Shown here in pieces: positions 1-49,065 of a stretch of 49,065 nt of DNA; the first letter of the stretch is position 1; each line of letters opens with the position of its first letter. The notes beneath the pieces were generated by a model. It was not told where the DNA came from and ran no database searches. It worked only from the letters and a program-made list of their open reading frames with translations. Source of the stretch: a virus; the IMG/VR virus record IMGVR_UViG_3300045742_000049, positions 1 to 49,065 of that record; one strand, given 5' to 3'. Position numbers and translations under genes: made by a program.

Positions 1-52
1 TCGTCAGGGCCGTCCGCTCCGCGGTCGGCGGGGGGGGGGGGGATGCGGTCGT
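1..52. other. Left edge with poly-G tract
   Basis: No gene is visible here. The stretch contains a run of 13 G (30-42). A homopolymer this long at the edge of a window may be a sequencing or assembly artefact, or may mark a contig end. Confidence 0.6.
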
Positions 53-547
53 TCACGCCTCCTCCTCTGGCGCCGGGATGACAATAGATGCGAGGTCTGC
101 CAGGGTCGGGTGTCCGTCCCAGCACTGATCCGTCACCCCTGGGGAGCGGGGCGAGAGCCGGATCTCCATGATCCCGTGGATGTGGTCGTGGTCGAGGACC
201 CAACCGTGCTCGGCGAAGAAGTCCGCGGCGATGATCGAGGCACGCTCCTCATCGAGATGAGGTAGCCAGGGGGCGATGGCCACTCGGACGGCGTGCTCGT
301 GGGCAGCCAGAACCAGGCGGGTGAGGGCCGAGTCGTCGTAGGTGGCAAGTTCGCTAGACACCAGCACCGACAACCCTCCACCGGAGAACTCGATGGACTC
401 GGTGATCGAGAGAGGGGTGTGGAGGTTGTAGAGGCGGGCGATCGAGGCCAGCACCTCTACGCAGCGGCTCTCGTCGTCCGTCAGACTCCGGGGCTTGCCC
501 GCGGCCTTGAGGTTGCGTTCGAGCCACTCGGCGTGGGTGCCGTTCAT
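53..547 (-). CDS. Hypothetical protein, 164 aa
   Basis: I do not recognise this soluble, acidic protein and see no membrane segment or cysteine motif. It is the last gene of the leftmost minus-strand run. The ATG is preceded by AAAGGA and overlaps the stop of the upstream gene by 4 bases (ATGA), so the two are probably translationally coupled. Its end (PAPEEEA, stop) resembles the end of the protein at 4803-4976 at both protein and DNA level, which suggests that 3' ends have been duplicated. Confidence 0.8.
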   Translation of the reverse strand: MNGTHAEWLERNLKAAGKPRSLTDDESRCVEVLASIARLYNLHTPLSITESIEFSGGGLSVLVSSELATYDDSALTRLVLAAHEHAVRVAIAPWLPHLDEERASIIAADFFAEHGWVLDHDHIHGIMEIRLSPRSPGVTDQCWDGHPTLADLASIVIPAPEEEA

Positions 548-732
548 CTTAGGTCCTTTCCATCATGGATCGAGATAGGATAATCCTCCCCGATCTGGCG
601 GTTGATGTCGCGCTCCACGTCCTCAACGAGACGCCGGAGAATCCACCGCATGAATGTCGAGCGTCGTTGGAGTTGGCGCCACATCAGGGTTCGAGCGGCG
701 CGCATGCCGTTGTCGTAGGTCAGGTCAGTCAT
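544..732 (-). CDS. Hypothetical protein, 62 aa
   Basis: A small basic protein, arginine-rich in its middle and probably helical. The start at MTDLTYDNG was chosen because it overlaps the upstream stop by 8 bases; a longer open frame upstream lies inside the neighbour. The stop overlaps the next ATG. No family recognised. Confidence 0.7.
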   Translation of the reverse strand: MTDLTYDNGMRAARTLMWRQLQRRSTFMRWILRRLVEDVERDINRQIGEDYPISIHDGKDLR

Positions 733-940
733 CGGTATTGGCGTTGTAGTCGATCCGGTCGAGCGCCACGACGGCGGCCCTGGTGAGGTCCTCCGCCATG
801 ATGAGGGCTTCCCTCGGGGTGAGGGTGGTCGTGGAGATCGGGACACCCTTGAGGTAGTCCAGCGCCACAGGGACCATGACTCCTTCTTCGCCGTCCCAAT
901 GGGGGGAGAGGAAGCGGACGGGGCGGGGTTCTTCGCTCAT
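725..940 (-). CDS. Hypothetical protein, 71 aa
   Basis: A small protein starting MSEEPRPVRFL. This start overlaps the stop of the upstream gene by 4 bases. The C-terminal half (MAEDLTRAAVVALDRIDY) looks like one amphipathic helix. Function unknown. Confidence 0.7.
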   Translation of the reverse strand: MSEEPRPVRFLSPHWDGEEGVMVPVALDYLKGVPISTTTLTPREALIMAEDLTRAAVVALDRIDYNANTDD

Positions 941-1167
941 CGCGCCTTCTCGATGGCATCGAAGGCGAGAGCGGTGCCCAGGGAGTTGCGAGCCGCTACG
1001 ACCTGCTCGTAGGAGGGGTGGTCGCGGTTCTGCTCCACCCAGGACGACAGGGCCTTGTGGGTGTTGGCGATGGCCTCGATGGGGTCCTTCGCTGGGGCGC
1101 CGTGATTCGTGCACGGGCCGTGGTGCATGTCGTTGCCCTTGCAGCCGGGCGTGAGGCAGGCATCCAT
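937..1167 (-). CDS. Small Cys/His-rich protein, 76 aa
   Basis: The N-terminus has C4, C9, H15, H16, C19 and H22 within about 20 residues, a spacing that could bind one zinc ion. The rest looks helical. The start overlaps the stop of the upstream zinc-ribbon gene by one base (TGATG). Function unknown; one of many small putative metal-binding proteins in this arm. Confidence 0.7.
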   Translation of the reverse strand: MDACLTPGCKGNDMHHGPCTNHGAPAKDPIEAIANTHKALSSWVEQNRDHPSYEQVVAARNSLGTALAFDAIEKAR

Positions 1168-1370
1168 CAGTTCTCGATCCCGTCGAAGTCCACGTTGGTG
1201 TCCCAGGAGTGGCCGCATTGGTTGCAGCAGAAGGAGGTCTTGTAGACCCCGGCTTCCATCCACTCGTTCTCGGACCAACGGCCGTCGGTGAGGTCGCGGA
1301 CGAAGCCCACTTCCTTGTCGGCTCGGAGGCTGGTGCTTCCGCAGCGGCGGCATGAGGGGGTTCGTTCCAT
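1167..1370 (-). CDS. Zinc-ribbon protein, 67 aa
   Basis: C7-x2-C10 near the N-terminus and C49-x2-C52 near the C-terminus form a typical zinc ribbon with little else attached. The ATG is preceded by AGGAGA. It is the first gene downstream of the promoter-like element at 1410-1430 and heads the operon running down to 53. Role unknown; DNA, RNA or protein binding are all possible. Confidence 0.8.
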   Translation of the reverse strand: MERTPSCRRCGSTSLRADKEVGFVRDLTDGRWSENEWMEAGVYKTSFCCNQCGHSWDTNVDFDGIEN

Positions 1371-1409
1371 GTTGTTCTCCTGATCTGCTATTCGGTTGAT
1401 CTGGGGAAT

Positions 1410-1430
1410 AGCGTATCAGACGGGTGTGAC
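1410..1430 (-). promoter_or_regulatory. GTCACA-N9-TACGCT promoter-like element
   Basis: On the minus strand GTCACA (1430-1425) is followed after exactly 9 bases by TACGCT (1415-1410), which fits the actinobacterial -10 consensus TANNNT. It lies between the stop of the gene at 1472 and the start at 1370 and belongs to the recurrent 21-base family of this window. Confidence 0.75.
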
Positions 1431-1471
1431 GCCCCCACCCTCCTCTGGGGCGCCGGGTTGATAATACGGCA

Positions 1472-1741
1472 TCAGCCGTCGTACTCCTCGATCCACGCCA
1501 AGGTGTCCCGCACCCACTCGGGGAACAGATCCTCGGTCCAGCGCAGGCCCAGGCGTTGGCATCTGCCAACAGCGTCCTCGCGGAGCCGGGTGAGATCGTA
1601 GGTCATGTCGCCAGAGCGCTCCGAGATCACGCTACATTCTGCAGCAAGCCACGAGGCCATGAGGGCGCGCAGTTCGTGAGTGGTGACGCTGACGCTCGGC
1701 ACCGGAGGACGCAGACCGAGGGCGCGGCGGGACTCGCTCAT
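1472..1741 (-). CDS. Hypothetical protein, 89 aa
   Basis: The start MSESRRALGL was chosen because its ATG overlaps the stop of the small membrane-protein gene upstream (ATGA). Probably helical, with a tryptophan-rich C-terminus (LRWTEDLFPEWVRDTLAWI). No family recognised. The region after its stop holds a degenerate copy of a 3'-end sequence also seen at 61-76 and 4807-4822. Confidence 0.75.
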   Translation of the reverse strand: MSESRRALGLRPPVPSVSVTTHELRALMASWLAAECSVISERSGDMTYDLTRLREDAVGRCQRLGLRWTEDLFPEWVRDTLAWIEEYDG

Positions 1742-1872
1742 GACAGCCACATGCTGACTTGATCCGCTGCGATCGTAGCGCAGATGGCAAGCACGGCCAA
1801 GAGCGCACATACTACGATGAGCCTTGCGGTCTTGGGGTCCTTCTCGACCAGGCGCAGGAACCACTCACCCAT
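1738..1872 (-). CDS. Small membrane protein, 44 aa
   Basis: Translation gives a short charged N-terminus (MGEWFLRLVEKDPKTAR), one strongly hydrophobic segment (residues 18-35, LIVVCALLAVLAICATIA) and a short tail. It starts 8 bases inside the upstream gene and its stop overlaps the next ATG (ATGA), so the gene fills exactly what would otherwise be a 124-base gap. Probably a single-pass inner-membrane protein of unknown role. Confidence 0.75.
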   Translation of the reverse strand: MGEWFLRLVEKDPKTARLIVVCALLAVLAICATIAADQVSMWLS

Positions 1873-2305
1873 CTCGGTCTGCCTTCCACTCGCCGTCGGC
1901 GTTCATCCGCCACCGGGTGCCGTCGGCCTCGTTGACCAACAGGTAGTCCTTGGGGTGGCGTGTCGTGACGCTCGCCGACACCATGGGGGCCTCCCGCTTG
2001 GCGATCCCGGCCGTGACGCCGCAGTCCGCGCAATCGACGGAGTAGTGCTCCAAGGTGGCGTAGAGCAGGTGGGTCGTCTTGGCGCCGTCCTTCCCGCAGT
2101 TCAGGCAGGGCGCGTGACCGTTGCGGTGAGGGTTCCTGTAGGTCCCCTGCATGGCGGCGTTGATAATACCCTTGAGGTCGTCAAGGGCGGAGTCGGCGTC
2201 GGGGTGTTCAGCGAGGCGCACCGTCTCGATGACGTAGCCCATCCAGAACCCCATCTGGTCGGCCCCTTGGGTCTTGCCCATGGAGTAGGCGTCGGGGGTG
2301 TTCAT
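1865..2305 (-). CDS. Zinc-ribbon protein, 146 aa
   Basis: C67-x2-C70 and C92-x2-C95 make a clear zinc ribbon in the middle of the protein. The N-terminal part (residues 13-55) looks helical. The start MNTPDAYS overlaps the upstream stop by 4 bases. Function unknown. Confidence 0.8.
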   Translation of the reverse strand: MNTPDAYSMGKTQGADQMGFWMGYVIETVRLAEHPDADSALDDLKGIINAAMQGTYRNPHRNGHAPCLNCGKDGAKTTHLLYATLEHYSVDCADCGVTAGIAKREAPMVSASVTTRHPKDYLLVNEADGTRWRMNADGEWKADRDG

Positions 2306-2496
2306 GGCAGGAAGTCCTCCTCGTAACCGTGGACCGGGCAGCGGCCCTGAGCGTCCACGAAGCGGGTGCAGTGGCGGCGGAAGATCCACCAGCCGACCCG
2401 GTGCAGGCAGATGATGCGCTGGGTGGGCAGCCGTAGGACGTAGCAGTTGCAGGTCCCTCCGAAGTTGTCCATGCAGTCAGCGGAGTGGGCGCTCAT
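2302..2496 (-). CDS. Cys-rich small protein, 64 aa
   Basis: Six cysteines (8, 16, 18, 30, 43, 53) and several histidines in 64 residues suggest a small metal-stabilised fold. Both ends overlap the neighbouring genes by 4 bases. Not recognised. Confidence 0.75.
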   Translation of the reverse strand: MSAHSADCMDNFGGTCNCYVLRLPTQRIICLHRVGWWIFRRHCTRFVDAQGRCPVHGYEEDFLP

Positions 2497-2696
2497 GGCT
2501 CGACCATCCCGTTCCTCAGGAGAGCGAGAACGATGAGCCTCGCCATCATCCTCTCGTTGATGCCAGGGTCGCCACCGTCGGCGAGTTCTCGGGCTACCAC
2601 CGCGGTGGCGGGGTGCTCGTTGAAGCCTTGGGCACCCGTGCAGTCAGGGTGGCCACAGTGGTCCACGCCGGGGCCGTGGATGCAGGGATCGCTCAT
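2493..2696 (-). CDS. Small protein with N-terminal Cys/His cluster, 67 aa
   Basis: The first 19 residues contain C5, H7, H13, C14, H16 and C19, followed by a helical region with a hydrophobic stretch (MMARLIVLALL) that is too short to be a confident membrane segment. The start overlaps the upstream stop by 4 bases. Function unknown. Confidence 0.75.
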   Translation of the reverse strand: MSDPCIHGPGVDHCGHPDCTGAQGFNEHPATAVVARELADGGDPGINERMMARLIVLALLRNGMVEP

Positions 2697-3361
2697 CGGT
2701 CGAGTCCAATCGCTAGGGCGAACTCATCGAGCAGGGCGACGATCGACTCGATGGGGGCCTGCACGATGGCGTCCCCCGATCGGCCCGCGGTCACCTTGAG
2801 GGTGTCTCGCACGATGTTCGCCTCCACGAGAATGTCGATCCTGGCGTCGAGTTCAGCCTTGGCTCGCTCGACGGCCTCGTTCTTGCGCTCCACCTCTGCC
2901 TGGCGTTCATCGATACGAGCCTGGCGTTCGGCGGCCTTGTTGGCCATCCGGGTCTGGACGCCGACGTGAAGGCCACAGAGGCCGTGGCCCTCCTTGGCGG
3001 GGCGGGCGCAGATCTCGGTGCTCAGGTACAACTCGATGCACGGCCTGGCGCCTCGGACGACCCGAGGTGCCTTCCCGGTGCGGTGCAGCGTGATGGCCTC
3101 GGCGGCATCGGCGTGGGCGGCGTCGATCCAGACCCACCACTGCTCTCGGCCATCGAGACATACCCCCGCTACCTCAGGGCCGATGCCGACGGCCTCACGG
3201 ACCGTCTCGAAGGAGCGGCAGGTGGCACGGTCGAAGGCTGGCTTGAGGCGGTTGTCGGTGGAGAGGCGCCAGCCGTCGAAGCCGTCGCGTCCACTGTTCC
3301 CCAATACGGGGACACCGAGGGTGCACGCGAGGTCGTGGCCGTTGATGACGCCACGGTTCAT
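2693..3361 (-). CDS. Hypothetical coiled-coil protein, 222 aa
   Basis: The N-terminal half has an adjacent Cys/His group (CIELYLSTEIC, then GLCGLH). Residues of about 135-185 are rich in A, E, R and K with heptad-like spacing and should form a coiled coil. The start MNRGVINGHD was chosen because it overlaps the upstream stop by 4 bases. A protein interaction or scaffold role is possible; no family recognised. Confidence 0.75.
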   Translation of the reverse strand: MNRGVINGHDLACTLGVPVLGNSGRDGFDGWRLSTDNRLKPAFDRATCRSFETVREAVGIGPEVAGVCLDGREQWWVWIDAAHADAAEAITLHRTGKAPRVVRGARPCIELYLSTEICARPAKEGHGLCGLHVGVQTRMANKAAERQARIDERQAEVERKNEAVERAKAELDARIDILVEANIVRDTLKVTAGRSGDAIVQAPIESIVALLDEFALAIGLDR

Positions 3362-3771
3362 GGCCCCGCCTCGTCCACGGCGGCACACAGGGCTTCAATG
3401 GCGTCAGCCAAGCCCCACTCGGAGTAGGTCTTGCGTTGGAAGGGAACGCAGAGCCGTCGGATCTCCTTGGCGGCCTCCACGACGGGGGCCTGTTGCTCGG
3501 CACGCCAGAGGTCGCTCTGGTAGTGGCCGGTGCGGCAGGACTCGTGGGAGAGGGCGCCGTCGATGTCATCGAGGCCCTCGTTGCCGTCGCCAGGGTTGCA
3601 GCAGTAGCGGCACTTGGGTTCGGCCATGGCGGCATCCCACCCCTCGTCGTAGCGCTCCTGATAATAGGAGGAGGTAACGACCTCCAACTTGCAGATGCCG
3701 TCGGCGGGTTCGCCACACACGGTGCAGGGGTCGGGGAGGCCATCGGTGCAGGGGCAGACGAGATCAGGCAT
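3358..3771 (-). CDS. Cys-rich zinc-binding-like protein, 137 aa
   Basis: The N-terminus carries C6, C8, C16, C19 and C27, and a second group (CRYCCNPGDG) lies in the middle, so two metal sites are possible. The C-terminal third looks helical. The start MPDLVCPCTDG lies 8 bases inside the upstream gene. Function unknown. Confidence 0.75.
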   Translation of the reverse strand: MPDLVCPCTDGLPDPCTVCGEPADGICKLEVVTSSYYQERYDEGWDAAMAEPKCRYCCNPGDGNEGLDDIDGALSHESCRTGHYQSDLWRAEQQAPVVEAAKEIRRLCVPFQRKTYSEWGLADAIEALCAAVDEAGP

Positions 3772-4147
3772 CTTGGGCCTCCACGGTGGGGCCGGGGAAG
3801 CCGCTCGCTCCGGCGATGAGGCCGGGGAGGTCAATGAGGGCGATGCCCATGAGGACCATTGGCTCGTTGGGGTCCACCAGGCGCCAATCGCCAGACGCCT
3901 CCCGGTTGCGGTGACGCCACAGGCGCCAGGGAAGCCGGTAGACCACGCAGCCATCACGGTCGCGCTTGCGTCGAGCCATGATGCCGTTCTCGACGTAGAA
4001 CTGCCGGGCCTCCTCGGGGTCGCGAGTCATGGCGCAGTGCATCTCGGTGGTGATGGGGACGCGCTTCGGGTAGGTGAAGGGCCGGGCGTTCACGATGCAG
4101 CGACCGCCGGGGCCGGGCAGTGTCAGGGGGATTCGCACGTTAGCCAT
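3764..4147 (-). CDS. Hypothetical protein, 127 aa
   Basis: A basic N-terminal and middle part is followed by a short hydrophobic segment (MVLMGIALIDLPGLIAGA) that may be membrane-associated but contains an aspartate. The start overlaps the upstream gene by 8 bases. No family recognised. Confidence 0.7.
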   Translation of the reverse strand: MANVRIPLTLPGPGGRCIVNARPFTYPKRVPITTEMHCAMTRDPEEARQFYVENGIMARRKRDRDGCVVYRLPWRLWRHRNREASGDWRLVDPNEPMVLMGIALIDLPGLIAGASGFPGPTVEAQDA

Positions 4148-4754
4148 CGTCCACCTCGATGCCAAACAGGGCCGCGGTCTTGGCCCACATGGTGCGGTCG
4201 GCGAAGAACATGAACCCGTTGTCGAGTTCGAGCCAGCCGCGGACGGTGGGCTGGTACTCGGTGTTGGTCGGGCGGAGCACCTGGGGGAGCATGGTCCACT
4301 CCTTGAGGTGGGGCGGCTTCTTCGAGGCAAGAGCGGCGACGCGATCCTCGACGGCCTCGCGCCACTCGCCAGGGGCGATGGCGTAGAGGGTGGCGCGGGA
4401 ACGAGGGGCGGGGGGGTTGATTTCTTCCTCACCCTTGCGCCAGCAGTCCGGGGCCTTGATCTTGCTGTAGAGGACCTCGAACTCCCAGGCATCGAGGTCG
4501 CCGGACTCAGCGGCCTTGGCGATCTTGTTCAGCGCCTTGGGTACGGAGCCGAACTCGAACTCAGCAGCGCCCATGTAGTCGAAGCGGAAGATCCCGTTGA
4601 GGAGGCTCATGGCCTCGTCGCTGAGTCCACCGTTCTTGTAGCCGCCGCCGAAGGAGAACGGGTTGTCCCCGAGGGGGCCGGGGTTCTCGAAAGGCGGTTC
4701 GAGCCGCTGGATCAGGTAGGACGAGTGGCGTAGCGGCGTCTGGGTGATGGTCAT
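4140..4754 (-). CDS. Conserved phage-type protein with YMGAAEFEFG motif, 205 aa
   Basis: The segment FRFDYMGAAEFEFGSVP resembles a signature (DYMGSAEFEFGALP-like) that I remember from uncharacterised proteins of unrelated phages; its function is unknown to me. The start MTITQTPLRH is favoured over an upstream in-frame ATG because the promoter-like element at 4781-4801 would overlap the longer version. It heads the operon running down to 1472. Confidence 0.75.
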   Translation of the reverse strand: MTITQTPLRHSSYLIQRLEPPFENPGPLGDNPFSFGGGYKNGGLSDEAMSLLNGIFRFDYMGAAEFEFGSVPKALNKIAKAAESGDLDAWEFEVLYSKIKAPDCWRKGEEEINPPAPRSRATLYAIAPGEWREAVEDRVAALASKKPPHLKEWTMLPQVLRPTNTEYQPTVRGWLELDNGFMFFADRTMWAKTAALFGIEVDDG

Positions 4755-4780
4755 GGTGCTCCTCTCATTGGCGTGCCAGC

Positions 4781-4801
4781 ACAATACCATCTAGGTGTGA
4801 C
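4781..4801 (-). promoter_or_regulatory. GTCACA-N9-TATTGT promoter-like element
   Basis: Minus-strand GTCACA (4801-4796), 9 bases, then TATTGT (4786-4781). It sits 2 bases after the stop of the gene at 4803 and about 27 bases before the ATG at 4754. Confidence 0.75.
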
Positions 4802-4802
4802 G

Positions 4803-4976
4803 CTATTCCTCTGGCGCCGGGAGTGGCGGGTACTTGGCCTCACCGAAGGCGAACTGCTCGATGTGGCGGAGCCGGTCATCGGTGCGACGGTTCCACCATG
4901 AAGGGACCTCGATGTGATCGGTCAGCCGGGCTTCCAGAGCCTCGACCCTTGCTTGGAGGTCTGAGAGTTCACTCAT
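4803..4976 (-). CDS. Small coiled-coil protein, 57 aa
   Basis: The N-terminus (LSDLQARVEALEARLTDHI) has a clear heptad pattern, so an oligomerising helix is likely. The start MSELSDLQ, with GGGAG upstream and overlapping the upstream stop by 8 bases, is preferred over an ATG 9 bases earlier. The tail ends PLPAPEE and matches the end of the gene at 53 in DNA sequence. Confidence 0.7.
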   Translation of the reverse strand: MSELSDLQARVEALEARLTDHIEVPSWWNRRTDDRLRHIEQFAFGEAKYPPLPAPEE

Positions 4977-5451
4977 CGTAGCCATCTCCCTCTGGGGCCA
5001 AATCGTGGATCGAGATAGGTTCGGGCCGGGGGGCAGCCTTGGCGAAGTTGAAGATGATGACGACGCCCTCAGGCTCGACTTCCTTGTCCGCCCAGGACAC
5101 GAGGCGCTCCGCGGTGGCGGCGTCGAGATCGGCGTAGTCCTCGTTCTCGTCGTCGGCCGCGGCGTAGCGGTCGGAGCACTCCTGGCAGCGCGCCCAGAGC
5201 ACCGTGGTGTTCGTCTCGGCCTGCTGGAAGTAGGCGAGGGCGTTCACGTCGTGATGCAGCGCGCCGCACGCGGCACACTGCCGGGGGATGTCGGTCGCCA
5301 GGATCGTGTTGACGTACTCCAAGGCGTAGACGCCGGGGACGCCGATCTTGGCGAGGTCCTTGGCGAAGGAGACGGCCTGGCTGACCATCTGACCACGCTC
5401 CCACTCCTCGCCTCGCGGGTTGGTCGAGTTGGGCTTGCGCTTCTTGCTCAT
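4969..5451 (-). CDS. Zinc-ribbon protein, 160 aa
   Basis: C59-x2-C62 and C89-x2-C92 form a zinc ribbon between a helical N-terminal part and an acidic C-terminal part. The start overlaps the upstream stop by 4 bases. Not recognised further. Confidence 0.8.
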   Translation of the reverse strand: MSKKRKPNSTNPRGEEWERGQMVSQAVSFAKDLAKIGVPGVYALEYVNTILATDIPRQCAACGALHHDVNALAYFQQAETNTTVLWARCQECSDRYAAADDENEDYADLDAATAERLVSWADKEVEPEGVVIIFNFAKAAPRPEPISIHDLAPEGDGYDE

Positions 5452-5753
5452 TCGTCAACTCCATCTTGCTGGCGGCCGCCCATCGTGGCGATGTCCTCGA
5501 TGAAGCCGTAGGGGTCGTCGTGGGTGCTCTTGATCCGGCCGATGCGCGTCCACGCACCACACCACTCAGCCGAGCGGACCCAGGGCCACACCGTCTCGGG
5601 CATCGCCGAGTCGATGGGCATGTCGGGATGCAGGTTGGGCACCACGACCGTCGGAGGAACCCGGCGACACAGACCGCCGTAGTCGTTCGAGCGATCGAAG
5701 TAGACGCAGTGCTCGCAGGCGGGGCGGTAGGGGGTGGGGGCTTCTTCGGTCAT
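5448..5753 (-). CDS. Four-cysteine metal-binding-like protein, 101 aa
   Basis: The pattern C13-x2-C16-x12-C29-R-R-x-P-P ... W-P-x-V ... W-C65-G-x-W matches a layout I recall from many short phage and bacterial proteins predicted to bind zinc or an iron-sulfur cluster. Function unknown. The start overlaps the upstream stop (TGATG). Confidence 0.75.
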   Translation of the reverse strand: MTEEAPTPYRPACEHCVYFDRSNDYGGLCRRVPPTVVVPNLHPDMPIDSAMPETVWPWVRSAEWCGAWTRIGRIKSTHDDPYGFIEDIATMGGRQQDGVDE

Positions 5754-6148
5754 CAGTCAAACCTCATCTTGGCGGCCTCGAAGGCCGGGCGGTTGATCAC
5801 CGAGATCGCCATGAGGCGCGCTCGGGTGAACACCAACAGGTCGTTCTCCACGGCTGTCTCGATCATGTTGAGATCCATCCCCACGGTGTAGATCGGGTTG
5901 TTGTCCTCGTCAGTGGGAAGCGCCGAGCGGTCGGCGTAGCCCAGCACCGTCATCACGCCGTCAGTGATCTCGTAGGAGTCGATCTTGCCGATGATCCCCC
6001 CACCGACATAGGGGTCCCGAACAGGGCTGACCACCGGGATCGGGAAGTGCTCGACGTAGATGGCGCCGGACTTCACCACGCGATCGTCCACCGTGGGGAT
6101 GTCGAACCAGCACACCGGGGCGATGAAGGGGTCGTGGTAGTCGGTCAT
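5753..6148 (-). CDS. Hypothetical protein, 131 aa, weakly protease-like C-terminus
   Basis: The C-terminal stretch (FTRARLMAISVINRPAFEAAKM) loosely resembles the conserved strand-plus-PAF segment of HK97-type prohead proteases. The protein is shorter than that family, I cannot identify the catalytic His/Ser pair, and the neighbourhood is not structural, so a protease call is not justified. The start MTDYHDPF has AGGAAG upstream and overlaps the stop of the 30-codon gene before it. Confidence 0.7.
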   Translation of the reverse strand: MTDYHDPFIAPVCWFDIPTVDDRVVKSGAIYVEHFPIPVVSPVRDPYVGGGIIGKIDSYEITDGVMTVLGYADRSALPTDEDNNPIYTVGMDLNMIETAVENDLLVFTRARLMAISVINRPAFEAAKMRFD

Positions 6149-6237
6149 GGCTTCCTCTGGTGGTGACGGCATCGAGTGGGCCGCGGGATTCGGGGATACC
6201 CGATAGCCGAACAGCGGACGTAGACGAAGGGCCTCAT
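6145..6237 (-). CDS. Tiny coupled gene, 30 aa
   Basis: A 30-codon frame (MRPFVYVRCSAIGYPRIPRP and ten more basic residues) overlaps the stop of the upstream gene by ATGA and its own stop overlaps the next ATG by ATGA. This perfect coupling on both sides explains an otherwise non-coding 85-base gap. The product is basic and contains a proline-rich segment. Function unknown. Confidence 0.6.
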   Translation of the reverse strand: MRPFVYVRCSAIGYPRIPRPTRCRHHQRKP

Positions 6238-6620
6238 CGCGGGATGTACCTCCTGATCTTCTCGCCACAGTGGTTGCACTGGTACACGTCCTCCTCGTCG
6301 CCGTCCCACCAATCCTCGTAGGTGCGAAGGAAGGTAAGACTGCGGTGGCCGCAGACCAGCCACTCGGAGAGATCAGCGTTGGGCAACGGAGCATCGAGAT
6401 AGCAGTAGGGGAACCGATCGAGGTCTTGGCCGACAGGGCAGCGCGTGTAGACCCCGAGCCACCAGGCCCACCCCATGTCGGGGCTGATGATCCACCAGCC
6501 GCCCAGGACGTGGTTGAGCCACTCGGCGTCCGTCTCCCACGGGTCATCGAGCATCTCGGAGTGGTGCTGGGTGGCGTAGGCGCGCACGATGTCGCCCATG
6601 AGTGCCAGGAAGTCGTTCAT
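6234..6620 (-). CDS. Trp-rich zinc-binding-like protein, 128 aa
   Basis: The protein is rich in tryptophan (GGWWIISPDMGWAWWLG) and ends with a Cys pair (CNHC) that may pair with an earlier Cys/His (VCGH) to bind zinc. The start overlaps the upstream stop by 4 bases. No family recognised. Confidence 0.75.
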   Translation of the reverse strand: MNDFLALMGDIVRAYATQHHSEMLDDPWETDAEWLNHVLGGWWIISPDMGWAWWLGVYTRCPVGQDLDRFPYCYLDAPLPNADLSEWLVCGHRSLTFLRTYEDWWDGDEEDVYQCNHCGEKIRRYIPR

Positions 6621-6967
6621 GATTCCTCACAGACGCAGCGAACCACGATGATCCGCTGACCGAACTCGTCGCCCTCAATCTCGTGACCGCCGCCGCAGGT
6701 GCGGCAGGGGAGGTCGGCGAGTTGCTCGGCCGCCCACTCGTGGAGTCCGGGGAGGGGAAGGTGCCGGGGGACCTTGGGTGGCGTGCGGCCGAAGCCGATG
6801 ATCTCGTCACGGGCATGGACCATGACGTTGATCACGAGTTGGTCGTTGGCCATCATGCCGCCACCGTGCCAGGAGGCACAGAGGTGGATGAAGGCAGCCT
6901 CCTCCAAGCGGTTGGGCCGCTCGGAGAGGAACTCGTCCATGGTGGCGATGTGGGGGGCGGGGGTCAT
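6617..6967 (-). CDS. Zinc-ribbon protein, 116 aa
   Basis: A C-terminal zinc ribbon is made by CRTC and CVC near the end. The N-terminal two thirds are helical with a histidine-rich centre. Coupled to both neighbours by 4-base overlaps. Function unknown. Confidence 0.75.
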   Translation of the reverse strand: MTPAPHIATMDEFLSERPNRLEEAAFIHLCASWHGGGMMANDQLVINVMVHARDEIIGFGRTPPKVPRHLPLPGLHEWAAEQLADLPCRTCGGGHEIEGDEFGQRIIVVRCVCEES

Positions 6968-7455
6968 GATGCCGTCCTCGTGAAATCGACCTTGGCCAAG
7001 CGAACCAGATCACACTTAGGTCCGGGTGGTTCCCGATAGGGGAGCGCCGCTACACGATCGATGTGCTCCAAGAGCCACCACGATTCGCAACGGGTCCAAT
7101 CTTGGGACCCTTCACGGACGTGGCCATTGACAATCCTCAAGCGATGAGGCAACCACATCTCGACCCAGCCATCCCCGTCAGGCTGCCCGTCGCGGTGGCA
7201 GGTGCGAGCAGACAGGCGGCAGTCGAGACGCTCAGGTGTCCATTGGAGATCCACCAACAGCCCCGACTCGGTGGGAATGAACACATCGGTCCATGGGCCG
7301 AACTTGCCGTCACCCTGACCGCCGAGGGTTCTCTGAACAGGGTTCGGCTCGGGGTACTCATCATCATCTGGGCACACCAACATGCAGGCTGGGAAAGGGC
7401 GCCCAGCGATGGTCACGGTGGAGGTGGGATAGTCGAGGTGGATGTCGTCGTTCAC
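6964..7455 (-). CDS. Hypothetical protein, 163 aa, GTG start
   Basis: The GTG at VNDDIHLDYP is chosen because it overlaps the upstream stop as GTGA. The sequence looks beta-rich, with scattered cysteines and tryptophans but no CxxC pair. Function unknown. Confidence 0.75.
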   Translation of the reverse strand: MNDDIHLDYPTSTVTIAGRPFPACMLVCPDDDEYPEPNPVQRTLGGQGDGKFGPWTDVFIPTESGLLVDLQWTPERLDCRLSARTCHRDGQPDGDGWVEMWLPHRLRIVNGHVREGSQDWTRCESWWLLEHIDRVAALPYREPPGPKCDLVRLAKVDFTRTAS

Positions 7456-7766
7456 CGGGCCTCCTCGAAATCCTCTTGGACCCACTTGCCCAGGGTCTTG
7501 AGGGCGTCGTTCCAGCCCGCAAGTTGGTTGTTGAACCATTCATCGCCAGGCTCTCCGACGTGTCGCTCCATCTCGCCCAACATGGCATGAAGGCGCGGAA
7601 CGGAGAGTGCCGGGGTGTCCTCGTGGATGACCCAGCCGGTCGAGCGACAGTCGTCGCAGTCGTAGCGCCAGGGAAGTTGTTCCAGGCCGCGCTTGACCAC
7701 GATGTCGCCCGTGCCATCACAGGAGGGGCACTCAGTAGCCAGGAAGCCGGTCGTCTGGGGAGTCAT
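7452..7766 (-). CDS. DnaJ-type zinc-finger protein, 104 aa
   Basis: C13-P-S-C16-D-G-T-G and C37-D-D-C40-R-S-T-G are two halves of a CxxCxGxG zinc finger like that of DnaJ, without a J domain. The C-terminal part is helical. Such small proteins recur in phages with unknown roles. Both ends are coupled by 4-base overlaps. Confidence 0.8.
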   Translation of the reverse strand: MTPQTTGFLATECPSCDGTGDIVVKRGLEQLPWRYDCDDCRSTGWVIHEDTPALSVPRLHAMLGEMERHVGEPGDEWFNNQLAGWNDALKTLGKWVQEDFEEAR

Positions 7767-8056
7767 CGGTGCTCCTCGATCCTGCGATAGAGGTCACCAA
7801 GGGCGCCAGCGTCGATGCCGCGGACGTTCTTGTTGATCCACTCGTCCACCGAGTTCATCAGCGGGTCGCGGGGCGTCTCTCGTTCCGCGATCACGACGGT
7901 CGGCATCAAGCACTCGACCGCCTCGGGGCTGGCCTTGATCCGATTGATCAGCAAGGCCGCCTTTGCCCGATGGGGACGCTCGTCGCCGGGATTCGAGCCA
8001 AGGAGGTCGTCAATGAACCCCTCCACAACCATCTCGATGGGGGTGAGGTCGCTCAT
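7763..8056 (-). CDS. Hypothetical protein, 97 aa
   Basis: A soluble, mostly helical protein without cysteine motifs. Coupled to both neighbours by 4-base overlaps. Not recognised. Confidence 0.75.
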   Translation of the reverse strand: MSDLTPIEMVVEGFIDDLLGSNPGDERPHRAKAALLINRIKASPEAVECLMPTVVIAERETPRDPLMNSVDEWINKNVRGIDAGALGDLYRRIEEHR

Positions 8057-8283
8057 CGTGGCACCATCCCGAAAGACAGGCCGGGGCGAGGGGTGGCCTC
8101 GCCGCTCTCGAACGCCTCGTCAACCACGGCATCGATGGCATCGGCCATCTCGCGGTAGTCCTTCGGGGCGCAGGTCCGGCGGGCGTGATCACGCAGCGCC
8201 CAGACGATGGAGTCGGCGTCGTTGGCGGGCACGCGGATGATCACGTCGCCGCCGTCTGCATGGACTTCGATGGGGACGCTCAC
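8053..8283 (-). CDS. Hypothetical protein, 76 aa, GTG start
   Basis: It starts at GTG (VSVPIEVHADG), overlapping the upstream stop as GTGA. A beta-strand-like N-terminus is followed by helices. No family recognised. Confidence 0.7.
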   Translation of the reverse strand: MSVPIEVHADGGDVIIRVPANDADSIVWALRDHARRTCAPKDYREMADAIDAVVDEAFESGEATPRPGLSFGMVPR

Positions 8284-8666
8284 TTGATGCGCCGATCGTC
8301 TCCGCGTTGCGCCAAGCAGGCGTCGCACAGGACGATGATCCATGAGCCACCGCGCTCGGCACCAGGGGCGCCGCAATCCTCGCAGGTCTTGAACGACAGG
8401 GCCTCGGCAGCGTTGATGGCTGCATAGAACGGGCTGTCGCGAAAGTCGCCGTCGAAGTCCACGGTGCTGCTGGCGTAGAAGCGCAGGCCGCCGAACTTCG
8501 CCTTGACCTGTTCGATCGTGTAGTCGGGATCGATGGCCGCGAGTTCTTGGTCGAGGTCGAGGATCAGGTCGATCCAGCCGGGGCCGACACTGATCATGCC
8601 GGGTGGCCTGCCACCCAGGCGTGCCAGGAGTGGGGCCAGGCGTTCTCGTTTGTCGTCGTTGCTCAT
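8280..8666 (-). CDS. Conserved phage-type protein with KFGGLRFY motif, 128 aa
   Basis: GWIDLI (30-35), QVKAKFGGLRFY (53-64), an AE-x2-S segment and a C-terminal ribbon C95-x2-C98 ... C114-x2-C117 match a small uncharacterised family I remember from many phages and some bacteria. The zinc ribbon is intact. The start MSNDDKRERL overlaps the stop of the HicA-like gene (ATGA), so the two are co-transcribed and coupled. Confidence 0.8.
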   Translation of the reverse strand: MSNDDKRERLAPLLARLGGRPPGMISVGPGWIDLILDLDQELAAIDPDYTIEQVKAKFGGLRFYASSTVDFDGDFRDSPFYAAINAAEALSFKTCEDCGAPGAERGGSWIIVLCDACLAQRGDDRRIK

Positions 8667-8872
8667 GTTGGTGCTCCTTCCATCTCGTCTTGTCGGTCGA
8701 GCCGTTTGATGAGGCCCTTGGTGTTCCGGTAACCGCGACCCTTGCCGCCGGTGGATGCCGTGAACACCTTGTGTCTGCCTTTGGTGAAGCAGATGTGGCC
8801 TCCGTTGGTTAGGTGATGCCTCCAACCTCTGTCGGTTGCCCACCGTATGATCTCTGTTCTCGCTTTCGCCAT
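8663..8872 (-). CDS. HicA-like small protein, 69 aa
   Basis: Length, the G-G-H motif at residues 24-26 followed by a strand, and the R-N-T-K-G-L-I-K-R-L helix fit the HicA (YcfA) fold, a double-stranded-RNA-binding-like domain whose histidine is needed for mRNA cleavage in known HicA toxins. No HicB-like antitoxin lies beside it; the downstream gene is a zinc-ribbon protein. It could be a toxin, an RNA-binding protein or an inactive homologue. It is the first gene after the promoter-like element at 8899-8919. Confidence 0.7.
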   Translation of the reverse strand: MAKARTEIIRWATDRGWRHHLTNGGHICFTKGRHKVFTASTGGKGRGYRNTKGLIKRLDRQDEMEGAPT

Positions 8873-8898
8873 CGTGATCTCCTCTCCGTCGTGCCGAG

Positions 8899-8919
8899 AT
8901 AATACCACATACCCCTGAC
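8899..8919 (-). promoter_or_regulatory. GTCAGG-N9-TATTAT promoter-like element
   Basis: Minus-strand GTCAGG (8919-8914), 9 bases, TATTAT (8904-8899), which is close to a perfect -10 box. It is 26 bases upstream of the HicA-like ATG and just after the membrane-protein stop at 8925. Confidence 0.7.
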
Positions 8920-8924
8920 GAGGG

Positions 8925-9083
8925 CTAGACCAGCCACCATACAAGCAGCCCCACGACTGTGCCGCCGACGAGGAACCCGAACAGGTAGCCAGCCATGAAG
9001 GGGGCGAAGCCGGGGCCATACTCCTCACGAGCGTCGGTGAACTCCTCGCGCATCATCTCGAAGAACGTCTCGTCGGTGCTCAC
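8925..9083 (-). CDS. Small membrane protein, 52 aa, GTG start
   Basis: The frame starts at GTG, overlapping the upstream stop as GTGA, and ends with TAG. The first half is acidic and soluble; residues of about 27-52 (FAPFMAGYLFGFLVGGTVVG then LLVWWLV) form one glycine-rich membrane span ending at the C-terminus. The predicted topology is a cytoplasmic N-terminus with a C-terminal anchor. Function unknown. Confidence 0.75.
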   Translation of the reverse strand: MSTDETFFEMMREEFTDAREEYGPGFAPFMAGYLFGFLVGGTVVGLLVWWLV

Positions 9084-9502
9084 GGTCGCCCCTCATCGAT
9101 GAAGTCCATGAACGCTGCCATGACTTCGCGATAGGTGGAGGAGTTCTCATCGAACGGCTTGTGGGCAGCGCCCATCCATGCGATGCGGAACTCAGGCTCG
9201 GTCTGCTCGGGGTAACGCTTGAGGATAGGGAACTCCACGAACAGGTGGTCGCGCATCTCGTCGGCCGGACGCAGGTGGGGGTTGCCCGAGAGCCACTCGT
9301 CCGACGCCAGATAGGGGCGGTGGCGCACCGAGAAGCAGTAGTAGACGTAGAGGTCGAAGTCGATGACCGCTACGGCGTACATCTCCCACTCGCGATCGGC
9401 CGTCTCGTAGCCGGTGTAGCCCTGGGGGTGGTACAACTCGTAGCCCGAGTCCCACCACTCTGCCAGGAGGTCAGCCCCATCAAGGGGTAGGTGATCAGTC
9501 AC
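9080..9502 (-). CDS. Hypothetical protein, 140 aa, GTG start
   Basis: The start codon is GTG (VTDHLPLDGAD) and overlaps the upstream zinc-ribbon gene by 8 bases. The protein is rich in aromatic residues (ELYHPQGYTGYETADREWEM) and lacks cysteine pairs. Not recognised. Confidence 0.75.
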   Translation of the reverse strand: MTDHLPLDGADLLAEWWDSGYELYHPQGYTGYETADREWEMYAVAVIDFDLYVYYCFSVRHRPYLASDEWLSGNPHLRPADEMRDHLFVEFPILKRYPEQTEPEFRIAWMGAAHKPFDENSSTYREVMAAFMDFIDEGRP

Positions 9503-9641
9503 GCTTGTCCTCCATCCAACGGTGGTCGCACGACTTGCAGACGCGCCCGATGAACACCGGCTTTGTCGCGTGCTCGCCGAACACGAACCGCGAGGCGATG
9601 GCCATGCTGCCGCACTCGGGGCACTTCGGGTAGTCCTTCAT
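9495..9641 (-). CDS. Zinc-ribbon protein, 48 aa
   Basis: C7-x2-C10 and C35-x2-C38 make up nearly the whole protein. The start overlaps the upstream stop by 4 bases (ATGA) and the 3' end overlaps the next gene by 8 bases. It is one of the smallest of the ribbon-only genes in this arm. Function unknown. Confidence 0.75.
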   Translation of the reverse strand: MKDYPKCPECGSMAIASRFVFGEHATKPVFIGRVCKSCDHRWMEDKRD

Positions 9642-10552
9642 CCGTCTGCCTTCCGGTCGAGCCATTCCTCGACATCGAAGATGGACCAGGCGCGGCCGTC
9701 GCCGTCATCGGGGCCGAAGCCACGTTCGCCCCAGATGTCGGAGGTGATGTCGATGCTGCCAGCCCACTTGGTGCGGAGGGCCTCAATACACATGGCCCAT
9801 TGAGCGTCAGGCTCGATGTCGTACCACTCATCGCCATCCCACCAATAGTCGCCCTCCTTGAACCCGCTGTAGGGGAAGTCGTGGGCGAATCCCCGCTCCT
9901 CCTTGTCGCGAGCCTGGCGCTCCTCGTGGTAGGCGCGGTTCTCAGCCTCCTGCTCGGCGGTGTAGTGGCCGCAGTGTTCGGGGCCGGGGGTCCACAGTCC
10001 AGCGTCCTTGGCCAGCCCAGCATTGGGGAACCCCTCGCACACGCTGTAGGACATCACCACGGGCGATGCGTCGGTCTTGCGAAGGAGGGCCATCACATCT
10101 TCCCACCCCTGGTTGGCTCGCAGGACGCGATCCTCGCGGCCGACCTCGATGATGTCGGCGAGCCATTCGCGGTGCTCGCCCTCGACGTAGCCGTGGACTT
10201 CGCAGGTGGCGTGGATGCGGGCGAGCAACTCGATGGCATCGGACCCCATCACCAGGGCGGTGTTGAGGATGATCTGCCAGGGGGAGGGGCGGTAGCCATC
10301 GAAATCGAAGGTGGCGCTGTCGAACCCGACGTTCCACCACGTCTTGAACGAGTCCATCCAATGCTCGTCCTTGATGGTGCCGTTGCGGAGGTAGTGGTCG
10401 GCGGGCACGAGGCGCTCGTAGCGCTCGCGGCCACCGAACGAGTCCCGCAGCATGGAGAGCGTCATGTCGGAGGTGACTCCTCCGGCGTAGGCGCGCTCCG
10501 ACCCGCGGAGTTCGGCGTCGCCATCGACGGAGTGGAAGGTAACTCGGCTCAT
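9638..10552 (-). CDS. Hypothetical protein, 304 aa
   Basis: One of the longest genes in the left arm. It is acidic, rich in tryptophan and aspartate, with no recognised motif. A charged segment (residues of about 195-225, EQEAENRAYHEERQARDKEE) should be helical and leads into a DYWWDGDEWYD stretch. Coupled by 4-base overlaps at both ends. Confidence 0.8.
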   Translation of the reverse strand: MSRVTFHSVDGDAELRGSERAYAGGVTSDMTLSMLRDSFGGRERYERLVPADHYLRNGTIKDEHWMDSFKTWWNVGFDSATFDFDGYRPSPWQIILNTALVMGSDAIELLARIHATCEVHGYVEGEHREWLADIIEVGREDRVLRANQGWEDVMALLRKTDASPVVMSYSVCEGFPNAGLAKDAGLWTPGPEHCGHYTAEQEAENRAYHEERQARDKEERGFAHDFPYSGFKEGDYWWDGDEWYDIEPDAQWAMCIEALRTKWAGSIDITSDIWGERGFGPDDGDGRAWSIFDVEEWLDRKADG

Positions 10553-10938
10553 AGCAATGATCCCTTCACGATGTGGGTCATTCCATCACGCTGATGGTCG
10601 AACGAGTGGACGTAGGCATCGGCGACGCCCAGGTAGTTCAAAGCCTTGACCACCAATTCGCCCTGCTCCTCGTTGTAGACGTAGACCTCGATGTTGAGGC
10701 CGACGATCTTCACCCACGCCGCGTGGGCGCCGGAGATCGCAGCGAGGAAGGTCTTGGCCGCCGTCTGGTAGCCGCTCGTGTTCGTCTCGGCCCGGATGAG
10801 GGAGTGCCACAACTCGCGGTCGTGGGCGCCGAGGGCGGCCGTGATGCGGCCCTGCCACTCGGTGGCGGACTGCGCCTTGGGCGCCTCGAAGGAGGCAACC
10901 CGGATGGCCTCGATGGTGGGGGCGAGATCAACGGTCAT
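10549..10938 (-). CDS. Hypothetical protein, 129 aa
   Basis: The start MTVDLAPTIE has AAGGAGA upstream. The sequence looks like a mixed alpha/beta domain (a helical first half, then IVGLNIEVYVYNEEQGELVV). No family recognised. Confidence 0.75.
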   Translation of the reverse strand: MTVDLAPTIEAIRVASFEAPKAQSATEWQGRITAALGAHDRELWHSLIRAETNTSGYQTAAKTFLAAISGAHAAWVKIVGLNIEVYVYNEEQGELVVKALNYLGVADAYVHSFDHQRDGMTHIVKGSLL

Positions 10939-11254
10939 GGAAGGTGTCTCCTTGGGGGTCGCCGGGGAGATCATCGATCCCGTCCAGCACCTCAGACATG
11001 AACTTGGCTCGGTCGAGACTCTGTTGGCTGAGATTGGTCAGCGTCGTGCGAACATCGCCACCTCGGGCCAGGGCCATCTGAGCAACCATGGTGAAGGCGG
11101 TCATCAGCATGAAGGAGGCTTCGTCGGGATCAGCAGCGGCGTCACGAGCGATCTTCTCGGTGACGCCATAGTCCGCTGTCGAGACAGCCGTGGCGGCCTC
11201 AGTGATCTTGGAGAGCGCCTCGGCGAGCGGGAGAGGTTGGACGGGACTAGCCAT
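10928..11254 (-). CDS. Hypothetical helical protein, 108 aa
   Basis: An all-helical protein. Its middle (EASFMLMTAFTMVAQMALAR then GGD) resembles the gene at 34083-34322 (AYLLIALSKMSAQTITSLAA then ERGED), so the two may be distant paralogues. The start MASPVQPLPL overlaps the upstream gene by 8 bases. Function unknown. Confidence 0.75.
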   Translation of the reverse strand: MASPVQPLPLAEALSKITEAATAVSTADYGVTEKIARDAAADPDEASFMLMTAFTMVAQMALARGGDVRTTLTNLSQQSLDRAKFMSEVLDGIDDLPGDPQGDTFHDR

Positions 11255-11390
11255 TGGTCGGCTCTCCCTTGTCCTTCTCCTTCTCGTCCTTCTTCTCGGG
11301 GAGAGGGTCGAAGGAAGTGGGGCCGTAGTAGGCGCGGTTGGTGGTGATCTTGCCGTCCTCGCCAATGACGAGCAGGTCGCGGAAACTCAT
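11247..11390 (-). CDS. Small charged protein, 47 aa
   Basis: The frame starts MSFRDLLVIGEDGKITTNRA and ends in a lysine/glutamate-rich tail. It overlaps the upstream stop by 4 bases and the downstream gene by 8 bases, which supports real coding. Function unknown. Confidence 0.7.
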   Translation of the reverse strand: MSFRDLLVIGEDGKITTNRAYYGPTSFDPLPEKKDEKEKDKGEPTNG

Positions 11391-11698
11391 GAGCAGCACT
11401 CCTGATGATCGGGGGGTTGGTGGCGACGAAGGAGTTCCAGAAGGGCCTCCTCGTCGTCGGAAGTCAGTTCTCGGGGTGCCGTCATGGTGGCGAGGTATGC
11501 CCCACCAGCGTCGAGACGCCGGGCGGTGCCGAGTAGGTCGTAGGCCATCTCCACCATCTCAGCGGTGGTCATCTCGACCTGCATGACTCCTGAGCGGGGA
11601 CAGCCGTTGTCATCGATGATGTAGAAGCCGACGCCAGCGGTGCCGTCGGAGGACTCGTAGCGCAGGGCCTTGATGATGGAGGGATCGATCTCAGGCAT
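11387..11698 (-). CDS. Hypothetical protein, 103 aa
   Basis: A mixed alpha/beta small protein ending in two cysteines (HQECCS). Coupled to the downstream gene by a 4-base overlap. Not recognised. Confidence 0.75.
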   Translation of the reverse strand: MPEIDPSIIKALRYESSDGTAGVGFYIIDDNGCPRSGVMQVEMTTAEMVEMAYDLLGTARRLDAGGAYLATMTAPRELTSDDEEALLELLRRHQPPDHQECCS

Positions 11699-11969
11699 CG
11701 TCGGACTCTGCAGCGATCAGGGCGTCGAGTTCGGCGGCGTCACGAGTGAGGCCGTCCAGATGCAGGTTCGCGACTCCCCACATCACCGTGTGGATGATGT
11801 CCCCGGCCGACCGGCCGAAATCGGGCTGCAGGCTCCGCATGTTCGTGGGCGGCGTCTTGGCTGCCACCTCGTTGGCCATCTTGTGGAGGGCCGCAGCGAT
11901 GGCGTCGCGCTCCCCATAGAAGTGCTCGGTCCGGTTGCTGATGAGGGTGTAGGCGATCTCATCCATCAT
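11691..11969 (-). CDS. Hypothetical helical protein, 92 aa
   Basis: Mostly helical, without cysteines. It starts at MMDEIAYT, 11 bases inside the upstream gene; the second ATG is equally possible. Function unknown. Confidence 0.75.
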   Translation of the reverse strand: MMDEIAYTLISNRTEHFYGERDAIAAALHKMANEVAAKTPPTNMRSLQPDFGRSAGDIIHTVMWGVANLHLDGLTRDAAELDALIAAESDDA

Positions 11970-12837
11970 GAGGCACCGTCATCACGAGGAGCGAGTCCAC
12001 GTCGGTCGTGTCGTTGACGAAGCCGGAGAGCCACTCGTCGCGGCCCATCTTGAGGTCGCCGAAGTAGGTGGCGTTCACGGCGCACCAATCGGCAAGTTCC
12101 TCGGCGGTAGCGAACACAGGCGACTGAGGGGAACCCTCGGAAGTCGTCTCCCAGAGTTGCCAGCCATCACCAAGGGGAGGCTCGTAGCCCTCGATGTTCT
12201 CCTTCTCCTCGCGCTGCTCGTCGGTGGCGATGTTGCCGTGACCACCGCAGACCTCGCAGGTGTAGGGAACCCCAGCGCGCTCACATGCGGCCTCGACCAC
12301 GACCCAGCAGTTGATCGAGTCGTGACCAAGGGACTTGAGGGACCAGCGGTTCACTTCCTCAGCGGTGACGGGACGCTCGTGGGCGACCCAGCGATCAGCG
12401 CCCTTGGCGTCTGGGTTGAAGTCGTGCGTGAGATCACGCAGGCGGTCGGCCTTGATGAGAGCGTCCACGTCCTCTTGAGCGAGGTGGTGGGACCATGAGG
12501 CGTTCCAGAGTTCACACAGCCGCACGCACTCCCTGGCGATGGCTCCCTCTCCGCTCCCGTAGTAGCCGGGGGAGTTGGAGACGTTGCGCTCAGCGAAGGC
12601 GCGGACCTCGGGGGTCGCGGCAGTGAAGGGCGTGGAGCCGGTTTCTGACGGGTTGAACGGAACGTGCCCGTACCAGCGGTCCTTCAAGAGCCGGGCATGG
12701 AGGGCGTTGCCTGTGCCGCGGCACGAATGGCACTCGGGGAAGTGGTAGTCATCCCACGGCTCGATGTAGCCCTTCCAGACTTCACCTCTCGGCCAATCGA
12801 AGTCGAGTGGCACTCGCTTGCATGTCCTATGTCCCAT
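11959..12837 (-). CDS. Conserved phage-type protein with two CxxCxGxG motifs, 292 aa
   Basis: The N-terminus MGHRTCKRVPLDFDWP..VW.GY is one I remember from a widespread uncharacterised phage and bacterial family. C36-x2-C39-R-G-T-G and a second C-x2-C-G-G-H-G near residue 195 form DnaJ-type zinc halves, followed by EPP.GDGWQLWETTSEGSP. Function is unknown. AAAGGA precedes the ATG, and the promoter-like element at 12867-12887 lies directly upstream. Confidence 0.85.
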   Translation of the reverse strand: MGHRTCKRVPLDFDWPRGEVWKGYIEPWDDYHFPECHSCRGTGNALHARLLKDRWYGHVPFNPSETGSTPFTAATPEVRAFAERNVSNSPGYYGSGEGAIARECVRLCELWNASWSHHLAQEDVDALIKADRLRDLTHDFNPDAKGADRWVAHERPVTAEEVNRWSLKSLGHDSINCWVVVEAACERAGVPYTCEVCGGHGNIATDEQREEKENIEGYEPPLGDGWQLWETTSEGSPQSPVFATAEELADWCAVNATYFGDLKMGRDEWLSGFVNDTTDVDSLLVMTVPHDG

Positions 12838-12866
12838 GGTGTCAGTCCTTTCGTCGGAGTGGGATT

Positions 12867-12887
12867 ACAATACCACTCAGGTGTGAC
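12867..12887 (-). promoter_or_regulatory. GTCACA-N9-TATTGT promoter-like element
   Basis: Minus-strand GTCACA (12887-12882), 9 bases, TATTGT (12872-12867), 1 base after the stop of the upstream gene (12889) and 29 bases before the ATG at 12837. Both hexamers match the element at 4781-4801. Confidence 0.75.
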
Positions 12888-12888
12888 G

Positions 12889-13149
12889 CTACCCTTCGTC
12901 CTCGTCCCACCAGGCCCGCTCCTCCTCGGGGAGTAGCGCCGGGTCATCGATCACGTCGATGGTGTGGCCCTCGATGGGGCGCAGGCTGAACTCCCAGCCG
13001 TCGCTGTAGTCCACCATGACCTCGCCGACGGGTTTGCCGTCAACCATGAGCGGCCACCACTTTCCCCACAGCGCGGACTCATCGATGTTGTTACGGCCCT
13101 CGATGGAGGCGCAATCGTCGGAGTGGGTGGTGAAGGTGACCTCAGGCAT
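12889..13149 (-). CDS. Hypothetical protein, 86 aa
   Basis: Starts MPEVTFTTHSDDC, looks beta-rich and has a very acidic C-terminus (EEERAWWDEDEG). It overlaps the upstream gene by 8 bases. Not recognised. Confidence 0.75.
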   Translation of the reverse strand: MPEVTFTTHSDDCASIEGRNNIDESALWGKWWPLMVDGKPVGEVMVDYSDGWEFSLRPIEGHTIDVIDDPALLPEEERAWWDEDEG

Positions 13150-13465
13150 CTTCCTTCTCCATCATCCGGCGCCCAACCTCATCGATGGCATCGAGGGCAC
13201 CCTGGTAGAAGTTGGGTCGCACCGAGTCCACCGAGGCGCGCTTGTAGTCGTTGTGCACGAAAGCCGGGATCATCTGCAAGCGCTCGATCTCATCGAGCAG
13301 CATCCCCACGACATCCCAGGCGGGATCGGGGACGCGCTCTGCGGCGTCCCAGGACTCGATCTCCCCTTGGGCGAAGTCATTGCAACGCTCTCGCGCCGCT
13401 GCCACCGTGGTGGGCGGCTTGTAGGTGTGCCCGGATGGGGTGGGGGTGTTCCAATTCGCGGTCAT
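13142..13465 (-). CDS. Hypothetical helical protein, 107 aa
   Basis: The start MTANWNTPTP overlaps the upstream membrane-protein stop by 4 bases. The sequence is largely helical with no motif recognised. An alternative upstream start would lie inside the neighbouring gene. Confidence 0.75.
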   Translation of the reverse strand: MTANWNTPTPSGHTYKPPTTVAAARERCNDFAQGEIESWDAAERVPDPAWDVVGMLLDEIERLQMIPAFVHNDYKRASVDSVRPNFYQGALDAIDEVGRRMMEKEDA

Positions 13466-13686
13466 TGCTCTCCTCGGATCAGGCCCCAGGCGCCGATGGC
13501 GCCGAAGGACGATGTGATGAACAGGCTCGGCCACGCACCAACGTGAATGGCCGAGATGGCGACACCCCACACGCCGATCACGTTGGCGATGTGAAAGACG
13601 CGGGGGCGCTCAAGACGGACAGAGGCGAAGTAGCCGCCCAGGGCGATGAACGTCCCGAGCCAGCCGACAATCTCCTGCCAGGCCAT
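13462..13686 (-). CDS. Membrane protein, 74 aa, CBU_0592-like
   Basis: Three hydrophobic segments are visible (IVGWLGTFIALGGYFAS; VFHIANVIGVWGVAISAIHV; SLFITSSFGAIGAWGLI). The pattern GWLG...GY...N..G...W recalls the small CBU_0592-like membrane domain found in bacteria, of unknown function. The start overlaps the upstream membrane-protein stop. Confidence 0.75.
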   Translation of the reverse strand: MAWQEIVGWLGTFIALGGYFASVRLERPRVFHIANVIGVWGVAISAIHVGAWPSLFITSSFGAIGAWGLIRGEQ

Positions 13687-13853
13687 CAGTCCTCGTACTC
13701 CCAGCCCACAATGGCGACCAGGATGGTGACGGCGAGAACTAAGGACCCAACCGCCCGGCGACGGATGTCCACATCGGGGAGAAGAATCCAGAGGGCGAGG
13801 TATGTCCCGAGGCCGAGGAACCATCCGGCGTGACGAACGAAGAAGCGAGTCAT
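13686..13853 (-). CDS. Small two-span membrane protein, 55 aa
   Basis: Two predicted membrane helices (residues 10-26 WFLGLGTYLALWILLPD and 36-52 VGSLVLAVTILVAIVGW) are separated by a basic loop (RRRA). It overlaps the genes on both sides (4 bases upstream, 1 base downstream) and may work with the adjacent membrane protein. Function unknown. Confidence 0.75.
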   Translation of the reverse strand: MTRFFVRHAGWFLGLGTYLALWILLPDVDIRRRAVGSLVLAVTILVAIVGWEYED

Positions 13854-14437
13854 GCGTTCGCTCCGATCTGGTGGTGGTCGAGGAACTCGATCGGGTTGGT
13901 GAAGGTGTTGGGCTGCAGGGGGCCAACGGCGACCTCGGGGTTGCGGGGCAACTTGCCGGTGGCCTTGCGGTAGGCGGCGGCACCAGCGCACTGCCGCGTC
14001 TTGGCCGTCCACACGTCGCTGATCTCGATGGAGGTGTGACACGCGATCGGCTCGTCGCTGTTGGCGAGGGTGACCCACTCCTCGGCGGTCCATGGCCCCA
14101 GCCAGCCACCGGCCGACTCACGGCGCCAGGGGCACTCGCTGCACGGCTTGGCACACGCTGGGGGGAGGGTGATGGCTTCGGCGATGTAGTCGATGCCTTC
14201 CTCGGCCTCCTCGATCTCGTACTCATCGAAGGAGTGCTCGCCGCGGTGGTTGCAGAAGTCGCTCTCGCAACCGTCCTCACCGTTGGGGCAACTCGCCACC
14301 ATGACTACGGTATGGCACCACACGTCCTCCCGGCCGTTGTCGAGGCACACGGGGCACTCGGTATCAGGGGTGGGGAGGTCGATGAATGTGCGGGTGTCAC
14401 ATTCGATGCAGTAGATGGCGTTAGGGATGAAGTCCAT
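13850..14437 (-). CDS. Cys-rich conserved phage-type protein, 195 aa
   Basis: The N-terminal half has a zinc-like array (C10, C13, C28, C31, C41, C50, C57, C62). The C-terminal half has KPCSECPWR (C99, C102), IACHTS (C133) and QCAGAAAYR (C150), a pattern I recall from uncharacterised phage proteins; four cysteines there could hold an Fe-S cluster or zinc. It is the first gene of the minus-strand run under the divergent promoter. Confidence 0.8.
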   Translation of the reverse strand: MDFIPNAIYCIECDTRTFIDLPTPDTECPVCLDNGREDVWCHTVVMVASCPNGEDGCESDFCNHRGEHSFDEYEIEEAEEGIDYIAEAITLPPACAKPCSECPWRRESAGGWLGPWTAEEWVTLANSDEPIACHTSIEISDVWTAKTRQCAGAAAYRKATGKLPRNPEVAVGPLQPNTFTNPIEFLDHHQIGANA

Positions 14438-14471
14438 GGTGTGCTCCTCTCGTCGGTGTCGATCGAGTGCA

Positions 14472-14492
14472 ACACTACCCTGCGGGTGTGAC
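14472..14492 (-). promoter_or_regulatory. GTCACA-N9-TAGTGT promoter-like element (left half of divergent pair)
   Basis: Minus-strand GTCACA (14492-14487), 9 bases, TAGTGT (14477-14472), 34 bases before the ATG at 14437. It is back to back with the plus-strand element at 14503-14523, and the two upstream hexamers are 10 bases apart. Confidence 0.75.
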
Positions 14493-14502
14493 GGCGACCC
14501 TC

Positions 14503-14523
14503 GTCACGGGCAGGGGATAAGGT
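14503..14523 (+). promoter_or_regulatory. GTCACG-N9-TAAGGT promoter-like element (right half of divergent pair)
   Basis: GTCACG (14503-14508), 9 bases, TAAGGT (14518-14523). The -10-like hexamer ends 7 bases before the ATG at 14531 and there is no Shine-Dalgarno sequence, so the transcript would be leaderless. Confidence 0.7.
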
Positions 14524-14530
14524 GTCCACC

Positions 14531-14827
14531 ATGAGCGACATCGACCATCCCTACGACGAGGACCACATCCGGCCCGTTCCGCTTGAGGGCATCCCTCGGC
14601 ACACCTGGGTGGTAACCGTCGAAGGGCAGAATCCTCGCGGGATCACCACCCACATGGCGCTACGACCCACCGAGGACTTCCCTGGGTGGAGGTTCGTGGA
14701 CTTCGTAGACAACGACGAGGGGGTCCGATTGGAGCACAACATCGAACTCATCGACGCCGAGAAGGTCACCTCGGTGGTGCTCGTGCGTCCCGACGGCTCT
14801 CGTAAGGAGATGGTCGGTGGCGACTGA
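14531..14827 (+). CDS. Hypothetical protein, 98 aa
   Basis: The ATG at 14531 is preferred over a GTG 9 bases earlier because that GTG overlaps the predicted -10 box. The beta-rich sequence (HTWVVTVEGQNPRGITTH and so on) is not recognised. Translation would be from a leaderless mRNA. The 3' end overlaps the next gene by 11 bases. Confidence 0.75.
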   Translation: MSDIDHPYDEDHIRPVPLEGIPRHTWVVTVEGQNPRGITTHMALRPTEDFPGWRFVDFVDNDEGVRLEHNIELIDAEKVTSVVLVRPDGSRKEMVGGD

Positions 14828-14996
14828 GATCCCCCCTGGCCTGCAAGAGATGATCGAGGATCTCCACGCTCTGTGCGAGAAGGGCCTTCGCTGCCACTTC
14901 CGCTCCAACGTGGCCGACATGTGCATCACTTGTCGCGCCGCCCACACGCTGTACCACCAACACCGCCTTCTCACCGAGGCCGAAAGGACATCATGA
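14817..14996 (+). CDS. Small Cys-containing protein, 59 aa, GTG start
   Basis: The GTG frame (VATEIPPGLQEMIEDLHALC) continues to a TGA that overlaps the lipoprotein ATG as ATGA. C20, C27, H28, C36 and C39 could form a zinc site. The overlap with both neighbours supports coding. Function unknown. Confidence 0.7.
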   Translation: MATEIPPGLQEMIEDLHALCEKGLRCHFRSNVADMCITCRAAHTLYHQHRLLTEAERTS

Positions 14997-15256
14997 AGCG
15001 CATCCTCATCCCCGTCGCCGCCGTCGCCGCCCTGGCACTTGCCGGGTGTTCCGAGAAGGCCCAGGAGCCGTGGCGCGACGCGCCGACGGCCGATGAGCGC
15101 AACGACGACCCCGCCGTCATCATCGAGATGCCCGACGGCTTCTCGAACATGGCCACCAAGTGCGACCACGGCAACCGGGTGTACGTCGCCTACAAGGGCG
15201 ACTCCAACCGCGCTGCCATCGCTGTCGTGCCCAACGATCCCACCTGCTCGGGATAG
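14993..15256 (+). CDS. Putative lipoprotein, 87 aa
   Basis: A signal peptide (MKRILIPVAAVAALALAGC) ends in a lipobox L-A-G-C with the lipidated cysteine at residue 19. The mature part has MPDGFSNMATKC, G-x-R-V-Y-V-A-Y and a final cysteine, an arrangement I recall from small lipoproteins of several actinobacterial phages. It is likely anchored on the outer face of the host membrane; superinfection exclusion is a guess. Its ATG overlaps the upstream stop. Confidence 0.8.
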   Translation: MKRILIPVAAVAALALAGCSEKAQEPWRDAPTADERNDDPAVIIEMPDGFSNMATKCDHGNRVYVAYKGDSNRAAIAVVPNDPTCSG

Positions 15257-15260
15257 CCCC

Positions 15261-15281
15261 GTCACACCCTTGGTCTATGGT
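15261..15281 (+). promoter_or_regulatory. GTCACA-N9-TATGGT promoter-like element
   Basis: GTCACA (15261-15266), 9 bases, TATGGT (15276-15281). It lies 28 bases before the ATG at 15310, which has its own AGGAGA, so this unit should have a normal short leader. Confidence 0.75.
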
Positions 15282-15309
15282 GTTCTCACCACGACGAGAG
15301 GAGAACCCC

Positions 15310-15642
15310 ATGGCCGACCTTCCAGAGAGCGTCCAGCACACCTATTGGGTGGGCGATGCTCAGATGCGCCACTCCGCTGGCGACCTGCGGAAGTGGGTCG
15401 AGGAGGGCACCGAACGCGAGATGCTCGTCTACGTCCGAGAGCACTTCGGCGTCGATCCTGTGCAGATGCACGACATCTGCGAACACCGCTGGTACGACAT
15501 GCACGACCCCATTCAGTTGGTGCAGTGGTTCGGCGCGCAAGCCGGGGACGGCTCCGTCATCCCGCCCGCCCGCTGGATGCTCTACAGCAAGTGGCGCATC
15601 AAGTATCCCAGCGTGGCCGCAGCGTGCGGGAGGGTGTCATGA
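15310..15642 (+). CDS. Hypothetical protein, 110 aa
   Basis: The start MADLPESVQH is set by AGGAGA upstream and by the promoter-like element at 15261-15281, which rules out the longer open frame. The sequence is rich in tryptophan and histidine, with two HD-like pairs (MHDIC, MHDPI) but no recognised catalytic arrangement. The stop overlaps the next ATG. Confidence 0.75.
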   Translation: MADLPESVQHTYWVGDAQMRHSAGDLRKWVEEGTEREMLVYVREHFGVDPVQMHDICEHRWYDMHDPIQLVQWFGAQAGDGSVIPPARWMLYSKWRIKYPSVAAACGRVS

Positions 15643-15962
15643 GCGCCATGGCCGACAAGCACGCCTCGCGCTACGGCCTCCCCGTGGCGGCACTCGAAGC
15701 CATCGAGTATGACAACTCGCTCGCCCGCGTCGCCGAGGTCATGGCTTCGGTCCGAGATGGGGCCGTGGCCGAACTTCGGGCAGAGGTCGAGCGACTCGCT
15801 CGGATGACGACACGTTGCGGCATCTGCGGAGAACGCGGCAAGCCCATCAAGATGCACGGCCCTCACCCCGTCCGATCTCAGCGCAACGAGTTCGGCAGCC
15901 AGGGTGATTGGTCCCCCGTTCCCTGGTGCGAGGACTGCGCCAACAACCGACTGACCGCTTGA
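15639..15962 (+). CDS. Zinc-ribbon protein with coiled-coil N-terminus, 107 aa
   Basis: Residues 25-55 form a helical, heptad-like segment. C60-x2-C63 and C97-x2-C100 then make a zinc ribbon. The start overlaps the upstream stop as ATGA. Function unknown. Confidence 0.8.
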   Translation: MSAMADKHASRYGLPVAALEAIEYDNSLARVAEVMASVRDGAVAELRAEVERLARMTTRCGICGERGKPIKMHGPHPVRSQRNEFGSQGDWSPVPWCEDCANNRLTA

Positions 15963-15988
15963 GCGGTCCCAACGAAAGGACCACCATC

Positions 15989-16612
15989 ATGCCTACCGGA
16001 TACACCTCAGAACTCTACGAGGGCAAGCCTCAGACCTTCCAGCAGTTCGCCCTTGAGTGCGCCCGGAACTTCGGCGCAGCCATCATGCAGCGCGACGATG
16101 CTCCGGGTCCGGTGCTCAAGTTCGTGCCTCCCAACACGGACTACTACGACAAGAGCCAGGCGGCCGCCGAGGCCGCGTTGGAGTGGTTCGCCAACGCATC
16201 CCCCGACGAGTTGGCCGCCAAGAAGGCAGAGGAGGACGCCGAGTCCGAGAAGCGTCATCAGGAGAGTGTCGCCAAGGCCGAGGCTCAGCGCGAGCGCTAC
16301 GAGGCCATGTTGGTCCAGGTGCGGGCATGGACCCCACCGTCACCCGAGCACGAGAACCTCAAGCAGTTCATGATCGACCAACTCACTGAGTCGATCGACT
16401 TTGATTGCAAGGTCTACGACCACCGCTCGACTCGGACCGTCGGTCAGTGGATGACAGCATCCATCGCCGACCACAAGCGCTCGATCGAGTACGCCATCGA
16501 GAACCGCACCAAGGAGTTGGAGCGTGCCGCCAGCCGTAAGGCGTGGATGGTCACCCTCGCCGAGAGCCTCGGCATCGAGGTAGCCGAGGACGCCACGGAG
16601 GTGGCGGCATGA
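15989..16612 (+). CDS. Conserved phage-type protein, 207 aa
   Basis: The N-terminus GYTSELYEGKPQTFQQFALE followed by CARNFGAAIMQRDD matches a family I remember from many phages (GYT..vy.G....f..Fal.CAR.FGA). The middle is a long charged helix (residues of about 70-105). Function unknown. GAAAGGA lies 6-7 bases before the ATG. Confidence 0.8.
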   Translation: MPTGYTSELYEGKPQTFQQFALECARNFGAAIMQRDDAPGPVLKFVPPNTDYYDKSQAAAEAALEWFANASPDELAAKKAEEDAESEKRHQESVAKAEAQRERYEAMLVQVRAWTPPSPEHENLKQFMIDQLTESIDFDCKVYDHRSTRTVGQWMTASIADHKRSIEYAIENRTKELERAASRKAWMVTLAESLGIEVAEDATEVAA

Positions 16613-17034
16613 CCACGCTGGACCCGGTGCCCGAGATCACCAAGATCGTGACCATCATCGAGTGCGCCGATGGTCGTCGGATGCGCTGGGAGGCGGACAA
16701 CGAACGGCCCCTCACGCGCTTGGAGGTCGAGGCTCGATACGTCGATCCAGACATCGAGTTCAGGCTGCCCGGCTATGCCGACCAGACCTACTTCCCCAAC
16801 CGCAGCGTGGAGTTGAAGTTCTCCACCAACGACGAGGCGCGACTCACCCTCGTTCCCGAGGACGACACCCTCATCGACCCCAATGCGGGTGATGCAGCGG
16901 AGTCGGCCGTGCGGGCCTGGGAGTGCTTCATCAACGCTAAGGACCCGCTGGCTCAGGCTCATCACCTCGTCAACCTCGCCAACCACATGAGCGACCTGGC
17001 ATCCTGGGTCCCGCCCGAGGAGTACGAGGGCTGA
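16609..17034 (+). CDS. Hypothetical protein, 141 aa
   Basis: A beta-rich first half and a helical C-terminal third without cysteine motifs. It overlaps the upstream stop as ATGA and its own stop overlaps the next ATG (TGATG). Not recognised. Confidence 0.75.
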   Translation: MTTLDPVPEITKIVTIIECADGRRMRWEADNERPLTRLEVEARYVDPDIEFRLPGYADQTYFPNRSVELKFSTNDEARLTLVPEDDTLIDPNAGDAAESAVRAWECFINAKDPLAQAHHLVNLANHMSDLASWVPPEEYEG

Positions 17035-17366
17035 TGGGAGAGTCATACGCCATGGAGGGATTTCGCCCACCTTCGGAGAAGGAACTCATGTCGATGGACC
17101 TCGATCGGGTCCACGACGAGTTGGATCGCCTCGGTGCGCCCGAAACGCGTTTGACCATGTGTGCCTCGGATCGCCTGGGATTCATCACAGGGCGCCTTGA
17201 GTCGCTGGTGGCGGCCAGCAACGACTACATCGCCGCGGTCAACTGCTACCACCCTGACGACTGCGTGGGGGACCACCCCGGCCCGGCGCGCGCCCTGTCC
17301 ACGATCGCCCAGATCACCTGGGACCACCAAGAAGCCATGGAGGGGAATCCCGATGACCCTACTTGA
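17034..17366 (+). CDS. Hypothetical helical protein, 110 aa
   Basis: Mostly helical. It starts MGESYAMEGF, coupled to the upstream stop; the second methionine (residue 7) is an alternative. No family recognised. Overlaps the following gene by 14 bases. Confidence 0.7.
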   Translation: MGESYAMEGFRPPSEKELMSMDLDRVHDELDRLGAPETRLTMCASDRLGFITGRLESLVAASNDYIAAVNCYHPDDCVGDHPGPARALSTIAQITWDHQEAMEGNPDDPT

Positions 17367-17538
17367 CGCCTGCCGAGAGGTCATGAGGGACGAGGCCGTC
17401 CTGGCCAAGTACCCCCAGGGCCTCAACGGCAACGACGTACTCGCCGAGATCCGCCTCAAGTACCCCGGCGCCTTCCCTCTCGTGAGCGTGCTAGACGTGA
17501 TCGATGAGATGAACGCCTTCTTCGGAAAGGGGTCCTGA
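17353..17538 (+). CDS. Hypothetical protein, 61 aa
   Basis: The ATG is preceded by GAGGGG. The sequence (MTLLDACREVMRDEAVLAKY and so on) looks like a compact helical, possibly winged-helix-sized domain, but no motif is certain. It overlaps the genes on both sides. Confidence 0.7.
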   Translation: MTLLDACREVMRDEAVLAKYPQGLNGNDVLAEIRLKYPGAFPLVSVLDVIDEMNAFFGKGS

Positions 17539-18134
17539 TGAGGACGCTTGACATCGGCATGGACCTTGACGGCGTGTGCTACGACTTCACCGAATCGCTG
17601 CGCCACTACCTCGTGACTCACGAGGGCTACGACCACGCCGACCTTCCCGGTGGCGGGGCCAACGACCCCGGCACCACCTGGGCCTTCTACAAGGACTGCT
17701 GGGGGATGACCACCGAGGACTTCCTGGCAGTCTGTGATCGCGGCGTGGATGCCGGGGTGGTGTTCGGCCACGGCGAACCCTTCGAGGGAACCGTGGAGAC
17801 ACTGACGGCTTTCCGCGAAGCGGGCCACCGCATCCACATCATCACCAATCGTTCCTTCGGGACCCGCAGCCATCACAACACGTCTGAGTGGTTGGAGGAG
17901 CATCACATCCCGTTCGACTCGTTGGTGTTCTCGGCCCACAAGACCATCATCCGGCCCGACCTGATGGTGGACGACTACGAGGACAACTTCCGGGCCTTCC
18001 TCGATGTCGGCGTGCCGTGCTTCCTCTACGACCGTCCTTGGAATCGGGACGTTCTGGACCAGGGCTACCGCGTGCGTGGCTGGGATGAGGTTGCCAAGGT
18101 CGTGGGGCAGTTCGCCGACGGCAGCCTCCGGTAG
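17538..18134 (+). CDS. HAD-family 5'-nucleotidase-like enzyme, 198 aa
   Basis: Motif I D9-L-D11-G, motif II T103-N, a lysine (K135) and motif III DDYEDN (145-150) are all present, so the phosphatase site looks complete. The length, the cap region and the LYDRPWNR segment resemble the type-C 5'(3')-deoxyribonucleotidase branch. The likely reaction is dephosphorylation of deoxynucleoside monophosphates, shaping the nucleotide pool during infection; the substrate is inferred. Confidence 0.85.
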   Translation: MRTLDIGMDLDGVCYDFTESLRHYLVTHEGYDHADLPGGGANDPGTTWAFYKDCWGMTTEDFLAVCDRGVDAGVVFGHGEPFEGTVETLTAFREAGHRIHIITNRSFGTRSHHNTSEWLEEHHIPFDSLVFSAHKTIIRPDLMVDDYEDNFRAFLDVGVPCFLYDRPWNRDVLDQGYRVRGWDEVAKVVGQFADGSLR

Positions 18135-18135
18135 C

Positions 18136-18156
18136 GTCACACCCCCCTGGTATGGT
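18136..18156 (+). promoter_or_regulatory. GTCACA-N9-TATGGT promoter-like element (leaderless)
   Basis: GTCACA (18136-18141), 9 bases, TATGGT (18151-18156), starting 2 bases after the nucleotidase stop. The -10-like box ends 8 bases before the ATG at 18165 and only a C-run lies between, so no ribosome binding site is possible. Confidence 0.8.
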
Positions 18157-18164
18157 GTCCCCCC

Positions 18165-18713
18165 ATGAGTGACGACACCACCTCGGTCGGCGACCGACTC
18201 GATGACCTGCTCGATGAGATCGAGGAGCGACGGCGCGCTTGGCCACTTCACCGCAAGATCTGGATGCAGTTCCGATGGAAGGTGGCCCAGCCCGTCCGGC
18301 ATTTCCCTTCCAGGGTCCGCTGGTTCGTACAACGCGGACGGCGCGGTTGGTCCACCTGCGACATGTGGGGGGCCGACTCCCATATCGCTCGGGTCAACGC
18401 CGAGATGATCGCTGAACTCCGTCGAGTCGCCCATGGTTCTCCCGTGGGCCTGGGCCGCGGTGACGATGAGTCCTACCTGACCGACGAGGAGCGCGATGCC
18501 CGGATGCCTGACATCGAGCGCATCGACGCTCAGATCGGCTTCGAGGGCGACCCCAACGACGGCTTCGGGCGTTGGAAGGCGATGCTGGCCTACTTCGAGG
18601 CTGGATGGCGCTCCGAGATCACCTACATCGAGGACTATGACACCGAGGGCCACGAGCGCTTCAAGGCGATGCTCCCGCTCTACGGCGAGTGGTTCGGCGG
18701 ACTCTGGGATTGA
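18165..18713 (+). CDS. Conserved phage-type protein, 182 aa
   Basis: The segment RGWSTCDMWGADSHIARVNA and the C-terminal FKAMLPLYGEWFGGLWD resemble a family I recall from phages (RGWSD.D.W..D.yla ... f.....LWD) of unknown function. A basic region (residues 28-60) precedes it. The start is fixed by the promoter 8 bases upstream, giving a probable leaderless mRNA. Confidence 0.8.
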   Translation: MSDDTTSVGDRLDDLLDEIEERRRAWPLHRKIWMQFRWKVAQPVRHFPSRVRWFVQRGRRGWSTCDMWGADSHIARVNAEMIAELRRVAHGSPVGLGRGDDESYLTDEERDARMPDIERIDAQIGFEGDPNDGFGRWKAMLAYFEAGWRSEITYIEDYDTEGHERFKAMLPLYGEWFGGLWD

Positions 18714-19213
18714 TGATGGGGCGCAAGTACCGGAACGGGCGAGATGGGGTTCCCTACATCGGACCATCAAGGCCCAAGAAGTTCCTCACCCCCGAGCAGT
18801 ACCAAGAGCAGTTCGGCAAAGAGATGCCCCCAGAACTCCTTGCAACCATCAGGCTGCACCAGAAGGGGGAGGGGCCACCTCCCGTCGATACGACCAGACC
18901 GCCGTCTAGGGCCAAGCGCTACCAGCAATACATGGCGTCGCCGGAGTGGAGCGAGCGCAAGAAGCGCTACAAGAAGGAGAACGGCATCGAGGTATGTGAG
19001 GGGTGCGGGAAGAAGCCCAGGAAGCCCATCCACATCCATCACGCGAGTTACGACGAGGCGTTCGAGGGTCGCGAGCCGGACGACCACCTGTTCGCCTTGT
19101 GCGAACGGTGCCATCACAAGGTCCACAACCTTGCCAGGAAGTACGGCTTGTGGGGGGCGACATCCCTCGTCGTGAAGCATGGGAAGTCGGCCTGGGTAAA
19201 CCTCATCGGGTGA
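18713..19213 (+). CDS. HNH-type protein, 166 aa
   Basis: The C-terminal half has C95-x2-C98, H109-H110, C130-x2-C133-H and H138, the spacing of a zinc-stabilised HNH nuclease domain. The N-terminal 80 residues are basic and proline-rich. It is a paralogue of the gene at 20208-20549; both also share LW-x-A-T after the HNH domain. Likely a DNA nicking or cleaving enzyme, possibly a homing-type or packaging-associated nuclease. The start is coupled to the upstream stop. Confidence 0.8.
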   Translation: MMGRKYRNGRDGVPYIGPSRPKKFLTPEQYQEQFGKEMPPELLATIRLHQKGEGPPPVDTTRPPSRAKRYQQYMASPEWSERKKRYKKENGIEVCEGCGKKPRKPIHIHHASYDEAFEGREPDDHLFALCERCHHKVHNLARKYGLWGATSLVVKHGKSAWVNLIG

Positions 19214-19217
19214 GGGC

Positions 19218-19238
19218 GTCACACCCCTCTGCTAAAGT
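19218..19238 (+). promoter_or_regulatory. GTCACA-N9-TAAAGT promoter-like element
   Basis: GTCACA (19218-19223), 9 bases, TAAAGT (19233-19238), 30 bases before the ATG of the ParB-like gene, which has AAGGA upstream. Confidence 0.75.
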
Positions 19239-19268
19239 GTCTAATCCAATCGACAACTAAGGATCGCC

Positions 19269-20198
19269 ATGAGCCTCAAGACGGAAGTCCGAAAGATCAC
19301 GCCGGACGAGGCGCGATTGATCATGGGCACCAACCACAACAACCGCAAGGTGCGCCGAGCGGTCGTGGAGAAGTACGTCCGCGACATGGAGAACGGCGCA
19401 TGGGCGCTGAACGGCGAGGCCATCAAGATCAGCGCCACCGGGGATCTCCTCGACGGCCAACACCGCTTGCTCGCCTGCATCGAGGCCGACATCCCCTTCG
19501 AGACGGTGTTCATCTCCGGCGTCCCGAGCGACGCTCAGGTGGCGATGGACACGGGTGCCCGACGGACCTTCTCCGACATCCTTCGATGGAAGGGCGAGTC
19601 CAACGTCTCCTCCCTCGCTACCGCGGTCGAGTCGGCCCTCTGCTGGGATGAGTCTGGGACCCCGGCGCACCGAGGGAAGCAGCACTCCAACGCCGAGCGC
19701 CTCGCGTGGCTCGAAGCGAACCCCGACATCCGGTACGCCGTGAGGGGCTGGATGCCCCTGGCGTGCAAGCCACTTCGGTTCCCCATGTCGGCTGGCGCCC
19801 CGTTCCTCCTGAGGATCACCCGCATCGACTCGGATGATGCCGCCGAGTTCGTCCGGCTCCTCAAGACGGGGGACGGCCTCGCCGAGAAGGACCCGATCGC
19901 CCGACTGCGCCATTGGCTCTTGAACGCCGCTGGCTCCAAGGGCAAGTACGCCCGCGAGGAATACGCCGCTGTCGGCGTCAAGGCGTGGAACTTCTGGCTC
20001 AAGGGCAAGGAAGTCGGCCACCTCGTATGGCGCTCCGGTGGATCGCGCCGCGAGGACTTCCCCTTCCTCAGCACTCCCGATGGGCAGTTGTACGAGGAGA
20101 TCATCACGGACCCCGCCTATGTGCCGCCGGGGCACGCCACCTTCGAGCGCATGGGGTTCACCCCCAAGGACGAGCAGCCCCAGAAGGCCGCTGGGTAG
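19269..20198 (+). CDS. ParB-like nuclease-fold protein, 309 aa
   Basis: The N-terminal 110 residues show the phage-type ParB/sulfiredoxin-like fold: N-N-R-x-V-R-R, W-A-L-N-G-E-A-I, the D62-G-Q-H-R66 motif and M-D-T-G-A-R-R. The rest (about 200 residues) is helical and unrecognised. Proteins of this shape may bind DNA, act as nucleases or hydrolyse nucleotides; the actual activity cannot be read here. It lies between two paralogous HNH genes. Confidence 0.8.
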   Translation: MSLKTEVRKITPDEARLIMGTNHNNRKVRRAVVEKYVRDMENGAWALNGEAIKISATGDLLDGQHRLLACIEADIPFETVFISGVPSDAQVAMDTGARRTFSDILRWKGESNVSSLATAVESALCWDESGTPAHRGKQHSNAERLAWLEANPDIRYAVRGWMPLACKPLRFPMSAGAPFLLRITRIDSDDAAEFVRLLKTGDGLAEKDPIARLRHWLLNAAGSKGKYAREEYAAVGVKAWNFWLKGKEVGHLVWRSGGSRREDFPFLSTPDGQLYEEIITDPAYVPPGHATFERMGFTPKDEQPQKAAG

Positions 20199-20207
20199 GT
20201 TGGACTC

Positions 20208-20549
20208 ATGCTGAGGACCAAGGAAGGCGTAGCCGCCTACGAGCAGTCCGAGGTGTGGAGGGAGCGTCGTTCTCGGTACCTGCATGAGAACAACATCACG
20301 AGGTGCCAGGGGTGCGGCAAACACCCACCCGACGGTAAATCCCTCCAAGTCCATCACGGCACCTACAGGGAGGCGGGAGCGGGTCAAGAACCCGACCGCC
20401 ACCTATGGGCGCTCTGCGGAGATTGCCACCTCCGCGTTCACACTCTTGCCAAGCAGACCAAGAAGCGCAGCAAGAAGAAGAAGCGCACTCTCTGGGAAGC
20501 CACGATGATGGTCCTGATGCCCACCGACAAGTATCGAAAGTTGAAGTGA
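20208..20549 (+). CDS. HNH-type protein, 113 aa
   Basis: C33-x2-C36, H49-H50, C70-x2-C73-H and H78 give the same HNH layout as the gene at 18713-19213, but this copy lacks the N-terminal extension. A lysine-rich stretch (residues 85-93) and LWEAT follow. It follows the ParB-like gene after 9 bases. Likely a small HNH nuclease. Confidence 0.8.
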   Translation: MLRTKEGVAAYEQSEVWRERRSRYLHENNITRCQGCGKHPPDGKSLQVHHGTYREAGAGQEPDRHLWALCGDCHLRVHTLAKQTKKRSKKKKRTLWEATMMVLMPTDKYRKLK

Positions 20550-20550
20550 C

Positions 20551-20793
20551 GTGAGCACCGTTTCCCCCGACATCGAAGTACGGCCAACCGACCCCGAGAC
20601 GGAGGAGGGCGACCACGATCGGTTCGCCCACTTCGTCCGCAAGGCGGACCAGGCGCGGGCCTACATCGAAGGGGTGCCGGTCAAGGCGCTCTGCGGCAAG
20701 GTCTGGGTCCCCAGCCGCGACCCGAAGCGCTACCCGATCTGCGCGACCTGCGAGGACATCATGAAGCGGATGCGGGGGGCCGGGTCGAACTAG
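20551..20793 (+). CDS. DUF3039-like protein, 80 aa, GTG start
   Basis: GDHDRFAHFVRK followed by V.A.CGKVWVPSRDPKRYPIC and C-x2-C matches my memory of DUF3039, a short actinobacterial family of unknown function with a conserved CGK.W.P.RDP..fP.C..C signature. This is one of the best host-lineage clues in the window. It starts at GTG one base after the HNH stop. Confidence 0.8.
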   Translation: MSTVSPDIEVRPTDPETEEGDHDRFAHFVRKADQARAYIEGVPVKALCGKVWVPSRDPKRYPICATCEDIMKRMRGAGSN

Positions 20794-20809
20794 CGCTAGG
20801 TGTCGATCG

Positions 20810-20838
20810 TAGACGGCAGCCCTCCCTTGGGGTAGCGT
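20810..20838 (+). promoter_or_regulatory. Possible sigma-70-like promoter before endolysin
   Basis: TAGACG (20810-20815), 17 bases, TAGCGT (20833-20838) resembles a conventional -35/-10 pair. The GTCACA-N9 signal is absent here, so the endolysin may be controlled differently (late) from neighbouring units. A 10-base palindrome CTAGCGCTAG lies at 20790-20799. Confidence 0.35.
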
Positions 20839-20874
20839 GGTAGGCGCAATCGCCACCAACGCCAGGAGAACCGC

Positions 20875-22017
20875 ATGGGCTGGTTGAACGGATACGAACA
20901 CATCGGGATCGAAGGCTGCACGGGTCCCGGCACCTACATCGGGAAGCCCTTCCGCTGGGTTGGTCACACCACCGAGTCAAGCCCCGGTTCCATCGACGGT
21001 GTGATCCGCCTGTTCCAAGGGCGCCCTTGCTCTACGCCCCACTTCTGCATCGACCCGGCCAACGGGCGCAAGGTGCAGTTCATCCGCACCGATTGGTCCT
21101 CGGCCGCCCTCAAGAACGCCTACGGTGGCGTCGAGACGAACCGGGCCAACGCGATCCAGACGGAGATCTGCGGCCGCGCCGCCGAGTCTCCGCAGTGGCC
21201 TGACGAGTGGCTCCGCTTCGTCGGTGAGCACATCGCCGACCTCGTGCGCGCTGGCATCAACATCAACCTCGACAACCACCCCGCCACCGTCGGCCCCGAG
21301 GATGGATTCATCGCTCGGCCGAACGCCCCACAGCGTCTCTCCTTCGGCGCCTGGTACGAGTTCGACGGCGCCTGCTGGCACCAGCACGTCCCCGAGAACG
21401 ACCATTGGGACGGCGGCAAGAACAACATGGCGCGCATCATCGAGCACGCCAAGGCCAGCCTCGGCGGCACCCCGCCCCAGCCCCCTCCCCCTCCTCCGCC
21501 TCCCCCCGCTCCGGGGCAGCGCGTGCTCGGCAAGGGAGATGTCGGCCAGGACGTGCACTCGTGGCAGACCCGGCTCGCGGGCCGCGGCTACTGGATCGCC
21601 GCTGACGGCATCTTCGGCTCCATGACCGATGGGATCACCCGGTGGTTCCAAGAGGGTCGTGGCATCGGCGTGGATGGCCTCGTCGGCCCCCAGAGCCTCT
21701 CCGAGATGGAGAAGGCGGAAGCCGAGAACTGGAAGCCCAGCCTCGGCGGGAACGCTCCGTCCCAGCCTTCGCAGCCGCCCGCTCCGGCATGGCCAGGCCG
21801 GTACCTCATGGTGCAGTCCCCGATCATGCAGGGTGGCGACGTTCGCACCTGGCAGCAGCAGATGAAGGACCGCGGCTGGCCCATCGACGTGGATGGCTTC
21901 TACGGCGAGCAGAGCCGGAGCATCTGCCTCAAGTTCCAGCAGGAGAAGGGCCTCGCCGGAGACGGAATCGTCGGCCCGGTGACGTGGACCAAGAGTTGGA
22001 CGGCGCCCGTCACTTGA
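20875..22017 (+). CDS. Endolysin: N-acetylmuramoyl-L-alanine amidase with two peptidoglycan-binding domains, 380 aa
   Basis: Residues 1-190 form an amidase_2/PGRP-type catalytic domain: H31 in VGHTTE, P-H-F-C-I-D, and the C-terminal W-H-Q-H-x7-D-G-G (H169, H171, D179) supply probable zinc ligands. A proline-rich linker (199-213) leads to two PG_binding_1-type repeats (about 215-278 and 308-375), each with G-D-V-x5-W-Q, D-G-x-F/Y-G and D-G-x-V-G-P. It should cleave the bond between muramic acid and the stem peptide at lysis. AGGAGA precedes the ATG. No signal peptide is seen, so a holin would be needed for export. Confidence 0.92.
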   Translation: MGWLNGYEHIGIEGCTGPGTYIGKPFRWVGHTTESSPGSIDGVIRLFQGRPCSTPHFCIDPANGRKVQFIRTDWSSAALKNAYGGVETNRANAIQTEICGRAAESPQWPDEWLRFVGEHIADLVRAGININLDNHPATVGPEDGFIARPNAPQRLSFGAWYEFDGACWHQHVPENDHWDGGKNNMARIIEHAKASLGGTPPQPPPPPPPPPAPGQRVLGKGDVGQDVHSWQTRLAGRGYWIAADGIFGSMTDGITRWFQEGRGIGVDGLVGPQSLSEMEKAEAENWKPSLGGNAPSQPSQPPAPAWPGRYLMVQSPIMQGGDVRTWQQQMKDRGWPIDVDGFYGEQSRSICLKFQQEKGLAGDGIVGPVTWTKSWTAPVT

Positions 22018-22020
22018 TCT

Positions 22021-22078
22021 GAGTGCGGCGGCACTCGGGGGGATAGGAATGGCCGGGGGTTCGCCCCCGGCCCTTCCT
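22021..22078 (+). terminator. Tandem hairpins, probable terminator after endolysin
   Basis: GAGTGC/GCACTC (22021-22036) forms a 6-bp stem. The second hairpin has a perfect 9-bp stem, GGCCGGGGG and CCCCCGGCC (22051-22059 and 22064-22072), with a TTCG loop, extended by AGGAA/TTCCT outside one mismatch. The U-tract is weak (CTTCCTGTT). It lies between the endolysin stop and the next promoter. Confidence 0.7.
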
Positions 22079-22092
22079 GTTGAGAATATGGC

Positions 22093-22113
22093 GTCACAGT
22101 GGCCTGGTAGAGT
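22093..22113 (+). promoter_or_regulatory. GTCACA-N9-TAGAGT promoter-like element (leaderless)
   Basis: GTCACA (22093-22098), 9 bases, TAGAGT (22108-22113); the box ends 6 bases before the ATG at 22120. The preceding AATATGGC is shared with the element at 24565-24585. Confidence 0.75.
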
Positions 22114-22119
22114 TCCTCC

Positions 22120-22335
22120 ATGGGAGATCGCTGGCTGGGGCCTCGTCACGCCATCCGCGTGAAGAAGAACCCACTTCACTACACCACCAAGATCGAGGAC
22201 TGCATCGAGTGCATCCGCTGCGAACGGTGGCTACACAAGATGGCCTACGAACTCCCTAGCGGGGTCCGCGTCAGGGTGTGCCAGGAGTGCCGCGAGGAGT
22301 TAGCCAAGAAGCGCCCGAGAGCGGGCTTGCCCTAG
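22120..22335 (+). CDS. Zinc-ribbon protein, 71 aa
   Basis: Two pairs, C-I-E-C-I-R-C near residue 30 and C-Q-E-C near residue 55, form a zinc ribbon in a basic protein. It is a single-gene unit with its own leaderless promoter and converges on the terminase gene, overlapping it tail to tail by 4 bases. Function unknown. Confidence 0.75.
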   Translation: MGDRWLGPRHAIRVKKNPLHYTTKIEDCIECIRCERWLHKMAYELPSGVRVRVCQECREELAKKRPRAGLP

Positions 22336-23945
22336 TTGTACCCGACGGTCGCCGGAGCGCTGCCGATCCCCGTGGGAGTCTGCAGGTATCGGCGCGCCGA
22401 GGACTTCACCTTGGACTTGCGCCGGTGCAAGGGTCCGGCAAGGAAGGCCCAGGACCAATAGGCGGCATCCACGAGGTCGAAGGGCTTGACCTTCGGGAAA
22501 CGGCGAAGCGCCAACTCCAAGGCGTGGTGCGTGCCCTCGACATGGACGAATAGTCCCCGCTCGTAGTCCACGAGCATCCGCTCGGCTCGGGTGATCTTGG
22601 AACCAAGGTCGGCTGTGGCCTTCTCCTGACGATACCGGGGCATCTTCATGTGGGAGTCGCCGCGCTCGGAACGGATGTCCTCGACCACCTGATCGAACAC
22701 GACCTTCCAGAGATCACCGCCCTGGTTCGTCTCGACGCCAACCGTGTCGGCGCCGTACTCAAGAGCCTTCTCGACTGCCAGATGGATCGCTCGGTACGGA
22801 GTCGAGCGGTTCTCCCAGGAGAACAGGCGGTAGATCTTGTCATCGATCCCGAGGCCATCGACTTGGATGCCCATGGAGTCGCTGGCGTCAGTGGTGGTGA
22901 CCGCGGGGTCAACCCAGACGACCGCCCGCCGCAACTTCGGAACGTCGTCGTGGGCGACACGGATGAAGGTGAGGTGAGAGAAGATGTCGCCTTCGGGGGG
23001 CTTCGTCTCATGCTGACACTCGGCCAGGAAGGCGGAGAGGCCGATGTCGTTCATCAGCAGTTGGCACGAGTCCACCGGGAACCCCTCGGGCCACGATGGT
23101 TCGCCGCCCGTGATCACGAACTTGGCATCGCGCTCCTCGTACTCAAGGTCGAAGATCGCGGGGATCGGTCCACTCACGATACGGTCGCGCAGGAAGTCGG
23201 CTCGGCCATCGGCGAGACGGGCAAAGATCGAGTTGTCGTGCACGAGGTTCTGAACCATCAAGATGGCGCAGTCCTGAGCACCGGCGGGGAGCAACTTGCG
23301 AGTGATGGTCTTGATCTTCTTCTCGACGCGCTCGTCCGTATCCAACTCGCCATCGATGTCGTCAAAGACCATGAAGTCGGGGCGCTGGTCCTCCAACTTC
23401 ACACCACGAGCAGCGGAGTCGAGGCCCATGGCGTCGAGGGTGAAGCCCGTCTTGGTGCGGATACGGTTGCGGCGCCAGCCCTTGGACGTGCCGAACTTGC
23501 CCATGAGGCGCTCGCCGAGTTCGGGGTAGGCCATCTCGATGGTGTCGGACTCCAACATGGCCGCGACGTTGGCAACGTGGTCGTCCGCCTGGTCCTGAGT
23601 CTCAGAGACGTAGATGCCGTACTTGCGCTTCTTGCGGGCGGCGACGGCGACCACCGCCAACTCGGCAGAGGTGGACTTACCGTGGCCACGGGGCCAGATC
23701 GACACCCAGGGCTTCGGGCGCTTGGCTGGCTCGACCTCCCAGACCCACTCCCAGAACTTCTGATGCCCCTCGGAGAACGGCCGGTCGGCAGCCTGGGGGA
23801 AGAACATGTTGATCCACGGTTGCCATTCGTCCGCCTCGACCACGCGAGCCAAGAGGTACTGGTAGTACGCCTCGCGCTCCTCGGGGCTGGCCTTGGCCAG
23901 CAACTCCTCCGAGATGACGACGAAGCCAGACTCCTCCTCAGCCAT
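22332..23945 (-). CDS. terL: Terminase large subunit, 537 aa
   Basis: The ATPase domain has a Walker A-like P-R-G-H-G-K-S-T (85-92) and Walker B F-M-V-F-D-D-I-D (191-198). The C-terminal nuclease domain shows D346 (VVWVDPAV), E405 (GVETNQGG) and D493 (LVDAAYWS), the expected acidic triad of the RNase H-like fold. It packages DNA into the prohead with the small subunit encoded just upstream. The ATG at 23945 overlaps the small-subunit stop (TGATG); an earlier TTG is less likely. Confidence 0.95.
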   Translation of the reverse strand: MAEEESGFVVISEELLAKASPEEREAYYQYLLARVVEADEWQPWINMFFPQAADRPFSEGHQKFWEWVWEVEPAKRPKPWVSIWPRGHGKSTSAELAVVAVAARKKRKYGIYVSETQDQADDHVANVAAMLESDTIEMAYPELGERLMGKFGTSKGWRRNRIRTKTGFTLDAMGLDSAARGVKLEDQRPDFMVFDDIDGELDTDERVEKKIKTITRKLLPAGAQDCAILMVQNLVHDNSIFARLADGRADFLRDRIVSGPIPAIFDLEYEERDAKFVITGGEPSWPEGFPVDSCQLLMNDIGLSAFLAECQHETKPPEGDIFSHLTFIRVAHDDVPKLRRAVVWVDPAVTTTDASDSMGIQVDGLGIDDKIYRLFSWENRSTPYRAIHLAVEKALEYGADTVGVETNQGGDLWKVVFDQVVEDIRSERGDSHMKMPRYRQEKATADLGSKITRAERMLVDYERGLFVHVEGTHHALELALRRFPKVKPFDLVDAAYWSWAFLAGPLHRRKSKVKSSARRYLQTPTGIGSAPATVGYN

Positions 23946-24532
23946 CAGGTCCGATCCTGCCAAGGGTCGTCATCATCGGGGAGGTCATCGAGGTCAGAGA
24001 TGTCGTCAGGAACCGCCAGAGGTTCGCCAGCCTCCAACTCAGCCCGGTACTCATCGATGATCTCGGCGTCCTCGATCTCCTTCTGGTCGTGCTGGTTTCG
24101 AGTAGCAAGGCGCTGGGCCAGGGCCACCATGGAAGCGTCATCGAGTTCGATCCCAGCGACGACCTTCACAGGCCCACCTCCCTCACCAACCAACTCAACG
24201 CGGTTGGTGTCGCGGCGTCCCCACCGCTCAGGCCAGGAGCGCTCCAAGTACCACGAGGCGGCCTGCCACGCTCCCTCAGAGGCCGCCTTCTGGATCTTCG
24301 CCAACGAGGCGACCTCCGCATCGGCTCGGGCCTTCTCCAACGCCTCCTTGAACTCGACATACTCTGGTGGAGCGTCGGGATCGTCGGCCTTGAGAATCCA
24401 CCGCCGGAGGGTCTGGTAAGAGATGCCAGCGTAGGCAGCGGCCGTCTGCAGGTAGTTGCCACCGCGCACGGCTTGCAGCAACTTCTCAGCGCGATCCTCG
24501 TTGAACTTGGATGGGTTTCCAGGGTCGGCCAT
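23945..24532 (-). CDS. terS: Terminase small subunit, 195 aa
   Basis: The N-terminal helix-turn-helix (GGNYLQTAAAYAGISYQTLR then RW, about residues 24-46) is the DNA-recognition type typical of small terminases. A helical oligomerisation region and a very acidic tail (DDISDLDDLPDDDD) follow. Position directly upstream of, and coupled to, the large subunit supports the call. The size fits the family. Confidence 0.85.
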   Translation of the reverse strand: MADPGNPSKFNEDRAEKLLQAVRGGNYLQTAAAYAGISYQTLRRWILKADDPDAPPEYVEFKEALEKARADAEVASLAKIQKAASEGAWQAASWYLERSWPERWGRRDTNRVELVGEGGGPVKVVAGIELDDASMVALAQRLATRNQHDQKEIEDAEIIDEYRAELEAGEPLAVPDDISDLDDLPDDDDPWQDRT

Positions 24533-24538
24533 AAGTCT

Positions 24539-24544
24539 ATCCTA
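24539..24544 (-). promoter_or_regulatory. Possible -10 box of terminase operon
   Basis: TAGGAT on the minus strand ends 6 bases before the terS ATG, the same spacing as other leaderless units here. The upstream hexamer does not match GTCACA at the usual distance (GTCGAG occurs 6 bases upstream instead of 9), so this is a weak call. Confidence 0.3.
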
Positions 24545-24564
24545 CCTCATCTCGACAATATGGC

Positions 24565-24585
24565 GTCATAGGTGCATGGTACGGT
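24565..24585 (+). promoter_or_regulatory. GTCATA-N9-TACGGT promoter-like element
   Basis: GTCATA (24565-24570), 9 bases, TACGGT (24580-24585), upstream of the lone plus-strand gene starting at 24625, which has GAAAGG before its ATG. It is divergent from the terminase operon. Confidence 0.7.
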
Positions 24586-24624
24586 ACATGCAGACTTTAA
24601 TCGACACCGACGAAAGGATGCCCC

Positions 24625-25086
24625 ATGAGCACGAGAGAGAGCGACATCGACACCACGGTCAGAGTTCGGATCGCGAGGCTGACCTCGAACATCCCGCCCT
24701 ACAGCACCTTCCAGTTGCAGGTCACCGACGAGAAGTCGGGGATCACGTTCCTCACGGTGCCCCTCACCCCCGAGCAGTACGCCACCGTTGTGTCGTGCGG
24801 CAACGACTCGGCAGAACTCCCTGCCGAGTTCCGCGGCATGGAGTTCCTCGGGATGGTCCACGAGAACAAGACGGTCAACCTCACCATCCCTCTGACGGAG
24901 GACTCCACCTGGGGCGACCCCTTCATGGTCTTGGTCCGCGAAGCGATCGTGGAACACGAGGTGGACGGCTGGAAGGCTCGGAGCACCGACCTCACGCAGT
25001 TCAACGGCCACCGCATCAAGCGCGACAACGAGGCCGGGACCCAGACCTACTCCGTCCACATGTTCCGCTATGTGGAGGGCGGCTAG
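24625..25086 (+). CDS. Hypothetical protein, 153 aa
   Basis: A beta-rich protein (FQLQVTDEKSGITFLTVPLT, then PEQYATVVSC) that faintly recalls small phage proteins with a SG..FL.V.LT.EQ.A pattern. Function unknown. It forms a single-gene plus-strand unit between two minus-strand operons, a layout typical of a cassette gained on its own. The start is supported by GAAAGGATGCCCC upstream. Confidence 0.8.
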   Translation: MSTRESDIDTTVRVRIARLTSNIPPYSTFQLQVTDEKSGITFLTVPLTPEQYATVVSCGNDSAELPAEFRGMEFLGMVHENKTVNLTIPLTEDSTWGDPFMVLVREAIVEHEVDGWKARSTDLTQFNGHRIKRDNEAGTQTYSVHMFRYVEGG

Positions 25087-25152
25087 TCCTTCTTCTGGGG
25101 GCGCGTGGGTCGGGGCTGCTTGTCGTGGCGATTGTCATGACGGTGCCCTGAC

Positions 25153-25182
25153 CTCCGCCCCTTGCGGAGACTCTGGCCAGAG
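25153..25182. terminator. Hairpins in convergent intergenic region
   Basis: CTCCGC/GCGGAG (25153-25169) forms a 6-bp stem with a 5-base loop and is followed at once by the perfect palindrome CTCTGGCCAGAG (25171-25182). The 130-base region lies between convergent genes and holds no gene, so a bidirectional terminator is plausible. There is no U-tract. Confidence 0.4.
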
Positions 25183-25216
25183 GCGCAGCATCGGCGGCGC
25201 CGTGGGGGAGGGGAGA

Positions 25217-25546
25217 TCACCCTTCCAGTGCTGCCGCCTGTCCCGCCCACTGCGCCAAGCACGCAGACGAGCAGAAGTGGACGACGGCCATCGAGGGTTC
25301 GGAGCCAAACTCCACCTCGATGGCCTCGTCGTCGTCCTCGAACTCGGGCATCGAGTCCATCTCGACCATGCCCGAGCCGGTGAAGAACACCGAGTGCATG
25401 GACACCATGGGCATCTGGTTCATCGGAGCACCAGGCTCCTCGATCCAATCGGCGCCGTAGCGCGTCAAGCGCCACCACGTCTTGAAGTCGTCCTCATGCT
25501 CCGCGACTGCCTTGTTGCAGCCATCGCACCTCAGACACGCTGACAT
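25217..25546 (-). CDS. Zinc-binding-like protein, 109 aa
   Basis: C4, C7 and C10 (CLRCDGC) at the N-terminus and C-S-S-A-C near the C-terminus (FCSSACLAQW) are zinc-ribbon halves separated by an acidic insert (EFEDDDEAIEVEFG). The FCS.AC.A.W ending resembles FCS-like zinc fingers. A leaderless start is predicted from TACGCT 6 bases upstream. Confidence 0.75.
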   Translation of the reverse strand: MSACLRCDGCNKAVAEHEDDFKTWWRLTRYGADWIEEPGAPMNQMPMVSMHSVFFTGSGMVEMDSMPEFEDDDEAIEVEFGSEPSMAVVHFCSSACLAQWAGQAAALEG

Positions 25547-25552
25547 GGCACC

Positions 25553-25573
25553 AGCGTAATGGAGAGGCGGTGT
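25553..25573 (-). promoter_or_regulatory. GACACC-N9-TACGCT promoter-like element (leaderless)
   Basis: Minus-strand GACACC (4 of 6 matches to GTCACA), 9 bases, TACGCT (25558-25553), ending 6 bases before the ATG at 25546. A weaker member of the family, supported by spacing. Confidence 0.5.
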
Positions 25574-25601
25574 CGCGGACCTGCGATGTCGAGCGGCCTC
25601 G

Positions 25602-26687
25602 TCAACGAATGCGAACGGGCATCAGCAGGCGCATCCGAGAGGCGCCAGAGCAGTAGTCGGCCGCTTCCTCCAAGCCCCAGGGCTTGATGGAGTCCTGGCC
25701 GAACATCGAGTCCACATCGGTGCCCTCGAAGAAGTCGGCGAGGAACTCTGCGTTGAATCCCACCTCGTGCTCAATGTGACCGAGGGCCTTGATCTCGATG
25801 GTGCTCTCGTCGTTGTTGATGGCGAGCATGACGGTCGTGGAATCCACCTGAGTGATCTTCACCGGGCCGCCCCAGGACCACTTGTCTCGCCCAAGGGCCT
25901 TCGAGAGCCGGTGGATCTTGAGGGCCGCGTCGCGCAGTTCCTCGGTGATCTTGGCGCCGTCGCCCTTGGCCTCGGGGATCAGGCTCTTGTAGCCAGGGAA
26001 CTGACCATCGCGCAGGCGGGTAACCACCTGAGCATCGCCGTGGTCAGTCCACATGTGGGTCTGGTCGGTCCACGCGGTGAAGAACTTGGGGACACCGAGA
26101 CGCACCATGGCTTCGGCCGCGGCCCGCGGGATCATGAACTCCCCATCCCAGGCGTGCTCGGGCACATCGACCACCGACAGGCGGTAGGAGTCCGTCGAGA
26201 CGTAGGAGCCGCCGTCGTAGAACACCGATTCGAGGATCGGTCGGCACTCATCCTTGGAAGCGAACCGCAGGGCCTCGGAGAGTGCCCCACCATGGAGTTG
26301 CACCTCGACGGCCGATACACCCTTCATGGGGGTAGCGGGCATCTTCTCTGCGGTTGACGGCTTGATCGTCACCTTGGTCTTGCCCGAGGTGATAGTCAGG
26401 ATGCCATCCACCATCTCGGCAGTGATCTTCTCGTCCTTCATGGTGGTCATGAGGCGCTTGAAGCGGGAGAACGGGACGACAACCGAGCCGGTGGATTCCA
26501 CCTGCTGCCCCATCACCTTGATGGACTCCCAGCGGTCGAGGTTGGTGGTGGTCAACTCGATGACCCCCTTGCCTCGTGCCTCGATCTGGATGCCACCTTG
26601 ATGGGGGAGGGCGAAGTTGGCGCCTTCGCCGGGCTTGAGGAGATCGACCGCCTTCTTGATGGCCGAGCAGTCAGCAGTGAACTTCAT
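25602..26687 (-). CDS. dnaN: DNA polymerase III beta-type sliding clamp, 361 aa
   Basis: Length, the three-repeat beta-clamp layout, TTNLDRW near residue 50, the FYDGGSYVSTDSYRLSVVDV segment in the middle and the C-terminal LLMPVRIR (the MP-x-R-L-like end of DnaN) identify a beta clamp. It should encircle DNA and tether a polymerase. No polymerase is encoded in the window, so it may serve a phage polymerase elsewhere or recruit the host enzyme. The start MKFTADCSAI overlaps the helicase stop (ATGA). Confidence 0.88.
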   Translation of the reverse strand: MKFTADCSAIKKAVDLLKPGEGANFALPHQGGIQIEARGKGVIELTTTNLDRWESIKVMGQQVESTGSVVVPFSRFKRLMTTMKDEKITAEMVDGILTITSGKTKVTIKPSTAEKMPATPMKGVSAVEVQLHGGALSEALRFASKDECRPILESVFYDGGSYVSTDSYRLSVVDVPEHAWDGEFMIPRAAAEAMVRLGVPKFFTAWTDQTHMWTDHGDAQVVTRLRDGQFPGYKSLIPEAKGDGAKITEELRDAALKIHRLSKALGRDKWSWGGPVKITQVDSTTVMLAINNDESTIEIKALGHIEHEVGFNAEFLADFFEGTDVDSMFGQDSIKPWGLEEAADYCSGASRMRLLMPVRIR

Positions 26688-28453
26688 CGCTTTCCTTTCT
26701 TCGCGGCCCAAGCGGGCCGGTTCCGTGAGCGAGCCTTCTTGGCTGCGATGTGGGCTGACAGGGCGTCGCTCAGTTCGCCAGCCGTCCACTCGGGGTCGAT
26801 CGCCATACGCCACTTCTCGGCGGCACCGATCTGCTTCTCAGTCGGCGGGCGCTGCCGCCACGCCGCGTTGCGGTCGGTCAGTGCAGCCGCACCGTTCTTC
26901 CGCACGAAATCCTCGCCAACACCCTGAGCCATCTCAAGGTCCACGTTGGTGATGAGCGTGCGGAAACCTGACCCATCACGTCGGGTTTCGACGTTCGGCT
27001 CGGTGGGGACGTAGCCATCCTCCCACTGCAGGTAGACGTGGTGGTGACGGGGGCCGGGGTTCTCATCGGCGAGATCGACCGGAATCGGCTCGATGACGAT
27101 GTTGCCCTTCTCGCGGTCACCGAGACTGATCTGGTAGCAGGTCTGGGCCATGGCGTTGTTGTAGGTGATCCACGCCATCGGGGACTCAAGCACCCTGCGG
27201 AACAGGTCGGCCTCGGCCGCCTTGAGTTCGCCCCGCTTGATCTCGTCCTCTACCTGCTCATCCATGGCGGCGGTCACAGCCATCTCGCCGTTCTCGAAGG
27301 GGTTCTCCTTCTTGATGCCGAACAGGGATGGAACCGTCACGAGCGAGTGCTCGGCGGAGGCGCCAACCACATCCATGACGAGGCAGTCGGTCTTGCCGGG
27401 GTGACGGCGAGTGCCGCGCCCGATCATCTGCGTGTAGAGCGCACGGCTGCGCGTGGGGCGGGCTACTACAATGCAGGAGGTGTCGGGGTCATCGAAGCCC
27501 TCGGTTAGCACGGCGCAGTTGGAGATCACGCGGATCTCGCCCGAGGCGTACCTAGCCAGGATGTCGCGGCGCTCATCGATGGGAGTCTCGCCGGACACCA
27601 TCGCGGCGGCGACGCCACGCTTGACCATCTCGGCCTCGACCTCAAGGGCCGTGGCCACCGTCGGCGTGAACACCAGGGTCTTGCGGTCGCTCGCGTACTT
27701 GACCCACGCGTCGGCGATCATCGCCGGGGCGTCGGCATCGTGGAGCATCTGGCCTGACTGCCCGGAGTCGTAGTCGCCCCGGACCTTCTTCACCTTGGAG
27801 AAGTCAGCGTTGAGCGTGACCCGCATTCCACGCAGGTCCGACAGGTAGCCCGAGCGGATGCCCCAGAGCATGTCGTAGGTGAAGGTGATCTCATCGAACA
27901 CCTCGTCCAGACCCTTGCCGTCGCCGCGATCCGGCGTGGCAGTCACGCCGACCAGCAGCGGACCATCTGCATTCCCAGCGCCAAGATGTTCGATCACGTT
28001 GAGGTAGGAGATGGCCTTGGCATGGTGGGCTTCATCGATGATGACGAGGCCGAACTTGCCCTCGGGCAACTGCTCGCGGCGCGTAGCCCGAGCGAGCGTC
28101 TGGACGCTTGCCACGACGACCTGATGGTCCACCTCGTTGCGCTCGGCCTTGACCACGCCGATGTCGGCGCCAGGCCAGACCTGCAGCATCTTGTCGGCAG
28201 CCTGGGTGATCAACTCATCTCGGTGGGCGAGCACGAGCGTCGGAACGCCCATCTGTTCGGCGAGTGATGAGAAGATGATCGTCTTGCCGAGTCCCGTTGC
28301 GGCCACACCGAGTTGGCGCTTGACCCCGCGCTGGGCGGCCTCAGAGATGTTGGTGATCGCCTCCTCCTGATAGGGGCGTAGGGCGATCTGAGTGTGCTCC
28401 GCTGCGGGGGAAGGCTGGTGGCCATCGAACCCCATTGAGATCTGCTGGGTCAT
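26684..28453 (-). CDS. Superfamily 2 DEAH-type helicase, 589 aa
   Basis: Motif I A-T-G-L-G-K-T (52-58), motif II D140-E-A-H, motif III T-A-T-P (171-174) and motif VI Q-M-I-G-R-G-T-R (342-349) are all intact. The Q-tip-like LRPYQEEAI segment precedes motif I. This is the RecG/UvrB-like type III restriction/DEAD family frequent in phages, probably acting in replication or recombination. The C-terminal 200 residues are unrecognised. It is coupled to the clamp gene and served by two tandem promoter-like elements. Confidence 0.9.
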   Translation of the reverse strand: MTQQISMGFDGHQPSPAAEHTQIALRPYQEEAITNISEAAQRGVKRQLGVAATGLGKTIIFSSLAEQMGVPTLVLAHRDELITQAADKMLQVWPGADIGVVKAERNEVDHQVVVASVQTLARATRREQLPEGKFGLVIIDEAHHAKAISYLNVIEHLGAGNADGPLLVGVTATPDRGDGKGLDEVFDEITFTYDMLWGIRSGYLSDLRGMRVTLNADFSKVKKVRGDYDSGQSGQMLHDADAPAMIADAWVKYASDRKTLVFTPTVATALEVEAEMVKRGVAAAMVSGETPIDERRDILARYASGEIRVISNCAVLTEGFDDPDTSCIVVARPTRSRALYTQMIGRGTRRHPGKTDCLVMDVVGASAEHSLVTVPSLFGIKKENPFENGEMAVTAAMDEQVEDEIKRGELKAAEADLFRRVLESPMAWITYNNAMAQTCYQISLGDREKGNIVIEPIPVDLADENPGPRHHHVYLQWEDGYVPTEPNVETRRDGSGFRTLITNVDLEMAQGVGEDFVRKNGAAALTDRNAAWRQRPPTEKQIGAAEKWRMAIDPEWTAGELSDALSAHIAAKKARSRNRPAWAAKKGKR

Positions 28454-28479
28454 GTAGTGCTCCTTTCGTCGGTAGACCG

Positions 28480-28500
28480 ATAATAGCACACTCCCATGAC
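28480..28500 (-). promoter_or_regulatory. GTCATG-N9-TATTAT promoter-like element
   Basis: Minus-strand GTCATG (28500-28495), 9 bases, TATTAT (28485-28480), 26 bases before the helicase ATG. It is the proximal of two tandem elements. Confidence 0.7.
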
Positions 28501-28522
28501 GAGAGTCGAGCAAGTTCTACAG

Positions 28523-28543
28523 AGACTACTCGGAGGGTGTGAC
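28523..28543 (-). promoter_or_regulatory. GTCACA-N9-TAGTCT promoter-like element
   Basis: Minus-strand GTCACA (28543-28538), 9 bases, TAGTCT (28528-28523). It overlaps the 3' end of the gene at 28526-29005, whose last residues (GVTPSE) are encoded by the element. It is the distal of two tandem elements before the helicase. Confidence 0.65.
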
Positions 28544-29005
28544 GCCAGCCTTCCAGCCAAGGGCGCACGGGCCGTAGGAGACATCACCGTCGCACTCGCA
28601 GATTGGCTCGGCGCGCCCACAACGCTGGCAGTTGGGCCACCCAAAGGGGTGGTCTTGATCGACGCCTTCATCCGGTTGTACCCAGCACGAGCAGTCATCG
28701 GGGTTGGGGCACTTGAGCGTCATGTGGAGCATCTGGGACATGCCGGGAACCGCCTTTCCGAAGCGAAGGCCGCCAATCTGCCAGGACCCCTGGCAGTGGT
28801 AGCAGTACCCCGTCTCAAGGTAGTGCTCGGGCGTTCCGCCTCCGAAGCGGAGGTGGTAGCCCTCCTCGCTCAGAGGGTCAATGCGCTCCCACTCGACATT
28901 GAGGGCATCGAACGACTCCATGTCCCCTCTGAGTGCGGCCTCGATGACACCTTCCATGATCTCGATGCGGTGCGCGTCCTCGGGACTGAGAGGCTCGTGG
29001 TCCAT
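28526..29005 (-). CDS. Cys-rich zinc-binding-like protein, 159 aa
   Basis: A helical N-terminal part is followed by many cysteines (C-Y-H-C; C-P-N-P-D-D-C-S-C; C-Q-R-C; C-E-C) able to form two or three zinc sites. It is a single-gene unit with a leaderless promoter 6 bases upstream. Function unknown; position between the helicase and the DNA-modification genes suggests a nucleic-acid role. Confidence 0.75.
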   Translation of the reverse strand: MDHEPLSPEDAHRIEIMEGVIEAALRGDMESFDALNVEWERIDPLSEEGYHLRFGGGTPEHYLETGYCYHCQGSWQIGGLRFGKAVPGMSQMLHMTLKCPNPDDCSCWVQPDEGVDQDHPFGWPNCQRCGRAEPICECDGDVSYGPCALGWKAGVTPSE

Positions 29006-29011
29006 GGACCC

Positions 29012-29032
29012 ATGCTACGACACGACTGTGAC
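29012..29032 (-). promoter_or_regulatory. GTCACA-N9-TAGCAT promoter-like element (leaderless)
   Basis: Minus-strand GTCACA (29032-29027), 9 bases, TAGCAT (29017-29012), ending 6 bases before the ATG at 29005 with no Shine-Dalgarno sequence. It begins 1 base after the stop of the gene at 29034. Confidence 0.8.
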
Positions 29033-29033
29033 G

Positions 29034-29831
29034 CTACAGCCAGCGTTCGGCCCCTTGAGCAACAGCAGGCTCCACAGATTCAGAGTCGATCCCCAACTTC
29101 ACGGCGGCCGATACACCAGCCAGAGAGAGGTCGCCAGAGTGCTCCTTCAAGAACCCCCTCACGAACCGCTCGTAGGTCTGTCGCGGGACCTTGGCGCGCA
29201 ACTCCCCGAAGCGGAAGATCACGAACTCCACAGGCTCATTTCCGATGGTGTCGGTGACGGGGGCGGGGGTTGAAGATTCGCTGGTACCTTCAAGAAGGTC
29301 GTCGGAACCGTCCTCGATGTCGTCGTACTCCTCATCGTTGCCCGGCATGATCCGGTCGAGCACAGCGGCAGCAAGGCCCACGTCCTCGCTGCCCTCGTCG
29401 TCGGGCAACTCGAACGCGGTGGAAGCCGCCAGGAGGTCGTCCACCTCGTCGGCGGTGTAGCCGGTGCCTTCAAGCAGGGCGTCGCTCTCGTCCAAGATGT
29501 CTGCGAGGAGGTCAGCCAGGAGGCGCTCGTCGTAGGTGCCGCGGTCGGCGATCTTGTTGGCCGCCAACAGGATGCGCTTGGCCTGGGTGTCGTCCACATC
29601 GACGTAGACCACATCGATCTCGTCCCAACCAAGTTCGCACGCCGCTCGATAGGTGTGGTTGCCGGAGACGATGTAGCCGGTGGACTGTTGGACCACGATC
29701 GGAGCGAACTGCTGGTTCTCGGCCAGCGACTCCATGATGGCCTCGATGTCACCGACGCGAGGGTTGCCTGGGAACTGCTCGATGAGATCGACGCTGACCC
29801 TGACGATCTTGTCGAGGAGTGAATCGGTCAT
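29034..29831 (-). CDS. ParB-like protein A, 265 aa
   Basis: Residues 10-115 match a ParB/sulfiredoxin-like domain: N23-P-R-V-G-D-I, P-I-V-V-Q-Q and S-G-N57-H-T-Y-R-A-A, then an L-A-A-N-K segment. An acidic linker and a C-terminal helical domain follow. Such domains often accompany phage DNA methyltransferases, and this gene overlaps the methyltransferase/PLP fusion stop by 4 bases. It is a clear paralogue of the protein at 31672-32448. The activity (nuclease, DNA binding or nucleotide-dependent) is not determinable here. Confidence 0.82.
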   Translation of the reverse strand: MTDSLLDKIVRVSVDLIEQFPGNPRVGDIEAIMESLAENQQFAPIVVQQSTGYIVSGNHTYRAACELGWDEIDVVYVDVDDTQAKRILLAANKIADRGTYDERLLADLLADILDESDALLEGTGYTADEVDDLLAASTAFELPDDEGSEDVGLAAAVLDRIMPGNDEEYDDIEDGSDDLLEGTSESSTPAPVTDTIGNEPVEFVIFRFGELRAKVPRQTYERFVRGFLKEHSGDLSLAGVSAAVKLGIDSESVEPAVAQGAERWL

Positions 29832-31396
29832 TCGCTCGGTCCTTCTGGGTCGATGGCCACAACGGGGCCGCACGCCCTTGTGGCCTTCTTCGGGTCACCC
29901 TTCACGAACACGAGGATGTTCTGATGAGTCTTGCCCAACTTGCGAGTGGCATCGAACTGACGGCCAGCACGCAGCGGAAGGCTGGCGGCATGAGTCACCA
30001 ACACGGCCTCGTTGTAGAGGCGCGTCCCGGCCGCCTCCATGATCTTCACCGTGTCGGCAGGGAAGCCGTAGTAGTAACCCTTCTTGTCGCGGAAGTCGCC
30101 GACCACGATGGCCACGAAACGATCGTTGGCGAGGCGCTCAACACTGTTGGCCATGATCTTGCCGAACGCCTCGATGAAGTCTGGGTACTCCATGGTGGAG
30201 AGATCGCGAGGGTCGTCGCTGTAGACCTCCAAGTCGCCATAGGGCGGGCAAGTGAAGATCATGTCTGCCGTTTCGTCTGTGAGGTTCATCACGTCCATGC
30301 CATCGCCCTCGATCCAGACCGGATCTGGCGCCGTCACGGGAACCGCCGAGGGGCGGATGGCGCTGACCCACAGGAGGTCGCCTTCACGGAGGTAGGGGAT
30401 GCACTTGGCCTCGTAGTAGGAGTCGAGGAGCACCCCGTCGAGGTCGATGCGCTCGGCGGCGACGTGGTAGTCCGATTCCTCATCGATCAACTCCACCATG
30501 TCGCGCCACCCCTCTGGCGCCCAACGGTCGAGGCGTTCTTCGGGGACGTGGCCGACGCAGATTGCGACGACAGGGATCTCAAGGCCCTGAGCAACGAGGC
30601 CATGAAGGATGCCAGCGAGCGTCATGCCCGATCCACAGGCGTTGACGATGCGCTTGGCGCCTTCGGGGATGTTCACGACCTGAGGAGCGGTGTAGTCCAC
30701 GGCCTCTTGGGACTCCATGCCGTAAGGGACCTCGACCCATCCGCGCTCTCGGGCATCGTCTCGGGCACGGGCGATGATGACCGAGTTGTAGCCGTAGTCA
30801 TGTTGGGTGATCACGGCGCCCGCAGCACGAGCGGCGAGCAACTCAGCCGTGAGGGGGCCGGAGGGGACGTGCACCCGGCACTTGACGCCCATCTCGTAGG
30901 CGATCTGAGCGACGAAGTTCACCTGGGGAGACATCCGACTCCCGGCCGTGATGACGCCGACACCCTTGTCCTTGGCCTGCTGGATGAAGTGCATACAGGT
31001 ACGGACCTTGGCCCCACGGACTCCGGCGTAGACGTACTTGTCCTCACGCTTGAGCCAGATGCCGCGCTCCTCCAAGAACTCGACCGGGGTCACGTCGGGC
31101 ATGGACTCAGCCGGGGTATCAGGAACGATACCCACGCCGTCGATGAGCAACTCCTTGGACTGCTGGTAGTTGGCCTCGATCTGGTTGGCGCGCACGTCGA
31201 TCCCGATGTAGCGACGCCCCAACTTGGCGGCGACGATGCCACGCACCGAACCACCAGCGAATGGGTCGAGCACGAGGCCCTTCGGAGGGCAGAACCAGCG
31301 GTACGCGATCTCACACAGCACGGGGTCGAAGATCGACGTGGCTCCGTCGCCGTAGAGGAGTTCAGAGTCGTTGGACTCGACCTCAGTGTCACCCAT
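29828..31396 (-). CDS. DNA methyltransferase with inserted PLP-dependent enzyme domain, 522 aa
   Basis: Residues 20-80 hold methyltransferase motifs X/I (D44-P-F-A-G-G49, then RRYIGID), the SAM-binding half. Residues of about 100-350 are a fold-type-II PLP domain like ACC deaminase/D-cysteine desulfhydrase: L-K-R-E-D, the Schiff-base lysine candidate K130 in G-A-K-V-R, a following S-R-M-S-P-Q-V-N, and the phosphate-binding G255-S-G-M-T-L-A-G. Residues 355-505 carry motif IV T-C-P-P-Y-G-D (382-388) and the end segment H-Q-N-I-L-V-F-V-K-G typical of amino-methyltransferases. The two methyltransferase parts together make one catalytic domain of X-I-(insert)-IV order. The frame is continuous. It probably modifies DNA bases; the added group is unknown. 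GGAGAGG precedes the ATG. Confidence 0.85.
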   Translation of the reverse strand: MGDTEVESNDSELLYGDGATSIFDPVLCEIAYRWFCPPKGLVLDPFAGGSVRGIVAAKLGRRYIGIDVRANQIEANYQQSKELLIDGVGIVPDTPAESMPDVTPVEFLEERGIWLKREDKYVYAGVRGAKVRTCMHFIQQAKDKGVGVITAGSRMSPQVNFVAQIAYEMGVKCRVHVPSGPLTAELLAARAAGAVITQHDYGYNSVIIARARDDARERGWVEVPYGMESQEAVDYTAPQVVNIPEGAKRIVNACGSGMTLAGILHGLVAQGLEIPVVAICVGHVPEERLDRWAPEGWRDMVELIDEESDYHVAAERIDLDGVLLDSYYEAKCIPYLREGDLLWVSAIRPSAVPVTAPDPVWIEGDGMDVMNLTDETADMIFTCPPYGDLEVYSDDPRDLSTMEYPDFIEAFGKIMANSVERLANDRFVAIVVGDFRDKKGYYYGFPADTVKIMEAAGTRLYNEAVLVTHAASLPLRAGRQFDATRKLGKTHQNILVFVKGDPKKATRACGPVVAIDPEGPSE

Positions 31397-31679
31397 GGAC
31401 CTCTCCGATCTCCCGGTACTGCCGGACGGCCTGCTCGGCCCATGTCTCGACCTTGAGGCCGATCTCGTTGGACTCACCCATCAGCGATGGCCAGAACTTC
31501 TCGCAGTCGAGGCATCGAGAGCGCATCCCCCCGGCGGCCATGATCTCGTCGCCGTAGATGTTTCGGATTCGATGTCGGCCAGGGCAGCGGCGGAAGGGGA
31601 CGAAGCCAATGCGCCAACGGAAGCGGTTCCAGAGCCGAAGGCGATGGCCGTTGATCTCGACGGGAGCGCGGCTACTCAT
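31389..31679 (-). CDS. Small basic Cys-containing protein, 96 aa
   Basis: The basic N-terminal half (R-L-W-N-R-F-R-W-R) is followed by C32 and a C56-x2-C59 pair, which may bind zinc. It lies between ParB-like protein B and the methyltransferase/PLP fusion, overlapping both by 8 bases, so it is probably made with them. A DNA-binding accessory role is only a guess. Confidence 0.7.
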   Translation of the reverse strand: MSSRAPVEINGHRLRLWNRFRWRIGFVPFRRCPGRHRIRNIYGDEIMAAGGMRSRCLDCEKFWPSLMGESNEIGLKVETWAEQAVRQYREIGEVHG

Positions 31680-32448
31680 CGTCGGCTCGCTTCCTCTCCT
31701 CGGCAGCGCCCTCAGGGACGAAAGGACGGTCTGGGTGATGGTGGCGCTGGGGTGCAGCCAGGTACCACGTCCGGGGCTTGTCGTCGCGCCCCAACTCGCC
31801 CTCAAGGCCGAGTTCGATCCATGTGTTCTTGCGGTCCTGCCACCAGCCCTCGCGAGCGTTGAGCACGGTGAAGGGTGGCAACACGAAGCGGTCCGATAGC
31901 GACAGGGTTGCCCGACGTGAGGTCTGAGCATCGTCCTTGCGCTTGATGTCGGCGAGCGGGTTCTCCCCCCGCTCATCATCACCATCGTCGGCGGCTTCCT
32001 CCAACTCGGCCGGGGCAGCCGTCTCGCTGAGGAGAGCCTCAAGGTCGTCCATCGTGTAGGAGGCGGCGTCGAGGAGGGCCTCGTCGGCATCAAGCACGTC
32101 GGCGATCATGGCGGCCAGGGCGTCATCGTCGTAGGTCCCCAACTCGGCCGTGCGGTTGTCCGCGAGGGCGAACGCCTTGGCGGTGGCCTCATCGTCATCG
32201 GTCCACAGCACGGCGATCTGAGTCCATCCCAACCGGCGCGCTGCTTGCAGGGTGTGGTTGCCAGCGATCACCTGCTTGGTGGAGCGTTGCACGATGATGG
32301 GCTTGCGCTGGCCGAACTTGTCCAGCGACTTGGCCACGGAGTCGATGTCGCCGACGCGAGGGTTACCCTCAAGCAACTGCGGCTCATCGATCGGGGCTGC
32401 GAGTGGCTGCAGCGATTCAGCGATCTTGTGGCTCACTGCTTGTTCCAC
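31672..32448 (-). CDS. ParB-like protein B with methyltransferase-associated C-terminal segment, 258 aa
   Basis: Residues 20-125 are a ParB-like domain (N29-P-R-V-G-D-I, P-I-I-V-Q-R, A-G-N64-H-T-L-Q-A-A), paralogous to the protein at 29034-29831. Residues 186-222 (DRFVLPPFTVLNAREGWWQD then RK..W..LGL..ELGR) match a segment that I remember preceding the catalytic domain of many phage DNA methyltransferases. Here it is on a separate chain from the methyltransferase two genes downstream, so the two may form one complex. Confidence 0.82.
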   Translation of the reverse strand: MEQAVSHKIAESLQPLAAPIDEPQLLEGNPRVGDIDSVAKSLDKFGQRKPIIVQRSTKQVIAGNHTLQAARRLGWTQIAVLWTDDDEATAKAFALADNRTAELGTYDDDALAAMIADVLDADEALLDAASYTMDDLEALLSETAAPAELEEAADDGDDERGENPLADIKRKDDAQTSRRATLSLSDRFVLPPFTVLNAREGWWQDRKNTWIELGLEGELGRDDKPRTWYLAAPQRHHHPDRPFVPEGAAEERKRADDE

Positions 32449-33008
32449 TTCTTGAACTCGCCAGGAGGCTTCCCCGCGGTAGTCCCAGCGATCCGCTCCA
32501 CCAGATCATCGACTGCTGGCTTCCTGAGCGGCAGAACCACCTCCGGGTCGTCTGGCTGTTCTCGGGTGCGGTCGCCAGGCCCGATGGTTGCGATCTTGGT
32601 GGGGTCGAACAGGGAGCCAGCCTTGAAATCCTCGACTACCTCCTCGCGGGCAACGTAGGGGAGCGACGGGACCTCGGCCATGGGGCCGGTCACTACGTCC
32701 CACCCCTCCCCGTGTGGCTCAGGAGCGTTCCCAGGCTCCGGTGGGGCCTCCTCAGGCTCAGCGGGCGCCTCTGGGGCGCTCAGCGTCGCTGAGAGGGCCT
32801 GAGCGACCTCACGGAACTCCTCCGGGGTCCTCTCGGGGGTCGGAGAGAGATCCCCGTCATCACTGAGGTCGATGTCAGTGAAATCGGCCGGTTCGGGATC
32901 AAGCCCCTCCTCCCTGGCTACGAGTCGATGGTTGCGCTCCCCGAGGGCGATTGCGCCCAGGACGAAGGCCAGGACGCCGAACAGAATGATGGCGACAGCG
33001 ATGAGCAT
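32433..33008 (-). CDS. Membrane-anchored acidic proline-rich protein, 191 aa
   Basis: One N-terminal membrane helix (MLIAVAIILFGVLAFVLGAI) is followed by a long acidic, proline- and alanine-rich tail without a recognised domain. The start at 33008 is favoured over 33017 because the -10-like box TACGAT overlaps the earlier ATG; it leaves a 7-base leaderless spacing. Function unknown. Confidence 0.75.
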   Translation of the reverse strand: MLIAVAIILFGVLAFVLGAIALGERNHRLVAREEGLDPEPADFTDIDLSDDGDLSPTPERTPEEFREVAQALSATLSAPEAPAEPEEAPPEPGNAPEPHGEGWDVVTGPMAEVPSLPYVAREEVVEDFKAGSLFDPTKIATIGPGDRTREQPDDPEVVLPLRKPAVDDLVERIAGTTAGKPPGEFKKWNKQ

Positions 33009-33015
33009 GACGACC

Positions 33016-33036
33016 ATCGTATCTAACCGAATCGAC
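33016..33036 (-). promoter_or_regulatory. GTCGAT-N9-TACGAT promoter-like element (leaderless)
   Basis: Minus-strand GTCGAT (33036-33031), 9 bases, TACGAT (33021-33016), ending 7 bases before the ATG at 33008. The first three bases of the upstream hexamer are conserved. Confidence 0.55.
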
Positions 33037-33047
33037 AGGAGCCAGGA

Positions 33048-33260
33048 CTACCCGACAGGATCGCCGTCCTCGTTGAGCCGGGAGCCACAATCGACGCAGA
33101 CCACCACGGTCAAGTTGCCGATGGGGGCGCCGGACCCGGCAGCGAACACCTTCACGGGCCACCGGCACGCGGACGGGAACATGCAGCGGTTGCACCAGAG
33201 TGCCGTTTCGATGGCGCCCTCCGGCCGCTCGCGTTCAGGCTCCTCATCCATGACCGGCAT
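33048..33260 (-). CDS. Zinc-ribbon protein, 70 aa
   Basis: C-N-R-C-x5-C in the middle and V-C-V-D-C near the end form a zinc ribbon. The start MPVMDEEPER lies 2 bases after the upstream stop. Function unknown. Confidence 0.7.
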   Translation of the reverse strand: MPVMDEEPERERPEGAIETALWCNRCMFPSACRWPVKVFAAGSGAPIGNLTVVVCVDCGSRLNEDGDPVG

Positions 33261-33262
33261 GA

Positions 33263-33472
33263 TCAGTCCCCGAAGTTCTTGGTCCCGGCACGCATGATGA
33301 GTTCCGCATACCACTCGGCGGCGTCCTCACGTTCATCGGGCATTGCCGATGGCATCGCTCGGCCGAACATCGTGCAGTGACGGCTCTCCAAGAAGCCCAC
33401 GACGCGTTGCTTCCACTCCTCTTGGGAGAGTTCGGGGGTCCGCTCCGTATCGGAGCGCTGTCCCTTACCCAT
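33263..33472 (-). CDS. Hypothetical protein, 69 aa
   Basis: A small, largely helical, basic protein. The start MGKGQRSDTE overlaps the exonuclease gene by 8 bases. Not recognised. Confidence 0.7.
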   Translation of the reverse strand: MGKGQRSDTERTPELSQEEWKQRVVGFLESRHCTMFGRAMPSAMPDEREDAAEWYAELIMRAGTKNFGD

Positions 33473-34070
33473 CGCTTTCGCCGACCCGTGGGATCGACTC
33501 GAACAACTCGGCGTAGGCCCGCATCTCGTTGAGGTGATCACGCACGTCGGCGAGGCCGCGGTGGGGCTTGTCGCCCTTGGAAGCGAAGGTCTGCCCGAAG
33601 GCGTCGAGATCGCTGCGCCCAGAGAAGGAGAAGGCGCGACGGATCACGCCGACATCGAGGTTGGGGTACTGCAGCCAACCCGTGAACTCCGGCATCTGGG
33701 TGGCGAGGAACTTGCGGTCGAAGTGGCCCACACCAGACCCGGCGATCATGAACTGGTGCTCACGCCCGACGGCGGAAAGGGCGAGGATCATCTCCTGCTC
33801 GACCTTCTGCGCCGACTTGGCTGCCCCCGTGGTGATGTCGTGGATCAACCCGTTCTTGGTGTGCATCTCGGTGACGTAGGAGTTCATCAGCCCTTGCCAG
33901 TTCGGGAACCGAGCCGGGTTCGGCTCGATCACCGCTTCGTAGGCGCCGAGTTCCTCGAACGGGGCGTTGGCATCGGTGATGACCATGCCGACTTCGAGGA
34001 TGGGGTCACTGTGCTCGTTGACGCCGGTCGTCTCAAGATCGATCCAGGCTAGGTACTTGGCTCGCGCCAT
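33465..34070 (-). CDS. Oligoribonuclease-like DEDDh exonuclease, 201 aa
   Basis: W-I-D11-L-E13-T-T-G (Exo I), G-H-F-D118-R-K-F-L (Exo II) and H170-R-G-L-A-D175 (Exo III) give a complete DEDDh active site. The length and the W-I-D-L-E-T-T-G opening are closest to oligoribonuclease, which degrades 2-5-nucleotide RNAs; a role in proofreading or primer removal is also possible. AAAGGA precedes the ATG. Confidence 0.88.
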   Translation of the reverse strand: MARAKYLAWIDLETTGVNEHSDPILEVGMVITDANAPFEELGAYEAVIEPNPARFPNWQGLMNSYVTEMHTKNGLIHDITTGAAKSAQKVEQEMILALSAVGREHQFMIAGSGVGHFDRKFLATQMPEFTGWLQYPNLDVGVIRRAFSFSGRSDLDAFGQTFASKGDKPHRGLADVRDHLNEMRAYAELFESIPRVGESDG

Positions 34071-34082
34071 GATGGTCCTTTC

Positions 34083-34322
34083 TCAGCGGGGTTCTGCAGC
34101 GACGGTCAGCATGGCTGCCTGCCACATCTCTAGCGGGTCCTCGCCCCTTTCGGCGGCGAGGGAGGTGATGGTCTGGGCGCTCATCTTGGAGAGAGCGATC
34201 AGCAGGTAGGCCGTCTCCTCCCTGTCATCTGGGATGAGTGTCCGACAGGCGTTGAAATCTCCAACCAGCGAGGCGGTCACGAGAGCCTTGGCGGTGTCGG
34301 TCGCGTCAGTGGTGAGGCTCAT
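34083..34322 (-). CDS. Hypothetical helical protein, 79 aa
   Basis: An all-helical protein similar in its middle to the gene at 10928-11254. The start MSLTTDATD is chosen because the promoter-like TATGGT ends 10 bases upstream and overlaps a possible earlier ATG. No clear ribosome binding site is seen. Function unknown. Confidence 0.7.
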   Translation of the reverse strand: MSLTTDATDTAKALVTASLVGDFNACRTLIPDDREETAYLLIALSKMSAQTITSLAAERGEDPLEMWQAAMLTVAAEPR

Positions 34323-34332
34323 AGGACTCACC

Positions 34333-34353
34333 ACCATAGCCGCCCGCCGTGAC
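34333..34353 (-). promoter_or_regulatory. GTCACG-N9-TATGGT promoter-like element
   Basis: Minus-strand GTCACG (34353-34348), 9 bases, TATGGT (34338-34333), 10 bases before the ATG at 34322, so the leader would be a few bases at most. Confidence 0.7.
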
Positions 34354-34369
34354 GCCGGATGGCCGCACA

Positions 34370-34750
34370 TTAGAGCGCGATTCCATGACCAGAGTCAACG
34401 AGCGCAGCGCTAAGTTCGTCGCCTGTACGCACGGCGTACACACGTCCCAACCAGCGACCGAATGAGTCCCCCTTCGAGGTGGTCACCCGGAACGGCCACT
34501 CAGCCCACTCGTCGGCCGGGGCGGGGAGGCCAACGGCCTCGTTGCACCACACGTCGGTGAATGCCTTGGCGTTGCGAGCGCGCTGCTTGGACTCGTCGGT
34601 GCCGCCGCGCAACTCGGGAGTGTCCACCCCCAACAGGCGCACCGACACCTTGGCGGTCATGTGGAAGCCGAGGTCGATCTGCATGATCAGGGTGTCGCCG
34701 TCAACAACGCGCTCCACCCTGGCTCGGTAGGTAAACGGCTCGGGGGTCAT
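34370..34750 (-). CDS. Thermonuclease-like (SNase) protein, 126 aa
   Basis: The start MTPEPFTYRARVERVVDGDT begins directly with the SNase fold. V-V-D-G-D19-T-L, V-R38-L-L-G-V-D43-T-P-E46 and a later F-G-R-W-L-G-R-V-Y cover the calcium-binding and catalytic residues of staphylococcal nuclease. No signal peptide is seen, so it acts inside the cell, probably degrading nucleic acid. The start overlaps the HNH gene stop by 4 bases. Confidence 0.85.
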   Translation of the reverse strand: MTPEPFTYRARVERVVDGDTLIMQIDLGFHMTAKVSVRLLGVDTPELRGGTDESKQRARNAKAFTDVWCNEAVGLPAPADEWAEWPFRVTTSKGDSFGRWLGRVYAVRTGDELSAALVDSGHGIAL

Positions 34751-35118
34751 GTCCACACCTTCTGTTGGGTGAATGTCACGGCATCGTGGCACCACGAACA
34801 CAGCGTTTGCAGGTTCGAGAGATGGTGCCAGCATGAAGGGGAGTAGCCCATCCCGCGCAGGGGGAGGATGTGATTGACCTCCAACTCCTCGGTGCTTCCG
34901 CACTTCACGCAGCGGTTCCCATCGCGGCGCCTAGCGAAACGTCGAGCCGTGGGCCAATGGTGATTGACCCTCCACTCGTGCTCGCACCAATCGGAGCACC
35001 ATTGGACGCGCCCACGATGGCACTCCTTGCCACACCAGTCGCAGCCGTCAGGCCACGCGCCCGCGGCGAGGTCACACGTCGTCGGTGTCGGTGGTGGGAG
35101 AGTCGGCTTGGTGGTCAT
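34747..35118 (-). CDS. HNH endonuclease, 123 aa
   Basis: The C-terminal half has C70-x2-C73, E-V-N-H83-I-L-P-L, H-L-S-N102-L-Q-T-L-C107-x2-C110-H, a canonical HNH domain. The N-terminal half has an additional cysteine group (C26, C29, C33, C41, C45). It differs from the two plus-strand HNH genes and is not an obvious paralogue. It starts 47 bases inside the upstream gene. Confidence 0.85.
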   Translation of the reverse strand: MTTKPTLPPPTPTTCDLAAGAWPDGCDWCGKECHRGRVQWCSDWCEHEWRVNHHWPTARRFARRRDGNRCVKCGSTEELEVNHILPLRGMGYSPSCWHHLSNLQTLCSWCHDAVTFTQQKVWT

Positions 35119-35251
35119 GGGACCATCTGACGATCAGGCGGCGAGCAAGGTCGGCAACGCCGATGTCCTGTTCGATCGCGTGGGCTTCGAGATTCTCATA
35201 CACACCCGAAGCGATGTCGAGGCGCAACGTCCGACACCGTTCACCGGCCAT
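35072..35251 (-). CDS. Ribbon-helix-helix-like small protein, 59 aa
   Basis: The frame MAGERCRTLRLDIASGVYEN continues L-E-x-H-A-x8-V-x-D-L-A-R-R-L-I, the strand-helix-helix pattern of CopG/Arc-type DNA-binding proteins. It overlaps the HNH gene by 47 bases in another frame, unusually long for this genome. It may be an autoregulator, but no operator can be assigned. Confidence 0.65.
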   Translation of the reverse strand: MAGERCRTLRLDIASGVYENLEAHAIEQDIGVADLARRLIVRWSHDHQADSPTTDTDDV

Positions 35252-35597
35252 CGATACTGCTCGGAGTCAGAATGCGATTGATGGCCGCTCCGAGAGTGAT
35301 GTCAACCGTCGGCCCATTGCCATAGGCGCAGGTTGCCTTCTTGAAGCGACCGTTGCGATAGACGATGTAGATGGTTTCACCGACCGGGCGATGATCGACA
35401 CTTCGCGAGGTCACCGTTACCTGCGTGATGTTGTCCTTGCCTTGCGTCTCGATGGCTTGGAAGTCGATGCAACGATCGATCTCGTTGTGCCGCTGCTCGG
35501 AGTCGAAGATGGCATTCTGGATGCGCTTCATTGACCGGGGCGGGACATTCACTGCAGCGGGGTGCCCGATGTACCCGGCCAGAGCGGTGCTCGGCAT
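35241..35597 (-). CDS. Hypothetical protein, 118 aa
   Basis: The central part (DNITQVTVTSRSVDHRPVGE) is strand-rich and the N-terminus contains MKRIQNAIFD. No family recognised. The start overlaps the upstream stop (TGATG). Confidence 0.7.
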   Translation of the reverse strand: MPSTALAGYIGHPAAVNVPPRSMKRIQNAIFDSEQRHNEIDRCIDFQAIETQGKDNITQVTVTSRSVDHRPVGETIYIVYRNGRFKKATCAYGNGPTVDITLGAAINRILTPSSIDGR

Positions 35598-35809
35598 CAG
35601 GCTTCCAATGAATCGTGCAGGGACAACTGTCCCTCGCAGTGTGTGGGGCTGTCCTCCACTTGGGGAGTGGGAAGCCCCGCCAACACATCCGCCGCCGTCT
35701 TGGTAGCCATGGAGATGGCGCCATAGGAGAAGTGGCTCGGGTGGTCGGAGATCGCCCGCAGGGTTGTGATGATGGCCCGGAAGTCCGGTTCCTCGTCACC
35801 GACGTGCAT
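35597..35809 (-). CDS. Hypothetical protein, 70 aa
   Basis: A small protein (MHVGDEEPDFRAIITTLRAI) overlapping the MazG-like gene by 14 bases upstream and the next gene by 1 base. Not recognised. Confidence 0.7.
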   Translation of the reverse strand: MHVGDEEPDFRAIITTLRAISDHPSHFSYGAISMATKTAADVLAGLPTPQVEDSPTHCEGQLSLHDSLEA

Positions 35810-36179
35810 CGTGTTCCTCCTCGGGGTTGGTCGAGAGGCGCTCGGGGAACCCGAACTTCTCGCTGGTGCGGTCGAACTTGGCGGCGATGGCATCAGCCAG
35901 ATCGATGCCGTAGAAGGCGGCAAGCAGGTCAAGATAGATGGCGGTGTCCGCGATCTCGTCGGCCAACTCCACGAGAAGTTCGGCGGGAGACGGATCGCCC
36001 TCGTTGCGGGCACCCGTCTCGTGACGCCGCAACTTCTTCACGATGTTGCCAGCCTCACCCGCTTCGGACTGCATCGCGTTGGACCAATCGACTCCCAGCC
36101 ACGGCTCGGTGTCTGGTGGATGCCAGCGATCACACCGGGTGGTGTTGGCTTGACGAAGGCGATCGAGGAAGTCGGTCAC
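35796..36179 (-). CDS. MazG-like nucleotide pyrophosphohydrolase, 127 aa, GTG start
   Basis: S-E39-A-G-E42-A-G-N-I-V-K-K-L and E71-L-A-D74-E-I-A-D form the ExxE...ExxD magnesium site of all-alpha NTP pyrophosphatases. The following IYLDLLAAFYGIDLADAI and KF...SEKFG fit the MazG family. It should hydrolyse (d)NTPs to monophosphates and could shape nucleotide or ppGpp-type pools. The GTG start overlaps the upstream stop. Confidence 0.87.
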   Translation of the reverse strand: MTDFLDRLRQANTTRCDRWHPPDTEPWLGVDWSNAMQSEAGEAGNIVKKLRRHETGARNEGDPSPAELLVELADEIADTAIYLDLLAAFYGIDLADAIAAKFDRTSEKFGFPERLSTNPEEEHDARR

Positions 36180-36661
36180 GACGAGGCCCTTCGGATGTTG
36201 GCGGCGATGGTCTGGAAGGCGTTGAGGCGCGCCTCGATGGCCCGCATGGCGCGAGCCGAGGAATCAGCGGCAGCCTCGGTGGTCTTGTAGTCCTCGTACA
36301 ACTCATGACCAGGCTTGCTGGTGATGGGGTCGATCGAGTCGCGAGCCAGGGCCTCGCGGTAGTCGGCGGCGGTGCGTTCCTCATTCTTCACCGTGTGCAC
36401 GATCACGGTGTCTCGGTGACGCTTCCACGCCGCCTCAGCCTTGGCCGCGTTGTCGGCAAGGTCCATGTGGATCGCGGTGAGGTCAGCCAACTCGTCGTCG
36501 GCGCGCACGATGCGCTCCTCGACCTCAGCCATGGTGAGCGGTTCCTTGTGGGCGAGGCCGTCACCGCCTGAGCGTTCGTAGCGCTGCGGGCGCGGAGCCT
36601 GCGGGCGTTGGCCCCGGCGTCGAGTGGGGCGCTCTTGTTGTTCCCAGCCGGGGTCAGTCAC
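36176..36661 (-). CDS. Hypothetical helical protein, 161 aa, GTG start
   Basis: A basic N-terminus (RPTRRRGQRPQAPRPQRYER) is followed by a long helical region with A-E-A-A-W-K-R-H-R-D and a C-terminal I-A-A-N-I-R-R-A. This layout recurs in unnamed phage proteins. The start is the GTG at 36661, 7 bases after TAGGGT, predicting a leaderless transcript. Confidence 0.75.
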   Translation of the reverse strand: MTDPGWEQQERPTRRRGQRPQAPRPQRYERSGGDGLAHKEPLTMAEVEERIVRADDELADLTAIHMDLADNAAKAEAAWKRHRDTVIVHTVKNEERTAADYREALARDSIDPITSKPGHELYEDYKTTEAAADSSARAMRAIEARLNAFQTIAANIRRASS

Positions 36662-36668
36662 GAGTGAC

Positions 36669-36689
36669 ACCCTACTGCTTGGGTGTGAC
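36669..36689 (-). promoter_or_regulatory. GTCACA-N9-TAGGGT promoter-like element (leaderless)
   Basis: Minus-strand GTCACA (36689-36684), 9 bases, TAGGGT (36674-36669), ending 7 bases before the GTG at 36661. It lies 5 bases after the stop of the upstream gene and is the rightmost member of the family found. Confidence 0.75.
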
Positions 36690-36693
36690 GGGG

Positions 36694-36888
36694 CTAGAGG
36701 GCCACCAGCCACCCAGCATCGACCATGGGGGGCACGCCGGTCCCGGTCACCCAGAACTCTGAGTTCGCTCGGAGGCCCATGACGGTCACGGTGGCGCGCA
36801 CGTTGATGGGCGCCTCTCCCGTCGGCTCGCCAAGAACGAGTGGACTCGACTCGGAGAAGGTGCGGACCTTGTTGCAACCACATCCCAT
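36694..36888 (-). CDS. Small MGCGC-type phage protein, 64 aa
   Basis: It begins MGCGCNK, followed by a beta-rich segment. Short proteins with this Cys-Gly-Cys start occur next to phage structural genes, with unknown function. It is the last gene of the structural-side operon before the promoter at 36669-36689. Confidence 0.7.
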   Translation of the reverse strand: MGCGCNKVRTFSESSPLVLGEPTGEAPINVRATVTVMGLRANSEFWVTGTGVPPMVDAGWLVAL

Positions 36889-36897
36889 GGCAGCAAC

Positions 36898-37359
36898 CTA
36901 CTCGTCAGTCGATGGCTTGCGAGAACGTGAGCGCGAGGACTTGGACCGGCTGCTCGATGAGGACTTGGACCGGCTGCTGTCTGACGACGACCGAGATCCT
37001 GAGTAGGAGGGCTTCTCCGGTTCTGGCTCCGGCTCGGGAGCGACCGCAGTGGTAACCGAGGTTGACACGGCGGCCTGCACTGCCGGTTCCTCAGCCTTGA
37101 CCTTGGCCTTCTCCCTTGCAGCGGCCTCTGCTCGCTTCTTGGCGAGGGCCTCCTTGACGGCGGAGGCCGAATTGGAGGGGATCGGGGTTGGCTTGGTACG
37201 GGCTTCTTCGATCCTCTTGAGTGTCGCCTTGGACACCTCCACCGGAACGATGTGGCCGTCACGCACCAACTTCATGGTGCGGTCGGAATCGTCGGGGAAC
37301 TCGGCCGTCTTGCCGCGCTTGGCCTCGGGCATGTTCAGGGTTGCTCGGTACTTTCCCAT
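36898..37359 (-). CDS. Protein with Ser/Arg/Lys-rich C-terminal tail, 153 aa
   Basis: The N-terminal 70 residues look folded. An alanine/lysine helix (about 75-105) and a low-complexity tail of serine, arginine and lysine (about 125-148) follow. The tail is encoded by an imperfect 24-base repeat that contains two exact 20-base copies (36935-36954 and 36959-36978). The tail could bind nucleic acid or phosphorylated surfaces. Function unknown. Confidence 0.75.
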   Translation of the reverse strand: MGKYRATLNMPEAKRGKTAEFPDDSDRTMKLVRDGHIVPVEVSKATLKRIEEARTKPTPIPSNSASAVKEALAKKRAEAAAREKAKVKAEEPAVQAAVSTSVTTAVAPEPEPEPEKPSYSGSRSSSDSSRSKSSSSSRSKSSRSRSRKPSTDE

Positions 37360-37361
37360 GA

Positions 37362-37655
37362 TCACGCAGGCTTCGAGTAGGTCGGGGTCTTGGGGCTGCC
37401 AAGGAGCCAACCGGCCTTCGGCCACTTCTGCTCCAACATGCGGACGACGGTGTACCACAGCGAGCCACCGATGGTGACGACGGCTGCGTTGACCTGAGCG
37501 GCATCAGCGTCGAGGCCACGCTCGGCCAGGTAGGCCACAACGCCCGCGGTGACGTAGGGAACCACGGTACGGATGATCGCAGCACCGAAGTCCACGGGGA
37601 TGGCCCCCGCGGCGCCCTCGGTCACGACCGGCTGGTTTGCGTTCGGATCACTCAT
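37362..37655 (-). CDS. Holin-like membrane protein, 97 aa
   Basis: A first membrane segment (residues of about 24-43, AAIIRTVVPYVTAGVVAYLA) and a weaker second segment (about 55-72) are followed by V-R-M-L-E-Q-K-W-P-K-A-G-W-L-L-G and P-x-Y. The V-R-x-L-E...GWLLG ending resembles small membrane proteins annotated as putative holins in actinobacterial phages. It is not adjacent to the endolysin, so the holin role is an inference. Confidence 0.65.
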   Translation of the reverse strand: MSDPNANQPVVTEGAAGAIPVDFGAAIIRTVVPYVTAGVVAYLAERGLDADAAQVNAAVVTIGGSLWYTVVRMLEQKWPKAGWLLGSPKTPTYSKPA

Positions 37656-38494
37656 GCTTCCTCCACTGCTGAGGCAGTTTGGACCAGCCCAAGGTTAGCC
37701 GATCGTTCGATCGGGTCCAGGGTTCCCACCCAACCGACTACGTTCTTGTGGGCATCATGCAGGGGGTTGGCCGAGGCCCGGACCTCCGCCACGTCGTTGG
37801 TGCTGACGTTGACGAGGCGGAACAGGGCGGTGAAATCCGTCGGGTCACCAACGGCTCGGCCCCACATCTCGAACACCCGAGTGCGGTCGTCGGGGTGCAG
37901 CGAGTGCGCCCACCCCTCGCCGCGAGCGTCCTCAACGGCCAGGCCGGTGAGGCGCCGAAAGGCGGGGTTGGTGTAGGTGAACCAGCCGTTGGCGTCAGCC
38001 TCGAAGATGGGGACCTCCAAGGCCCGGTACAACTGCCGGATGCGCTCCTTGGCCCCGATGGCCTCGGCCAGCACCTCCTCGGCGTACTCGGTCAACTTCT
38101 CCATGCGCTCGTGGGTGTCAGCGAAGCGCGTATCGAGGCAGGTGTGGATGTTCTCCAACGCCTTCTTGATGTCCTCCTGATTGCTGCTCGTCTCAGTAGC
38201 CCATTCGACCAAGGTCCCTTGGCCATCCCTGAGCATGTCCATCTGATCGCGCAGTGAGGAGCCACCATTCTTGCCAGCGACCTTGGACTCCACTACGTCA
38301 CTTACGACGCGAGATGACCAACTCGTGAGAGGTTCGGACACCAGACGACGCCAGACCCACCTGATGGCGCGCAGGATTGCCTGACCGATCGGCGTCTTGA
38401 GGATGATGCCGATGGCCGCGACTACAGCGGCGCCCCAGAGAAGCCACTCGCCGTTGGTATGCCACCAAGTGTGGTCAGCCAGAATTGGGTTCAC
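37652..38494 (-). CDS. Membrane-anchored PAS-domain protein, 280 aa, GTG start
   Basis: A transmembrane helix (16-32, EWLLWGAAVVAAIGIIL) is followed by a coiled-coil region (about 85-155) and a PAS domain (154-262): VPIFEADANGWFTYTNPAFR then RLTG, H-P-D-D-R, a FRLV strand and VVGWVGTLDPI. No kinase, cyclase or other output domain follows. PAS domains sense small ligands, redox state or light and mediate dimerisation. The gene overlaps the holin-like gene by 4 bases, which suggests a role at the membrane or in the virion. Confidence 0.85.
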   Translation of the reverse strand: MNPILADHTWWHTNGEWLLWGAAVVAAIGIILKTPIGQAILRAIRWVWRRLVSEPLTSWSSRVVSDVVESKVAGKNGGSSLRDQMDMLRDGQGTLVEWATETSSNQEDIKKALENIHTCLDTRFADTHERMEKLTEYAEEVLAEAIGAKERIRQLYRALEVPIFEADANGWFTYTNPAFRRLTGLAVEDARGEGWAHSLHPDDRTRVFEMWGRAVGDPTDFTALFRLVNVSTNDVAEVRASANPLHDAHKNVVGWVGTLDPIERSANLGLVQTASAVEEA

Positions 38495-38507
38495 CGATCA
38501 TGGCTCC

Positions 38508-38933
38508 TCAGGGTGCAGCGAGGATCGCATCGATCGAGGCTTGGGACAGGCGGTAGTTGCGGCGCAGGGCTTCGGCGGCCCCCTCGGGCACGACGTACTC
38601 ACCAGACATGGGGTTGGCGGGGGCGGGTGGGACGAGAGCCTCGGCGGTGGCGAGGGGGATTCCCGCTGTAACGAGATCGTCCACTTGGGTCTGCCGGTCT
38701 GTCCCGGCCTGGGTGATCTCAACATCCACGAGGGCCTTCTTGGAAGCCCAATCATCGATGTCATCGAGGTACTGCGCCCGCATGAAGTCAGCGAACTCCT
38801 CCTCGGTGACCTCGGTGGCACCCTCGGGAATAGGGTTGCACTCAGCGAAGATGTTCCCCTCGTCGTCGTGCAGACAAACGAATACCCCGTAGGTCCCGTT
38901 CTTCTCCCACCACTTGATCGTTTCGGTAGCCAT
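38508..38933 (-). CDS. Hypothetical tail-region protein, 141 aa
   Basis: A small soluble protein between the PAS gene and a fibre-like gene. The C-terminus (A-L-R-R-N-Y-R-L-S-Q-A-S-I-D) is helical. No family recognised; position suggests a role in tail or adhesin assembly. Confidence 0.75.
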   Translation of the reverse strand: MATETIKWWEKNGTYGVFVCLHDDEGNIFAECNPIPEGATEVTEEEFADFMRAQYLDDIDDWASKKALVDVEITQAGTDRQTQVDDLVTAGIPLATAEALVPPAPANPMSGEYVVPEGAAEALRRNYRLSQASIDAILAAP

Positions 38934-39817
38934 CAGTCAGTCGTCCATGCTTCGAGGTTGAGGGAGCAGCCGAACCGCCACTGAACACTATTCCCCCCGG
39001 CTGGGACTTGGCCCGGCCCGCTCGCAACCTGCAGGGACCCGGCGATCTCTGCCGTGACGGTCTGACCGGCAAGCAAGACGATGGTGCCAGCATAGGTCCG
39101 AGGCCAGAAGGAGATGCCAAGAGCGCCATTCGCGTTGAATGGCGTCAGCGCCGTGTTGTATTCCACGAATGGCGCTTCCTGGCTGAACCCAACGGGGTAG
39201 TTCCGGTTCTGGTAGACGCCGTGGTAGATGTCCCACCCGTTGCTGATCCTGAACCCAGGGATGCTGCTGTAGGACAACCTGGCCAACATCGTGCGGCAGG
39301 TGTTGTTCGTGTAGGAGAGGCCAGCGCGCTCGGTCGTCTCGATGCCAGGCGTTGCGTTCGCCGGGAACCCTCCGGTTCCGCGATACGCGGCGAAGAAGGC
39401 GTCGATGTCGCAAACGGTCGTCCCGAACCCGACACCGCTAACGCCAGCCACGCCAGGCTTCGCGTTCACGGCGCCAACAGAAAGGGAGACGTGCTGGTGG
39501 TCGGGAGCGTAGAGGCCGCTGGCGGTGTGGCCGATGGCGTTGCACGCCGACGGGTTCAACTTGACGTAGAGGCCGTTGCCGTCGCAGTCAAGGCCGCGGG
39601 ACGTGTCGTAGTCGATGCCGAGGTCGAGTTGGTTGGCCCCATTGATCTCGGCACTGATGCCACAGGAGGCTCCGCCGAGGTTGATGCCGACTCCTTCGCC
39701 CTCGGTGCAGATGAGGCCGCCATCGGGGTCCAAGATGACCTCGCCGGTCAACTTGTTCTCCTCGGTGATCTCCAAGTCCAGAGAGCAGGAGTCCTCAACA
39801 CATGGGACGGTAGCCAT
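38933..39817 (-). CDS. Fibre-like minor tail protein, 294 aa
   Basis: Glycine-, asparagine- and cysteine-rich. The N-terminal half has the repeat-like pattern D-P-D-G-G-L-I-C...G-V-G-I-N-L and R-G-L-D-C-D-G-N-G-L-Y-V-K-L, related to modules in the protein at 40194-41360. The C-terminal half looks like a beta-rich receptor-binding or collar domain. Probably a virion surface protein. Confidence 0.75.
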   Translation of the reverse strand: MATVPCVEDSCSLDLEITEENKLTGEVILDPDGGLICTEGEGVGINLGGASCGISAEINGANQLDLGIDYDTSRGLDCDGNGLYVKLNPSACNAIGHTASGLYAPDHQHVSLSVGAVNAKPGVAGVSGVGFGTTVCDIDAFFAAYRGTGGFPANATPGIETTERAGLSYTNNTCRTMLARLSYSSIPGFRISNGWDIYHGVYQNRNYPVGFSQEAPFVEYNTALTPFNANGALGISFWPRTYAGTIVLLAGQTVTAEIAGSLQVASGPGQVPAGGNSVQWRFGCSLNLEAWTTD

Positions 39818-40197
39818 CAGGCACCTCCTGGGGTCCACGCCGCGTCGATGGCGTCGATCCACTGCTGGCAGCGTCCAGAACATTCCGTGGCGGCGAGCAC
39901 GTTGATCCCGAGGGCCACCTGTACGGCGGGGTCGAGAGCCAGGTCTGCATCGGCCTTGGCCTTCGTGGCCTCATAGCCATCCTTGAGGGACTGAACGAAC
40001 TCGTCGGTCTTGGTCTGCAAGTCAGCGGGCGGCGTCTCGCCAGCAGCGTCGAGCGCGGCGATAGTTGCCTCGGCGGTGTCGAGGGCGGCCTGCTGGGGCG
40101 CCACCTTGCCCCCGATGTCGGTGGCCAACTGCTTGGTGATCTCGGCCATCGCCCGAACACAGTCGTTCTGGTAGTAGCCGTCATCGATGATGCTCAT
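39817..40197 (-). CDS. Hypothetical helical protein, 126 aa
   Basis: The central helical region is alanine-rich (A-A-L-D-T-A-E-A-T-I-A-A-L-D-A-A). C-S-G-R-C lies near the C-terminus. It sits between two fibre-like genes and overlaps both by 1-4 bases, so it may be a chaperone or spacer for them. The start MSIIDDGYY fits the overlap. Confidence 0.75.
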   Translation of the reverse strand: MSIIDDGYYQNDCVRAMAEITKQLATDIGGKVAPQQAALDTAEATIAALDAAGETPPADLQTKTDEFVQSLKDGYEATKAKADADLALDPAVQVALGINVLAATECSGRCQQWIDAIDAAWTPGGA

Positions 40198-41360
40198 GGC
40201 AGACCAATCCTCGTCACCTGCAAGAAGGGAAGCCCCCAATTGAACGGAACAGGGATACCCGTGCCGTAGACCGGCCCGGTGTCCAAGACGGCCCCGGCGA
40301 AGGCGCCGTTGTAGTCCTCCGCAGCGAAGTCGGCCGAGATCGTGTCACCAACGGCGAGCGTGATGGTCCGAGACACATGCAGGTAGGGGGTGTTGAAGGG
40401 AGATGCCAGGGTCGAGTACCGGGTCTGCGCCGTCTGCCCGATGCCATCAGCGAGGCCACCAGCAGTAGTACCGCGCCAGAGGCGGAGCCGCAAGATCATG
40501 TCCCCGGCAGTGACCGGGTTCAGCGACCATGCTGGGTGGGTGGCCTGCACCAAGTAGACCCCAGCGCCACCAGCCGGGACCTCGATGTAGGTCGTCGCGT
40601 AGGCGGGACCCGCCCCGCACAGATGAGTGACGAGGCCGACCGCTTCTTCCACCGTGTCGTAGTCGATGAAGGTGTTCGAGGTGACTCCGAGGGGAGCGGG
40701 CGGGAGGATCGTCGGACACACGCCGTTGTGCACGATCGTGGCCCGCATGTCCACCGCGGCCTGAGCGACGGCAGGGACGTACACGCCGTCAAGTCGGCAC
40801 TCGACCGTGTTGCCGGGGTCGGCGGAGAGAAGCAACTGAGCATCGAGGGGGGTGCCAGCGGCGCCATCTCCCGAGAGTTGCACGCAGTTGTCGGTGGCGG
40901 TGACGTTCAGCCGCGCCCGGAGGCCCTGGTCGGGGTCCGGCGAAGCGACGCACTCAAGGAGATTGGCCACGTCCGGCGAGATGATCGGGGTGGCGGTGAC
41001 GGGATCGCCAGCGGTGCCGACACCTTCGAGATCGATGCAGTCGGTGTCGGCGACCACGATCTCCGAAGGCGGGACGTAGAGGCCATCGACGTTGCAGACG
41101 AGACGGTTGTCTACGAGGGGATCGACCTCGACGCTGATCTCAGCCGGGACCACCGAGTCGTCCACGGTGATGCAGTCGCCCGCGGCAGGAGGCTCCACGA
41201 GGAGTCCATCCTCTCCGCAGACCGCCTGGTTGTTGGCAGCGGGGTCGATCTCAAGGCCGAGAATGTAGGGCGCGCCGGGGTTGCCGTTTCCGGCGACCGT
41301 CATGCAGTCACCTTCCACGATCACGCAGTTGCATTCCGAAACGCAGCCGCACCTGGCCAT
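40194..41360 (-). CDS. Repeat-containing fibre-like tail protein, 388 aa
   Basis: About four modules of roughly 45 residues in the first 200 residues share a pattern of D-C-x-(T/D)-(V/L)...G-x-G-x-x-(G)-x-P...N-x-(L/A)-x-C-x-x-D-G-(L/V)-(Y/L)-V. The C-terminal 180 residues form a beta-rich domain without repeats. The cysteine at each module boundary may make disulfides outside the cell. Probably a tail fibre or decoration protein. Confidence 0.8.
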   Translation of the reverse strand: MARCGCVSECNCVIVEGDCMTVAGNGNPGAPYILGLEIDPAANNQAVCGEDGLLVEPPAAGDCITVDDSVVPAEISVEVDPLVDNRLVCNVDGLYVPPSEIVVADTDCIDLEGVGTAGDPVTATPIISPDVANLLECVASPDPDQGLRARLNVTATDNCVQLSGDGAAGTPLDAQLLLSADPGNTVECRLDGVYVPAVAQAAVDMRATIVHNGVCPTILPPAPLGVTSNTFIDYDTVEEAVGLVTHLCGAGPAYATTYIEVPAGGAGVYLVQATHPAWSLNPVTAGDMILRLRLWRGTTAGGLADGIGQTAQTRYSTLASPFNTPYLHVSRTITLAVGDTISADFAAEDYNGAFAGAVLDTGPVYGTGIPVPFNWGLPFLQVTRIGLP

Positions 41361-41401
41361 CAGCGGTCCTCCTGGGGTCCTAAGTGCCTAGTGTAGCCCG
41401 A

Positions 41402-41593
41402 CTACTTGGCCCCGATCTCGGGACCCAAGGTCCCGGTCGGGACATAGAGGTAGCGAAGGCAGTTGTCAACTTCCCTGAGTACCCACCCAGGGTCGGGGGG
41501 CAGCGCTCCTGGCTGCTCCAAGTTCCGCAGGCGACGCTCCATCTCGGCCACGCGATCGGCCAAGGAAAGCGACTCTCGGTCACGGTATGCCAT
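41402..41593 (-). CDS. Small coiled-coil protein, 63 aa
   Basis: L-A-D-R-V-A-E-M-E-R-R-L-R-N-L-E is a heptad helix, followed by a proline/tryptophan-containing tail. Located between tail genes. It may be a short tail-tip or fibre-attachment protein. Confidence 0.7.
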   Translation of the reverse strand: MAYRDRESLSLADRVAEMERRLRNLEQPGALPPDPGWVLREVDNCLRYLYVPTGTLGPEIGAK

Positions 41594-41601
41594 CAGACCC
41601 C

Positions 41602-42978
41602 CTAGGTCACCGTTGTCTCGGCGTCAGAGCCGCCCTCGGTGTAGCCGAGAGGTTGCAGGTCGATCGAGACATTACCATCGAAGTTCACCGTGACTTGCTG
41701 CAGCCGGAAGTCATTGACCACATGGCGGCAGGTCGATTGAGTATCGACGCGCATCCTCATGCCGGGGATCAACTGCTCGACGGTGATGGGAGCCGTTGTC
41801 TTGAGGCCAGCACCCACGGGAGTCTCGATGAACTGAGGGTCCCTGAGCAGATCAACCCGAGTCTGAGCGGCGACACGGCACGAATCCTCGTCCAAGATGT
41901 CAGGCTCCTCGAACACCCGCACGAGATAGCCGTAGAAGTCGATGTAGTTCTGGGGCGCCTTGGCGGTGGCCTGGACCCCTTGCCCCTTGACGATCACGAC
42001 CGTCGCCTGCTCATTGCCGCGATCGCGCACGATTGGGGGAGCGCTCCAATGCTCGTCAAGAAGGGTAACGAAGGGACTTGCATCGACCTCCTCACCTCCG
42101 ACGATCACGTTGCGCGAGAAGGCCGTGAAGTCAAGCCCCGTGTCGGCCAACTCCTTGATGGCGTCCATCGCGTACTGGTAGACGTTGCCGTTGTAGGAGC
42201 GGTCGCCAACCACCCCGGTCAACTGCGTGATCAGGTTGATGTTCGGGGACCTATCTGGCGCCATCGCCTCCTCGTAGATGCGGAGGAAGATGTCGGTCAG
42301 GTCATCGCCGAAGAAGGTGAGGCTTGGGATGGTGCGACGGTCCCACCAAGCGGTGAGATCGTCGGCCTCAACGGCGATGGTCCCGTAGCCGAACGCCACA
42401 TCAGTCACCGGACCGGCCCACTGATCGCGGCCATCGCGGTAGACGATGATCTCGGTCGCCCACGGGCGGATGTCCTCCCAACCCTCGCAACAAGACTCAC
42501 CAAGGCGCCCCGACACAACTCCCTGCATGGACAGCATGGAGGTGTCATCAAGCACGCGGGTGAACTCGCCAGAGGTGGGCTTGAGTTCGGCGATTACGTT
42601 CTGCGCCCCACGGGTGACGAGCAGGACGCGCATGTCATTGCCATCACCCAGCAGGCCGCCGGACCGACAAGATGTGAAGCCCTTGATGTCGAGAGGAGTT
42701 GAACAGGTCTGCTCGCACTCGCAGTCGAGCACGATCGTGTCGGCGAGCGTGCGCTCAGGAACCAACTCGTAGACCTCGATCTCCCAGACCTGCCCACAGG
42801 TCATGACAATGGCGACGCATTGCTGCTCATCCTGAGCCAGCGAGAAGAAGGTTGAGGTTGCGGTGACTGGATTGACTACCTCGACATCGGCAGGACCGCC
42901 AACAGCCGTGATGCAGACGTTGGCCGTTGGGCTGCAGGTGTCGTCAGCGGTGACATCGGCGGTGACCTCGATGGCCAT
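41602..42978 (-). CDS. Gp37-like minor tail protein, 458 aa
   Basis: The segment IIVYRDGRDQWAGPVTDV, E-A-D-D-L-T-A-W-W-D-R-R, G-L-D-F-T-A, and the C-terminal LIPGMRM...V-x-L-Q-P-L-G match my memory of the ReqiPepy6 Gp37-like family of siphovirus minor tail proteins. The N-terminal 80 residues are a cysteine-containing extension. It probably forms part of the tail tip or baseplate hub. Confidence 0.82.
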   Translation of the reverse strand: MAIEVTADVTADDTCSPTANVCITAVGGPADVEVVNPVTATSTFFSLAQDEQQCVAIVMTCGQVWEIEVYELVPERTLADTIVLDCECEQTCSTPLDIKGFTSCRSGGLLGDGNDMRVLLVTRGAQNVIAELKPTSGEFTRVLDDTSMLSMQGVVSGRLGESCCEGWEDIRPWATEIIVYRDGRDQWAGPVTDVAFGYGTIAVEADDLTAWWDRRTIPSLTFFGDDLTDIFLRIYEEAMAPDRSPNINLITQLTGVVGDRSYNGNVYQYAMDAIKELADTGLDFTAFSRNVIVGGEEVDASPFVTLLDEHWSAPPIVRDRGNEQATVVIVKGQGVQATAKAPQNYIDFYGYLVRVFEEPDILDEDSCRVAAQTRVDLLRDPQFIETPVGAGLKTTAPITVEQLIPGMRMRVDTQSTCRHVVNDFRLQQVTVNFDGNVSIDLQPLGYTEGGSDAETTVT

Positions 42979-42981
42979 AGG

Positions 42982-45900
42982 TCACCACCCCGAAGCGGTG
43001 TAGCGGCCCACGGCGCCAACGCTGACCTCGGCATCAGCCGCAGTCTGACGGCAGTCGGCCTGGACCACGATGCAGAAGGTCGAGCACTGCCCGATGTCGA
43101 ACCACTCGAAGGGCTTGCCGTCACCCGAGTAGATGTAACGCAGGGCGTTGACCACTCGCCCACTCGACAGAACCAACTGAGCGATGCGCTGACGGGAATC
43201 GATGATCAACTTCGAGCGGGCAGGCAACTGAGGAACCAAGATGGTCGAGCATGGCTCACGGCACTCCCAGAAGTCATCCTCGGGGTCGCACGGGCATGGG
43301 ACCTTCTCGCCGAACGGGTTGCGGTACGCCTCGATCTTGAGATTCCGCATCTCCTCGGAGCCGGTCCAGACCTCCACCAAGGTGGTGGCCTCGTTCCAGT
43401 CGGCGGGGTTGGTGAAGGTGCAGCACTCGCGCGCCTGCTCCCATGGCTCGCAGAAGCAGTCCGTCGAGAAGATGGTCGGAGGGGGCGGAGGCGAAGGGAA
43501 GGGTCCGCAATCAGGAACGAACTCGTCATAGACGACCTCGATGTCCTCAAGGATCGGGCTGGTGTCCTGCTCTGCGCCATTCACGGTGGCGATGTAGAAG
43601 TTGCATTCCAGTGGCGGGAACTCGTCGCTGGGGTTGAAGTCCCAGCCGAGAGGCTCCCAGGACTTGGCATTGGTGAACCCGAAGGTGACGCCTGCATCGT
43701 GCATCCACTCGATCTGCTGGAACTGAGGGTCAGACTCGGGCACGTCGATGAAGTAGGGAGGCAGCGTCGGGGTGTAGCAACCGGGAACGTAGGCCGGGCT
43801 TCCAGCATTGCGATAGAAGAAGGTTGCCATCGCTTGACGGGTGGTCGCGTCGTTGGGACGGAACGTCCCGTCGCCGAAGCCGATCATGATGCCTTGGCTC
43901 GCACACCACTCGATCTGCAGGTAGAAGGGGTGTGCCGGGGCCACGTCCGTGAAGGTCTGCACGGCCGGTGGAACGTAGGGTGGCGCCCCGTTCTGGTTGT
44001 AGAACGCGACGGCCGCGCCCTGGCGGCTGAGGTCGATGTCGGGCATGAAGTTGGGGCCGGGGAAGCCCGTCATGATGCCGACGGAGTTGACCCACTCGAT
44101 CTCAAGGTACTGAGAGTCGGTGGTGGGAACGTCGAGGAAGGTGGGGACGCCCGGCGGGACGTAGGGCGGTGATCCAGCCTCGCGGTAGAAGGTGAGCGCC
44201 GCGATGCGACGCAGCAGAGCGTTGTCAGGCCGGAAGGTGCTGTCGTCGTAGCCCAAGAAGATGCCCTGGTCGTAGGCCCACTCGATCTCGGTGTAGAAGG
44301 TGTCGGTGCAGGCGACATCTGAGAAGGTTGGCTGCACGTCCGCATAGCGGTAGAACACGATGGCCGCGCTCCGTCGGCTGAGGCAGACACCGGGACGGAA
44401 CGTGCCGTCGGGGTAGCCGAAGAACAGCAACTCGGCGGCACACCACTCGATCTCCAAGTAGAACGTGCTCGTGGTCGGTACGTCGGAGAAGGTGGGCGTC
44501 GTGGGAGGGACGAAGGCCGGGCTGCCCGAGTCGCGGTAGTAGGCCGCTGCCGCCGCTTGGCGAGTGATTCCATCCTCGGGTCGGAAGGTGCCATCTCCGA
44601 AGCCGGTCATGATGCCGACGGAATTGGCCCACTCGATCTCAAGGTAGAAGGCGTTGTAGACCCCAACGTCGGGGAAGGTGGGCGTCGTCGGGGGGACGTA
44701 GGCCGGGGAGCCGTTGTAGCGGTAGAAGAAGGCCGCCATCGCTTGTCGCGTCGTGCACTGATCAGGCTTGTAGGCCACATCGCAGATGACGTTGATGGGG
44801 CAGTCCATCTCGTTAACGCACGCGGACTCCTCGTTGCGGGTGACGATGATCTCGGCGATCTGGATGCAGTCGCAGTCAGCGGGGGCGGGGATGTCCCCAC
44901 TCCACCGAATCGGCTCCCAGGTCTGAGAGCCGGTCACCTCGTCGTAGTAGAGCCGCACCAGGCACGGCTCGACACCTTCGATGGCCCACTCGGTGATCTC
45001 GAAGCAGTCACAGTCGCCGTACCCGGTCGCACCGCCAGCACCACCGATGAAGGTGAGCGGCTCGAAGCGGTAGGTGTTGTTGGACTTGTTCCAGATCAAC
45101 CTGATCGGACACTTGTTGGGCTGGCCGTCATCGCCACAGTCGGGCTTGCAGGTGTTGCAATCGCCGCATGGGTCGCAGCCGCGCGTGCAGTCCTCAGGGT
45201 TGTACCAGATGCCGAACCCGCAATCGATGACCGGATCGGGAGTGGGTGGATCGGTGTCGGGCGGCTCGGGCCGAGCCGCTGTGGTCGGGCACTCACAGAT
45301 GCCGGGGACGACGGAGACTGCACACGGGGCAGGCGGCCACCCCGTAGCGATGGGGTCCCAGAGGAATGGCGTCCAAGTGTAGGAAGGGAACGGATCGATG
45401 GAGGCGAAGAAGGTGCACTCCGCAGACCCCTGCTCCACGAGGTAATCGTCGTTGATGTACGGCTGAGCGCAGTTGCCCCCGTTGAAGGGGTAGATGTTCG
45501 CCGAGACGGGCGGGAACCCCTCCTGGGGGTCCCAGCCAATCGGGGACCAAGAGAGGTCATCGTTGAGGTTGACCAGCAGGTTGTTGGTGAGGGTCCCCGT
45601 CCCCTGGGTCGTCTCGGCGTTGTCGGCCGGGACGTACTCCTCCAAAGTGCCAACCACCAACTCACAGTCCTCTGGCGGGCACCCCTCGTCGCTCTCGCTC
45701 CATCCCTCAGCGCACCACGTCAAGTCGTGACGGAGGTTGATGTTGCACTGTGGGCGCTGCGTCTCGCGCTGGACGATCTTGGTGGTGTCCCCGGTGGTGC
45801 AGGTGTTGCACAACTTGCGAGTGTCGAGGCAGTAGCAGTTCTCAAGGTCGAAGGTCTGATTCTCGATGCACCAGTCCACGTCGGAGAAGATGTGGGGGTA

Positions 45901-47037
45901 CTCCGAGCACAGCGTGAACTCGACACGAAGCGACGTGCAACCACACTCGCCCTGGCAGCAAGTGCCCATCCGCTCCAACACCGTGGGGCCTTCGGTGAGG
46001 CCAACACGATGCTGCAGGCGAACGTAGTCCTGGGGGTCGTAGCCAGGCAGCGTCTCGAAGCACCGAACCTGAGTCGGGGAGTTCGTCGGGATCGTGACGC
46101 CGGAATCATGGAGGGTGAAGTATTCGGTGACCTGTGAGGTGAAGCGCTGGATCTGACGCACCACGTCGTCGCAGGAACCCTCCACGTTGGTGTCAACGGT
46201 GAAGGTGGTCGAGGCCCCGGAGCCAGACGGGGCAGTAACGAACGAAGTGACAGCCTCGTAGGGGATGAAGAAGGTGGAGATGGACCCAAGGTCGTCAGCA
46301 AGGACGAACCGGAAGGAGTTGCCCGCCGTGTAGCAAGTCGGGATTGGGCCTTCGGTGTTGTTGGGGAATCCGGCGGGGTCCGAGATCAGGTTTGCCTGCA
46401 GGGCATCATCGACCACGAGGGTGTAGATGCCACTCCCGTTGTCGGTGATCGTGAAATCCACATTGGTGTCGGGGATCGTGTCGGTGACCCCGACCTCGGA
46501 GGTGTAGCAAGAGTCCTCCCCCGGCGGGCAACACTTGAGCATGTAGAGATCGCCGTAGGCGCAGTCCTCACAGAAGTTGTTGCCCATGAGGGCTTCCTGC
46601 AGCCACCGCAGGCCGTACTCGGCGCCACAGCAGGTGCGCGCCAGGAGCCAACCCGTCACGGTCATACAGCGACCGGCAAGACGGAGTGGGCCGAGCGAAC
46701 CTCCCGAGATAGCACCATCAGTGAAGTCGCGTCGCACCGTGGAGTCGAAGCCAGTGATCTCCTCGATGAAGAACCCGGCGAACTCCTCGGAGTCGGGGGC
46801 GTCCGGGTCGAACCAGGGGGCGTCATCAAGGCGCGGCGAAAGGTAGGCGCCATCGGGACCGGAACCCTGGTCGCAGTAGAGGCAGCGAGCGTTGGTGCAA
46901 CCGCAAGAGGCCGCCACCGACATGTTGGGGTTACGCAGCCCCTCGATGCCGAGTTCGGGGTAGCCCTTCAAGTACGACGTGACGCGATCGTTGTTCCCGA
47001 TCTCGGAGGAGTTGAAGTAGAGGTAGCCGGTATACAC
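42982..47037 (-). CDS. Large tail protein with six SLH-like repeats, 1351 aa, GTG start
   Basis: The N-terminal 400 residues are Cys-rich with a folded, baseplate-like region (SLKGYPELGIEGLRNPN is close to minor tail proteins of long-tailed phages). A middle part (about 430-740) has recurring W-x-P...(W)-D-P...P-P segments. Residues of about 750-1120 are six SLH-like repeats: F-x-D-V ... F-Y-x-E-I-E-W ... G-I-x-x-G-x-x-D-G-T-F-R-P ... T-R-Q-A-x-A-x-F-x-Y-R. SLH domains bind cell-wall polymers in bacteria, so a host-wall-binding role on the virion is likely. The C-terminus is another minor-tail-like region ending in ADAEVSVGAVGRYTASGW. GTG is the only start near GGTGAGG. Confidence 0.85.
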   Translation of the reverse strand: MYTGYLYFNSSEIGNNDRVTSYLKGYPELGIEGLRNPNMSVAASCGCTNARCLYCDQGSGPDGAYLSPRLDDAPWFDPDAPDSEEFAGFFIEEITGFDSTVRRDFTDGAISGGSLGPLRLAGRCMTVTGWLLARTCCGAEYGLRWLQEALMGNNFCEDCAYGDLYMLKCCPPGEDSCYTSEVGVTDTIPDTNVDFTITDNGSGIYTLVVDDALQANLISDPAGFPNNTEGPIPTCYTAGNSFRFVLADDLGSISTFFIPYEAVTSFVTAPSGSGASTTFTVDTNVEGSCDDVVRQIQRFTSQVTEYFTLHDSGVTIPTNSPTQVRCFETLPGYDPQDYVRLQHRVGLTEGPTVLERMGTCCQGECGCTSLRVEFTLCSEYPHIFSDVDWCIENQTFDLENCYCLDTRKLCNTCTTGDTTKIVQRETQRPQCNINLRHDLTWCAEGWSESDEGCPPEDCELVVGTLEEYVPADNAETTQGTGTLTNNLLVNLNDDLSWSPIGWDPQEGFPPVSANIYPFNGGNCAQPYINDDYLVEQGSAECTFFASIDPFPSYTWTPFLWDPIATGWPPAPCAVSVVPGICECPTTAARPEPPDTDPPTPDPVIDCGFGIWYNPEDCTRGCDPCGDCNTCKPDCGDDGQPNKCPIRLIWNKSNNTYRFEPLTFIGGAGGATGYGDCDCFEITEWAIEGVEPCLVRLYYDEVTGSQTWEPIRWSGDIPAPADCDCIQIAEIIVTRNEESACVNEMDCPINVICDVAYKPDQCTTRQAMAAFFYRYNGSPAYVPPTTPTFPDVGVYNAFYLEIEWANSVGIMTGFGDGTFRPEDGITRQAAAAAYYRDSGSPAFVPPTTPTFSDVPTTSTFYLEIEWCAAELLFFGYPDGTFRPGVCLSRRSAAIVFYRYADVQPTFSDVACTDTFYTEIEWAYDQGIFLGYDDSTFRPDNALLRRIAALTFYREAGSPPYVPPGVPTFLDVPTTDSQYLEIEWVNSVGIMTGFPGPNFMPDIDLSRQGAAVAFYNQNGAPPYVPPAVQTFTDVAPAHPFYLQIEWCASQGIMIGFGDGTFRPNDATTRQAMATFFYRNAGSPAYVPGCYTPTLPPYFIDVPESDPQFQQIEWMHDAGVTFGFTNAKSWEPLGWDFNPSDEFPPLECNFYIATVNGAEQDTSPILEDIEVVYDEFVPDCGPFPSPPPPPTIFSTDCFCEPWEQARECCTFTNPADWNEATTLVEVWTGSEEMRNLKIEAYRNPFGEKVPCPCDPEDDFWECREPCSTILVPQLPARSKLIIDSRQRIAQLVLSSGRVVNALRYIYSGDGKPFEWFDIGQCSTFCIVVQADCRQTAADAEVSVGAVGRYTASGW
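43680..44780 (-). repeat. Six SLH-like coding repeats
   Basis: Within the gene at 42982-47037 the repeat unit is about 57-66 codons. The T-R-Q-A-like helix start and F-x-D-V boundary each occur six times with about 170-200-base spacing. DNA identity between units is visible (for example ACGGAACGT and GGAAGGT followed by GCCG and AGCC) but has drifted. Confidence 0.85.
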
Positions 47038-47118
47038 GCTGGTGGCCTCACCTAGTTGCGGGCGCCGCTGGACATCCCCTACATGATCGCACGTTCAGGA
47101 CACCGGGGGCGCCTTCCA

Positions 47119-49065
47119 TCAGCGCCGCTTCCGCATTGCTGCACGATCCCTGTTCCTGATCTTAGCGTCGAGTTCGCTAGCGGACTGTCCGTGGATGTGA
47201 TAGGTATTGCCCGCGCCGGTCAGTGGGCCGCCGTCGCCAGCGTCGATAGCGGTGTTCCGATTGCTGGCTGCACCAGGCGCACGATAGTCGCCACCCTGGT
47301 TCTGGGCTTGCTGCAGCGTGCGGAGAATCCCCGATCGCCGAGCAAGACTCAGCGCCCGCATGGGGTTGTCCATCGGGAGGACCACCTCGGGACCGTTCTC
47401 GCCGAGCATGGCGTAAACGAGATCCTGCACGATGCCGCCGTCACGCAAGGCGGCGTGGACGTGGTTGTGGTGGGCGGCCATGGTCGCCCCGTCGTAAGCC
47501 TTGTCGCTGATGCCACCGGGGCCGGAGTAGATCAACTCGGACAGCACCCCGAGCATGGGGGCGAAGGCGCGATCGATGCGGAGCAGGCCAGGGGAGTCGT
47601 AATTGGCGTCGTTGGGTGCACCGAAGTCCACGGCGCGGGCCAGAGAGTGATAGGAGCCAGAGTCGCCTGGGCGGAAGGTGGAGTTCACCAAGTACGGGAC
47701 GCCTGCCGCATTGAGGTATGCCATCAGGAGCGGATAGGAGCCGCCCTTCTTGTTGGCGCCGAGGAACGACCGCCACCCAGCAATGTCGAATCCAGCGGGC
47801 ACGGTGCCCGTGAGGTCGAACCCAGGGGGCAGCCCGACGCTACTGATCCGAGAGCGGTTCATCTCCTCGGAGTAGCCGCGGGCGTAATCGAGAGTGGCGT
47901 CACCGACCTTGTGCATCGACTCCGAAGCGATGGCGGCGATCATGTTGTTCGGGTACGCAGCAACCACCTGATCGATCAGGGGACTGATGTTCGCGTTGTA
48001 GTCCGCAACGAGTGAGTCGTAGTCGAGGAGATCGGCCCATGGATCGGAACCGCTCGTGATGCGTGAAGTGGCCTGAGCCTGGCCATCCTCGAACGGGCCG
48101 CCGACAGCCCACCAACGCTTCTCGCCAGACTTGAAGGCCCGCAACTGCGAGTCCGTCATGTTGGCCATCATCTGCTCGGTCATGACGCCTTCGCCGTTGC
48201 GAAGCAGGGCGAGCGTCTCGTCGGTGTTCATTCCGCGCTTGGTGGGGTCGAACGAATCTCCGGTGCCATCCCCGACGATGCCGCCCTCGTGGAACACGGG
48301 GATGCTCAATCCCGTAGGGAGAATCGCCCCAAGGCCGACCGCAGTGGCGGCCGAGTTGATGAAGGATGCGAAGGGGTTCCAAACCTGGCTGGCGATCAGG
48401 GAGAAGGGTCGGGAGAAGCCTCGCGAGATGGCCAACGATACCTGCGCCATGACGACAGGGATCTGGCTCAGAGCGATGACGATGGCACTGATGGCCCGGA
48501 TGATGATGGAAGCGGTGCCAGCGAATGCTGCGCTCATTGCCGTCAGCATCGCGAAGATGGCTGGTTGGATGGCGATGATTTGCAGCATCACGCTGATGAC
48601 TCCCATGAAGGAGTTGATGATGGCAGCGTTGGCGACCGTAAAGGCAGAGGACACCGTTCCGGCCATCATGACGGCGGTCGAGGTGATGGCTGTCATCTGG
48701 GCCAAGATCTCTCCGGCCCCCACCATGATCAGGATGACCCTGATTTCAACATCCGTGACGGGCACTCCGTCAGCGACATCCATGCCGGGGAACTCGATGG
48801 GCAGGAGTTGGCCACCACCGGCACCACCGACCCCGGTCGGGAGGTCATCCATGGAGAATCCGAAGCCGCTGAACGAATCAGAGAGACTCTCGATACTGAT
48901 GGGGCCAGCAGAACCGCCCGCCATGACCGTCTCGAAGGCGAAGCGGAACAGGCCAGCATCGGCCATGACGGCAGCAGCGCGGCCCGGCTTGGTCAGCGGG
49001 ACGACAGCCTCGGGGCCATCCTCGCCGAGACGGGCAATGATGTCCTTCGTGACGATGCCGCCCTC
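47119..49065 (-). CDS. Tape-measure protein, C-terminal part with M15-like peptidase motif (partial)
   Basis: The frame is open to the right edge, so the N-terminus lies outside the window (649 codons visible, including stop). E-G-G-I-V-x-K-D-I-I-A-R-L-G-E-D-G-P-E-A-V-V-P-L at the edge and a second G-G-I-V...G-E-N-G-P-E-V-V-L-P-M further on are typical of tape-measure C-termini. Hydrophobic helices lie at about 48350-48730. Near 47450-47700, S-T-F-R-P-G...S-Y-H-S-L-A-R-A-V-D-F-G...H-N-H-V-H fits an M15-type zinc peptidase (H, D, H). It sets tail length and may cut peptidoglycan during DNA entry. Confidence 0.85.
   Translation of the reverse strand, partial: EGGIVTKDIIARLGEDGPEAVVPLTKPGRAAAVMADAGLFRFAFETVMAGGSAGPISIESLSDSFSGFGFSMDDLPTGVGGAGGGQLLPIEFPGMDVADGVPVTDVEIRVILIMVGAGEILAQMTAITSTAVMMAGTVSSAFTVANAAIINSFMGVISVMLQIIAIQPAIFAMLTAMSAAFAGTASIIIRAISAIVIALSQIPVVMAQVSLAISRGFSRPFSLIASQVWNPFASFINSAATAVGLGAILPTGLSIPVFHEGGIVGDGTGDSFDPTKRGMNTDETLALLRNGEGVMTEQMMANMTDSQLRAFKSGEKRWWAVGGPFEDGQAQATSRITSGSDPWADLLDYDSLVADYNANISPLIDQVVAAYPNNMIAAIASESMHKVGDATLDYARGYSEEMNRSRISSVGLPPGFDLTGTVPAGFDIAGWRSFLGANKKGGSYPLLMAYLNAAGVPYLVNSTFRPGDSGSYHSLARAVDFGAPNDANYDSPGLLRIDRAFAPMLGVLSELIYSGPGGISDKAYDGATMAAHHNHVHAALRDGGIVQDLVYAMLGENGPEVVLPMDNPMRALSLARRSGILRTLQQAQNQGGDYRAPGAASNRNTAIDAGDGGPLTGAGNTYHIHGQSASELDAKIRNRDRAAMRKRR

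Follow-up and report, generated by a model that had tools for sequence, protein, structure and literature searches.

A ParB-associated phage methyltransferase with a nested PLP-enzyme domain, a candidate for DNA-base modification

Organization of the locus

The window analysed here, i.e. the whole stretch of 49,065 nucleotides of viral DNA (IMG/VR record IMGVR_UViG_3300045742_000049), holds on its minus strand a gene of 522 codons that runs from the ATG at 31396 to the stop at 29828 (29828..31396). The open reading frame, Pfam, PHROGs and AlphaFold together identify its 522-residue product as a ParB-type DNA methyltransferase (MTase) with a nested PLP domain. ParB-fold proteins are encoded on either side of it, on the same strand. 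ParB-1 (31672..32436) matches phrog_723 (E 1e-39) and phrog_15396, and its C-terminal end is formed by DRFVLPPFTVLNAREGWWQDRK, a segment that relatives carry fused to the N terminus of their MTase. ParB-2 (29034..29831) matches Pfam ParB_N (E 1e-6) and phrog_723 (E 3e-40). A coding-potential scan places a small ORF of 96 aa between ParB-1 and the MTase (31389..31679, also minus strand), for which a family search gave no match. The overlaps between consecutive genes (8 bp for ParB-1 and the 96-aa ORF, 8 bp for this ORF and the MTase, 4 bp for the MTase stop and ParB-2) suggest that the genes from ParB-1 to ParB-2 are co-transcribed.

Helicase, sliding-clamp and terminase genes come after the MTase-PLP locus on the same strand. 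The terminase pair lies downstream on the minus strand (large subunit at 22332-23945, small subunit at 23945-24532) and was recognised through phrog_38 (E 7e-55) and phrog_4102 (E 8e-32). A DNA-modifying gene is thus found between a ParB-like gene and the terminase large subunit, all on one strand, as in the ParB-Tls DNA-modification locus, a concept of Iyer et al. 2013 that PMC6536676 describes. A search for a third conserved partner by clustering of neighbouring ORFs recovered the ParB, PLP and packaging genes and otherwise mostly antisense noise.

Nesting of the PLP domain in the methyltransferase fold

The protein matches Pfam N6_N4_Mtase (PF01555, E 2e-12, above cut-off) in two stretches that flank a match to PALP at residues 106-283 (E 1e-12, also above cut-off). 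The MTase N-half (residues 20-82; 31151..31339) carries motif X (SIFDPVL), motif I and helix B, and the C-half (residues ~355-510; 29867..30334) carries strand 3, motif IV (T382-C-P-P-Y) and the C-terminal strands HQNILVFVKG, both delimited in an alignment of 153 homologues. Between them lies a fold-type-II PLP domain (residues ~98-352; 30341..31105) identified by Pfam PALP, Foldseek and a profile search of the PDB. The motifs that an earlier note on this DNA had listed are all present at the residues it gave them: D44-P-F-A-G-G, K130 in G-A-K-V-R, G255-S-G-M-T-L-A-G262, T382-C-P-P-Y-G-D388 and H491-Q-N-I-L-V-F-V-K-G500. The strand, the invariant cysteine of motif IV, the two ParB genes on either side and the wide spread of the enzyme pair are additions to that note. 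Pfam, AlphaFold and Foldseek concur on a class-I Rossmann MTase fold with the motif I pattern DPF.G, and the AlphaFold model of the 522-aa protein, built from a 50-row alignment, has a pLDDT of 89.2 and a pTM of 0.81.

The note had also claimed that the PLP domain is inserted into the MTase fold instead of being joined end to end, and the AlphaFold and Foldseek results bear this out. The insertion site is between helix B and strand 3 of a single class-I fold. In uninserted homologues (phiFL3A gp36, AlanGrant gp1 and loci L006-L009) strand 3 comes directly after helix B, and in the window protein ~270 residues separate the two. Foldseek aligned the model with the uninserted phage MTase A0A6J5Q9J0 over 500 columns (TMt 0.64, rmsd 4.4 Å), which indicates that both predicted halves pack as one fold. 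An end-to-end fusion is therefore ruled out for the window protein, even if a C-terminal form exists elsewhere in five cases (L047, L051, L053, L055 and L101).

Homologues with the same insertion were sought and found in the cultured phages Pam4, R6L and ZS04 and in ~30 other IMG/VR contigs. In these relatives the inserts start at the same site, 11-30 residues beyond the N-half match, and end 8-31 residues ahead of the C-half match, save for a few with an extra domain or an intein. A second AlphaFold model, for a member with a more diverged PLP domain (L044, of lineage B below), has its elements arranged in the same order (pLDDT 87.3, pTM 0.66). The PLP domain has a dN/dS of 0.11-0.17 relative to close relatives, with similar values for the MTase halves. 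These ratios, the three cultured phages and the ~30 other contigs rule out a chance ORF or an assembly artefact.

As proposed before, the PLP domain appears to be a competent fold-type-II enzyme. Foldseek ranks D-cysteine desulfhydrase (E 2e-12) and a homologue of ACC deaminase (E 5e-11) as the best PDB matches of the predicted structure, and a profile alignment places K130 (codon 31007..31009) on the lysine of the GNKLRK motif of D-cysteine desulfhydrase. This Schiff-base lysine is invariant in 182/182 PLP domains of the three lineages described below, and R117, D119, G128, S256, Y328, E/D329 and K331 are nearly so. The domain has the TrpB-like fold, the Schiff-base lysine and the glycine-rich phosphate loop GS(G) of PF00291. 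Its conservation thus predicts a complete active site with all catalytic residues. The closest NCBIfam models are those of the ACC deaminase, D-cysteine desulfhydrase and D-cysteate sulfo-lyase (CuyA) group, but these equivalogs score only about 15-39 bits where 289-610 are required (38.5 against a cut-off of 450 bits for CuyA).

The helix B-to-strand 3 site is normally on the face of the MTase fold away from the SAM/base pocket, and direct channelling within a single chain is therefore not obvious. One might speculate that the PLP domain has no catalytic role and serves as a scaffold or for dimerisation, since domains are generally tolerated at that place of the fold. But this is at odds with the conservation of all its catalytic and cofactor-contact residues, including the lysine in every domain, and with stand-alone PLP partners that occur in the same role. 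We consider it very improbable.

The MTase itself is unusual. Motif I reads DPFAGGSVRG, where D44, G48, G49, R52 and G53 are invariant and R52 (153/153 homologues) departs from the classical pattern; R436, R476 and R485 are further invariant arginines. The first residue of motif IV in classical amino-MTases is Asp, Asn or Ser, i.e. (D/N/S)PP(Y/F/W). Here it is a cysteine, C383 (codon 30248..30250), and the motif is CPPY in 153/153 homologues. Inteins are usually placed in functional sites, and in two relatives (L003 and L021) one lies directly ahead of C383. The invariant C383 and R52 hint, at the level of sequence, at unusual MTase chemistry. Yet, no active-site column of the 153-row alignment tells PLP-partnered from PLP-less members. 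The MTase reaction itself may thus be ordinary methylation, and the idea of an unusual chemistry limited to PLP-partnered MTases is weakened.

Pairing of the two enzymes across phages

Among loci from IMG/VR, GTDB genomes and phage records, profile searches found ParB-type MTases in 178 records, some of them near-duplicates. The PLP domain is nested in 37, C-terminal in 5, encoded by an adjacent gene in 55 and by a near one in 4; 77 records have none. Adjacent genes are nearly always downstream of the MTase and on the same strand (51/55). The module is spread over hundreds of viral contigs and over prophages in Pseudomonadota, Bacteroidota and Cyanobacteria. One further locus (L400) encodes a PLP-ParB-MTase fusion whose MTase is of a different, SPPY type.

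The PLP domains fall into three lineages. Lineage A comprises the window protein and most nested and C-terminal cases. Lineage B has a long branch and includes Rhodobacterales and Rhizobiales prophages and the nested proteins of R6L, ZS04, L044, L046 and L048. Lineage C contains the PLP enzymes of thymidine hypermodification, which have aGPT-PPlase2, a kinase or a hydroxymethylase at 68/79 loci, and at its base stands gp2 of AlanGrant, whose gene overlaps that of the ParB-methyltransferase gp1. The diverged lineages A and B are both nested at the same helix-B/strand-3 site. With the adjacent gp2 of AlanGrant, three diverged PLP lineages are thus paired with one MTase family.

We made the reciprocal scan by searching IMG/VR with PLP-only alignments for an MTase within 5 kb. 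Lineage-B seeds had one at 79/80 loci, the remaining locus being at a contig edge, and lineage-A seeds at 65/80, but these counts include near-duplicates and are biased upward because the seeds were chosen near MTases. Among ten of the remaining lineage-A contigs tested, six had the MTase elsewhere on the contig. In the lineage-C control the MTase was found at 0/79 loci (Fisher p ~1e-47). Conversely, a search for PLP-A or PLP-B in 11 contigs with PLP-less MTases gave no match, with a working positive control for B. PLP-A/B are thus rare without the MTase and the MTase is often without PLP, from which we conclude that the PLP step probably relies on the MTase and not the reverse.

These data bear on two alternatives. 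The first is that the MTase makes ordinary N6-mA or N4-mC against restriction and that an independent PLP activity is linked to it for co-expression. Such an activity might serve, for instance, in counter-defence against the host, in sulfide release or in using up an amino acid. This is consistent with the m6A/m4C annotation of the MTase family (PMC6536676), with the many members lacking PLP and with the lyases and deaminases among the PLP relatives. But nesting in two diverged PLP lineages, together with C-terminal fusions, is hard to square with co-expression alone. PLP-A/B are also seldom found without the MTase, and the third lineage is placed with DNA-hypermodification genes. We regard this explanation as unlikely.

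The second alternative is a mobile insertion akin to the inteins and homing elements of phage methylases. The distribution of PLP on the MTase tree is patchy, with at least 28 changes in presence or absence, a count that is indicative only since the tree is poorly supported. Invasion of a phage methylase family by inteins and homing elements is on record (PMC9957025), and the inteins of L003 and L021 sit at motif IV of this very MTase. However, the insert is a complete and conserved PLP enzyme lacking splicing or nuclease motifs, its constraint is similar to that of the host MTase fold, and it also occurs as an adjacent gene and as a C-terminal fusion. The lack of such motifs and the existence of stand-alone partners led us to reject a selfish insertion, to which we give next to no credence.

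The earlier note had linked the protein to phage thymine hypermodification. The relationship of its PLP domain to the phrog_3650 enzymes of these pathways holds, but membership in the pathway as a whole does not, since its other genes are missing: the window genes that were scanned include no recognisable kinase, aGPT-PPlase2 or hydroxymethylase. The analogy thus covers the PLP family only. Nor was aGPT-PPlase2 detected in the complete genomes of AlanGrant, Pam4, ZS04 and Alsa_1, in a search that did find it in Vi01 and Montesquieu. These phages would therefore need another installer, and the MTase is the obvious one.

Proposed reaction and known systems

PLP enzymes require an amine, usually an alpha-amino acid, and a methyl group is no substrate for their chemistry. 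An MTase doing ordinary methylation therefore leaves the substrate of its PLP partner unexplained. We propose, with about even confidence, that the protein is a DNA-base (hyper)modification enzyme whose MTase domain attaches a SAM-derived group that the PLP domain remodels. In this scheme, the ParB-fold partners would guide the enzyme to phage DNA around packaging, a role already suggested for ParB proteins and modification enzymes (Iyer et al. 2013, via PMC6536676). The MTase-fold domain, with its GGSVRG and CPPY motifs, would bind SAM and put a SAM-derived group on the base. The amino-acid part of this product would then be bound by the nested domain as an external aldimine and remodelled by decarboxylation, elimination or deamination. 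The likely purpose would be to shield phage DNA from host nucleases. The nearest enzymes of the PLP domain are small-molecule lyases and deaminases, an observation that speaks against a hypermodification role.

In the version that we prefer, the MTase moves the 3-amino-3-carboxypropyl (acp) group of SAM instead of or besides methyl. This would leave an alpha-amino acid on DNA for the PLP domain to trim, and it is the simplest chemistry that yields a PLP substrate. The precise claim, a DNA aminocarboxypropyl transferase with a built-in PLP enzyme that decarboxylates or otherwise trims acp, is nonetheless tentative and on its own improbable. The remodelling step would resemble that of phage thymidine hypermodification, whose PLP enzymes reportedly (Lee et al. 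2022) decarboxylate or remodel DNA-linked amino acids on 5-hydroxymethyluridine.

The order of the two steps might be the opposite. The PLP domain would then act on SAM or on a free amino acid, and the MTase domain would transfer the resulting group to DNA; the amino-acid part of SAM could be converted, for instance, or an aminoacrylate made from serine, O-phosphoserine or D-cysteine. Free amino acids are the substrates of the fold-type-II relatives, and CmoA sets a precedent by making carboxy-SAM for CmoX in ParB-linked phage loci (PMC12783734). The invariant R52, R436, R476 and R485 could hold an extra charged group, but they are equally invariant in PLP-less members, which would need plain SAM, and no MTase residue change follows the presence of PLP. 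In one relative, the ParB domain has weak matches to the serine kinases SerK/SbnI (E 0.001-0.006), far under cut-off. We find this order rather unlikely, though marginally less so than ordinary methylation with an independent PLP activity.

Returning to transfer followed by PLP remodelling, the separate parts are of known kinds, and we found the nested combination and the family-wide pairing to be undescribed in the literature searched, although Lee et al. 2018/2022 or Iyer et al. 2013 may contain an earlier mention of an MTase-PLP association. Known phage thymidine hypermodifications are built on 5-hydroxymethyluridine by a kinase and a transferase. A PLP enzyme paired with an MTase-like enzyme, without this machinery, points to another chemical route by which DNA would be decorated with amino acids, and there is a fair chance that the module performs new chemistry. 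That hundreds of phages keep both enzymes, nested, end to end or as neighbours, makes an amino-acid-like decoration of their DNA most likely, of a kind that nobody has yet looked for. Acp transfer, if true, would add a new class to the known DNA modifications, with a single polypeptide performing both steps, and a PLP domain buried in an MTase fold would be an unusual bifunctional architecture. The cultured phages Pam4, ZS04/R6L and AlanGrant/Vincenzo make the module testable.

Several known systems share part of this organization. The phrog_3650 PLPs (Vi01_182 of Salmonella phage Vi01, Montesquieu gp41) have a homologous fold-type-II domain in a phage DNA-modification setting and share with the window the pattern KR(D/E)D...GxK...SPQ...GS...YE(A/G)K. 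Yet they are separate genes, found with aGPT-PPlase2 and the 5-hmdU kinase at the 68/79 loci mentioned above and never with this MTase (0/79). The window PLP is of a distinct lineage, nested in an MTase, and none of those genes was seen in the window. D-cysteine desulfhydrase, ACC deaminase and D-cysteate sulfo-lyase are the closest in fold and NCBIfam models, but the window PLP differs from these small-molecule enzymes in being far off their curated cut-offs and fused into a DNA MTase. CmoA/CmoX (PMC12783734), often encoded near ParB genes, works on a similar principle: a handle derived from SAM is installed by a DNA-MTase homologue and elaborated by another enzyme. CmoX, however, is homologous to C5-MTases and takes the modified SAM group that it transfers from carboxy-SAM, whereas the window has an amino-MTase-like fold (CPPY) and a PLP enzyme. 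The window MTase falls outside the CmoX class: it matches PF01555, and CmoA was not seen among the window proteins scanned.

The ParB-MTases of ParB-Tls loci (Paracoccus prophages, phiFL3A gp36, phrog_498/12517) are of the same MTase family as the window protein, with the same association with ParB and the same place upstream of terminase. They lack the nested PLP domain, but in many cases the following gene encodes the PLP enzyme. The largest m6A/m4C group of Paracoccus prophages consists of ParB-domain MTases, whose activity was called unconfirmed as of 2019 (PMC6536676). The same nested architecture as in the window is found in Pseudanabaena phage Pam4 gp70 and in Erythrobacter phage R6L gp1 and ZS04_7. 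These proteins are annotated only as PLP enzyme or methyltransferase, and we found no functional test of any of them in the literature searched. They differ from the window in that ParB is fused in front of the MTase in all three and encoded by separate genes in the window. The PLP domains of R6L and ZS04 are of lineage B and that of the window is of lineage A.

Inteins at related loci

At two of the related loci compared with the window, L003 (ORF 5785-8688) and L021, motif IV of the methyltransferase is interrupted by an intein lying exactly between the residues that correspond to T382 and C383 of the window protein, and in both cases the intein carries Intein_splicing, LAGLIDADG and Hint domains. 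A neighbouring SF2 helicase at a further locus (L004, 8906-11815) also appears to carry an intein, placed at its Walker A motif (GLGK/GLMVGTEV).

Further window genes and PLP neighbours

The 96-aa ORF at 31389-31679 (-) of the window, for which no family match was found, overlaps both ParB-1 and the methyltransferase gene and may belong to the modification module. The phrog_5931 protein (19269-20198, +; match E 1e-65) is encoded on the strand opposite to the modification genes.

Elsewhere, a Cys-rich domain of ~190 aa with a weak DUF3109 match adjoins the PLP domain at four loci (L041, L042, L043 and L055), and this adjacency suggests a further catalytic or metal-binding partner. At L355 (5788-8430) a stand-alone gene of PLP-A, the lineage of the window protein, is adjoined by two paralogous genes of ~320 aa each.

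Other fusions

One 1200-aa protein (L101, 4822-8424) combines ParB, methyltransferase and C-terminal PLP domains with an extra C-terminal domain of ~300 aa. A single ORF at L400 (4923-7193) joins PLP and ParB to a more distant methyltransferase of the SPPY type; Staphylococcus phage Alsa_1 encodes a similar SPPY methyltransferase, with a PLP gene nearby.
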